This document shows positions 1-40,717 of a stretch of DNA of 40,717 nt, piece by piece. The notes beneath the pieces are model-generated. The model had not been told where the DNA came from and ran no database searches. It worked only from the letters and a program-made list of their open reading frames with translations. The translations under genes were made by a program, and so were the position numbers. The stretch comes from an uncultured Desulfovibrionaceae bacterium (GTDB lineage: Bacteria > Desulfobacterota > Desulfovibrionia > Desulfovibrionales > Desulfovibrionaceae). Each line of letters begins with the position of its first letter. Positions within the stretch are counted from its first letter, which is position 1. The stretch covers positions 1 through 40,717 of the forward strand of contig CASFUJ010000002.1 in the NCBI GenBank assembly GCA_949297645.1, given 5' to 3'.

Positions 1-2250
1 CAGTCCCTGAGAAAGCGGCAGAATGTCACCGGGCGCAAGTACCTTTTCCGGGACGCCTCTTCTGCGGATAATTTCCTGCAGGGCTCTGCCGTCAGCGGAA
101 TCTCCCGTCGCCGAGAATTTCGACCAGTAAAGCGTCCCCACCTCGAAATGCTCCAGTATCCAGCGCAGGCCCCGCGCGTGGTCCATGTCCGTATGACTGA
201 CGAGCACGGCGTCGAGACGGGGCAGTCTGCCTGCAGTAAGCGACGGAGCAAGAATACTGCGCCCGACATCGAAAAACGGCGAGGAACTGCCGCCGCCGTC
301 CAGCAGCATTCTCCCTCCCGGGTACTCCAGCAGCACGGACTGCCCCTGCCCCACATCAAACAGCGTCAGGGTGACACGCTCTTCCTGATGCGCCTGCACC
401 ATATCCAGCCAGACCGGAAGCTGCCCGACGGGCAGCAGAAGAAATCCGGCGACAAACAGCCTTTTCACCGCCGTCCCGGCACGCTGTCGTGAAACTCGCG
501 CCTGCGCGAGGAGAAACAGCGCCGTCAGTACGGCGCCGTAACCGAGGCAACTCAGAGGATGCGGGCGCAGGCACTGCACAAAGGGCAGCCATCCGTTTTC
601 ATCAAGCACGGCCAGCAGCTCAAGTATGACATCCGCAGGCCACGCGGCGACGGTGAAGAGAAGGGAGGATACGGGCCCAAGCCCAGAGACCAGCGCAAGC
701 AGACCGAGCGCCGCACAGGGAAGCGTGATGAAGGTCAGCGGCGGCAGCCAGACGATATTCATCCAGAAGTTCAGACTCACCACGCCGAAGACGGAAACAA
801 GCACCGGCAGGACGGCCAGCTGCGCGGCGCAGGAAAGAAAGAGCATGTCGCCCGACCAGCGTATGAGCGCGTGGAGCAAACGGCGCGGCAGCGGAAGAAG
901 CGCATGTCCTCTTCCGGCCTCTCTTGCGGGAAAGCGGCGATGAAGCGCCGAAAGAAGCGGAAGAGACAGCAGTATGCCCGCCACTGCAAGCACGGAAAGC
1001 TGTGCCGAGAGGTCGAACACCGCCAGCGGACGGATAAGAAGCAGCAGAAAGACGGCGGCGAACAGGATGTCCAGCGGAGCAGACGGACGGCGCAGACTCA
1101 GAAAAAAGGCGGCCGCCAGCATCATGAACGCCGCACGGATGAGAGAAAAGGGCGCTCCGCCGAGAAAGAGATAGGCCAGGGCGAAGGGCACCCCGGCCGA
1201 CACCACGAGCACACGCCGGGGTATGAGAAGAAAAAGCCCGTTCCACACACGGGAAAGCAGCAGAATGAAAAGCGTGCCCGCCATGGCGGCAAGGGCGAGA
1301 TGCTGGCCGGAAAGCGCGAGGGAATGCACCAGTCCGGCCCGGGTGAAAACATCCACGGTTTCCGGGGAAAGCAGGGAGCGGTCGCCGAAAAGAAGCGCCA
1401 CCAGCATGGCGCGTCCCTGAGAAAACAGAGGTTCCGGGGCCTTTCCGAAACCTTCCGTCGAAGCGGATTCCCGGTCTTCGGCCAGCACGCGTTCCATGGC
1501 GGCGCGCCATGTCTCGCGAAGAGCTGAGGCCCGGTACGCGGCGCTCCCGTCTGCCTCCAGTTCGAGAAAGGTGAGACCGCTCTTTGTCCTTCCGGGCCTC
1601 GCGTTATGCCAGACATCACGGTCCGCCCAGTAGGCTCTGAGGTCGGAAGAGCCCGGATTCACGCTTCCCGACACGGGATAGAACCGAAGAAGGGCGCGCA
1701 GTTTCTGCCCCTGTACCGGGCGGCCGCACAGCGCCGTATCGTCCGCATACAGCGTCATGCTCACGAGGCCCGGAACCGGAGAAGCGTCGTCTTCGACAAT
1801 CCTGCCGGGATAATCCTTCCTGCCGCCCGGCACGAAGACGGGCGGTCTGCGTGAAAGAGCCTTCCGTACATCCTCCGCCCGTGCCGGAGGCAGGGGCGGA
1901 AGTTCCTTCAACGGACGCACGTCTTCAAGGAGAAGACGCACTCTGCCTCCGGGAAGCCCGGTTACGGACGATACGCACCCTTCCGCCAGCACATATTTCC
2001 CCGGAACGGACGCCCATGACGGACAGTCCGGCGCTTCAGGAGAGGCAAGGAAGGTCAGCGAGACGCCAAACAGAAAGGCGGCGGAAAGAAGGACATAGCG
2101 CAGCGCCCTTTCACGGCCCGACACCACCATGAGCAGGAGAAAGAGCGCCGCACCGAACGCGGCGCCGCGCACAAAGACGGAACCGGCCACAAACGCCAGA
2201 AGCAACCTCTGGCGGTAAAGAAGCGACGGCATTTTCGATACGCCTGTCAT
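1..2250 (-). CDS. comEC: ComEC/Rec2 DNA-uptake channel protein, 3' end beyond window
   Basis: The frame is open across the whole stretch to base 1, so about 750 residues are visible and the C-terminus lies outside the window. The N-terminal part has several hydrophobic segments. The middle is the polytopic competence domain, with a family-like LALSGQHLALAA and IRAAFMMLAAAFF. The visible end is a metallo-beta-lactamase domain with FDVGQGQSVLLEYPGG followed by VLVSHTDMDHARGL, the metal-binding motif of ComEC proteins. The family moves single-stranded DNA across the inner membrane during natural transformation. The ATG at 2250 is chosen because it is the first ATG after an in-frame stop near 2400; GGAAGAGGGG lies very close to it, and an ATG at 2232 is the alternative. 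It lies about 130 bp downstream of murA on the same strand, with no strong hairpin seen between them. Whether the cell is transformable cannot be read from here; comM at 8450-9970 is a second competence-linked gene. Confidence 0.93.
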   Translation of the reverse strand, partial: MTGVSKMPSLLYRQRLLLAFVAGSVFVRGAAFGAALFLLLMVVSGRERALRYVLLSAAFLFGVSLTFLASPEAPDCPSWASVPGKYVLAEGCVSSVTGLPGGRVRLLLEDVRPLKELPPLPPARAEDVRKALSRRPPVFVPGGRKDYPGRIVEDDASPVPGLVSMTLYADDTALCGRPVQGQKLRALLRFYPVSGSVNPGSSDLRAYWADRDVWHNARPGRTKSGLTFLELEADGSAAYRASALRETWRAAMERVLAEDRESASTEGFGKAPEPLFSQGRAMLVALLFGDRSLLSPETVDVFTRAGLVHSLALSGQHLALAAMAGTLFILLLSRVWNGLFLLIPRRVLVVSAGVPFALAYLFLGGAPFSLIRAAFMMLAAAFFLSLRRPSAPLDILFAAVFLLLLIRPLAVFDLSAQLSVLAVAGILLSLPLLSALHRRFPAREAGRGHALLPLPRRLLHALIRWSGDMLFLSCAAQLAVLPVLVSVFGVVSLNFWMNIVWLPPLTFITLPCAALGLLALVSGLGPVSSLLFTVAAWPADVILELLAVLDENGWLPFVQCLRPHPLSCLGYGAVLTALFLLAQARVSRQRAGTAVKRLFVAGFLLLPVGQLPVWLDMVQAHQEERVTLTLFDVGQGQSVLLEYPGGRMLLDGGGSSSPFFDVGRSILAPSLTAGRLPRLDAVLVSHTDMDHARGLRWILEHFEVGTLYWSKFSATGDSADGRALQEIIRRRGVPEKVLAPGDILPLSQGL

Positions 2251-2383
2251 ACCCCTCTTCCAGCCGATATCGGCGGTACGACGTCTCGCCGTAACGCCGA
2301 TATATTCTTCAAAAGCCTGCGACGGGCGGCGCCTTTTTCCGCGCCTGGCTCCTGCACGACCCGACGCGCCGCGAGCGTTCCGT

Positions 2384-3646
2384 CTATTCCGTGTCCTTCA
2401 CACGACGGATGCGCGCGCCGACGGCGGAAAGCTTATCGGCAAGATGCTCATAGCCTCTTTCCACATGATATATGCGCTGCACGCGTGTTTCTCCTTCTGC
2501 GGCAAGTCCGGCCAGCACCAGGGCGGCCCCGGCCCGCAAATCGGAAGCCATGACAGGCGCGCCGGTCAGCCTGCGGCCGCCGCGCACCATGGCGGAAGAG
2601 CCCGTCACATGGATGTCCGCACCCATACGCACCAGTTCCTGCACATGCATGAAGCGGTTTTCAAAAATATTCTCCTGCACCAGACCGGACCCCTCGGCAC
2701 AGCACATGAGCACCATGAACTGCGCCTGCATGTCCGTGGGAAACCCCGGATACGGCCGCGTGCTGATATCCACGCAACGGAGTCCTGCCGTGCCCGTACG
2801 GGCCAGAACCCCTTCCGCCGTCTCCTCGATGACCATGCCCGCGCCGCGCAGCTTATCCACCACGGCGGACATGTCCTTGACGGGGCAGTTTTTCAGAAGA
2901 AGCTCGCCCCCCGTCAGACCGGCAGCCACAAGAAACGTACCCGCTTCGATGCGGTCGGGCATAATGGCATAGTCGCAGCCGTGCAGGCGCTCCACGCCCT
3001 GAACGCGTATGGTGGTGCTGCCCTGTCCTTCAATGCGTGCTCCGCACCGTATCAGAAAATTGGCCAGATCCACAATTTCCGGTTCACGCGCCACGTTCTC
3101 CAATACGGTTTCCCCCTGCGCCAGACAGGCTGCCATGAGTACGTTCTCCGTGCCGCCCACGGTGGGGAAATCGAAACGGATATGCGCGCCCTTAAGGCCT
3201 CCTGGACAGCGTCCATGGATATAGCCGCTTTCCAAATCAAAGACCGCGCCCATCTTCTCAAGGGCGGAGAGATGCTGGTCCACCGGACGCGCTCCTATGG
3301 CGCAGCCGCCCGGCAGCGACACCTTGGCCTCTCCCAGTCTGGCAAGCAGCGGTCCCAGACAGAGCACGGAAGCACGCATGGTCTTCACAAGGTCATAGGG
3401 GGCCTCCATGCCCAGCTCTCCGTTTTTCACCGTCACGGAGCCGTTTTCCAGCGAGGCTTCCCGACCGAGAATGTTGAGCAGCCGGATGGTGGTATGAATG
3501 TCCCGCAGGTCGGGCACGTTGGTATAGGTCACCGTATCGTCCACGGCAATGGATGCCATGATGACGGGCAGGGCGGCGTTCTTGGAACCGCTGATGCAAA
3601 TGACACCCCGGAGCGGCACGCCGCCCTCTATAAGAAAACTGTCCAA
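2384..3646 (-). CDS. murA: UDP-N-acetylglucosamine 1-carboxyvinyltransferase MurA
   Basis: Catalyses the first committed step of peptidoglycan synthesis in the cytoplasm, transfer of enolpyruvate from PEP to UDP-GlcNAc. The 420-residue length is normal. Lys22-Asn23 sit in [10 protein letters not shown], and the catalytic cysteine is at position 115 in [15 protein letters not shown], so the enzyme should be fosfomycin-sensitive in principle (family knowledge). Later motifs [10 protein letters not shown] and [17 protein letters not shown] are typical of the family. The start codon is TTG, preceded by GGAGGAAGAG at a good spacing; no ATG fits the N-terminus better. It is transcribed leftwards away from the tRNA-His promoter and towards comEC. 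Nothing looks truncated. Confidence 0.97.
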
Positions 3647-3678
3647 ACTCTTCCTCCGAAGGGATTGTAAAAAAATGC

Positions 3679-3707
3679 TTGACTATTCTTCTTCAATCGA
3701 ATAATTA
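3679..3707 (+). promoter_or_regulatory. Promoter of tRNA-His
   Basis: TTGACT (3679-3684), a 17 bp spacer and TAATTA (3702-3707) lie just upstream of the tRNA in an AT-rich pocket. Transcription would start near 3713, giving a very short 5' leader. Confidence 0.6.
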
Positions 3708-3720
3708 CTTGTCCTGCACG

Positions 3721-3796
3721 GCGAATATAGCTCAGTTGGCAGAGCACCTGGTTGTGGCCCAGGGGGTCGCAGGTTCAAACCCTGTTATTCGCCCCA
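3721..3796 (+). tRNA. tRNA-His (anticodon GTG)
   Basis: Complete cloverleaf. The acceptor stem is GCGAATA (3721-3727) with TATTCGC (3786-3792), the D stem GCTC/GAGC, the anticodon stem CCTGG/CCAGG with loop TTGTGGC and anticodon GTG, and the T loop TTCAAAC. The CCA end is encoded at 3794-3796. The discriminator base is C73 and base 3720 is G, giving the extra G-1:C73 pair that marks histidine tRNAs in bacteria. It has its own promoter and terminator, so it is a monocistronic tRNA unit. Confidence 0.97.
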
Positions 3797-3802
3797 TATT
3801 TT

Positions 3803-3828
3803 GCCCCGATTTCATCGGGGCTTTTTTT
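3803..3828 (+). terminator. Rho-independent terminator of tRNA-His
   Basis: An 8 bp perfect stem GCCCCGAT / ATCGGGGC with a TTC loop is followed by seven T residues, 7 bp after the CCA end. Confidence 0.9.
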
Positions 3829-3912
3829 ATGCCTGAATGCTCTGTCGTCACGGCGTTCATCTTCTCCCTGCTCTCCCCGGCAAGGCGGGCAACATACCCG
3901 CATGCCGCACTC

Positions 3913-4704
3913 CTACAGCTCCAGCGCCAGCCCCACGGGGCAATGGTCGGAACCGTAAACATCGTTTTCTATCCACGCATCGCGGATGTTGTTTTGAAGC
4001 TCGGACGACACGAAAAAGTAGTCCAGTCTCCACCCGATATTGCGCTCCCGCGCCCGGGTCTTGTACGACCACCAGCTGTAGGCGCCCGCTTCATCCCCAT
4101 GGATGCGACGGAAGGTGTCCACATACCCGGCTTCCACGAAGCCGTCCATCCAGGCACGCTCCTCCGGCAGGAAGCCGGTATTGAACACGTTTTCCCTGGG
4201 GCGCGCCAAGTCTATTTCCCGATGGGAAATATTGAAGTCTCCGCAGACCACGATGGGCTTGTCCTGCCTGAGTTCTTCCGCATACTCCAGAAATGCGTTG
4301 AAAAATCCCATCTTGTACGGAACTCGGCGGAATACTCCCTTCGACACCTCTTCTCCGCCGTTGGGGAAGTAGATATTGAAGTAGTGCAGCTCGGGAAATT
4401 CCAGATGCAGCACCCGTCCTTCCCCGTGATAATCCGTATCCGGCAGTTCATACTCCACGTTCAGAGGCTGCCTGCGGCTGAACACCGCCACGCCGGAATA
4501 CCCTTTCTTCACCGTGGAGGCAGACCACCAGGCATGCCAGCCCTCCGGCTCGCGCTGTTCTGCGGGAATCTGCTCGGGAGATGCTTTGGTTTCCTGAAGC
4601 CCCACCACATCGGCCTGAGTACGGGAAAACCATTCCCAGTCCGATTTTTTACTGACCGCACGAAAACCGTTGACGTTCCATGATACAAAACGCATGAGTG
4701 ACAT
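3913..4704 (-). CDS. xthA: Exodeoxyribonuclease III (AP endonuclease)
   Basis: A 263-residue member of the exonuclease/endonuclease/phosphatase fold that cuts DNA at abasic sites during base-excision repair and has 3'-5' exonuclease activity. Motifs in order: SWNVNGFR near the N-terminus, LQETKAS with the metal-binding Glu, GYSGVAVFSR, VVCGDFNISH with the catalytic Asp/Asn, RNIGWRLDYFFVS and the terminal GSDHCPVGL with the catalytic Asp-His. Full length for the family. The ATG at 4704 has AAGGA about 10 bases upstream; an ATG at 4695 (MRFVSW) is an equally plausible start. It stands alone, with more than 400 bp of apparently empty DNA upstream. Confidence 0.96.
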   Translation of the reverse strand: MSLMRFVSWNVNGFRAVSKKSDWEWFSRTQADVVGLQETKASPEQIPAEQREPEGWHAWWSASTVKKGYSGVAVFSRRQPLNVEYELPDTDYHGEGRVLHLEFPELHYFNIYFPNGGEEVSKGVFRRVPYKMGFFNAFLEYAEELRQDKPIVVCGDFNISHREIDLARPRENVFNTGFLPEERAWMDGFVEAGYVDTFRRIHGDEAGAYSWWSYKTRARERNIGWRLDYFFVSSELQNNIRDAWIENDVYGSDHCPVGLALEL

Positions 4705-5111
4705 AGTGTTCCGTCCTTTTTCCGTTCGGCTGAATTTACGCGAGAACCCCTGTTATCTCAAGAAAAAAACAGAAGGACAACCGACTCCGGCATGAAGCGA
4801 AGATACGACGCTCCCTTTTGGACGATCCGGCTGAAAACAGGCTCGGAGAAAAAACACGCTCCCCTCTTTCTCTCCTGCGCCTTGAGAACCTGCGCTCAGA
4901 AGCAGAAAAAAGCGAATGCTCTTTTGCTGTACGGCCCGTTTTCAGAGGCGTGACACCGCCCCGCCGGAATCCGGCGGAAGAACCATCTTCAACAAGACCT
5001 CTCTTCCTCAACGACCAAAATACGCCGCGCAATTCCTGCGCCTTCCGACGACAGACACAAAAAGCGTGACACATCTTGTATGTTCCTCTGAAAGAAGCGC
5101 AGGAAGAGCGC
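4705..5111. other. Intergenic region without a supported gene
   Basis: About 400 bp between xthA and the HU/IHF gene. Short open frames exist on both strands but have no recognisable motif, no good ribosome site and rely on high GC. The only clear element is a 17 bp perfect inverted repeat (4961-4977, CCGCCGGA-A-TCCGGCGG) that is not followed by a T tract. Confidence 0.5.
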
Positions 5112-5138
5112 GAAAAAAGGCAGGTTCGGAAACCTGCC
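5112..5138 (-). terminator. Rho-independent terminator downstream of the HU/IHF gene
   Basis: Read on the minus strand: GGCAGGTT, loop TCCG, AACCTGCC, then six T residues. It lies about 30 bp after the stop codon of the HU/IHF gene. Confidence 0.85.
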
Positions 5139-5169
5139 TTTCACATCCGTTCAAAATCGGGAGATATCG

Positions 5170-5445
5170 CTAGTCGTTAAGGTATTCCTTGAGTTCCTTG
5201 CCGGCGCGGAAGAAAGGAAGACGCTTGGGACTGACTTCCACACGGTCGCCCGTGCGGGGATTGCGCCCGGCATAGGAGCCGTATTCTTTAACCTTGAAAC
5301 TGCCGAAGCCGCGGATTTCCACACGGTCGCCAGCAAGAAGAGCCTCTTTCATGCAATCCACGAAAGTGTTGACCACAAGGGTGGCTTCATCTAGCGACAC
5401 ATTGGACTGTTCGGCAAGATTCTTGATCAGTTCACTCTTGTTCAT
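5170..5445 (-). CDS. HU/IHF-family DNA-bending protein
   Basis: A 91-residue nucleoid protein of the HU/IHF fold. The N-terminal dimerisation helices (MNKSELIKNLAEQ) are followed by VEIRGFGSFKVKEY and the DNA-contacting arm GRNPRTGDRVEV, then the C-terminal strand-helix PFFRAGKELKEYLND. EIRGFGSF and PFFRAGKELK recall IHF-beta more than typical HU, but the subunit cannot be fixed by eye, so no symbol is given. The proline expected at the tip of the arm is present in RNPRTG. The ATG at 5445 has GGAG five bases upstream. The gene lies 146 bp downstream of prfB on the same strand and ends in a strong terminator; it may have its own promoter. Confidence 0.93.
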   Translation of the reverse strand: MNKSELIKNLAEQSNVSLDEATLVVNTFVDCMKEALLAGDRVEIRGFGSFKVKEYGSYAGRNPRTGDRVEVSPKRLPFFRAGKELKEYLND

Positions 5446-5591
5446 GACATCTCCGTCATACGGTATTGTCCCGCCGTGACATACCGGCAGGGATGGGAAA
5501 GACTATGGCGCGGGGGTGTCCCCTGACTCCATCTCGGCAAGCCACACTTCTATAACCCTAAATCCGTTGCCTTGCAAGGAAAAACGGACGC

Positions 5592-6705
5592 CTATCCCCG
5601 ACTGTGCTCATGCTGCCAGAGAAGATAATCCCTCAGGAAGGTATCAATGCGACCGTTCAGCACCGCATCCACATCGCCGCACTCGCATCCGGTGCGGTGA
5701 TCCTTCACCAGACGGTAGGGCTGAAGCGTATAGGTGCGTATCTGACTGCCGAAGGCGATGGCATCCTTGCCGGCGTAATCGGCCTGACGGGCGGCGTCGC
5801 GCTTGCTCTGCTCATAGGCGTACAGACGGGCCTTCAGCACGCGCATGGCGCTTTCTCTGTTGCTCTGCTGCGAACGCTCGTTCTGGCACTGCGCCACGAT
5901 ACCCGTGGGAATATGCGTGATGCGCACGGCGGACTCCGTCTTGTTCACATGCTGACCTCCGGCCCCGGACGCACGATAGACGTCGATGCGCAGGTCGCAT
6001 TCCCGGATTTCGATATTCGATATCTCCCCGGCATCGGGAATCAGGTCCACCGACGCAAAGGAGGTATGCCTGCGTCCGGAGGCGTCATAGGGAGAAATGC
6101 GGATGAGCCTGTGTATGCCCTTCTCGCCCTTGAGCAGGCCGTAGGCGTTTTCACCCTGCATACGGATGGTCACGGCCTTGATGCCGGCTTCTTCACCGGG
6201 CAGGAAGTCCACGATTTCCGCCTTGATGTGATGTCCTTCGGCCCAGCGCAGGTACATGCGCTCCAACATTTCCGCCCAGTCCTGCGCCTCGGTGCCGCCC
6301 GCTCCGGGATGAATGTCCAGAAGAGCGTCCATGTGGTCGGCTTCACCGCTGAGCAGAACCGTCATCTCCGTTTCGGTGAGCTGCTTTTCCAGAAGGTCGG
6401 CCTGCTCGCTCAAAGTTTCCAGAGCCTCTTCCTCCCCTTCGGAAACGAAACCGAGCCATTCCTCCATTTCCTCATAGCTGGCCCGCAGCTCCCGGAAGCT
6501 GGCCACCTCGGTCTCAAGCCGGCTCTTTTCACGAAGCACGGGCGTGAGCGCCTCCTGATCGGACCAGGCGTCGGGACTGGAAATGATACCTTCTATCTCT
6601 TCAAGGCGCGCCTCCCGCGTGGGCAGGTCAAAGACGCCCCCAGAGAGAATTGAACTGTTCGGCAAGGGCATGGCAGCGGGAACGCAGTTCGGCCAACTGA
6701 AGCAT
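5592..6705 (-). CDS. prfB: Peptide chain release factor 2, programmed +1 frameshift
   Basis: Release factor 2 recognises UGA and UAA stop codons. The ATG at 6705 has AAGGA seven to eight bases upstream and encodes 25 residues (MLQLAELRSRCHALAEQFNS...) before an in-frame UGA at 6630-6628. A +1 shift on CUU UGA C continues as DLPTREARL through about 345 more residues, giving about 370 in all, normal for RF2. The peptidyl-hydrolysis GGQ motif is present in SGAGGQHVNKTESAV, and HTSFASVD is typical. The stop-recognition tripeptide reads SPY (RISPYDASGRRHTSF) where the textbook RF2 has SPF. The gene starts 32 bp after lnt and is probably the last gene of the lptD-comM-lnt-prfB transcription unit. 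An annotation pipeline that ignores frameshifting would call a false N-terminus in the downstream frame. Confidence 0.96.
6627..6641 (-). promoter_or_regulatory. RF2 autoregulatory frameshift site
   Basis: On the minus strand GGGGG (6641-6637) acts as the internal Shine-Dalgarno element. It is followed by CGT, then the slip codon CTT (6633-6631), the in-frame stop TGA (6630-6628) and C (6627). The spacing equals the classical RF2 site. Known mechanism: when RF2 is scarce the ribosome pauses at UGA and slips +1, so RF2 controls its own synthesis. Confidence 0.95.
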
Positions 6706-6737
6706 GATTCTATCCTTTTTTTATGCAATACCTGCCA

Positions 6738-8453
6738 TCAGCAGCGATGGCTTTCAGAATCAGGCATACCCGGCAGTTCTCTGCGCTTCCGGAGAAGGGC
6801 AGGATACGCAAGAGCGCACAGCAGCGTAAGCGCAAGCGCGGGCAGCCATGGATGAAGATAAAAGTAAAACGTATGGTCCTGCAAGGCAAGTGCCGTACCC
6901 GTGAGACTTCCGGCCGTGAACAGGGCGTAGTCGTCCTGCTTCGAGCCCATGGCATGTCTGCCGCCGAGCGGGTCGAGAACGGCCGTGATGCCGCTGTTGG
7001 TGGCGCGCACCACATAACGGCCCTGCTCCACAGCCCGCATGAGAGCAAGCTGAAGATGCTGCATGGGCGCGGAGGTGAAGTCATACCAGGCGTCGTTGCT
7101 GATGTTCAGAAGAATCTGCGCACCGTCCGCCACCCGTCTGTGGGAAAGCTCGGGAAAGATGGCTTCGTAACAGACAAGCATGCCCATGTCCACCTTTTCC
7201 CTTCCCGCGGGGTGAATAGTGAAGAGATGTTCCCCTTCTCCGGGGGTGAACCCGCCAAGTCCCTGCAGGAGCGGTTCGAACAGCTTCCAGTCAAGAACGG
7301 GCGGCAGATATTCGCCGAAGGGCACAAGATGCTCCTTGTCGTAATGACCGGCATCTCCTTCCGGCTGAAGCAGAAAGGCCCGGTTGAACAGCGCGCTTTC
7401 CCCGTCCCTTTCCTTTTCCACGCCCAGAGCGCCGAACATGAGAGGAATACCCAGCTCCTTCACAAAGGCCCTGAGCTCCCTTGAGAGCGAAGCGGAAGGA
7501 TAGGCGAACGGCATGGCCGTTTCCGGCCAGAGCAGCATGTCCGGCAGTCGAGGGACAAGCGTACCGTCCGACACGCCTCCCGCGGTATTCCCCATGGAAA
7601 AGGCAAGAGCCTGCCGCACGTCGTTTTCTTCTCCATCGGCAAGGGCGCGCATGTCGGCGCGCAGGCCCTCAAGGCTGAGGCGGATATAGCTTTCCAGCGT
7701 ATGAAGCTGATATTCCGGCGACCACTTCACATCCTGCCGGACGCTGCCCTGCACCAGCAAGAACGAAACCGGAACGCCCTGCCGGGCCAGTCTTTCCGGC
7801 AGTACGGCAAGACGCCATGCGCCGAACGCCAGAACAAGCGCGATCACGAAGGCCGCTCCCGCCGCCATGCAGACGCCTTCACGCCGTGCTTTCCCACCTC
7901 TGAAAAGAAGACCGGCTTCGCACAGAAGACAGGCGACGGCCGCAAGAAGTCCGGAAAAACCGTATTCGCCGAGCACGCTGACCGGCTGAATCAGGAACGG
8001 CCACGCCGCGAGGCCCGAGGAAAGCGTCAGCCAGGGAAAGCCTGTGCCGAACCAGCCGCGCGTCCACTCCAGCAGGAACCAGAAAAGCCCGGCGGCCGCA
8101 CAGCGCCTCCACGGTCCGAGCGTCCCGAGTCTTGCAAGTCCCCACGCGAACAGCCCGCCCCACAGCGCCACATACATGCCGAGAAGTATGGAACACGGCG
8201 CGGCCAGAAGCCACAAAAAGCCTCCGTACATGTGCGCGGCCACGGCTATCCAGTACAGAGCCGCCGCCGCTCCGGGAATACCGATGCACCAGCCGAGCCG
8301 GAACGGAATGCCGCTTCGTGCGGCGACGCAGAGGCAGGCCGGATAGAGAAGCATGAGAAAAGGCAGATGACAAACCGGGTTGGGCGTCCCCAGAAAGACC
8401 GCCAGAGAACCGACGACGACAAGAAGCGCACAGCGCGGGAGGAAAAAAGTCAT
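6738..8453 (-). CDS. lnt: Apolipoprotein N-acyltransferase
   Basis: An inner-membrane enzyme that adds the third acyl chain to the N-terminal cysteine of lipoproteins, the last step of lipoprotein maturation. The 571 residues comprise several N-terminal membrane segments (roughly 1-215) and a periplasmic nitrilase-like domain. The catalytic triad is visible as Glu in LLWPETAMPF, Lys in YDKEHLVPFGEYLP and Cys in MLVCYEAIFPEL, and the family motif ILLNISNDAWY follows. A final membrane segment ends the protein. Slightly long for the family (about 510). Its start overlaps the comM stop (ATGA), indicating translational coupling. It fits with lptD upstream as part of outer-membrane assembly. Confidence 0.96.
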   Translation of the reverse strand: MTFFLPRCALLVVVGSLAVFLGTPNPVCHLPFLMLLYPACLCVAARSGIPFRLGWCIGIPGAAAALYWIAVAAHMYGGFLWLLAAPCSILLGMYVALWGGLFAWGLARLGTLGPWRRCAAAGLFWFLLEWTRGWFGTGFPWLTLSSGLAAWPFLIQPVSVLGEYGFSGLLAAVACLLCEAGLLFRGGKARREGVCMAAGAAFVIALVLAFGAWRLAVLPERLARQGVPVSFLLVQGSVRQDVKWSPEYQLHTLESYIRLSLEGLRADMRALADGEENDVRQALAFSMGNTAGGVSDGTLVPRLPDMLLWPETAMPFAYPSASLSRELRAFVKELGIPLMFGALGVEKERDGESALFNRAFLLQPEGDAGHYDKEHLVPFGEYLPPVLDWKLFEPLLQGLGGFTPGEGEHLFTIHPAGREKVDMGMLVCYEAIFPELSHRRVADGAQILLNISNDAWYDFTSAPMQHLQLALMRAVEQGRYVVRATNSGITAVLDPLGGRHAMGSKQDDYALFTAGSLTGTALALQDHTFYFYLHPWLPALALTLLCALAYPALLRKRRELPGMPDSESHRC

Positions 8454-9970
8454 AACTGTCCTCTGTCGAGCACACGACAGCTGATGGCCTCCGCAATATG
8501 CGCAAGAGCAAGTTCCGCCGCCCCTTCCAGGTCGGCAATGGTTCTCGCCACGCGCAGAATGCGGGTATAGGCTCTGGCGGACAGGGCCAGAGCGTTGACG
8601 GCATTGCCGAGAAATTCATGCTCCGCGGCTCCGAGCCGGCAGTATTCCTCAAGCATACGACCGGAAAGGTCAGCATTGGTGCGGCATCTCGTGCCTTTGT
8701 AGCGGGCGTTCTGAATCTCCCGCGCACGGATCACTCTTTCACGCACCTGTGCGGAACTGTCTCCGGAGTGTCTTGACCGAATGTCCTCATAGGATACGGC
8801 GGGCACTTCCACATGCATGTCTATGCGGTCCAGCAGCGGACCGGAAAGTCTGGCCCGGTAGCGGGCTTTCGCCTGCGCGGTGCAGGTGCACTCGTGACGC
8901 GCATCGGTACTGTAGCCGCAGGGGCAGGGGTTCATGGCCGCAAGCAGCATGAAGTCGGCAGGATAGGACACGGCGTAGGCGGCGCGGGAGATGAACACGC
9001 ACCCCTGCTCCAGAGGCTGACGCAGCACTTCCAGCGCCTGACGCTGAAACTCGGGAAGCTCGTCGAGAAAAAGCACGCCCCTGTGGGCGAGGCTCACCTC
9101 TCCGGGATGCGGAGGCACGCCGCCGCCGATGATGGAGACGCTGGAATCGCTGTGATGCGGCGTACGGAACGGGCGTTCGGTAATGAGACCGCGCCCGTCC
9201 AGCATACGCGCCACGCTGTAAATTTTGGTCACTTCCAGAGCTTCATCCAGACTGAGAGGGGGCAGTATGCCGCTCATGCGCCGGGCCAGCATGGTCTTGC
9301 CGCTCCCCGGAGGCCCGATGAACAGCAGATTGTGTCCGCCGGCCGCCGCTACTTCCATGGCCCGCTTGGCCTTTTCCTGCCCTTTCACTTCGGAAAGATC
9401 GAACTCCGTCCCCAGCTCCTGCTCAAGGTGCGTCGCCGCCACGGGAACAAGCTCCGTCCTGCCCGCCAGAAAGGCCGCCGCTTCGGCAAGAGTTCGCGGC
9501 GCAAACACGTTCACGCCCTCGGCAACGGCCGCCTCCGCCCCGTTTTCGGGAGCGACGAGCACACCGCGCGCCTTCTGCGCTCTTGCCAGAAGCGCCAGAG
9601 GAAGCGCCCCCGGCACGGGCTTGAGTCTGCCGTCCAGGGAAAGCTCAGAGGCAAAGAACCATCCCTGCAGCGTTTCGGCGGGAAGCGTGCCGGAGGCGGC
9701 CAGAAGTCCGAGCGCCAGCGGCAGATCGTAGGCGGAGCCCTCCTTACGCCTGTCGGCAGGAGCAAGGTTGACGGTAATGCGCCCCGGAGGCAGACGGAAG
9801 CCCGAATTCTGCAGCGCCTTGAGCACGCGTTCCCGGGATTCCCGCACTGCGCCTTCGGCAAGGCCCACCATCACGAAGGAGGGCATGCCCTGCCGGCTGT
9901 AGTCCACCTCCAGATCCACACGGAAGGCGTCCACGCCCTGAATCGCGCCGCAGGCAAGCTGTACCACCAT
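8450..9970 (-). CDS. comM: YifB/ComM-family Mg-chelatase-like AAA+ ATPase
   Basis: 506 residues, the normal length. The N-terminal Lon-protease-like S5 domain fold (VDFRVDLE-type strand, GLAEGAVRESRERV) is followed by an AAA+ module with Walker A GPPGSGKTMLARRM and a Walker B region HRGVLFLDELPEF. A cysteine cluster in AAMNPCPCGY is typical of the family, as is the C-terminal RILRVARTIADLEG. In naturally transformable bacteria ComM is a hexameric branch-migration helicase that widens integration of incoming DNA; in other bacteria its role is uncertain. It starts 7 bp after the lptD stop with GAGG ahead of ATG, and its stop overlaps the lnt start, so it is translationally coupled at both ends. 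Confidence 0.95.
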   Translation of the reverse strand: MVVQLACGAIQGVDAFRVDLEVDYSRQGMPSFVMVGLAEGAVRESRERVLKALQNSGFRLPPGRITVNLAPADRRKEGSAYDLPLALGLLAASGTLPAETLQGWFFASELSLDGRLKPVPGALPLALLARAQKARGVLVAPENGAEAAVAEGVNVFAPRTLAEAAAFLAGRTELVPVAATHLEQELGTEFDLSEVKGQEKAKRAMEVAAAGGHNLLFIGPPGSGKTMLARRMSGILPPLSLDEALEVTKIYSVARMLDGRGLITERPFRTPHHSDSSVSIIGGGVPPHPGEVSLAHRGVLFLDELPEFQRQALEVLRQPLEQGCVFISRAAYAVSYPADFMLLAAMNPCPCGYSTDARHECTCTAQAKARYRARLSGPLLDRIDMHVEVPAVSYEDIRSRHSGDSSAQVRERVIRAREIQNARYKGTRCRTNADLSGRMLEEYCRLGAAEHEFLGNAVNALALSARAYTRILRVARTIADLEGAAELALAHIAEAISCRVLDRGQL

Positions 9971-9977
9971 GGCGGCC

Positions 9978-12326
9978 TCAGAAATTCAGGCCGGGCAGTT
10001 CCAGAATGAGACGGTAGGAAGTATCCCTGGCCTTGCTGTGGATGGAACCCAGAATATGGAAGCACTGATGATAATAACCGATGACGAAACGACGCTCGTA
10101 GTTTCTGCCGGTCTCGATATTGTCCTCCGTACGGTAGTACAAGGATATCTTGTCCATGGGACGGAAGGTGACGGAGTTCACCAGAAGACGCTGCGACGTG
10201 GTAAAGTCCATATCGCTCAGATTGTCGCGCTTCATTTCATCAAGATAGTTGTAGTACTCGTTGCGGGTACTGTACGACACGCTCCACGACCCCCAGCGGG
10301 CATTGGAGAAGGTTGCGCCGGTATCACTGCGGGTCACACCATCGCCGTACATGGACACATAGAGGCGATTCCACAGGCTCAACCAGCTTACCGGCTGGAA
10401 CTCCAGATGGGAATAGGTGTCCATCACAGGCTTGCGGCTGTAGATATCGCGATATTTGGTACGCCCGGCCTCGTCGATATCGTAACCGGTGGCGACTTCC
10501 CAACGCACGGGGTCGAAATAGGACTCGCCGGTCTTGTACGCGCCGCCTGCACCCGACACGGTTTCACGCCGTGCCGTGAGAATGTTGGTGACGGAGAGCT
10601 TCACCCGCTGAGAAGGCTTGATGCGGTCGTCCTCCTCGAATATGGGATTGTCGGACTGGTCCCTGTCGGGCGTCCAGGCATAGGTCAGGCGGGGCTGCAC
10701 ACGATGACGCAGTCCGGTCCAGGCTGTTTTTCCCACATTGTCCGCCGTGGCCTCCAGCCGGTTTTCCGGCATATCCCATATTCTGGAGAACTGGGTGAAG
10801 GCCTCGGCGCTCACATCGGGAATGAAGCGGTCCTTCGTGCCGCCGCCGCGCTCCCAGCGCTCATTGGCCACTGCCGGAACATGATTGCTGTTGTAATAGG
10901 TCTGGCGTACGCCGCCGCTCACCAGCAGGGAGGCCCCGGGCAGATTCACGGGCAGGCTCAGCTCGGGATGGATTTCCGTACGCAGACCGCGCACGCCGCG
11001 GGCACGGTATTCATAGGTGCTCGACACCTCGCCCTGAAGTTCGAGAGGAAGATTTTCCAGGAGACGCCCCTTGAACAGATAGGCGTTCAAGGGAATACGC
11101 TGCACCGTGGTGTCTTCACTGTGGGAAAGGTTGCCGTGCCCGAAGGACGGATCCTGCTCGTAGCGGAAGCCCACGGACACCATGAAGCGGTCCCAGTCCT
11201 TGTACATGAAGCCTTCACTCACGCGGTTCTGGTCCACTTCGGGAAGGTCGCGGCCGAACATGTCATACAGGGCGTCGCGGGTGTGGTTGAAACCGGTGCG
11301 CATGTCGCGGAACTGACGCAGAAAGTTCTGGTCGGAAGCATAGTCGAGGTTGTAACGGTAACGCCAGCCGGAGTCTCCGACAAAGCCGTCGCCCATGCCG
11401 CGCAACCAGTAGCGTTCCTCGTTGGTGTTGACCTTGCCGTCCGTATCGTTGATGGGATCGCCCGTATCCACACGGAAGGTGTGCTTGTCGTACAGCACAT
11501 CAAAGGCAAGCCAGGTCTTGTCCTGGTCTCGGGTGTGGGCGCGGTACTCGATACCGGGCATGAAACCGGCCTTGCTCATGTAGGTACCGTAGAAGGTCAG
11601 GTCACGGCTTTCGTCAATCACCTGAAAATAAGGCTGGGAAAAGAAGGTGCCGTTCAGGCTGCTGTAGCCGAAATCAGGCATGAGCAGACCGGACTGGCGT
11701 GTAGTCTTGGCAGGAAGCACGAGATAGGGAGCGTCCATGAGCGGGACATCGAGAATATTCAGCGTGGTATGCGAGAGCTTCGCATAGCCGTCGATTTCGA
11801 TATCCGCCTGCTCCGCCTCCAGAGACCAGGCCGGGCGGTCGCCGTCGCAGGCCGTGACCTTGGCGTCCTTGAAGCGGTAGCGGTCGCCGAAAAGCTTGTC
11901 CACCTTCTCGCCTGTGACATACATATGCGGTCCGGCGATGAAGATGGAACCGTCCTTGAGCCAGCCGGTATGGGACGTAAGGTCGAACTCCGCCTCCGCA
12001 GCATTCAGCATATCCCGGCCCATGCGGGCTTCTACGCTGCCTTTGACGAATATCCAGTTGGTTGTGGTGTAGTAGCGGGCAAAGTCGGCCTTCATGTAGT
12101 CTTCACCGCGCTGAAGCAGCACGTTGCCCGAGGCCTCCACAATCACGCCGTCGTCCAGACTCACAAGCTTGTCGGCGTTGAGCGTCCACGGCACATCCCC
12201 GCGGGTGTTCAGAGACTTCTGCCCGTCGGAAGCGGCCAGCGCGGAGGAAAAAAAGCAGAACAGCACCGCAAGAGCGGTTGTAAGCACGCGGAACAGGGAA
12301 AAAGAAGGGGCGGCAGAGAAAAACAC
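9978..12326 (-). CDS. lptD: LPS-assembly outer-membrane protein LptD
   Basis: The beta-barrel component of the LPS export machine; it inserts lipopolysaccharide into the outer leaflet together with LptE. A signal peptide (FRVLTTALAVLFCFFSSALA) is followed by an OstA-like domain (GDVPWTLNADKLVSLDDGVIVEASG...). The conserved VTACDGDRPAWSLEA comes next, then DVPLMDAPYLVLPA and a long barrel with aromatic strand ends up to the terminal PGLNF. The frame extends upstream to 12446 (TTG, or ATG at 12437) without a ribosome site. I prefer GTG at 12326, which has GGAA seven bases upstream and puts the signal peptide at the very N-terminus, giving 782 residues. First gene of the lptD-comM-lnt-prfB unit. 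Confidence 0.9.
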   Translation of the reverse strand: MFFSAAPSFSLFRVLTTALAVLFCFFSSALAASDGQKSLNTRGDVPWTLNADKLVSLDDGVIVEASGNVLLQRGEDYMKADFARYYTTTNWIFVKGSVEARMGRDMLNAAEAEFDLTSHTGWLKDGSIFIAGPHMYVTGEKVDKLFGDRYRFKDAKVTACDGDRPAWSLEAEQADIEIDGYAKLSHTTLNILDVPLMDAPYLVLPAKTTRQSGLLMPDFGYSSLNGTFFSQPYFQVIDESRDLTFYGTYMSKAGFMPGIEYRAHTRDQDKTWLAFDVLYDKHTFRVDTGDPINDTDGKVNTNEERYWLRGMGDGFVGDSGWRYRYNLDYASDQNFLRQFRDMRTGFNHTRDALYDMFGRDLPEVDQNRVSEGFMYKDWDRFMVSVGFRYEQDPSFGHGNLSHSEDTTVQRIPLNAYLFKGRLLENLPLELQGEVSSTYEYRARGVRGLRTEIHPELSLPVNLPGASLLVSGGVRQTYYNSNHVPAVANERWERGGGTKDRFIPDVSAEAFTQFSRIWDMPENRLEATADNVGKTAWTGLRHRVQPRLTYAWTPDRDQSDNPIFEEDDRIKPSQRVKLSVTNILTARRETVSGAGGAYKTGESYFDPVRWEVATGYDIDEAGRTKYRDIYSRKPVMDTYSHLEFQPVSWLSLWNRLYVSMYGDGVTRSDTGATFSNARWGSWSVSYSTRNEYYNYLDEMKRDNLSDMDFTTSQRLLVNSVTFRPMDKISLYYRTEDNIETGRNYERRFVIGYYHQCFHILGSIHSKARDTSYRLILELPGLNF

Positions 12327-12515
12327 GGCATATTCCGGGTTGCAAGACAGGGGAAGAGGCGGTAGAGGCAGAAACGGAACACAAAAAACACCGCCGGCGC
12401 GCCGACCGGAAGTACCGACCGGAACCGGATGTTCCATAACATACAAATCGCGCGAAAAAAAGCCCCCGCACAGGGCTTAACGCCGAACGCCTTCTTGAGA
12501 AACGGGAGCCTCGCC

Positions 12516-13634
12516 ATGACGCAGCCTTCATGTCATGTTCATATCAACTGGGATAATTTCCGCCATAATATCAGTCTGCTGATGCAGAAAGGGCATACCC
12601 TGATGCCCGTCATCAAGGCCGACGCCTACGGACATGGCGTGCTGAAGGCAGCCGCTGAACTGGAAAAAGCCGGTATCCGGTGGGCCGCCGCGGGCACGCT
12701 GGAGGAAGCCGCCGCCGTGAGGGACACGGGCTTTTCGGGGCATATCGTCTCCCTGCTCTCGCCCGTTCCCGATCGCAGCGACGTCGCTCTCGCCCTGCAA
12801 AAACGACTGGTGCCGCTCATCCACAACAGGGAAGGCCTGCGCGCCGTGAAGGCGGCCGTGGACAAGCTCTGCCCCGCACGGCCTCTGGACATAGCCGTGA
12901 AAGTGGACACCGGCATGGCCCGCCTCGGCTTTCCGCTGGAAGACATGGAGGAAGTGGCCGCTTTTCTCGCCGCCTCTCCGGCTCTCAATCCTCTTGTGCA
13001 GGTTTCCCACTTTTCCGTAGCCGACGAGCCGGAAGAGGACGACTACACCGTCCGTCAGCGCGACATCTTTTCCCGCGCCGCGGCCATCATGCATCGGCGC
13101 TTTCCTGCCATGCGCTGTTCCCTCGGCAATACCGCCGGTCTGGCAGGAAAACACTCCGACCCGGACGATATCTGCCGCCCCGGTCTCGCCCTGTACGGCT
13201 ACAATCCTCTCTACGGCACTTCAAAGGAGAAGGAGTGCGCGGGTCTTCTGCCGGTGATGGACGTTTCCGCCCCCCTCGTCAGCGTGCATCCTCTCCATGC
13301 AGGGGAAAGTCTGGGCTACGGGCGCACCTATGCGGCGGACTCGGAACGCCTCGTGGGCTGGGTGGCCATCGGCTACGCCGACGGGTACCGGCGCAATCCC
13401 TCGCCCGGAACCTGCATGTGCGTAAACGGTGTGCGCGTGCCCGTCATCGGCCGTGTGGCCATGCAGATGACCTGCGTGGACCTCACCGACCTTCCCGTTC
13501 CGCCCGTTCCCGGCGACACGGTGTATGTGATGGGAGGTCCGGGCGACGCCGTTTCCGCTCAGGATCTTGCCGCGTGGTGGGGCACCATACCCTATGAAGT
13601 GACCTGTCTCTTGGGCAGAAACAGACTCGACTGA
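12516..13634 (+). CDS. alr: Alanine racemase
   Basis: A PLP-dependent enzyme that interconverts L- and D-alanine for peptidoglycan. At 372 residues it has normal length. The PLP lysine is in MPVIKADAYGHG near the N-terminus, followed by VKVDTGMARLGF, CSLGNTAGL, RPGLALYGYNP and the catalytic-tyrosine motif LGYGRTY; IGRVAMQMTCVDLTD lies near the C-terminus. The frame is open upstream to 12429, but ATG at 12516 has GGGAG nine bases before it and gives the usual N-terminus (MTQPSCHVHINWDNFRHN). It is divergent from lptD, is the only gene on this strand here, and ends with a clear terminator. Confidence 0.96.
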   Translation: MTQPSCHVHINWDNFRHNISLLMQKGHTLMPVIKADAYGHGVLKAAAELEKAGIRWAAAGTLEEAAAVRDTGFSGHIVSLLSPVPDRSDVALALQKRLVPLIHNREGLRAVKAAVDKLCPARPLDIAVKVDTGMARLGFPLEDMEEVAAFLAASPALNPLVQVSHFSVADEPEEDDYTVRQRDIFSRAAAIMHRRFPAMRCSLGNTAGLAGKHSDPDDICRPGLALYGYNPLYGTSKEKECAGLLPVMDVSAPLVSVHPLHAGESLGYGRTYAADSERLVGWVAIGYADGYRRNPSPGTCMCVNGVRVPVIGRVAMQMTCVDLTDLPVPPVPGDTVYVMGGPGDAVSAQDLAAWWGTIPYEVTCLLGRNRLD

Positions 13635-13661
13635 CCCGCTCTGCGGCGCAGTTCTTCCGAA

Positions 13662-13687
13662 GGAGCGTCCCACGACGCTCCTTTTTT
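13662..13687 (+). terminator. Terminator of alr
   Basis: Perfect 8 bp stem GGAGCGTC / GACGCTCC with CCAC loop, followed by six T residues, 27 bp after the alr stop. Confidence 0.9.
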
Positions 13688-13917
13688 CTCCCCTCAGCCC
13701 CCGGCCGCCTTCGCTTCCGACGCTCCCCTGCTCAGGCAGAGAGAACACGGCTGCTTTGCAAGCCGTCCGCGGCCCCGGGCAGCTCCCATGCCCAGACAAA
13801 GAGGACGCTCCGACGGCCGCGCCGTTCCCCTTTGCTTACCGCGCTCAGATGTGTCCGGCAAAGGGACAGAGTTCGGACGACGACAGCGGAGCATGTTCGC
13901 CATCAGGTACGCGGATA
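13688..13917. other. Spacer between two convergent terminators
   Basis: GC-rich, about 230 bp, with no frame bearing a recognisable motif and no RNA structure I could identify. Confidence 0.4.
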
Positions 13918-13945
13918 CGAAAAAGGGGCCTTGCGGCCCCTTTTT
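13918..13945 (-). terminator. Terminator of the pyrKD unit
   Basis: Stem AAAAGGGGCC / GGCCCCTTTT with TTGC loop, immediately after the pyrD stop. Symmetrical A and T runs mean it could work in both directions. Confidence 0.88.
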
Positions 13946-14863
13946 CTATACCTCGAGCGAACCTCGGAACTGGTTCAAGTCATTGATACCGAGCTCCTCG
14001 CACAGCACGGGAAACTCGCGGATGATGCGGAAAATGGTACCCGGGTCGCTGAAGTTCGCCGTACCCACGGCCACGGCATGCGCACCGACCAGCAGGAATT
14101 CCAGCACGTCGCGCGCCGTGCGTACCCCGCCCACACCGATGATGGGCACCTGCACCACTCTGGCAATCTGCCACACGCAGCGCAAGGCCATGGGTTTGAC
14201 GGCCGGGCCGGACAAACCTCCGATGACGCTGCCGAGCATGGGGCGACGCGTCATGATGTCCACGGCCATGCCCTGTACCGTACCGATACAGGATATGATG
14301 TCGGCCCCCGCGGCCTCCACGGCACGCGCCACTTCCACGATATCCATGATGTGCGGGGAAAGCTTGGCGATGACGGGTTTATTGCCCGCAGCACGCTTCA
14401 CGGCGTTGACCGCACGCGCTGCCGTCACCGGATTCTGACAGAAGCGCTGTCCGCCTCTGTGGTCGTTGCGGCAGGAAAGATTGACCTCCAGAGCAGCCAC
14501 GCCCTTCTCCGCCGCAAGGATGGACGAAAGTTCGGAAAACTCATCTACGTTGGACGCGTTCAGATTGGGAATGACGGGCACCTCCTGCCAGGGAAGCGCG
14601 GGCAGCACGACGCTGACGAAGTGCTCGGCGCCGTCATTCTGCGTACCTACGGCGTTCAGCATGCCCGAAGGCGTTTCCGCCACACGGGGCATGGGCGCCC
14701 CCGCGCAGGGACGCAGGGTCAGGCCGTTGGTGATGATGCCTCCAAGCTGCGTGATGTCCCCGTACGGACGGTATTCAAGCCCGCTGCCGAAGGTGCCGGA
14801 GGCGCTGAGCACGGGATTTTTCAGGTCGAGACGACCTTCTGCAAGAGATACGCGAAAATCCAT
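13946..14863 (-). CDS. pyrD: Dihydroorotate dehydrogenase, class 1B-like catalytic subunit (divergent active site)
   Basis: A 305-residue TIM-barrel flavoprotein that should oxidise dihydroorotate to orotate in pyrimidine synthesis, passing electrons to PyrK and NAD. Family landmarks: NPVLSASGTFGSG, MPRVAETPSGMLNAVG, ALEVNLSC with the class-1 catalytic Cys, IGGLSGPAVKP and PIIGVGGVRTARDVLEFLL with HAVAVGTANF. Unusual points compared with remembered homologues: the lysine of the usual (V)K(G/A)xT(L)xP stretch is Asn (IITNGLTLRP), SCPN is SCRN, and the later (I)NT motif is SCIGT. The ATG at 14863 overlaps the pyrK stop as TGATG, with AGGAG six bases upstream; the GTG at 14866 is less likely. 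Function as PyrD is very likely from the operon, but the substitutions deserve checking. Confidence 0.9.
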   Translation of the reverse strand: MDFRVSLAEGRLDLKNPVLSASGTFGSGLEYRPYGDITQLGGIITNGLTLRPCAGAPMPRVAETPSGMLNAVGTQNDGAEHFVSVVLPALPWQEVPVIPNLNASNVDEFSELSSILAAEKGVAALEVNLSCRNDHRGGQRFCQNPVTAARAVNAVKRAAGNKPVIAKLSPHIMDIVEVARAVEAAGADIISCIGTVQGMAVDIMTRRPMLGSVIGGLSGPAVKPMALRCVWQIARVVQVPIIGVGGVRTARDVLEFLLVGAHAVAVGTANFSDPGTIFRIIREFPVLCEELGINDLNQFRGSLEV

Positions 14864-15714
14864 CACTCGCTCCTTTCTTCCGGCATGACGGCATGAAGGT
14901 CTATATCAGATGCCCAGAACACGGGACCGCTGGTGCACGTCTGCACAGGAAGCCCCGCCCGGACAGCATCGGGCCAGTGTTTCGAGGTGATTGTCGTACA
15001 GCCGAGACAAGCGCCCGTACCGCAGGCCATGCGCTCTTCCAGAGAAAGCTGCGTAGGCAGATCGAGCTCAAGCGCCCTCTCCCATACGCGCTTCAGAAAC
15101 GGCATGGGACCGCAGGCCAGACACATGCCGCCATGTTCCTTGTATTCCATCATCTTGTCGCGAACGAGTCTGTGGAACTGTTCCAGCTCCTCCGGCGTGC
15201 GGTCGCGCAGATTTTCCATTTCCATGCGGGCCGCCATGGCATCGGTAGGATAGTTGTTGCTCGGCAGCGCATGCCCGAACAGCATGAACAGACTCGCCGG
15301 AACCGGATGCACATCGGCGTAACCGGCAAAGGGAGCAATGCCCACGCCCCGGGCCAGAAGAAGCGTCGGCGTATCGGGGCGCATGTCGAAACTGGTGCCG
15401 AGAGGCCCCCAGACCACCACTCTGTCCCCGCTTTTCAGACGGGAAAGCCGATCCGTTCCGGGGCCGACCACGCGGAAAAACAAGACAAGGCTCTGAGACG
15501 TCACCCGGCAGATGGAGAGCGGGCGCGCCCATGTCGATCCCTCACTGTCCTGCAAGGGGCGCAGCATGATGAACTGGCCGGGGCGCCAGCTTTTCCAGGC
15601 CGGGCGTTCCAGCGTAAGCGCGTAAAAACGGTAAACGCCCGCAGGACCGGCCACGGGCTGGCCGAAGGGGACGTTGTCCGTTACCGTCAGTTCTGTGCGA
15701 ACAGGAGAAATCAT
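14863..15714 (-). CDS. pyrK: Dihydroorotate dehydrogenase electron-transfer subunit PyrK
   Basis: A 283-residue ferredoxin-reductase-like protein carrying FAD and a [2Fe-2S] cluster, which passes electrons from PyrD to NAD+. The FAD-binding stretch WARPLSICRV is followed by the NAD-domain start LLLARGVGIAPFAGY (the glycine-rich loop usually starts GG) and CLACGPMPFLKRV. The C-terminal cluster ligands are in ERMACGTGACLGCTT and QTCTSGPVF, matching the CX4CX2CXnC pattern of PyrK. The ATG at 15714 has GGAGG five bases upstream. It overlaps pyrD and must be co-translated with it. Confidence 0.94.
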   Translation of the reverse strand: MISPVRTELTVTDNVPFGQPVAGPAGVYRFYALTLERPAWKSWRPGQFIMLRPLQDSEGSTWARPLSICRVTSQSLVLFFRVVGPGTDRLSRLKSGDRVVVWGPLGTSFDMRPDTPTLLLARGVGIAPFAGYADVHPVPASLFMLFGHALPSNNYPTDAMAARMEMENLRDRTPEELEQFHRLVRDKMMEYKEHGGMCLACGPMPFLKRVWERALELDLPTQLSLEERMACGTGACLGCTTITSKHWPDAVRAGLPVQTCTSGPVFWASDIDLHAVMPEERSE

Positions 15715-15744
15715 GGAAGCCTCCGCAAGTGTTTCTCTTTGCTC

Positions 15745-15775
15745 TTTATATGTATCCTATCGGATTTCCGGTCAA
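15745..15775 (-). promoter_or_regulatory. Possible promoter of pyrKD
   Basis: On the minus strand TTGACC (15775-15770) and TATAAA (15750-15745) are separated by 19 bp, about 30 bp upstream of the pyrK start. The spacing is long, so this is tentative. Confidence 0.4.
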
Positions 15776-15797
15776 GAGCGTTCTATCCCCGGTATGC

Positions 15798-16367
15798 TTA
15801 CCACACGCCATGCTCGTGCAGAATTTTCAGACCGATACCGATGAGTACCAGCGCTCCGATGATGGAAGCCTTGTTGCCGAGAAGGCTGGAGGAACCGAGC
15901 AGCCGTCCGAGCTTCACCCCCGTTGCCGTGATGGCGGCGCACACCAGACCGATGACGGCGGCGGGCCACCAGACCGCAACGCCTATCATGGCGAAGGAAA
16001 GTCCTACGGCCATGGCGTCGATGCTGGTGGCGACGGCCAGCATGACCAGCTGCAGCCCGCGGGAAGGGTCGCCGGAGGGATGTTCCTCATCCTCCCCGCC
16101 CCATGCCTCGCGCAGCATGTTCAGTCCCACGAGCGCCAGCATGGCAAAGGCTATCCAGTGGTCCCACGCCTCGATGTAGCCGCGCACGGAAAGGCCCAGC
16201 GCCCAGCCGATGACGGGCATGAGAAACTGGAAAAGCCCGAAGTGGAAAGAAAGGCGGAAATAATGCCTCCATGTGACGGCGGGAAGCGTTGCCGAAGCGG
16301 AGACGGACACGGCGAAGGCGTCCATGGCCAGGGCCACGGCGATGGCGAGAACGGCGAAAAAAGACAC
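15798..16367 (-). CDS. mntP: Manganese efflux pump MntP
   Basis: A small inner-membrane exporter of Mn2+. From GTG at 16367 the protein is 189 residues, matching the family length (188 in E. coli), and starts MSFFAVLAIAVALAMDAFAVS. The two repeat motifs with membrane aspartates, ALAMDAFAVSVS and VATSIDAMAVGLSFAMIG, are both present, with six hydrophobic segments. The frame is open to 16421, but the GTG has GGAG six bases upstream while the earlier starts have none. No yybP-ykoY-type Mn riboswitch can fit: only about 60 bp separates the gene from the divergent RNase J promoter. It lies upstream of pyrKD on the same strand, but a promoter-like site lies between them. Confidence 0.92.
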   Translation of the reverse strand: MSFFAVLAIAVALAMDAFAVSVSASATLPAVTWRHYFRLSFHFGLFQFLMPVIGWALGLSVRGYIEAWDHWIAFAMLALVGLNMLREAWGGEDEEHPSGDPSRGLQLVMLAVATSIDAMAVGLSFAMIGVAVWWPAAVIGLVCAAITATGVKLGRLLGSSSLLGNKASIIGALVLIGIGLKILHEHGVW

Positions 16368-16427
16368 GGCATACTCCGGGAAGATTGTTCGGCGCATTAT
16401 ACATAGCCGACACTCCCGCACAAGAGC

Positions 16428-16456
16428 TTGTGCTGGGAAGCCGTCTGGGATAGGAT
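16428..16456 (+). promoter_or_regulatory. Possible promoter of RNase J gene
   Basis: TTGTGC (16428-16433), 17 bp, TAGGAT (16451-16456). If used, transcription begins near 16463, which excludes the ATG at 16460 and supports the start at 16493. Confidence 0.4.
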
Positions 16457-16492
16457 AGAATGTACCCTAAAGAATCAAAGGATTTTCCGAAC

Positions 16493-18172
16493 ATGTCTGA
16501 ACCTTACCTGACCATAACCCCGCTGGGAGGACTCGGCGAAATCGGCATGAACTGCCAGAAGTGGCAAACCGACCAGGGGGTTGTGCTGATAGACTGCGGC
16601 CTGATGTTTCCTGATGACGCGCTGCTCGGCGTGGACGTCGTCATTCCCCGGCTGGAGTCTGTTTTTGCCGAGGGGGAAAAGGTACTGGGCATCGTGCTCA
16701 CCCACGGCCACGAAGACCATATCGGCGCTCTGCCCTGGCTGCTCCTTCAGTACAAGAGCCTGCGCGGCATACGCATCTACGGGTCCCCCTTCACGCTCGC
16801 CCTCGTCGAGCACAAACTGGGGGAACAGAACCTGCTCGACAGGGTGGAGCTCATGCCCATGCCCGCTCACAGCACGGTGACCCTCGGTAATCTCACCTTC
16901 CACTTCCTTCCCGTGCACCACTCCATCCCTCAGTGCTACGCGCTCGGCGTGGAAACCCCCATCGGCAAAATCCTTCATACCGGAGACATCAAGCTGGACT
17001 CCGCCCCTCTCGACGACGAGGCCTGCGACCCGCTTTCGGAATTTGCCCGCTTTGCCGAACAAGGCGAAACAAAGGGCATACGTCTTCTTCTGGCCGATTC
17101 CACCAATGTGGAAAACCCCGGTTGTTCCCTGCCGGAACGACAGGTCCGCGACGACCTCGACGCCATTTTTTCCGAAGTGAAGGGCCGCATCATCATCGCC
17201 CTCTTCTCCAGCCATATCCGCCGCATCCGCACGGTGCTCGAACTGGCGAAGAAATACCGCCGTTCCGTGCTCGTAAGCGGACGCAGTCTTTCCACCAACA
17301 TCGACAAGGCCGTGGAACTCGGCCTTCTGGAACGACCTGAAAACGTCTATACCGAGGCCGCCGGCTTTCCCGAGCTCGACCCGGGACAGACCGTGGTGCT
17401 GGCGACCGGTACCCAGGGCGAAGCTCTGTCCGCGCTGGCGCGCATAGCACGGGGCGAACACAGGCAGCTTTCCCTGCACGAAGGCGACACCGTCATCATG
17501 TCCTCGAGAGTCATTCCCGGAAACGCCAGAGCCGTATCCAAGGTCCTCAATCAGATTTACCGTCTCGGGGCCGAAGTCTATCACAACCCGGGCAGAACCG
17601 TGCATGCCACAGGCCACGCATGCCGAAGCGAACTGAAGGAAATCATCGAAACCGTCCGACCGGACTACTTCATTCCCGTACACGGCGAATACCGTCATCT
17701 TGCGCTTCACGCCCGTCTTGCCGAGGAATGCGGCGTCCGCCGCGACCATATCAGGATTATCGAGGACGGGCAGCCCGTCACCTTCACTTCCGACGCCATC
17801 CGTACGGAAGAACCTGTCTTCGTGGAGTCCGTCATGGTTGACGGCAAGGGGGTGGGCGACGTGGGGCGCATGGTGCTGAAGGAACGCCGTATTCTCGGAG
17901 GCGAAGGGCTGGTGGCCGTGGTGCTGGTGGTGGCCGCGGAAACGGGCGAAGTACTGCACGGGCCGGAAATGATTTCCCGCGGTTTCGTCTTCGAACAGCA
18001 GTACAGCCATCTTCTGGAAGACGCAAAATGCCTTGTACTCGACCAGCTCGAGTCCACGAACCCCAACGACATCTCCCGCCTTTCCGACAAGATACGCTCC
18101 AGCCTGCGCCGCTTCTTCCGCGATGTGCTGGGCAGAGACCCCATCGTCGTGCCCATCGTCTCCCAGGTGTGA
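16493..18172 (+). CDS. rnj: Ribonuclease J
   Basis: A metallo-beta-lactamase/beta-CASP ribonuclease with 5'-3' exonuclease and endonuclease activity, used in mRNA decay and rRNA processing. Counted from MSEPYLTITPLGGLGEIGMN (559 residues), the zinc motif HGHEDH is at 71-76. FLPVHHSIPQCYAL, ILHTGDIKLD and ADSTNVENPG follow, then the beta-CASP part (IALFSSHIRRI, LVSGRSLSTN) and VHATGHACRSEL with FIPVHGEYRHL. The C-terminal domain is intact to the end. ATG at 16493 has AAAGGA upstream; an in-frame ATG at 16460 overlaps the likely promoter. Divergent from mntP and monocistronic. Confidence 0.95.
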   Translation: MSEPYLTITPLGGLGEIGMNCQKWQTDQGVVLIDCGLMFPDDALLGVDVVIPRLESVFAEGEKVLGIVLTHGHEDHIGALPWLLLQYKSLRGIRIYGSPFTLALVEHKLGEQNLLDRVELMPMPAHSTVTLGNLTFHFLPVHHSIPQCYALGVETPIGKILHTGDIKLDSAPLDDEACDPLSEFARFAEQGETKGIRLLLADSTNVENPGCSLPERQVRDDLDAIFSEVKGRIIIALFSSHIRRIRTVLELAKKYRRSVLVSGRSLSTNIDKAVELGLLERPENVYTEAAGFPELDPGQTVVLATGTQGEALSALARIARGEHRQLSLHEGDTVIMSSRVIPGNARAVSKVLNQIYRLGAEVYHNPGRTVHATGHACRSELKEIIETVRPDYFIPVHGEYRHLALHARLAEECGVRRDHIRIIEDGQPVTFTSDAIRTEEPVFVESVMVDGKGVGDVGRMVLKERRILGGEGLVAVVLVVAAETGEVLHGPEMISRGFVFEQQYSHLLEDAKCLVLDQLESTNPNDISRLSDKIRSSLRRFFRDVLGRDPIVVPIVSQV

Positions 18173-18833
18173 CGCGCGCCGCGCGCAGAAAAGAAAACAG
18201 GGTACGGCATGCGGAGCTGAACGGCGTATCGACCTCCCCGCGCCAAAGCCCGCGGAGGGCAGCGTGAACGGCGCCGTCCCGGCATCCTGCGCTCATGAAA
18301 AAGCAGCGTATTCCGCGCTGTCGGGCAGGTTGCCGGCGACCTCCACCGCGCCCTTATGGGTCCCCTTTTTTCGTTCCTTCCTGCGCCCTCCCCGTGCGCA
18401 CGAAAAACACAAACACGCGTCACATGTGAACAGGCGAACGGCGACAGCCCCCCCGCACAGGAAAAATACCGATCGCGGAAGACGACAGCAACACGACTTC
18501 CCCGGTATCCCGCGCGCACGAAAAAACACACAGGAACTCCGCCCACAGCCTACGCTCCGGCAGCACAAAAAAACGTCGCCGGAGGACGGAACACTTCCCA
18601 AAACAGCGTCTTCGATCCCTCAGAGGGGAGCGGCCGAAAAGCGGCTCCCCTCTTCCTTTACCCTGAAACAAACGGCAAGCTGCCTGCGACCATTCTCTTC
18701 CCCGAAGACACCACCGGCGTTCCGCGCCGGAGCGCCCTTGCGCGCTCTTCCGTTCCGCACCATGATGGCCTCTTCCTGGCCGGGGCGACGCTGCGCGCCG
18801 TCTTTTGCTTCTTTCGCCGTACACAGGAAAATA
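18173..18833. other. 660 bp intergenic region, no supported gene
   Basis: Several overlapping open frames exist on both strands but carry no recognisable motif. One strong hairpin is present at 18623-18652 (GAGGGGAGC / GCTCCCCTC) followed by TCTTCCTTTA, possibly a weak terminator. The end of the region becomes AT-rich at the promoter of the next gene. I see no RNA gene here. Confidence 0.45.
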
Positions 18834-18863
18834 TTGACATATTATTCGATATCAAACTAAAAA
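18834..18863 (+). promoter_or_regulatory. Promoter of the alkylsulfatase-like gene
   Basis: TTGACA (18834-18839), 18 bp, TAAAAA (18858-18863) in a sudden AT-rich patch, about 48 bp ahead of the start codon. Confidence 0.55.
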
Positions 18864-18911
18864 AAGAAAAGCCTTCTCCCCTTTTCCGCAACCTGTTTTC
18901 CCGGAGGTCCT

Positions 18912-20243
18912 ATGGATAAAAGCCACGCCACTCTGGTTCTTGAAAAAAGACGCGACATTCTTCAGCCCCATCTTGTCCAGGTCAGTCCCAACGTCTGGGT
19001 TTCCGTGGCAGAAGACGTGTCGAACGTGGCCATGATCCGAGGCAGAGACGGCCTCGTTCTGGTGGACAGCGGCATGATTCCCGACAGGGCCGCAGCCATT
19101 CTGGCGGCGTTCCGGAACATCGCTCCTCTCGACCGGTACCCCGTCAGGGCCATCATCTACACCCACGGACACGGCGACCATACCGGAGGTTCTCCGGTCT
19201 TCTGCGCCGAAGCAGAGAAGCCTGAAATCTGGGCCAGAGATACCTTCGGCGCGGAGACGTTTCCTTTTGAACGCGCCGGTCTCATGCCGCTCTTCAAGGC
19301 GCGGGGCGGCAGACAGGGCGGTTTCGCCCTTCCTCCGGAAAAGCGCATATGCAACGGCGTTTCCCCCGTTCGTTACCCGAAAGCCGGCGGCGCCATTTTC
19401 AGCGGCAGGACGGGAGCCGTGCTGCCCGACCGCTTTTTCAAGGGCGACAGCATGCCCCTGAACATCGCCGGACTGGAGCTCCTGCTTCTGGCAACCCCGA
19501 GCGAAACTCCCGACGCCCTTTCCGTATGGTTTCCCGGAGAACGCGTGCTCTTCTGCGGTGATGCGCTGTATCGCTCCTTCCCCAACGTCTATCCGATACG
19601 GGGAACGGGCAACCGGGACATTCCTGCATGGTGCTCAAGCCTGAAGCTCCTGCACGCTCTCGGCGCCGACGCGCTCGTGCCCGGCCATACCGAACCTTTT
19701 TTCGGCAGAGAGCATGTTCAAGAAGTACTCGACAACTACCGCACGGCGCTGCAACATGTGTATGACAAAACCATCGAAGGCATGAACGCGGGCAAGACGC
19801 CGGACGAACTCGTCCGTGACGTGAAGCTGCCCGCGCATCTGGCAGGTCTCGACTATCTGGAGGAAGTGTACGGCAACGTCTCCTGGACGGTGCGCAACAT
19901 CTTCAACAGTCTGGTCGGCTGGTTCGACGGCAACCCGCTGCACCTTTCGGAAAGCTTTTCGCCGAAGGAAGAGGCCCTGCGCATGGCGGCGCTTGTCGGC
20001 GGAGAAGAGAAACTTCTCGAAAAAGGCCGGGAAGCGCTGGTACAAGGCGATGCGACATGGGCCGCCCGTCTTGCCGACCATCTGCTCGCGCTCAGGCCGG
20101 AGCACGGGGAGTACCGCAGGCTCAAAGCCGACGCCCTTGATGTGCTTGCCGAAAACATGCTCACCGCCACCGGCCGCAACTACGCCTTCAGCGTGGCGCA
20201 GGAGCTGAGAAACGGCATCACCGCGCAGTCTCGCGCCGAATAG
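18912..20243 (+). CDS. Alkylsulfatase-like metallo-beta-lactamase-fold hydrolase
   Basis: 443 residues related to the SdsA/YjcS alkylsulfatases. The binuclear metal motif THGHGDH is at 84-90, PSETPDALSVWFPGERVLFCGDALYRSFPN lies around 195-225 (shown here by its segments PSETPD and FCGDALYRSFPN), and VPGHTEPF lies near 256. The alkylsulfatase dimerisation segment (YGNVSWTVRNIF then LVGWFDGNP) is near 318-345. Full SdsA enzymes add a C-terminal sterol-carrier-like domain and a signal peptide; both are absent, so this is a short, cytoplasmic form. Expected reaction: hydrolysis of a sulfate ester to alcohol and sulfate, substrate unknown. The ATG has GGAGG four bases upstream and a promoter of its own. 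It converges on the sulfotransferase/TRAP set, which suggests a shared job in sulfated-compound use. Confidence 0.85.
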   Translation: MDKSHATLVLEKRRDILQPHLVQVSPNVWVSVAEDVSNVAMIRGRDGLVLVDSGMIPDRAAAILAAFRNIAPLDRYPVRAIIYTHGHGDHTGGSPVFCAEAEKPEIWARDTFGAETFPFERAGLMPLFKARGGRQGGFALPPEKRICNGVSPVRYPKAGGAIFSGRTGAVLPDRFFKGDSMPLNIAGLELLLLATPSETPDALSVWFPGERVLFCGDALYRSFPNVYPIRGTGNRDIPAWCSSLKLLHALGADALVPGHTEPFFGREHVQEVLDNYRTALQHVYDKTIEGMNAGKTPDELVRDVKLPAHLAGLDYLEEVYGNVSWTVRNIFNSLVGWFDGNPLHLSESFSPKEEALRMAALVGGEEKLLEKGREALVQGDATWAARLADHLLALRPEHGEYRRLKADALDVLAENMLTATGRNYAFSVAQELRNGITAQSRAE

Positions 20244-20279
20244 GCGCCGCCGCTTCATCCGTTCCGGGATAACAAAGTC

Positions 20280-20307
20280 CCCGGCAGCGTGCTTTGCGAC
20301 TGCCGGG
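20280..20307. repeat. Hairpin after the alkylsulfatase-like gene
   Basis: CCCGGCAG (20280-20287) and CTGCCGGG (20300-20307) with a 12-base loop, 36 bp after the stop. There is no T tract on the plus strand, so terminator function is uncertain. Confidence 0.4.
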
Positions 20308-20497
20308 AACCGGGCGCCCGGCCGCTTCATGCCCGACCATGCCTTTTCCATGCAAATCGGCTTCGTTACGGTCTTCGCGCTCCGACTCGAGGTCCGCAAC
20401 CGGCCGCACGTCGGGAAAAGCCCCGCCGCGCAGGAAAGCGCGACCTGAGGCTATCAGCATCCGCGAGGCAGGACTGAAGGTCTGAAGCTATAGGATT

Positions 20498-20575
20498 ACC
20501 CGCGAGGTTGTGCCGTACGCGGGTTCTCCAGTCTGCGTATCCTTCCCGCAACAACATCCTCGAGGTCAGACTGGA
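20498..20575. ncRNA. Candidate structured RNA between convergent genes
   Basis: Two adjacent perfect stems: ACCCGCG (20498-20504) with CGCGGGT (20518-20524), extended by GGA/TCC, and TCCAGTCTG (20527-20535) with CAGACTGGA (20567-20575). A nearby GGACTGAAGGTCTGA (20471-20485) could pair alternatively with the second stem. An 81-codon minus-strand frame (20366-20611) crosses the same bases but has no recognisable domain. No known RNA family was recognised; strand and function are unknown. Confidence 0.3.
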
Positions 20576-20599
20576 CTCCTGCTCCAACCGGGAATTTTC

Positions 20600-20638
20600 G
20601 TTTAAACACAAAGCGCGTCCGGGATATCCCGGACGCGC
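20600..20638 (-). terminator. Terminator of the sulfotransferase gene
   Basis: A 26 bp perfect palindrome (20613-20638) of 13 bp arms, followed on the minus strand by TTTGTGTTT, 38 bp after the stop of the sulfotransferase-family gene. Confidence 0.75.
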
Positions 20639-20676
20639 GTCGTGTTGTCAGCAGGCGGGAAATCCCGCGCTACCGG

Positions 20677-22125
20677 TTAGTCGTCGGTGGCGGCGATGCA
20701 GTCACCGGCGTTGGCCACATAGCCGAGGGTGCCTTCCACTTCCACTTCGCTGCTGCGGCTGCCGAAAGCGGCGGCGCCGGGCATACGGAAGGTAGCGCAG
20801 TCGGCGGGGGCGATGGCCACTTCAGGAGTGTGCTGAGCCTGCGGCACCCATTCGTAGGGCACGCGGTAGGCACGGTACACCATGTTCATGTTGCGGCCGT
20901 CCTTGTAGGGATTGATGAATTCCCACACAATCTGATGGTCGGCGGTCACTTCGAGCATACGTCCGTCGGAGCCCTCGGTGATGAGGGTGTTGCCGTTGGG
21001 CAGACGCTGAGCGGCGCTGATGAAGGGGCTGTAGAAGCGGCTGGCATCCAGCGGAACCACGAAGCCGGCTTCATGAGGCGTGTACTGCCACACGATCTTC
21101 AGCGTGATGGGATCGAACTCCAGAATACGGGTGTAGTCGCGCTGGGCGGCCTTCACGCCGATGGGAGCGCCGGGGTTCGGATTGTCGTAACCGGCCCAGC
21201 CGCCGTTGTCGAACACAAGGATGTTGCCCGCGCCGGGGAGTCCGTCGGGAATCATGTGCGCATGGTGCTGGCCGATGATCCAGCCGAGCGAATGCTCAGG
21301 ATGGCCGATGCTGTAGTCGGGGCCGACCTTCCAGACGATCTTGCCGGTTTCCTTGCTGATGATGAAGATGATGTTGGTTTCACGACCGTCCATGATGATG
21401 TTGTCAGGATGGAAGCGTTCGTCGCCGGCATCATACCACTTGTTGGGGCCGAGGGTGGACATGGAGTTGATGTGCATCCAGTCGCCGAGACCGGGAGCGC
21501 TGTCGATGAGGGAACCGCCGCGGTAGTTGGGGTTACGGGCCATGGCGTTACGGGCGGCTTCGGAGAAGCCCATTTCCTCCACATGGTCGGAAGCCTGCCA
21601 TTCCCAGATGATTTCGCCTTCCCAGTTCACTTCGTACACCACGTCGTCAAGCAGAGGCTTGTCGGAGATGTATTCGCAGTGAGCGTCACGATGGCAGAGC
21701 ACGAGGGTGTTGCCGGACAGGGACTGGGGTTCATGACCGGGAGCATAGTAGCCGGTGGTGCTGCCTTCACGCTGGAAGTCGTGATGCTGGCGGGCCATCC
21801 ACTGGGGCTTTTCACCCGGATCCTCGATGAACTCGGCCTGATTGAATTCCCAGACCACGTTACCGTCCCAGTCCACCTGGATGAGGTCAACCTGGTCCTG
21901 AAGGCCGTACTTGGGATTGCGGATGCCGCGGCTGCCGAGCAGGTAACCGCCGGGGAAAATCTTGTTCGGGAAGCCGTGAACGCCTTTCCAGAGCTTGATT
22001 TCCTGGCCGTTCATGTCGATGAGCATGGCGCCCTGTCCCTTGACGGGCATGACGGTATAACCATTGTACGCCTTGGCAGGATCGTAAAGAGTAACACCGG
22101 TGGGGTAAACTGTAGGATGGCCCAT
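20677..22125 (-). CDS. Arylsulfate sulfotransferase (ASST)-family protein
   Basis: 482 residues of beta-propeller type with repeated strand motifs such as QVDWDGNVVWEF, VNWEGEIIWEW, KETGKIVWKVG, DPITLKIVWQY and TADHQIVWEF. Histidine motifs typical of the ASST family are HHDFQ (114-118), DWMHINSM (215-222) and GQHHAHMIPDG (285-295), followed by NILVFDNGG. The enzyme family moves sulfuryl groups from an aryl sulfate to a phenol through a sulfo-histidine, without PAPS. Known E. coli-type ASST is periplasmic with a signal peptide; here the N-terminus (MGHPTVYPTGVTLYDP) has none, so a cytoplasmic place is inferred. Start has AAGGAG seven bases upstream. It follows the TRAP permease by 69 bp and ends in a strong terminator, so it is the last gene of the transporter operon. 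Substrate unknown. Confidence 0.85.
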   Translation of the reverse strand: MGHPTVYPTGVTLYDPAKAYNGYTVMPVKGQGAMLIDMNGQEIKLWKGVHGFPNKIFPGGYLLGSRGIRNPKYGLQDQVDLIQVDWDGNVVWEFNQAEFIEDPGEKPQWMARQHHDFQREGSTTGYYAPGHEPQSLSGNTLVLCHRDAHCEYISDKPLLDDVVYEVNWEGEIIWEWQASDHVEEMGFSEAARNAMARNPNYRGGSLIDSAPGLGDWMHINSMSTLGPNKWYDAGDERFHPDNIIMDGRETNIIFIISKETGKIVWKVGPDYSIGHPEHSLGWIIGQHHAHMIPDGLPGAGNILVFDNGGWAGYDNPNPGAPIGVKAAQRDYTRILEFDPITLKIVWQYTPHEAGFVVPLDASRFYSPFISAAQRLPNGNTLITEGSDGRMLEVTADHQIVWEFINPYKDGRNMNMVYRAYRVPYEWVPQAQHTPEVAIAPADCATFRMPGAAAFGSRSSEVEVEGTLGYVANAGDCIAATDD

Positions 22126-22161
22126 GATACAACTCCTTCTATAAGAGTTAGAGGGACGTTC

Positions 22162-22179
22162 CCGGGGCCGAAGCCCCGG
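22162..22179. repeat. Intercistronic hairpin between permease and sulfotransferase genes
   Basis: CCGGGGC / GCCCCGG with CGAA loop in the 69 bp gap; no T run, so more likely an mRNA-processing or stability element than a terminator. Confidence 0.45.
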
Positions 22180-22194
22180 AGAGCAGAGAAAAAC

Positions 22195-24108
22195 TTAGAG
22201 GACTTCCGGCCCCATGAGGGTGTAAGGCAACCAGAGGGCGATGTCCGGAATGAAGGTGATGAGTACGACCGCAAGAATCATCAGGCCGACGAAAGGCACG
22301 ATACCCTTGAAGATGGTCTCAATCGGAATACCCTTGGCCACACCGGCAAGAGCGAACACCACCACGCCGACGGGAGGCGTAATCTGGCCCATTTCCATAA
22401 TCATGACGGACACCACGCCGAACCACACGGGGTCGAAGCCGAGAGCGACAACGGTGGGGAAGATGGAAGGCAGGGTGAGCATGAGCATGGGGATGACGTT
22501 CATCATGCAGCCGAGGATAATATAGATGACCACGATGATGGCGAACACCCAGTAGCGGTTGAAGGGCAGGGAGACGATGAAGTCGGCCAGCAGGAAGGGA
22601 AGACGGGTGGCGGCGAAGAAGTAGCCGAGGATGGCCACGCCCACCATGATACCCATGATGCGGGCGGTGAGTTCACCGGTTTCATGCAGGGAGGCCAGCA
22701 GGTTCTGCTTGGTCACCTTGCGGCGGACAAGAGCATAGAGGAAGGCGCCCATGGCGCCGATACCGCCGCCTTCATTGGGGGAGCAGATACCGGCCACGAT
22801 GCTGCCGAGCACCAGCACGAACAGGGCAAGAATGGGAAGCAGGCCCATGGAGGACTGAATCTTCTCCGCCAGCGTGTACTTGGGGCCGCGGGGAGCGAGT
22901 TCAGGATGACGCACGGCCATGTAGTAGATATAGGCCATGAACATGAGGGCCAGCATGATGCCGGGAACCAGACCGGCCATGAACAGACGGCCTATGGAGA
23001 CTTCCGTCACGATACCGTAGATGATGAAGCCTGAGCTTGGCGGAATCAGAATACCCAGCGTACCGCCTGCGGCCAGAGCACCCGTGGCAAGGGAGGGGGA
23101 ATACTTGAGGCGCATCATTTCGGGCAGGGACACGGAGCCCATGGTCACGGCGGTGGAGAGCGAGTCACCGCACACGGCCGCAAAGCCGGTGCAGCCCGCA
23201 ACGCCGGCCATACCCATGCCGCCGGGCATGTGGCCTATCCACTTGTTGGCGGAGTTGAACAGGTCAACGGAAATACCGGAGTAAAGAATCATGCAGCCCA
23301 TGAGCACGAAGAGCGGCAGGGCCACAAGGTTGTAGTTGGCGGAAGCGGCGTACGGCGTGGTGCCCACGGCGGCCAGAGCGGCGACGACGTTACGGGACAC
23401 GGCCACCATGCCCATGGCGCCGATGATGCTCATGGCCCAGGCGATGGGCATACGGATGAACAGGAAAAGGAAAAGCAGACCGAACGCTATGAGACCGAGA
23501 ATGAGATTGGAAATCTCATAGGGGCTTTCACGATACCAGAAAGGCAGATACGCAAGAGCGAAGGCAAAGCCGACACCGAGAATAAAGGGAATATAATGTC
23601 CGGTCCCGAGGCACTTGACGCTTTCACGCAGGAACTGGAAGAACGCCACAAAGGCCGTGAGGCAGAGGCCCACAACCGGCATCCAGTAGTAGAATTCCAG
23701 CGGAACATACAGTTCCATGGACTGCGTGCCGAACTTGCTCAGGAACGCGTCGTAGCTTTCAAAGGTAAGCAGAACCATGACGCCGAGGACCAGAGAGGCC
23801 ACCGTCATGTCGCACCAGCGCCTCATACCTTTAGGCATGCGCTCATAGATGAAGTCAATCATCATATGGCGGTCGTGCAACTGCAGCAGTGCCATGAAGG
23901 AAAACGTAGTAAGCGCCAGAAGATTTTCCTGCAGCTCCAGAGAACCGGGTACGCTGAAACCGAACATGCGGCAGCAGACGTCCACGGTGATGAGCACCGG
24001 CAGAATGGCCATGGCCACATAGCTCAGCCAGCTCACCTTGGTAGTGAATTTTTCAAGAAAATTATGAATGCCCTGCAAAGCGGGAGAAAGGGAAACTTGT
24101 TCTGCCAT
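22195..24108 (-). CDS. TRAP transporter fused permease (DctQ-DctM type)
   Basis: 637 residues joining both membrane subunits of a tripartite ATP-independent periplasmic transporter. Residues 1-190 resemble the small DctQ subunit (four helices, LELQENLLALTTFSFMALL, RHMMIDFIYERMPKG). From about 200 onward it is the large DctM subunit, with GMGMAGVAGCTGFAAVCGDS, ALAAGGTLGILIPPSSGFI, GGGIGAMGAFLYALVRRK and GQITPPVGVVVF. TRAP systems import organic acids with Na+ or H+ using a periplasmic binding protein. ATG with AGG at short distance. It lies 123 bp after the first binding protein gene and before the sulfotransferase gene. The cargo cannot be told from sequence; the neighbours suggest a sulfated or sulfonated organic anion. 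Confidence 0.94.
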   Translation of the reverse strand: MAEQVSLSPALQGIHNFLEKFTTKVSWLSYVAMAILPVLITVDVCCRMFGFSVPGSLELQENLLALTTFSFMALLQLHDRHMMIDFIYERMPKGMRRWCDMTVASLVLGVMVLLTFESYDAFLSKFGTQSMELYVPLEFYYWMPVVGLCLTAFVAFFQFLRESVKCLGTGHYIPFILGVGFAFALAYLPFWYRESPYEISNLILGLIAFGLLFLFLFIRMPIAWAMSIIGAMGMVAVSRNVVAALAAVGTTPYAASANYNLVALPLFVLMGCMILYSGISVDLFNSANKWIGHMPGGMGMAGVAGCTGFAAVCGDSLSTAVTMGSVSLPEMMRLKYSPSLATGALAAGGTLGILIPPSSGFIIYGIVTEVSIGRLFMAGLVPGIMLALMFMAYIYYMAVRHPELAPRGPKYTLAEKIQSSMGLLPILALFVLVLGSIVAGICSPNEGGGIGAMGAFLYALVRRKVTKQNLLASLHETGELTARIMGIMVGVAILGYFFAATRLPFLLADFIVSLPFNRYWVFAIIVVIYIILGCMMNVIPMLMLTLPSIFPTVVALGFDPVWFGVVSVMIMEMGQITPPVGVVVFALAGVAKGIPIETIFKGIVPFVGLMILAVVLITFIPDIALWLPYTLMGPEVL

Positions 24109-24194
24109 GGGGACCTCGGCTTTTCACGATTCGCACCCGCGCGAACCGCGCAGAAATGGGTAAGCCAGAAAACACTGCCTTTTTAATGGACGAC

Positions 24195-24223
24195 GGGAGG
24201 GGGACAGCGCGACTCCCCCTCCC
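24195..24223. repeat. Strong hairpin between binding-protein and permease genes
   Basis: GGGAGGGGGA (24195-24204) and TCCCCCTCCC (24214-24223), a 10 bp perfect stem with a 9-base loop, just after the binding-protein stop. With no T tract next to it, it probably stabilises the upstream mRNA so that the binding protein is made in excess of the permease. Confidence 0.5.
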
Positions 24224-24231
24224 CGTACAAA

Positions 24232-25305
24232 TTACATCTTGTAATCGCCGTACTTACCGGCTCTCATTTCTTCAGTGTAGAACTTGGAGCGTTCCTGGGC
24301 GTACTTGTACACGGCGTCGATGACTTCAGGCTTCTCACCTTCGCAGGAATCTTTCCAGTCCTGAACGAAATGTCCGAGAGGAGCAAGGAAGGGAGCACGT
24401 TCTTCATCAGTCAGATAGAAGAAGGTATGGCCCTGAGCTTCCATCCATGCGGTGTCTTCCTTGGCGCCGTCTTCCAGAGACTTACCCACGCCGAGAGCCA
24501 TTTCCATGCCGCCGGTCTGCTTGAGGTAGGTCTTCATGTCGTCAGGCATGGAATCCCACAAATCCTTGTTGGCTTCCATGGTGAAGGCCTGAACCATGAT
24601 GTTAAGCATCAGATGGTACTTGGTGGCTTCCGTAATCTTATAGGACTTGAGAGGAGCAAGCGGGCAGATAACGCCGTCGCCCATACCCTTGGACAGAGCA
24701 AGATAGGTGTCGGGAGAGGTCATGCGGATGGGGTTGGCACCAAGAGCCTTGGTCAGTTCCAGAGCCACGGCGTCCCACACGATAATCTTCTTGCCCTTCA
24801 AGTCGTCCATGGTCTTGACGGGCTTGAGAGTATGCAGCTGATACGCAGCGGAAGCCCAGGACGTGAAGTGCTCGCTGTTGGCGGGAAGTTCGGCACGAAC
24901 TTCGGGGAACTTCTGAATGATGTCCTCAAGCACCAGAGAACCGACGATGGCGTTGGGACACATGCCGGGAATGGCAATCACGTTCAGCAGATTGTATTTG
25001 CCGGGATACACGGCGGGACGCAGCACACCGAAATCCACGCGACCGTCGGTAATGGCCTGGGGCGCTTCGGATTCAGGATACAGCGCGTTGGTGGCAAAAT
25101 AGTCAAAGGTCAGCTTGCCGCCGAACTTTTCATCCGTGGCCTTGAAATAAGGCTCCCAGTAGTTCACCACGGTGGGATGCTTCTCAAGATAGCTGCCCAT
25201 GAAGGACAGATGCTTGAATCCCTTGGCTGCCATGGCCGTCCCAGACATGGCCAGCATGCCGCCCACGGCAAGAGCCGCCGCCAGAACTCCGAATTTTTTC
25301 AACAT
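24232..25305 (-). CDS. TRAP transporter solute-binding protein (DctP family), copy 1
   Basis: A periplasmic binding protein delivering substrate to the fused permease. It has 357 residues with a clear signal peptide (MLKKFGVLAAALAVGG... cleaved after AMA). DctP landmarks: TNALYPESEAPQAITDGRVD, LKGKKIIVWD, ALGANPIRMTSPDTYLALSKG and DGVICPLAPLKSYKI. The start at 25305 has AAGGAG six bases upstream; the frame upstream to 25320 only adds a TTG. By eye about two thirds of residues match the next copy (25541-26617), including the signal peptide start and the YGDYK C-terminus, so the pair arose by tandem duplication. It has its own promoter and heads the permease-sulfotransferase unit. Confidence 0.94.
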   Translation of the reverse strand: MLKKFGVLAAALAVGGMLAMSGTAMAAKGFKHLSFMGSYLEKHPTVVNYWEPYFKATDEKFGGKLTFDYFATNALYPESEAPQAITDGRVDFGVLRPAVYPGKYNLLNVIAIPGMCPNAIVGSLVLEDIIQKFPEVRAELPANSEHFTSWASAAYQLHTLKPVKTMDDLKGKKIIVWDAVALELTKALGANPIRMTSPDTYLALSKGMGDGVICPLAPLKSYKITEATKYHLMLNIMVQAFTMEANKDLWDSMPDDMKTYLKQTGGMEMALGVGKSLEDGAKEDTAWMEAQGHTFFYLTDEERAPFLAPLGHFVQDWKDSCEGEKPEVIDAVYKYAQERSKFYTEEMRAGKYGDYKM

Positions 25306-25391
25306 ATCCAGCTCCTTCAATGTGAAAAATAGTCTTTGGGTTCACCGGAAACCATTTGCTTGATGGCTTCTTAGCCTCATTCAATAGAGTC

Positions 25392-25421
25392 TTAGTAAAA
25401 TAAATATCAAGATTCTGTCAA
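25392..25421 (-). promoter_or_regulatory. Promoter of binding-protein copy 1 / permease / sulfotransferase unit
   Basis: Minus strand TTGACA (25421-25416), 18 bp, TACTAA (25397-25392) in a markedly AT-rich region (about 25380-25490). This leaves a leader of about 80 bases. Confidence 0.55.
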
Positions 25422-25490
25422 TAGAAAAAAACTTTTTATTAATTTAACTAGTTGAATTTTATGAACTAAAAATATATTTCCTCTGTGATA

Positions 25491-25526
25491 TGAAAAAGGC
25501 CCGACCGGAGAAACAGGTCGAGCCTT
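25491..25526 (-). terminator. Terminator of binding-protein copy 2
   Basis: Minus strand AAGGCTCGACC, 9-base loop, GGTCGGGCCTT, then TTT; one G-T pair in an 11 bp stem. It separates copy 2 from the copy 1 promoter, so the two are independent transcription units. Confidence 0.8.
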
Positions 25527-25540
25527 CAGGTATCATATTA

Positions 25541-26617
25541 CTATATCTTATAGTCGCCGTAAACGCCTGCGCGAACCTGTTCCGTATGGAACTTGCTGCG
25601 TTCTCTGGCAAAATTCAGTACTTCTTCCACCAGCTTGGGATCCATATCCCCGCAGTCTTCCTGCTGCCAGACCTGCGTGAAGGACGCGAGCGGGGCCAGA
25701 ATGGCCGCCCTGTCTTCATCATTGAGATAGTAGAAGGTATGGCCCTGAGCTTCCATCCATGCGGTATCGTCCTTGGCCCCGTCTTCCAGAGACTTGCCGC
25801 AGGCTTCGGCCATCTTGAGACCGCCTTCCTGCACGAGCCATGCGCGCATGTCGTCGGGCAGGGAGTCCCACAGGTCCTTGTTGGTTTCCAGCGAGAAGGT
25901 GTTGACGCCGAGGTTCAGGATGAGATGGTGCTTCGTGGATTCGGTAATCTTGTAGGAGCGCAGGGGCGCCAGCGGGCAGAGCACGCCGTCGGCCATCCCC
26001 TTGGACAGCGCGAGATAGGTATCGGGAGAGCTCATGCGTATGGGATTGGCGCCGAGAGCCTTCACGAATTCCAGCGTCGTGGCATCCCACACGATGATCT
26101 TCTTGCCCTTCAGTTCCGCCGCGTTGCGTATGGGCTTTATGGAATGAATCTGATACGCGGCGGACGCCCAGGAGGTAAAGTGCACGGTGTTCGGCGGAAA
26201 TTCGTCACGAACCTCCTTGAATTTCTGAATTATTTCCTCAGCCACAAGGCTGCCCACAATGGCGTTGGGACACATGCCGGGAAGAGCGACGACGCCCAGC
26301 AGATTCATTTTGCCCGGGAAGAGCGCAGGACGGACTTCGCCGATATCCACGCGGCCGTCCGTCACGGCATTGAAGGACTCGGATTCGGGGTACAGGGAGT
26401 TGGTGGAGAAGTAGTCAAAGGACATCCTGCCGTTGAACTTTTTCTCGGTGGCCTCGATGAACGGCTTGAACACGTTCACCGTGGTGGGGTGTTTCTCCAT
26501 GTACCCGCCCATGAAGGACAGGTGCTTGAACCCTTTGGCGGCCTGAGCCTCCCCGGAAAGAACCGGCATACCGCCCAGAACGAGAATCAGCGCCAGCACT
26601 CCAAACTTTTTCAGCAT
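25541..26617 (-). CDS. TRAP transporter solute-binding protein (DctP family), copy 2
   Basis: A paralogue of the downstream neighbour, 358 residues, signal peptide MLKKFGVLALILVLGG... ending SGEAQA before AKGFKHLSFMGG. The same family blocks are kept (NPIRMSSPDTYLALSKG, DGVLCPLAPLRSYKI, SLEDGAKDDTAWMEAQGHTF). Differences from copy 1 cluster in the first lobe (VNVFKPFIEATEKKF against VNYWEPYFKATDEKF) and around GEVRPALFPGK against GVLRPAVYPGK, where ligand specificity could differ. ATG at 26617 has AGGAG eight bases upstream. It has its own promoter and terminator and no second permease is visible, so both copies may serve the same DctQM protein. Confidence 0.94.
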   Translation of the reverse strand: MLKKFGVLALILVLGGMPVLSGEAQAAKGFKHLSFMGGYMEKHPTTVNVFKPFIEATEKKFNGRMSFDYFSTNSLYPESESFNAVTDGRVDIGEVRPALFPGKMNLLGVVALPGMCPNAIVGSLVAEEIIQKFKEVRDEFPPNTVHFTSWASAAYQIHSIKPIRNAAELKGKKIIVWDATTLEFVKALGANPIRMSSPDTYLALSKGMADGVLCPLAPLRSYKITESTKHHLILNLGVNTFSLETNKDLWDSLPDDMRAWLVQEGGLKMAEACGKSLEDGAKDDTAWMEAQGHTFYYLNDEDRAAILAPLASFTQVWQQEDCGDMDPKLVEEVLNFARERSKFHTEQVRAGVYGDYKI

Positions 26618-26696
26618 ACACAACACTCCTTTTTGTGAATTTATTATCCTGTTCTTCTACAAAAAAAGCGCCTCAGACCCTTCTTTCGTTTATGCC

Positions 26697-26726
26697 TTTA
26701 TAGTAAGGAAAAATCCTGTTCGTCAA
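26697..26726 (-). promoter_or_regulatory. Promoter of binding-protein copy 2
   Basis: Minus strand TTGACG (26726-26721), 18 bp, TATAAA (26702-26697); the best sigma-70-like site in the window, about 70 bases ahead of the start codon. Confidence 0.65.
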
Positions 26727-27470
26727 TAGGTCGTCCGATTGCAATTCCGCGCGTACCATGCTTTTTCGAAGAAAAGGCCGCGCGCTGTGCGCTCCCCGGC
26801 GTCGCCCTTTTCCTTACCGTCCCTGCAGCACGGGGAAAAATTCATTTGTTATTTTATTCTCAAAACAATTTACAACATTCCGTTTTTCAAACATCATGTT
26901 CTTGAAAGCCGCTTCTCCGAGGAACGATCCTCTTTCGGAGAAGACATGCCCGGCCGGAGCCTTTGCCTCTCTCCCTCCGAAAAAAGCCGATGCCCTTTTC
27001 TGCCGCACATGCCGGCAATCGTCTCCGCCCGCAAAAAACGCACTCCAGCCACACAGATACAGGCGCGCCGTCCGCCTGAAACGCCTCCGCGTCCCGCTGC
27101 CTGAACCGGTTGTCCATGAAAAAAAAGCAACGTACATCCGCTTTTCGTCTCCTCTTCCTGAAGAAAACGCCGCCCCTTCACAGCAAGACTCTCAGAAGTC
27201 ACCGATATGCTCCATCACGGCGGTGTGAGGGAAGGGTATTTCCCCCTCTCCCGTGAAGAAAAACGCCTGCCTGCATACGGACGAAAGCAGATGTGCCCAC
27301 GCAAAGAGCATCAGCTGGGCAAAACGCCCGCCTGCGCACGGAGCGTCGTCTGTGCGACCGGATGGAAACGCTCCGACGAAAACGGCCGCCTGCGTACGGG
27401 CGAACCTGAACTCAGCATTGAGATGAGGTGCGTTTTCGGGAAACGCCTGCCCGCATACGGCGAAAGGCAC
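26727..27470. other. 745 bp non-coding region with short spaced repeats
   Basis: No open frame here carries a recognisable motif. An AT-rich patch near 26845-26900 may hold promoters. Between 27261 and 27460 four related 20 bp units recur, starting at 27261, 27322, 27380 and 27441. The consensus is approximately AAACGCCYGCCTGCRTACGG, and the spacing is 58-61 bp. The spacing is not a multiple of three throughout, so they are not a repeated peptide. Confidence 0.5.
27261..27460. repeat. Four degenerate ~20 bp direct repeats at ~60 bp intervals
   Basis: Units at 27261-27280, 27322-27341, 27380-27399 and 27441-27460 share AAACG, CCGCC/CTGCC and a terminal TACGG or CACGG. The core GCCTGCGTACGGGC is nearly palindromic. 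Too degenerate for a CRISPR array. Confidence 0.5.
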
Positions 27471-27494
27471 AAAAAACCGGCCCGAAGGCCGGTT
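27471..27494 (-). terminator. Terminator of the small winged-helix gene
   Basis: Minus strand AACCGGCC, loop TTCG, GGCCGGTT followed by TTTT; 27 bp after the stop codon. Confidence 0.9.
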
Positions 27495-27521
27495 GAAATA
27501 TCGCTGCAACGCAGAAAACGC

Positions 27522-27698
27522 CTATTCCGCCACAGGCTCGTAGTAGCAGCGCTTGGGGGAATAAATCTTGCCCGCCTTCTTCAGTTCGGCGCAGGCCTTG
27601 GACACTTCCTTGGAATCCACGCCGAGGGCCTTGGCGATATCGCCGGGACGGACGGGCTTGCCGGCTTCCTTCATGGCTTTGAGAACCTGTTCTTCCAT
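27522..27698 (-). CDS. Small winged helix-turn-helix protein (58 aa)
   Basis: MEEQVLKAMKEAGKPVRPGDIAKA... followed by LGVDSKEVSKACAELKKAGKI and SPKRCYYEPVAE. The pattern (helix, DIAKALGVDSKEVSKACAELKKAG recognition region, short beta wing) is that of a minimal winged-helix DNA-binding domain. It makes up the whole protein, with no ligand or dimer domain. The frame extends to 27977, but ATG at 27698 has AAGGAG seven bases upstream and begins exactly at the domain. It has its own terminator. I recall similar free-standing proteins in sulfate reducers annotated only as transcriptional regulators; its target is unknown. Confidence 0.85.
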   Translation of the reverse strand: MEEQVLKAMKEAGKPVRPGDIAKALGVDSKEVSKACAELKKAGKIYSPKRCYYEPVAE

Positions 27699-27912
27699 GG
27701 TAATACTCCTTTTTATGGGGCGCATCCGTGCGCCTGTGTGCCGGTTGTATCCTGCCCGGGCACAAAAGGCAAGAGTTATCAAGAATAATTCCTGATAATT
27801 TTTCTGTCGTCGGACCGGAGGCGCAAAAAAACATGCGTCTGCCGGGCCGCCCCCTCCTGCCGTGATCAGACCGGCGACGCGCTCCGGCCCCGGAACTTTT
27901 AAAGGAATCTTC

Positions 27913-29874
27913 ATGAAACGCCTCTCTGTTCGCCTTCTCCCCGCCCTGCTCCCGCTCCTGCTGCTTTTTTCCTGCACGGCGAAACCGACGCCTTCCCTCG
28001 AAGAACGACCTCTCAGGCCCGGCCCGGCCTACATTCAGTGGCTGGAGGAACAGGCATGCCTGCGAAAGGCGCCGGAACTTACCGCCATCGTCAGCGGCTC
28101 TTCCCTCTCCTGGCGGCAAGGCTCCCGCGCATCCCTCCTTCCGGGTGACGCCCGGGTCTGGTTCAGACTCTCCCCCGCGCTCACGGCATGGTCCGGTCGG
28201 GATTCCTTTTTCGCCGCCCTCGGCCGGAGCGGCGTCGCCGGGCTTCTGAGCAGCCTCGGCGTACACGGCCTTTTTCTCACAGGCTGTGCGGATACCGGGG
28301 ACGACTGGGCGGGGCGCTCTCCGGCCCGCCATCTGGGAGAAGACGGCGCGAATCTCTCTTTCGGACGCACTGCCGGAAGAAGGGAAGACTACGACCGACT
28401 GCTGAATACGCTTTCCGGCGCAGGACTTCTGGCGGGAGGAACGCTGCTGCCAGCCCACACCGGCATGGGGGCCGACTTCTCTCTTGCCGTGCGCGCGGTG
28501 CGCGACTACCCGGGACTGTACGCCATGACCGAAGTACCGCAGGACGCATGGCCGCTCCTTCCCTCTTTAAAGGATAACGACACGGCCGCCCTTTCCTCAG
28601 AGGCGTCTGCGGTTCTGCGCGCACGGGGCGCGCTTTCTCCGCCTCTGGTACAGGATACGGGATTCTCCGCTTCCCTCGGCTGGGCCGCCACAGGGCCGGT
28701 CGCCGGTGTGGACGGCGTGAAACGACGCTGGCTCTATCGCTGGTTTGAGACTCCCGACAGACCCGTTCTGTACTGGGACGACCCTTCCGGAGCAGCACAG
28801 CGCGTGCTCAACGCCAGTCTCATTCAGCAGGTCGGACTCAATCATCAGGCGCTCGTCGGCCTGAGCGCCGCGGCATGGTTCGGGCTGGACGTTCTTTCCC
28901 GTAACGGGGACGGCACGCCGGAGGAAAATCTTGAACCCGGCCTTTCGGCCGTACGCGCTCTTGCCCGCAACGCCCATCGTTACGGCGCGGCCGTGCTTCT
29001 GCTGGACGAACTGCCCATGGACCATCTTGCCCTGATGAAGCGCGCAGGCGTGGATTTTGCCTTCGACAGCGTTCTTTCCCCCGCGCTGGAGCGCTCCCTG
29101 CTGGAAGAGGATGCCGCCGCTCTGCGCCGGAGCCTGCGCCGCTCCCTCCGGCTGAACGTGCCCCATGCCTCGCTGTGGAGAAGCACGGCCGACGGCCTGC
29201 CCCGCTCTTCCCTCGCTCCGCTGCTTCCCCTCATGCCCGAAGGCTGGCCCGAACTTTTTTTCCGTCCCGGGGGGGGCCCCGACGGTATGCGTGTCAACGC
29301 TCCGACGCTGGCGGCCATGGTCTGCGGACTTACCCCGGGCGCGCGCCCCGAACCGAAAGAGCTTTCCGCCATAAAAAACGCTCATCTGCTCCAGCTTGCC
29401 GCACGCATCTTTCTGCCCGGACTGCTCATGCTCTCCGGCTCCGACCTTGACGGCGGTCTGCCGCAGGGAAAAGACTGGCCCGGCACGCCTCCTCTCTGGC
29501 GTCTGGACAGTCTGCCCTCCAGCCGCCAGGGCCTGCCGTCGGGACTTGCCCTGTACCGTCTGCCCGGAAACGACATAAAGGACGCGCTTGAACGCATGCT
29601 TGCGGCAAGGCAGGCCTGCGGCATCGCCACGGGCGAACTGGCCACCGTGCCATCGTGCGAAAAAAACAGCGTGTTCATCACGGTTTGCTCCCTGCCGGGG
29701 GGCGGCTCTCTGGCCTTCTTCGGCAACGTGTCCCGACACGCCGTTTCCTTCTCTCCGGATTTTCCCCGCTGGACGAACGCCGGCTCCAGAACGGACGCAC
29801 TCTCCGGCGCCGCCGTCCGAGCGAAGACCATGACGCTTCCCGCATGGGGATGGCAGGCCGTGCTGCTGCGCTAG
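27913..29874 (+). CDS. Putative lipoprotein with glycosyl-hydrolase-13-like features
   Basis: 653 residues starting MKRLSVRLLPALLPLLLLFSC, a lipoprotein signal with the acylated cysteine at about residue 21, so it should be membrane-anchored facing the periplasm. Several stretches recall alpha-amylase/trehalose-synthase-like barrels: GVHGLFLTG, LLPAHTGMGADFSLAVRA, RPVLYWDDPS and a C-terminal MTLPAWGWQAVLL like the last strand of the amylase C-terminal domain. I could not identify a clear catalytic Asp-Glu-Asp set, so activity is doubtful; the family call is tentative. ATG at 27913 with AAAGGAA upstream is preferred to the open frame start at 27862. Divergent from the winged-helix gene, 215 bp apart, with the glycosyltransferase gene next on the same strand. 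Confidence 0.7.
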   Translation: MKRLSVRLLPALLPLLLLFSCTAKPTPSLEERPLRPGPAYIQWLEEQACLRKAPELTAIVSGSSLSWRQGSRASLLPGDARVWFRLSPALTAWSGRDSFFAALGRSGVAGLLSSLGVHGLFLTGCADTGDDWAGRSPARHLGEDGANLSFGRTAGRREDYDRLLNTLSGAGLLAGGTLLPAHTGMGADFSLAVRAVRDYPGLYAMTEVPQDAWPLLPSLKDNDTAALSSEASAVLRARGALSPPLVQDTGFSASLGWAATGPVAGVDGVKRRWLYRWFETPDRPVLYWDDPSGAAQRVLNASLIQQVGLNHQALVGLSAAAWFGLDVLSRNGDGTPEENLEPGLSAVRALARNAHRYGAAVLLLDELPMDHLALMKRAGVDFAFDSVLSPALERSLLEEDAAALRRSLRRSLRLNVPHASLWRSTADGLPRSSLAPLLPLMPEGWPELFFRPGGGPDGMRVNAPTLAAMVCGLTPGARPEPKELSAIKNAHLLQLAARIFLPGLLMLSGSDLDGGLPQGKDWPGTPPLWRLDSLPSSRQGLPSGLALYRLPGNDIKDALERMLAARQACGIATGELATVPSCEKNSVFITVCSLPGGGSLAFFGNVSRHAVSFSPDFPRWTNAGSRTDALSGAAVRAKTMTLPAWGWQAVLLR

Positions 29875-30207
29875 GAGCCTCTTTCTTCCGCACCTGCAGA
29901 ATCCATCATGGAAGAAGACCATCTTCCGCACGCATCTGAGGACTCGACATGCCGGGCAGATACAAAAAGCCATGGAATGCTTTCCTCCTCCCGTCTGCGG
30001 ACGCCCTTCCTCCCGTCCGAAGCAAAGACGCCTTTGCCCTTCATGCGGACAGAAACGGCGGTCTCGCAGGAGAAGGAAAACCAGACACCCATGAAAAATC
30101 GTCCGGAATACGGCGCAGGACTTGCGCCATTCAGGATATTTTGGGATACTTCCCACACTTGCCGGACCGACCGGACACCTTTTCACGAACCCCAGCGGAG
30201 CCCCACC
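29875..30207. other. Intergenic region before the glycosyltransferase gene
   Basis: The frame of the next gene is open through most of this 333 bp, but its translation here lacks domain features and no ribosome site precedes earlier start codons. No terminator or RNA is evident. Confidence 0.4.
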
Positions 30208-32643
30208 ATGGACGAAAAGATAGAACGCACGGAACAGGATATCAGACAGCATTCCGCAGACGACCTCGTCGCCCCCGCCGGACAGCCGGAAGAGACGCCT
30301 TCCGTCTCCTCGCCGACGGAAGAGGAAACGCCGACACCGGCGCCTCAGGAGACACCCGAACAGAGCGTCGTCTCCGAAACGACGGAAGCTTCCCTTTTCT
30401 CCGAAGAAGAAAAGACGCCTTCCGCCGAAGAAGACGCGACGGCGGCCGCATTGCCGGAAGAAAAGCCCGAAGCACCGCAGGCCGAAGCGGCCCCCACCGA
30501 TGAGGCGTCGGAAAAGCAGGACGCTTCCGAAGCTCCGGCGGAAGAGGCGCAGTCTTCCGACGAGGAAAACGCCCCCGAGTCGCAGACGGAAGAAGCGACG
30601 CTCCCCGAAGAGGAGACGGCCCCCGACGCGGAAGAGGAAAAGGACGTTCCTCTTGTTCTTGATCAGCCGGAGAAGGACGACGAAGGACAGGAGGACGCCC
30701 CCGCACCCGCGCCTGCCGGTTTTGCCGCGAAGCTCTTCAACGGTCTTTCCTGCATCGGCTTCCCTCTGCTGCTTGTTCTCGCCGCCGCCATGACCTTCTT
30801 CGAAGTCTGGCAGGTACGCGACTTGTGGTTCTCCGACGAGGTTCGTCTGGCCGACGCCTTCATGAACCTCAGAAACGGCGACTGGCTCATGCTTACCATG
30901 AACGGTCTGCCCTATCCCGACAAGCCGCCGCTGTATTTCTGGTTCATGGAAGCGCTGATGAGAATTCCCGGCGTGACCATGCCCATGGTGTTCTTCCTCG
31001 CCGTGGCCGTGTCCCACGCGCTTTTCATCGGCTCCATCTGGCTGCTCGCACGCGGCACCGGCCATGACCGCCGCGAGGCCTTCGCCGCCGGTCTGGTGGC
31101 GCTGTGCTGCGTCTATATCAGCGGCGCGGCATGCTATCCCCGCATGGACCTTCTGTTCGCCGCCGTCGTCACGCTGGGCATGACATGCCTGTACCGCGGC
31201 TGGATAAAGTCCTTCGCGCCGTTCTGGCTCACCATCGGCTTCCTGCTCATGGGCGTGGCTACGCTCATCAAGAGCCCCCTCGGCATCGCCTTCGCCGTGG
31301 TCGCGAGCATACTCTTCCTGTTCTGGCGCGGCACCCCCGGCCGTCTGAACGGACGCGACGGTCTGCCCGGATTCCTTCTCATGCTGCTCATGATCGCCGC
31401 ATGGCTCGGAATGCTCTATCTCGAAGGCCATCAGGACTACCTGCGCGAGATGCTCGAAACCCAGCTTGCGGGCCGTGTGCTTCAGGGCGGACATCATGCA
31501 CAGGTCTGGTGGTACTACCTTGCGGCGCTGCCCCTCATCTGGCTGCCCTGGACCTTCCTCATCCTCATCGTCAACTGGTTCGCCGTTCTGCGCGGCGTTC
31601 CGAAGGTCTGGAAAACCCGCAAGACCAACGGCGGCTCAAGCTGGCTGTGGATATGGCTGGTTTCCGGCGTGGCCATGCTCTCCTGCGTACAGGCCAAGAT
31701 GGCCGTCTATGCTCTGCCGCTTCTCGCTCCCCTCGCCGTACTTACGGGCCGCTCCGTACTGAGGCTCTCTCCCGGACGCAGCCGCCTCTTCTTCAGCCTC
31801 GTCTCCATCGTGCTGGCCGTGACCGGCCTCGCCCTCGTGCTCATCGACGTGTTTCCTCTCATCCGTCCGTATGCGGACCCCTTCCTGCCCGCGGTTCCTG
31901 CCATGGTGCAGCCATGGCTGGAAACGCTTGAAGGCACCATGTACATGGGCGGCATCCTCGTGCTCTTCGCCGTGCTGCTGCTCTTCTTCACCCGCCGCGC
32001 CCTGCCTGGCGGAGCGCTCCTGGTGACGGCCGTCGGCATGATTGCCATGCTCGTGCCCTATCAGGCCTTCGTGGCTCCCTCCATGGACAAACTCCTCAGC
32101 CCGCGCGCTCAGGCTGCTGCCATGGCCGAAAAGGTGAAGGAAGGCTACGCTCCGGCGGCGTTCAACGTCTATCCCGGCGCCTATGCCTGGCACCTCAACG
32201 ACATTCTTCCTCAGAACGGCAGGCGTCTGTCCGTGCCGGACCTTGCCACCGCCGCCGACAGAGACGCCTGGCTGAAGGACCATCCCGCCGCCGTCATGGC
32301 CATGCCCGCCGCCGACTGGGAAGCCTGGAACGCCAAGCCTGCCGACGCGGAAGTGCTCATCAGGGCCTGGATGGTGCACAAGCCCTATGTCGTGGCAGCC
32401 ATAGGCAGCGCCGACGCTCTGAAGAGCGCGCCCGGGACGGAAGCCGCCCCTGCGGCCGCCGGTCAGAATGCCGAGGTGAAGGTTGCCGCCGAAGCCTCTC
32501 CCTCTGCGGAGACGGCAGCGCCCGTGACCGCTCCCGAAGCAGCCGCAACGGCTCCGGCCGCACCCGAAAAGGCTGATGAAGCGCCCGCCCCGGCCGACAT
32601 GTCGGCAGAAACGGCCGCTCCGGCCTCTTCCGAAACCAAGTAA
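30208..32643 (+). CDS. Family-39-type (ArnT-like) membrane glycosyltransferase with acidic N-terminal extension
   Basis: 811 residues from ATG at 30208, which has GGAG seven bases upstream. Residues 1 to about 165 are a low-complexity Glu/Ala/Pro-rich tract (many EEET, PEE and EAP units). Around 175-640 is a polytopic membrane domain with the family-39 signature: the DE pair in DLWFSDEVRLADAF, GDWLMLTMNGLPYPDKPPLYFWF and a Lys in LIKSPLG. From about 730 to the end the sequence is Ala/Pro/Glu-rich again. Known relatives (ArnT, PMT, GtrB-linked enzymes) transfer a sugar from a lipid-phosphate carrier at the outer face of the inner membrane, for example onto lipid A. Both tails are unusual for the family. 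Acceptor and sugar are unknown. Confidence 0.85.
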   Translation: MDEKIERTEQDIRQHSADDLVAPAGQPEETPSVSSPTEEETPTPAPQETPEQSVVSETTEASLFSEEEKTPSAEEDATAAALPEEKPEAPQAEAAPTDEASEKQDASEAPAEEAQSSDEENAPESQTEEATLPEEETAPDAEEEKDVPLVLDQPEKDDEGQEDAPAPAPAGFAAKLFNGLSCIGFPLLLVLAAAMTFFEVWQVRDLWFSDEVRLADAFMNLRNGDWLMLTMNGLPYPDKPPLYFWFMEALMRIPGVTMPMVFFLAVAVSHALFIGSIWLLARGTGHDRREAFAAGLVALCCVYISGAACYPRMDLLFAAVVTLGMTCLYRGWIKSFAPFWLTIGFLLMGVATLIKSPLGIAFAVVASILFLFWRGTPGRLNGRDGLPGFLLMLLMIAAWLGMLYLEGHQDYLREMLETQLAGRVLQGGHHAQVWWYYLAALPLIWLPWTFLILIVNWFAVLRGVPKVWKTRKTNGGSSWLWIWLVSGVAMLSCVQAKMAVYALPLLAPLAVLTGRSVLRLSPGRSRLFFSLVSIVLAVTGLALVLIDVFPLIRPYADPFLPAVPAMVQPWLETLEGTMYMGGILVLFAVLLLFFTRRALPGGALLVTAVGMIAMLVPYQAFVAPSMDKLLSPRAQAAAMAEKVKEGYAPAAFNVYPGAYAWHLNDILPQNGRRLSVPDLATAADRDAWLKDHPAAVMAMPAADWEAWNAKPADAEVLIRAWMVHKPYVVAAIGSADALKSAPGTEAAPAAAGQNAEVKVAAEASPSAETAAPVTAPEAAATAPAAPEKADEAPAPADMSAETAAPASSETK

Positions 32644-32649
32644 CCCTGT

Positions 32650-32686
32650 GCCCGGCGTGACCTTCCCCGCGCCGGGCGCTCTTTTT
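32650..32686 (+). terminator. Terminator of the glycosyltransferase gene
   Basis: GCCCGGCG (32650-32657) and CGCCGGGC (32670-32677), then GCTCTTTTT; just 6 bp after the stop. Confidence 0.75.
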
Positions 32687-32724
32687 CCGCACCCCGGCGA
32701 CAACCTCAACACGGATACGCGCTC

Positions 32725-33327
32725 ATGACTTACCTTGCCCTCATCCTCTGCCTCGCCCTGGCCTTCTTTCTCGGTTCCATTCCCTTCGGACTGGTCATCG
32801 CCAGAACCTTCAAGGGCATAGACCCGCGCAAGGCCGGAAGCGGCAACATCGGCTCCACCAACGTGGCACGGCTCTGCGGCCTGCCCTGGGGCATATTGAC
32901 GCTGTTTTGCGACATCATGAAGGGCCTTCTGCCCGTGCTTCTGGCGGTGCAGTTTCTACCCTCCCCCTACATGCAGAGCGCCGTGGCCTTCGCCGCGGTT
33001 ACGGGGCATGTCAAATCGCCGTTCCTCGGTTTCCGCGGAGGCAAGGGCGTGGCCACCACCATCGGCGCGCTCATTCCCCTGGCCTTCTGGCCCCTTCTGT
33101 GCGCCGTGCTCTGCTGCGTCGCCGTCATCGCGTTTACGCGTTACGTCTCTCTGGGCTCCATGGTCATGTCCGGCTCTCTCATAGTGTTCTACGCGCTGTT
33201 CGGCCGTTTCGACCTTGAGCCGCTCGCCATAGTACTCTTTGCCATGATAGTCTGGGCGCACCGCGCCAACATAGGCCGTCTCATGCGCGGAGAGGAAAGC
33301 AAATTCCTTGCAAAAAAGAAGAACTGA
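32725..33327 (+). CDS. plsY: Glycerol-3-phosphate acyltransferase PlsY
   Basis: A 200-residue inner-membrane enzyme that transfers the acyl group from acyl-phosphate to glycerol-3-phosphate, the first step of phospholipid synthesis in most bacteria. The three cytoplasmic motifs are visible: GSGNIGSTNVARLCG, a Lys-Gly in DIMKGLLPVLLAV, and GHVKSPFLGFRGGKGVATTIG with the glycine-rich phosphate-binding loop. Five hydrophobic segments flank them. Normal length. It lies between a terminator and the hpf gene; a plsX partner is not in the window. Confidence 0.96.
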   Translation: MTYLALILCLALAFFLGSIPFGLVIARTFKGIDPRKAGSGNIGSTNVARLCGLPWGILTLFCDIMKGLLPVLLAVQFLPSPYMQSAVAFAAVTGHVKSPFLGFRGGKGVATTIGALIPLAFWPLLCAVLCCVAVIAFTRYVSLGSMVMSGSLIVFYALFGRFDLEPLAIVLFAMIVWAHRANIGRLMRGEESKFLAKKKN

Positions 33328-33491
33328 GAGCCCTGAAAAAGTACGTCATTTACAACAGATGTAATACTGGACCTTCATCATCTTCTATGCTAGGTTCTTT
33401 CTAAGAACAGAAGACCGTATGGTCTGATGTCTTTGCGTCCCATGAACGCGGGTCCGCCCCGCTCCCGGCCTGGCCGGGGAAGGAATTGCTT

Positions 33492-33821
33492 ATGCAGATC
33501 GAAGTTGTTTTCCGTAATCTCACCCCTTCCGACCCCCTGAAGAACTACGCTCTCAAGCGTTTCCAGAAGATAGAGCGCATGGTCGATGATGAAAATGCGA
33601 AGCTTCTGGTCACGCTTTCCATGGAAAGCAATCGTCCCAGAGCCGACCTTCTGCTCAGCGGGCAGAATCTGAACTTCGCCGCCAGCGAAAAGAACGACGA
33701 CATGTACGCCGCCATCGACCTGTGCAACGACCGCATCGGCCAGCAGCTGCGCAAGGCCAGCGAGCGCCGCAGTCAGATCAACCGTGAAACCGTGGTTGAC
33801 GCTCTCGGCGACAACGCGTAA
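33492..33821 (+). CDS. hpf: Ribosome hibernation promoting factor, short form
   Basis: A 109-residue protein of the HPF/RaiA (YfiA) family that binds the 30S subunit near the decoding centre and silences ribosomes during stationary phase. The N-terminus QIEVVFRNLTPSDPLKNYALKRFQKIERM forms the first strand and helix; MYAAIDLCNDRIGQQLRK is the second helix with the family's D-x-x-Y-xAID pattern. There is no C-terminal dimerisation domain, so it is the short type. ATG at 33492 has AAGGA eight bases upstream; the TTG at 33486 is less likely. Terminator follows. Confidence 0.92.
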   Translation: MQIEVVFRNLTPSDPLKNYALKRFQKIERMVDDENAKLLVTLSMESNRPRADLLLSGQNLNFAASEKNDDMYAAIDLCNDRIGQQLRKASERRSQINRETVVDALGDNA

Positions 33822-33858
33822 CGCGCTCTCCGGCGCGTACCGGCATGGAAAGAACAGG

Positions 33859-33891
33859 CCCCCGGAAGCCATGCAGGCGACCGGGGGTTTT
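33859..33891 (+). terminator. Terminator of hpf
   Basis: CCCCCGG (33859-33865) and CCGGGGG (33881-33887) followed by TTTT; 15-base loop with an inner GCC/GGC pairing. Confidence 0.75.
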
Positions 33892-33974
33892 CATCTGCCT
33901 CCACCGGAATTTTTTGCGTGACAAGCGGACACAAAAAAAGTATCTTTTCCGCTCTATGATTTTGGAGGCTCCAA

Positions 33975-35261
33975 ATGACCCATGAAATAGATACGCATAT
34001 CATGACGGTGGGCAAGGCCAAAATAGACAATCCAGCCATTGGCCCCTATGTTGACGACACTCCCATCCCCTTCTACCTCGACGCCGAACACGGCGGGGAA
34101 GACGTCAAGGGCCTTGAAGATACCCCCATCTACATTGAACAGGCCGGTCCCCGCCAGCATGTTTATTACGATCCCGGCAAGACCAAGACGGCCATCGTCA
34201 CCTGCGGCGGACTGTGCCCCGGTCTGAACGACGTCATCCGCGCCGTCGTGCTGGAATCCTACTACGGCTACGGCGTGCGCTCCATCCTCGGCATCCGCTA
34301 CGGACTTGAAGGCTTCATTCCCAAGTATCACCACGACATCATGGAGCTTACGCCCCGCAACGTGTCGGAAATCCACACGTTCGGCGGCACCATCCTCGGT
34401 TCCTCCCGCGGTCCTCAGAGCGCGGAAGAAATCGTGGATGCGCTTGAACGCATGAACGTCAACATCCTGTACATCATAGGCGGTGACGGAACCATGAAGG
34501 CCGCTGCCGCCATTCAGGAAGAAATTTTCCGCCGCAATCTGCACACGTCCGTCATCGGTATCCCCAAGACCATCGACAACGACATCAACTTCGTGCCCAA
34601 GTCCTTCGGCTTCGATACCGCCGTGGACGTGGCTACCTCTTCGCTCCGCTGTGCGCACACCGAAGCCATCGGCGCGCCCTACGGCGTAGGTCTCGTCAAG
34701 CTCATGGGACGCGAATCCGGCTTCATCGCCGCTCAGGCTACCCTTTCTCTGAACATCGTCAATTTCGTTCTGGTGCCTGAAGTCCCCTTCAAGCTCGAAG
34801 GTGAAGGCGGTCTTCTGCCCGCCCTGGAAGAGCGCCTGCGCAACCGCTCCCATGCCGTCATCGTGGCGGCCGAAGGCGCGGGACAGGACCTGCTTACCGC
34901 GAGCGGCAAGACCGACGCGTCCGGCAACCGCGTTCTCGGCGATATCGGCATCTTCCTGCAGAAGGCCATCAAGAACTACTTCTCCACCAAGGACATGGAC
35001 GTCACGGTCAAGTACATCGACCCCAGCTACATCGTTCGTTCCGTGCCCGCCAACACCAACGACCGCGTCTATTGCGGACTGCTCGGCAGAAACGCCGTGC
35101 ATGCAGCCATGGCCGGCAAGACCAACATGGTCGTCGCCCGCCTGCTCGACCGCTTCGTGCACCTGCCTCTGCAGCTCGTCACGCGCCGTCGCCGTCAGAT
35201 AGACATCAAGTCCAACTACTGGCGCTCGGTCATCGCCACCACAGGCCAGCGTCTCGCCTGA
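33975..35261 (+). CDS. 6-phosphofructokinase, ATP-type residue in a PPi-like clade
   Basis: A 428-residue glycolytic enzyme that phosphorylates fructose 6-phosphate. The nucleotide-binding start is AIVTCGGLCPGLNDVIR; GGDGTMKAA (169-177) has Gly after Asp, which in this superfamily marks use of ATP, whereas PPi-dependent enzymes have GGDD. PKTIDNDI (197-204) has the Lys that is otherwise typical of PPi-dependent enzymes. Gly plus Lys is the combination of the ATP-dependent group that includes trypanosomatid PFK (family knowledge). MGRESGFIAAQATL and the sugar-binding part are intact. The N-terminal ~65 residues before the core are an extension also seen in that group. GGAGG six bases before ATG. 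Monocistronic with terminator. Confidence 0.92.
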   Translation: MTHEIDTHIMTVGKAKIDNPAIGPYVDDTPIPFYLDAEHGGEDVKGLEDTPIYIEQAGPRQHVYYDPGKTKTAIVTCGGLCPGLNDVIRAVVLESYYGYGVRSILGIRYGLEGFIPKYHHDIMELTPRNVSEIHTFGGTILGSSRGPQSAEEIVDALERMNVNILYIIGGDGTMKAAAAIQEEIFRRNLHTSVIGIPKTIDNDINFVPKSFGFDTAVDVATSSLRCAHTEAIGAPYGVGLVKLMGRESGFIAAQATLSLNIVNFVLVPEVPFKLEGEGGLLPALEERLRNRSHAVIVAAEGAGQDLLTASGKTDASGNRVLGDIGIFLQKAIKNYFSTKDMDVTVKYIDPSYIVRSVPANTNDRVYCGLLGRNAVHAAMAGKTNMVVARLLDRFVHLPLQLVTRRRRQIDIKSNYWRSVIATTGQRLA

Positions 35262-35284
35262 CCGGCATAAAAACATGATGCAGG

Positions 35285-35321
35285 AAAAGCCTCCGTATCC
35301 TTCAGGGTTCGGAGGCTTTTT
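35285..35321. terminator. Bidirectional terminator between phosphofructokinase and XRE regulator genes
   Basis: AAAAGCCTCCG (35285-35295) and CGGAGGCTTTT (35310-35320) with T runs on both strands; serves the two convergent genes. Confidence 0.9.
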
Positions 35322-35609
35322 CTATGACGTTCCGCCCTCGAGTCTTTCCCGCTCGACCATGACCTCATGCACGAAATCGTCGGGTTTCATGCCGAGAGCA
35401 TCACTCAGATAAAAAAGCACGTTCAGCGTTACATTCCATTTCCCGGCCTCGAGTCCCGTAATGTATGCCCGCTCGATAAATGCCTGTTCAGACAGTTTTT
35501 TCTTGCTCATGGCAAGTTCGGCCCTTCGTCGTGCAAGAACAGCGGCAACCGCTTCGTTCAGGTAGGGATACTTTTCCATATCTGCACAGTAACGAATTTG
35601 CCTTGACAT
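35322..35609 (-). CDS. XRE-family helix-turn-helix regulator
   Basis: From ATG at 35609 the protein is 95 residues. The Cro/C1-type HTH spans LARRRAELAMSKKKLSEQAF, ERAYITGLEAGKWNVTLNVL and YLSDALGMKPDDF, i.e. the complete five-helix DNA-binding domain, with a short tail. No start has a convincing ribosome site: 35651, 35609 and 35579 (MEKYPYLNEAV) are all possible. Divergently arranged with the outer-membrane protein gene, whose promoter lies inside or at the edge of this gene's 5' end, so it may repress itself and that gene (inference). Confidence 0.82.
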   Translation of the reverse strand: MSRQIRYCADMEKYPYLNEAVAAVLARRRAELAMSKKKLSEQAFIERAYITGLEAGKWNVTLNVLFYLSDALGMKPDDFVHEVMVERERLEGGTS

Positions 35610-35625
35610 GGTATGGTAATATATT
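35598..35625 (+). promoter_or_regulatory. Likely promoter of the outer-membrane protein gene
   Basis: TTGCCT (35598-35603), 16 bp, TATATT (35620-35625). An ATGGTATGGTA direct repeat (35608-35618) lies in the spacer and could be an operator for the adjacent XRE regulator. Confidence 0.45.
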
Positions 35626-35665
35626 CCCATCCACACATCACGATATTTCATCAACGGAGGGTACT

Positions 35666-36322
35666 ATGCTCAACACCTTGAAAACTCTGGTTCTGGCCGC
35701 CAGCCTTCTCCTTCCCGCCGGAGCCGTAGCTGCCGAGACCGGCGTCTATGTGGCTCCCAAATTCGCGCTGAACGTGCAGCACACCGAAGGCAACCTTTCC
35801 TTTGAAGGTCAGGACCTCGGCTCCGACAGCAAGACCGGCGCCCGTGCAGGCGGTGCTCTTGCCGTCGGCTACGATTTCGCCCCCCGCTTCCAGGTGCCGG
35901 TACGTGCGGAACTCGAATACGGCGCCTACGGCGACGTTTCCAAAACCGTGGATATGGGCGGCGGCACAGCATTCAAGGGAACGATGGGCTTTCAGACCCT
36001 GCTTGCCAACGTGTACTGGGACATCACGGAATGGAACGGGTTCACCCCGTACCTCGGCGCCGGCATCGGCATGGCCTTCCTGAAAACGGAAGGCGAGGTC
36101 AGCGCCATGGGCTTCTCGGAATCCGAAAAGCACACCGACACCGTCTTTACCGGACAGCTGGGGCTCGGCTGCTCCTATGCCTTCACCGAAAACATTTCGG
36201 CCGACTTCGGCTGGCGCTTTCTCATGATGGGAGACGGCGATGCCGAAAAATACGGCGTAAGACTGGATTCCAAAGAAAACTACACCCATCAGTTCATGCT
36301 GGGCCTGCGCGTGACATTCTGA
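35666..36322 (+). CDS. Outer-membrane beta-barrel protein (opacity/OmpA-like barrel)
   Basis: 218 residues with a signal peptide (MLNTLKTLVLAASLLLPAGAVAA) and a mature part made of alternating amphipathic strands: GVYVAPKFALNVQH, RAGGALAVGYDFAPR, FQTLLANVYWDIT, GFTPYLGAGIGMAF, GQLGLGCSYAFTENISADFGWRF (given by its ends GQLGLGCSY and ISADFGWRF). The end HQFMLGLRVTF has the C-terminal phenylalanine recognised by the BAM machinery. It resembles eight-stranded barrels of the opacity/OmpX type. ATG has GGAGG five bases upstream. The upstream open frame to 35480 is antisense to the XRE gene and not used. Role unknown. Confidence 0.85.
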   Translation: MLNTLKTLVLAASLLLPAGAVAAETGVYVAPKFALNVQHTEGNLSFEGQDLGSDSKTGARAGGALAVGYDFAPRFQVPVRAELEYGAYGDVSKTVDMGGGTAFKGTMGFQTLLANVYWDITEWNGFTPYLGAGIGMAFLKTEGEVSAMGFSESEKHTDTVFTGQLGLGCSYAFTENISADFGWRFLMMGDGDAEKYGVRLDSKENYTHQFMLGLRVTF

Positions 36323-36349
36323 TCGGTCCTGAACTAACGTTCATCAGTC

Positions 36350-36384
36350 GGACGGCAGTGGCGTTTTCGCCTCGAGTGCCGTCC
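36350..36384. repeat. Long hairpin after the outer-membrane protein gene
   Basis: GGACGGCA / TGCCGTCC outer stem with an inner GGCG-TTTT-CGCC, 27 bp after the stop; no T tract follows, so it may be a poor terminator or a 3' protective structure. Confidence 0.5.
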
Positions 36385-36511
36385 TCCGAAGGCTGCGGCA
36401 GTTCTGTCCGCGGCCTTCTTCCGTTCCCGGCAGACGCCCGTGCATCTTGCGAAGATGCGTCAAATGACCGATGATGGAAAAGCGCCCCTTCCTTTCAACC
36501 CCGTTTTCCGC

Positions 36512-39500
36512 ATGAGCGAATTTCGACAGATAAAAGCCTCGGCCGGCTCCGGCAAGACCTATACGCTGACAAGCCGCTTCCTCGACCTTCTGGCCGGTTC
36601 TTCCGGCGCATCGTGGAGCCGCCCGCCCTCAGGCTGCGCCCTCTTTGCGGAAGACGCCTACGGCTGGCAGGAAATACTGGCCATCACCTTCACCAACAAG
36701 GCGGCCACGGAAATGCGCGAGCGACTGCTCACGCGACTGAAGACGCTGGCCCTCGCCTCTGCCGCGAGCGCTGCAAAGGAACCGTTCTGGAAACCGGCAA
36801 AGGCGCGCGAAGCCGTGGACATGCTCATCCGGAGCTACGGCTCGCTGAACATCCGCACCATCGACAGCCTGCTGCACCTCATGGTGCGTCTTTCCGCCCT
36901 CGATTTCGACCTGTCGCCCGACTTTGAACCCCGCTTTGCCGACAGCGACATCACCGGCCCCATCTTTGACGAGATGGCCGAAAAGGCCCGCGAAGACGAA
37001 GAGCTGGGCCTTCTTTTCCGCCGCGCATGCCGTCAGATGCTGCACTCGGAACGGTCGCGCGGCTTTCTGGCAGGAGAGCGCATACGCGAGCGCGTGATGA
37101 CCATGGTCTCCCTCATGCTCGGCGCGGACGGCTGGAGCGCGCGCGACCTCGCCTCACCGGAACAGGCGGAAGAGCATTTTCAGGCCGTGATGCGCGACAT
37201 CCGAAACGACGCCCGTGAAATACGCGCCCGCCTGGAACAGGAAGAGCTGAAAGCTGCCAAAAACTTTCTCAATGCCCTCACCTCCTGCATAGAGTGCGGA
37301 GGAAGGGCGGATAAGCTGAAGCGCGACTCGGCCATGCTTCGCAAGGAAAGCTTCGACGAGTGCCTGCTCAAGGTCTCCAAAGGCAACGCCAGCCTCTCCC
37401 TGCACGCCCTCTACGACAGTCTGAAGGACGGCATACGGGAAATCGGCGTGCTTCTCGGAGCGCGCAAACTCATGCCGTTTGCCGAGCTGGCGCAGGCCGT
37501 GTATGCGGGGGTGGAGGAGTTCGAGCGCAAAAGCGGCATCATCGCCGCCTCGCAGGTGCCCGGCCTCGCCATACGCGCCGCGGACGACAGCGAGGGGGTC
37601 AACGAGCTGTTCTGCCGCCTCGGCGCGCGCATCACGCACATGCTCATCGACGAATTTCAGGACACGAGCCGCGACCAGTGGTTCGCGCTTCAGCCTCTGG
37701 CTGAGGAGGCGCTTTCAAAAAACGGCTCCCTCACCATCGTGGGAGACGTGAAGCAGGCCATTTACGGCTGGCGCGGGGGAGACGCCTCCCTGTTCGACGA
37801 CCTCGTCCGTCAGGGCTCGCCGCTTCTTTCGCTGGTGAAGAGTCCCACGCTGGAAACGCTGCCCTTCAACTGGCGCAGCAGACGGCACATCGTTGCCTGG
37901 AACAACGCCCTGTTCTCTCCTCTCGGCGACAAAGACACGGCCGCCTATCTGCTTTCCCCTCTGGCAGGAAACGATGAGGAACTTCTGGAAAAACAGACGG
38001 AGCGCCTCTGCGAAGCCTTTTCCCGCGCGTCTCAAAGCGCGGAAAAATGCGCTCCCGGGGGCCTCGTGCATCTCATCCGACTGGAAAAGGGACGCACGGA
38101 CGAACAGCTTTCCACCGGCCTGCCCGATCTTGTGGAAGAGCTGGGACGCTCCCGTTCCTGGGGAGACATCTGCATTCTTACGCGCAACAACGACCAGTCC
38201 GCCAAAGCCTCGGCCTGGCTCATGGCCCGACACATACCCGTGGTCACGCAGGCCAGTCTGCTGCTCTCCGAACAGCCCGTCATCGCCGGACTCGTCAGTC
38301 TGCTGCGTTTTCTGAACGAACCTGACGACGACATCGCCTTCTGGTCCACCCTGCTCTCCGAAGCGCTTCTGCCGCCCCTGCCCGCAGGACGCCGCGAACT
38401 TCACGACTGGGCCTCCCGCCGCTCCCGCAGAAGAAGCATGGCCCGGCAGTTCGCCCTGGATTTTCCCGATATCTGGCAGAGCGTCTTCGCGCCTCTGCAC
38501 GACAACGCGGGCCTGCTCACTCCCTACGACGCCGTCATGGAGGTGCTGAAACGCTGGAAGGTCATGGAGCGCCGCCCCGACGCGGAAGGCTTTGTGCGGC
38601 GTTTTCTGGAAGTGCTCTTCTGCGCCGAGGAACAGGGCGTTTCCGACCTCTCCGGTTTTCTCGATTTCTGGGACAAAAGCGGCAGTCAGGAAAAGGCCCC
38701 TCTGCCCGAAAGCATGGACGCCGTGAGCATCATGACCATACACAAGGCCAAGGGACTGGAATTCGAGGCCGTCATCCTGCCCTGGCTGAACTTCGTTCCC
38801 GGCCGGGTCACGGACGACAAGGCCGTGTTCTGGAACAGCCGCGGTACGGGACTTCTCGCGCCTCTGTGCAGGGACATGGGCAGGCCGTGGCTTGAAGACC
38901 GCATGGATACGGCCCGCGAAGACCTGCATCTCATCTATGTGGCCATGACGCGCGCCGTTTCCGAACTGCACTGCTTTCTGCCCGACCCTGCCGAAGGGGA
39001 TTTCGCCCTCATGCTCGAAAAGCTCATCTCTCCTCTGGAGGACAGCCTGCGGGAACAGGGCGAGGAACGGTTCTGGGGCGAAGAGAGCGCGCCAAAGACG
39101 CCCCGGCCCGCGCCCGCAGAAAGCGCCCCGGCAAAGACGCCCTCCGCCCCCGCTCCCCGGCCTGCGGCAAAGACGCCGGACACGGACGCGGAAGAAGAGG
39201 CCTGGCGGCCCATGGACTGGCTGCCGCGCCTGCGCATCTTCCGCAGTCCGCTGGAAGACTGGACGTTCACGCCCAAAAGACGCGGCACACTCATTCATCA
39301 CTGCCTCGAGAGCCTGCACATCTCCGGCGTGGGGGAAGCCTCGGCAAGGCGCGACGCCGCCCTTGCCGCCGCGCGCGGCCTCGCCACCTTCCCGCTGCCC
39401 GTGCCGGACAGGGAACGTACGCAGAAGGATGTGGAAGACATCCTCTGCTGGTACGCCCTTCAGCCGGAAACCCCGCACTGGCTGGCCTTCGGCACGCCGG

Positions 39501-39672
39501 AACACGCGCTGCTCGACGAAGAAGGACGGCAGTACCGCGTGGACCTGCTGGTGGACGACGGCCGCGAGCTTGTCGCCGTGGAATACAAAACCGGCGCACA
39601 GGGAGCACTGCCGCGGCCGGAACATACGGAACAGCTCTCCCGCTATCTTCATCTGCTCCGTCAGGCCGGAGC
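36512..39672 (+). CDS. AddA/RecB-like UvrD-family helicase with PD-(D/E)XK nuclease, 3' end lost at contig junction
   Basis: About 1,050 residues of a double-strand-break repair helicase-nuclease. Helicase motifs in order: IKASAGSGKTYTLTSRF (Walker A), ILAITFTNKAATEMRERL, HMLIDEFQDTSRDQW, IVGDVKQAIYGWRGGD, NWRSRRHIV, SIMTIHKAKGLEFEAV and LIYVAMTRAVSELH. An Ala/Pro-rich linker precedes the nuclease domain: GTLIHHCLESL, YRVDLLVDDG and VAVEYKTG give the metal-binding His, Asp, Glu and the Lys. After EQLSRYLHLLRQAG the reading frame stays open but the translation becomes the antisense of a porin gene, so the true C-terminus is missing. ATG at 36512 gives MSEFRQIKASAGSGKT as in relatives; ATG at 36464 is the alternative. 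No addB-like partner is visible. Confidence 0.9.
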
Positions 39673-39675
39673 CGT
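39650..39675. other. Junction between two unrelated genomes
   Basis: Up to 39,650-39,670 the plus strand encodes the helicase-nuclease; from 39,653 onward the minus strand encodes a porin. Both readings share at most about 20 bases (39,653-39,672) and both genes are cut there. Confidence 0.85.
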
Positions 39676-40144
39676 TGAACACGCCCGCCTCCAGTTTCAG
39701 CGGGAAGCCCACGTTGAACGTGTAGCCAAGCGTGGCGCCCACGTCGCGCACGTTGCCCACCTGCTTGGCTATGAACGAGCGGTTGGCGAAGTACTGCTGG
39801 TGGGGCGAGCGGTGCGCGTCGATGGTGAACGGTACGCGCATCTGGCCTATCGTGAAGTCGAGCGTGCTCCACGGGCTTATGCGCGTATAGGCATCGAGCA
39901 TCTTTATGTTGCCCTCGTCGGAGAGGTCTATCTCCGCCTTGTACGCCACGGCCTCCACCACCTTGCCCGTGATGCTGAACCGCGCGTTGCGCACCTGGAA
40001 GCGGCCTTGGCCCTCCTCCGTCTGGTACTCGTACTTGCCGCGAATCGTTCCGTGAATCTCCGGCTTAAACTGTGCGGCTGCGTCAAGGCACACCGCCAAG
40101 CCCGCAAGGGCCAATGCTCTCTTCATCCTTCGGTACGTTTTCAT
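39653..40144 (-). CDS. Bacteroidales phosphate-selective-porin-family (OprO/P) outer-membrane protein, 3' truncated
   Basis: Signal peptide MKRALALAGLAVCLDAAA before QFKPEIHGTIRGKYEY, then strand motifs GRFQVRNARFSITG, VAYKAEIDLSDEG, IKMLDAYTRISPW, FTIGQMRVPFTIDAHRSP, FANRSFIAKQVGN, VRDVGATLGYTF and LKLEAGVFNGSGLTEQ. This is the style of the porin O/P family abundant in Bacteroidetes. About 164 residues are present of an expected 350-450; after GSGLTEQ the frame runs into the antisense of the helicase gene. Start choice among 40150, 40144 and 40126 is open; Bacteroidetes do not rely on Shine-Dalgarno sites. It cannot be a functional gene in this contig as assembled. Confidence 0.85.
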
Positions 40145-40278
40145 TTCCATTCTTTCCGCCCGAACGGCGCGGCCGCATCCCGCCATCGGGGATGCAGCCG
40201 CGCCATCGTGTGGCATTTCTGCCTGCAAATATCGGCAAAACGTGTTACAAAAGCGTTACGCCGAGTTTAAATAAAAGT

Positions 40279-40299
40279 AAAAAACGCTCCGAAGCCGAC
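40279..40299 (-). terminator. Possible weak terminator upstream of the porin fragment
   Basis: On the minus strand GGCT-TCGG-AGCG followed by TTTTTT, just after the stop of the preceding partial gene; short stem, so tentative. Confidence 0.35.
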
Positions 40300-40301
40300 A
40301 C

Positions 40302-40717
40302 TTAACCGCCTGTCCATTCCCTCACCACATAGCCGCCATCAGCGCGGCGGTAGAAGCCAAACGGCGTCACTCGCCCGGCGTTGGTGCGCAGGCCGAAGCC
40401 AAGCGTGCGCCACCCGCCGATGTGCGGCAGCCGTTGCTCCGTGGCCAGACCGCTCTGGCGGTCGATGGCCACGAAGGTGTAGCCCTTGTTCTGCGGCGAA
40501 GGGTCGTAGACTCCGCCAGGCGCATACTCCACTATGCAATACACCGCCGCGCTGTCCATTCGCGCCGCAACAATGCGGCGATAGAAAAAGCGCCGGTAAG
40601 CAATGGCATATTCGTCTTTATAGAAGAGCGCGGTGTCGGGGCGAGGAAATGCCGCCGTGTCCACCGCAAAGGCCGAATACTGCCGCATCTTGCCCCGCCG
40701 CAGGTCGTCTGTAAGGT
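40302..40717 (-). CDS. Unrecognised protein, 5' end beyond window (Bacteroidales segment)
   Basis: The frame is open to the window edge (…LTDDLRRGK before an internal Met at 40688), so the N-terminus is missing; about 137 residues are visible. Features: DTALFYKDEYAIAYRRFFYRR, YCIVEYAPGGVYDPSPQNKGY (quoted by its parts CIVEYAPGG and NKGYTFVAIDRQSG), GGWRTLGFGLRTN and a C-terminal YRRADGGYVVREWTGG. It is rich in aromatic and charged residues and predicted soluble as far as seen. I do not recognise a family. It precedes the porin fragment on the same strand with 157 bp between, so it belongs to the same foreign segment. Confidence 0.6.
   Translation of the reverse strand, partial: LTDDLRRGKMRQYSAFAVDTAAFPRPDTALFYKDEYAIAYRRFFYRRIVAARMDSAAVYCIVEYAPGGVYDPSPQNKGYTFVAIDRQSGLATEQRLPHIGGWRTLGFGLRTNAGRVTPFGFYRRADGGYVVREWTGG

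Follow-up and report, generated by a model that had tools for sequence, protein, structure and literature searches.

The contig examined here is almost certainly an interspecies assembly chimera (a probability of about 96%), in which a piece of Prevotella DNA has been joined to the DNA of a sulfate-reducing host whose chromosome would actually continue, across approximately 52 unassembled bases, into another contig of the same assembly. The window, meaning the whole stretch of DNA that was analyzed, is the entire 40,717-base contig (C2), which belongs to a genome of 372 contigs and 2.49 Mb with an estimated completeness of 88.6%. Full-length dsrA is present in the bin, in keeping with a sulfate-reducing member of the Desulfovibrionaceae. 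A first-pass annotation made from the letters alone had proposed that Bacteroidales DNA is attached to a Desulfovibrionaceae contig, and this proposal is borne out both by a switch of homology within C2 and by the finding of the true continuation on a second contig (C19). Sequence comparison establishes both sources, the position of the break, the 20-mer that they share and the true continuation, and the coordinates of the features involved are collected in Table 1.

Two sources meeting at a short shared sequence

The gene products on the two sides were named correctly at the outset. On the left, Pfam recognizes UvrD-helicase (2.4e-34), UvrD_C and the nuclease domain PDDEXK_1, and on the right it recognizes Porin_O_P. 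Among the NCBIfam models, the nearest to the left gene are those for RecB-like helicases and AddA, all of them under their cut-offs, with the RecB-like helicase model reaching 1.8e-62. The helicase gene is conserved across the host genus, and its DNA is 69-85% identical in same-genus genomes, the closest of which is G010 (85%).

The right side was suspected to derive from Bacteroidales, and comparison with such sequences places it more precisely. A single alignment, with 96.5% DNA identity and 37 scattered differences, spans 39,652-40,717, up to the last base of the contig, and pairs it with a locus (L017) on the Prevotella contig CALUMB010000042.1, which is part of MAG BRZ_QA__bin92. At the protein level the porin is 100% identical to L017 over 164 aa, and the next matches come from other Prevotella and related Bacteroidales, so that on sequence grounds the foreign source is narrowed from Bacteroidales to Prevotella. 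L017 carries the porin gene and the neighbor gene in identical order, the latter encoding a 597-aa protein of unknown function. The intact porin open reading frame in L017 is 349 aa long, and the copy on C2 is cut after approximately 165 aa.

Table 1. Features at the right end of C2 (positions in the window)
Feature	Position	Strand	Basis or remark
RecB/AddA-like UvrD helicase with PD-(D/E)XK nuclease domain	36440..39671	+	host-native; Pfam, NCBIfam, same-genus DNA
Open frame of 1,276 codons over the junction, artefactual, not a gene	36440..40270	+	ORF list; relatives unmatched past the junction
Open frame of 837 aa through the junction (porin frame)	37715..40228	-	ORF list
20-nt identity common to both genomes, the mis-join point (TCTGCTCCGTCAGGCCGGAG)	39652..39671	.	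end of left homology, start of right homology
Porin_O_P-type outer-membrane porin of Prevotella, 5' part only, 3' half gone	39652..40129	-	Porin_O_P 5.2e-11 (Pfam); L017
Foreign Prevotella segment of 1,046 bases, to be trimmed off the contig	39672..40717	.	homology, composition, absence in relatives
3' end of the neighboring Prevotella gene, which leaves the contig end	40302..40715	-	arranged as in L017, with 96.5% identical DNA

The two homologies change over abruptly at 39,652-39,671, with the best relatives of the two sides lying in different phyla. In same-genus genomes, the left part has homology as far as 39,671 (G010 and G014) or 39,672 (G015), and the long matches of 36440-40717 in 59 relatives never go beyond 39,672. 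In a base-by-base comparison with L017, homology to Prevotella starts at exactly 39,652, the last mismatch being at 39,651. The short exact sequence at the join that is common to both sources is therefore 20 bases long, or 21 if base 39,672 is shared too, and at most 21-22. Both the helicase and the porin lose their 3' ends at this point, as had been noticed from the letters alone, for which only the coordinates need to be moved, from 39,653-39,672 to 39,652-39,671. The Prevotella part is absent from all 59 of the relatives searched. The exact junction also gave no match in viral contigs, a search that says little.

The annotation had also warned of an artificial frame of 1,276 codons, and this concern was justified, because the frame runs through the junction and no relative matches any of it beyond that point. 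As judged from these comparisons it is an artefact and not a gene. Open frames that pass through the join on both strands are to be expected in high-GC DNA.

A left/right comparison of tetranucleotide composition, one of the checks initially suggested, points in the same direction. The right part has a 4-mer score of -0.022, compared with a mean of 0.028 for windows of the left part and a mean of -0.060 for Prevotella, and it falls below approximately 99% of the left windows, with approximately 1% of them being as low. Composition thus leans toward Prevotella, and it has a supporting role only, given the shortness of a 1-kb segment and the high GC content of both genomes.

Elsewhere in C2 the GC content is approximately 0.60, and it dips to 0.52-0.54 at 24-27 kb. 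There, within window positions 23000-27000, the score that distinguishes host from Prevotella 4-mers is near zero, and this region possibly contains acquired or differently used genes. The opposite end of the contig was considered as the site of another chimera. This candidate was ruled out, as matches to the host genus extend through the initial 4 kb, starting at approximately base 37, which makes that end native.

Continuation of the helicase gene on a second contig

The strongest evidence comes from the part of the helicase gene that C2 lacks. The last 25-30 codons or so are absent from C2, as judged by comparison with L003, which ends with ...RQAGETNVRGALVYLDRREIFPLFPGDSHE*. When the region downstream of the G010 helicase was searched for in the assembly that contains C2, a match was found at the very end of C19. 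The minus strand of C19 opens with LSAGDDHE*, which corresponds to the last eight codons of the helicase and its stop, and this stop overlaps the start of a gene for a 997-aa AddB-like nuclease, as it does in G010. No Prevotella sequence is present at the joining end of C19, which is native to its last bases.

The distance between window position 39,671 and the first base of C19 can be read from relatives that have both halves on one contig. It is exactly 52 bases in six of these (G006, G010, G013, G014, G016 and G018, the last being a single-contig genome) and 53 bases in G007 and G009. In G001 and G003, which are more distant, the same calculation from the alignment ends yields 112 and 121, as would be expected from an accumulation of length differences. 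The 52-base spacing in relatives makes C2 and C19 neighbors, and the Prevotella piece is out of place between them. Judged by this synteny, position 39671 of C2 and position 18873 of C19 (G000:C19:18873) adjoin in the chromosome, separated by an unassembled gap of approximately 52 bases, and these bases were not found assembled.

These observations agree with the original suggestion of a mis-join through a short shared sequence, for which one of the arguments given was that an insertion breaks one gene and not two. That argument carries little weight, since transferred fragments can themselves be truncated. The case for a mis-join is made by the C19 evidence rather than by the two broken genes.

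The AddB-like nuclease gene (L099, minus strand, G000:C19:15000-18873) overlaps the helicase stop codon through the sequence ATGA. Members of the genus conserve the helicase/AddB-like pair, which looks like a translationally coupled repair operon of the AddAB/RecB-like type.

Alternative readings: foreign DNA in the chromosome or in the bin

Some of the same evidence might also be produced by recent horizontal transfer, in which 1 kb or more of Prevotella DNA entered the RecB-like helicase gene by microhomology with the loss of approximately 52 bases, leaving C19 as the other flank. Joining mediated by microhomology would be compatible with the shared 20-mer, and a small deletion would account for the distance to C19 on the far side. 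However, an insertion of this kind should have host DNA on both sides, whereas the foreign part reaches the end of C2 and the C19 end is native, and neither a second Prevotella junction nor a further fragment is present in the bin. Furthermore, the fragment consists of two ordinary truncated Prevotella genes, occurs in 0 of 59 relatives, and would have inactivated a conserved DNA-repair nuclease. We consider transfer of this type to be highly improbable, as all of the tests applied point away from it, and there is an equally slim chance that a real, very recent insertion of Prevotella chromosomal DNA by microhomology exists in part of the population of this gut sulfate reducer, as in a minor strain.

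Two other sources of foreign DNA were evaluated and rejected. A mobile element was ruled out, as searches of plasmid and phage records gave no match to the segment, which carries the porin and neighbor genes and no mobile-element genes. General contamination of the bin with Bacteroidales DNA was also ruled out. The bin lacks a second Porin_O_P match, a SusD match and any additional close match to the Prevotella region of L017, and the foreign DNA is thus explained by a single mis-joined end rather than by general contamination.

How the mis-join might have formed

The 20-21 base sequence is present by chance in two places, the host helicase gene and, with its orientation reversed, the Prevotella porin gene. 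If the true path were missing at low depth, then the shared 20-21-mer would yield a false unbranched path, and the assembler (or a chimeric read) probably followed the shared sequence and from there ran on through 1,046 bases of Prevotella DNA. Chance identities of this length are not rare. In a comparison with only 0.78 Mb of Bacteroidales DNA, made up of 80 porin loci that are mostly from Prevotella, C2 had 157 15-mer, 10 18-mer and 4 19-mer positions in common with this set. Given 4 chance 19-mers in 0.78 Mb, many identities of approximately 20 bases are expected to be held in common with a whole gut metagenome.

The join was probably made in software, through a shared k-mer together with a local gap in coverage, rather than by PCR or ligation. 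A chimera formed during library preparation, by PCR template switching or by ligation, would fall under the artefact reading as a special case. One chimeric read could be enough to span a point of low coverage. Template switching too relies on short identities. However, an overlap of 20-21 bases is the size of the smallest k-mers of common assemblers, and so we regard an origin in the library as unlikely. The consequence for the sequence is identical in either case.

Implications and comparison with known systems

This mis-join matters for data hygiene only, as it is an ordinary assembly error and not biology. Bases 39,672-40,717 of C2 should leave the bin, and C2 can be placed next to C19 with a gap of approximately 52 bases. 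Databases should not take up the 1,276-codon fusion frame, nor should they record gene transfer between Bacteroidota and a sulfate reducer (the recipient) on the strength of C2.

When C2 is set beside known systems, three comparisons apply. The Prevotella porin region of CALUMB010000042.1 resembles C2 in its two genes, their order, and its DNA and porin-part protein identities (96.5% and 100%), and differs in that its porin runs on to the full 349-aa frame. The pair of RecB-like helicase and AddB-like nuclease genes in the host genus (for example, in G018 and G010) is the same pair that is formed by the left part of C2 and C19, except that foreign DNA replaces the helicase end in C2. Overall, C2 resembles the interspecies chimeric contigs that arise as translocation-type misassemblies of short-read metagenomes, in which unrelated genomes are joined through a short exact identity, both genes are truncated at the join, and the true continuation is on another contig. 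Nothing notable sets C2 apart from typical contigs of this kind, except for the long open frame that is kept on both strands.
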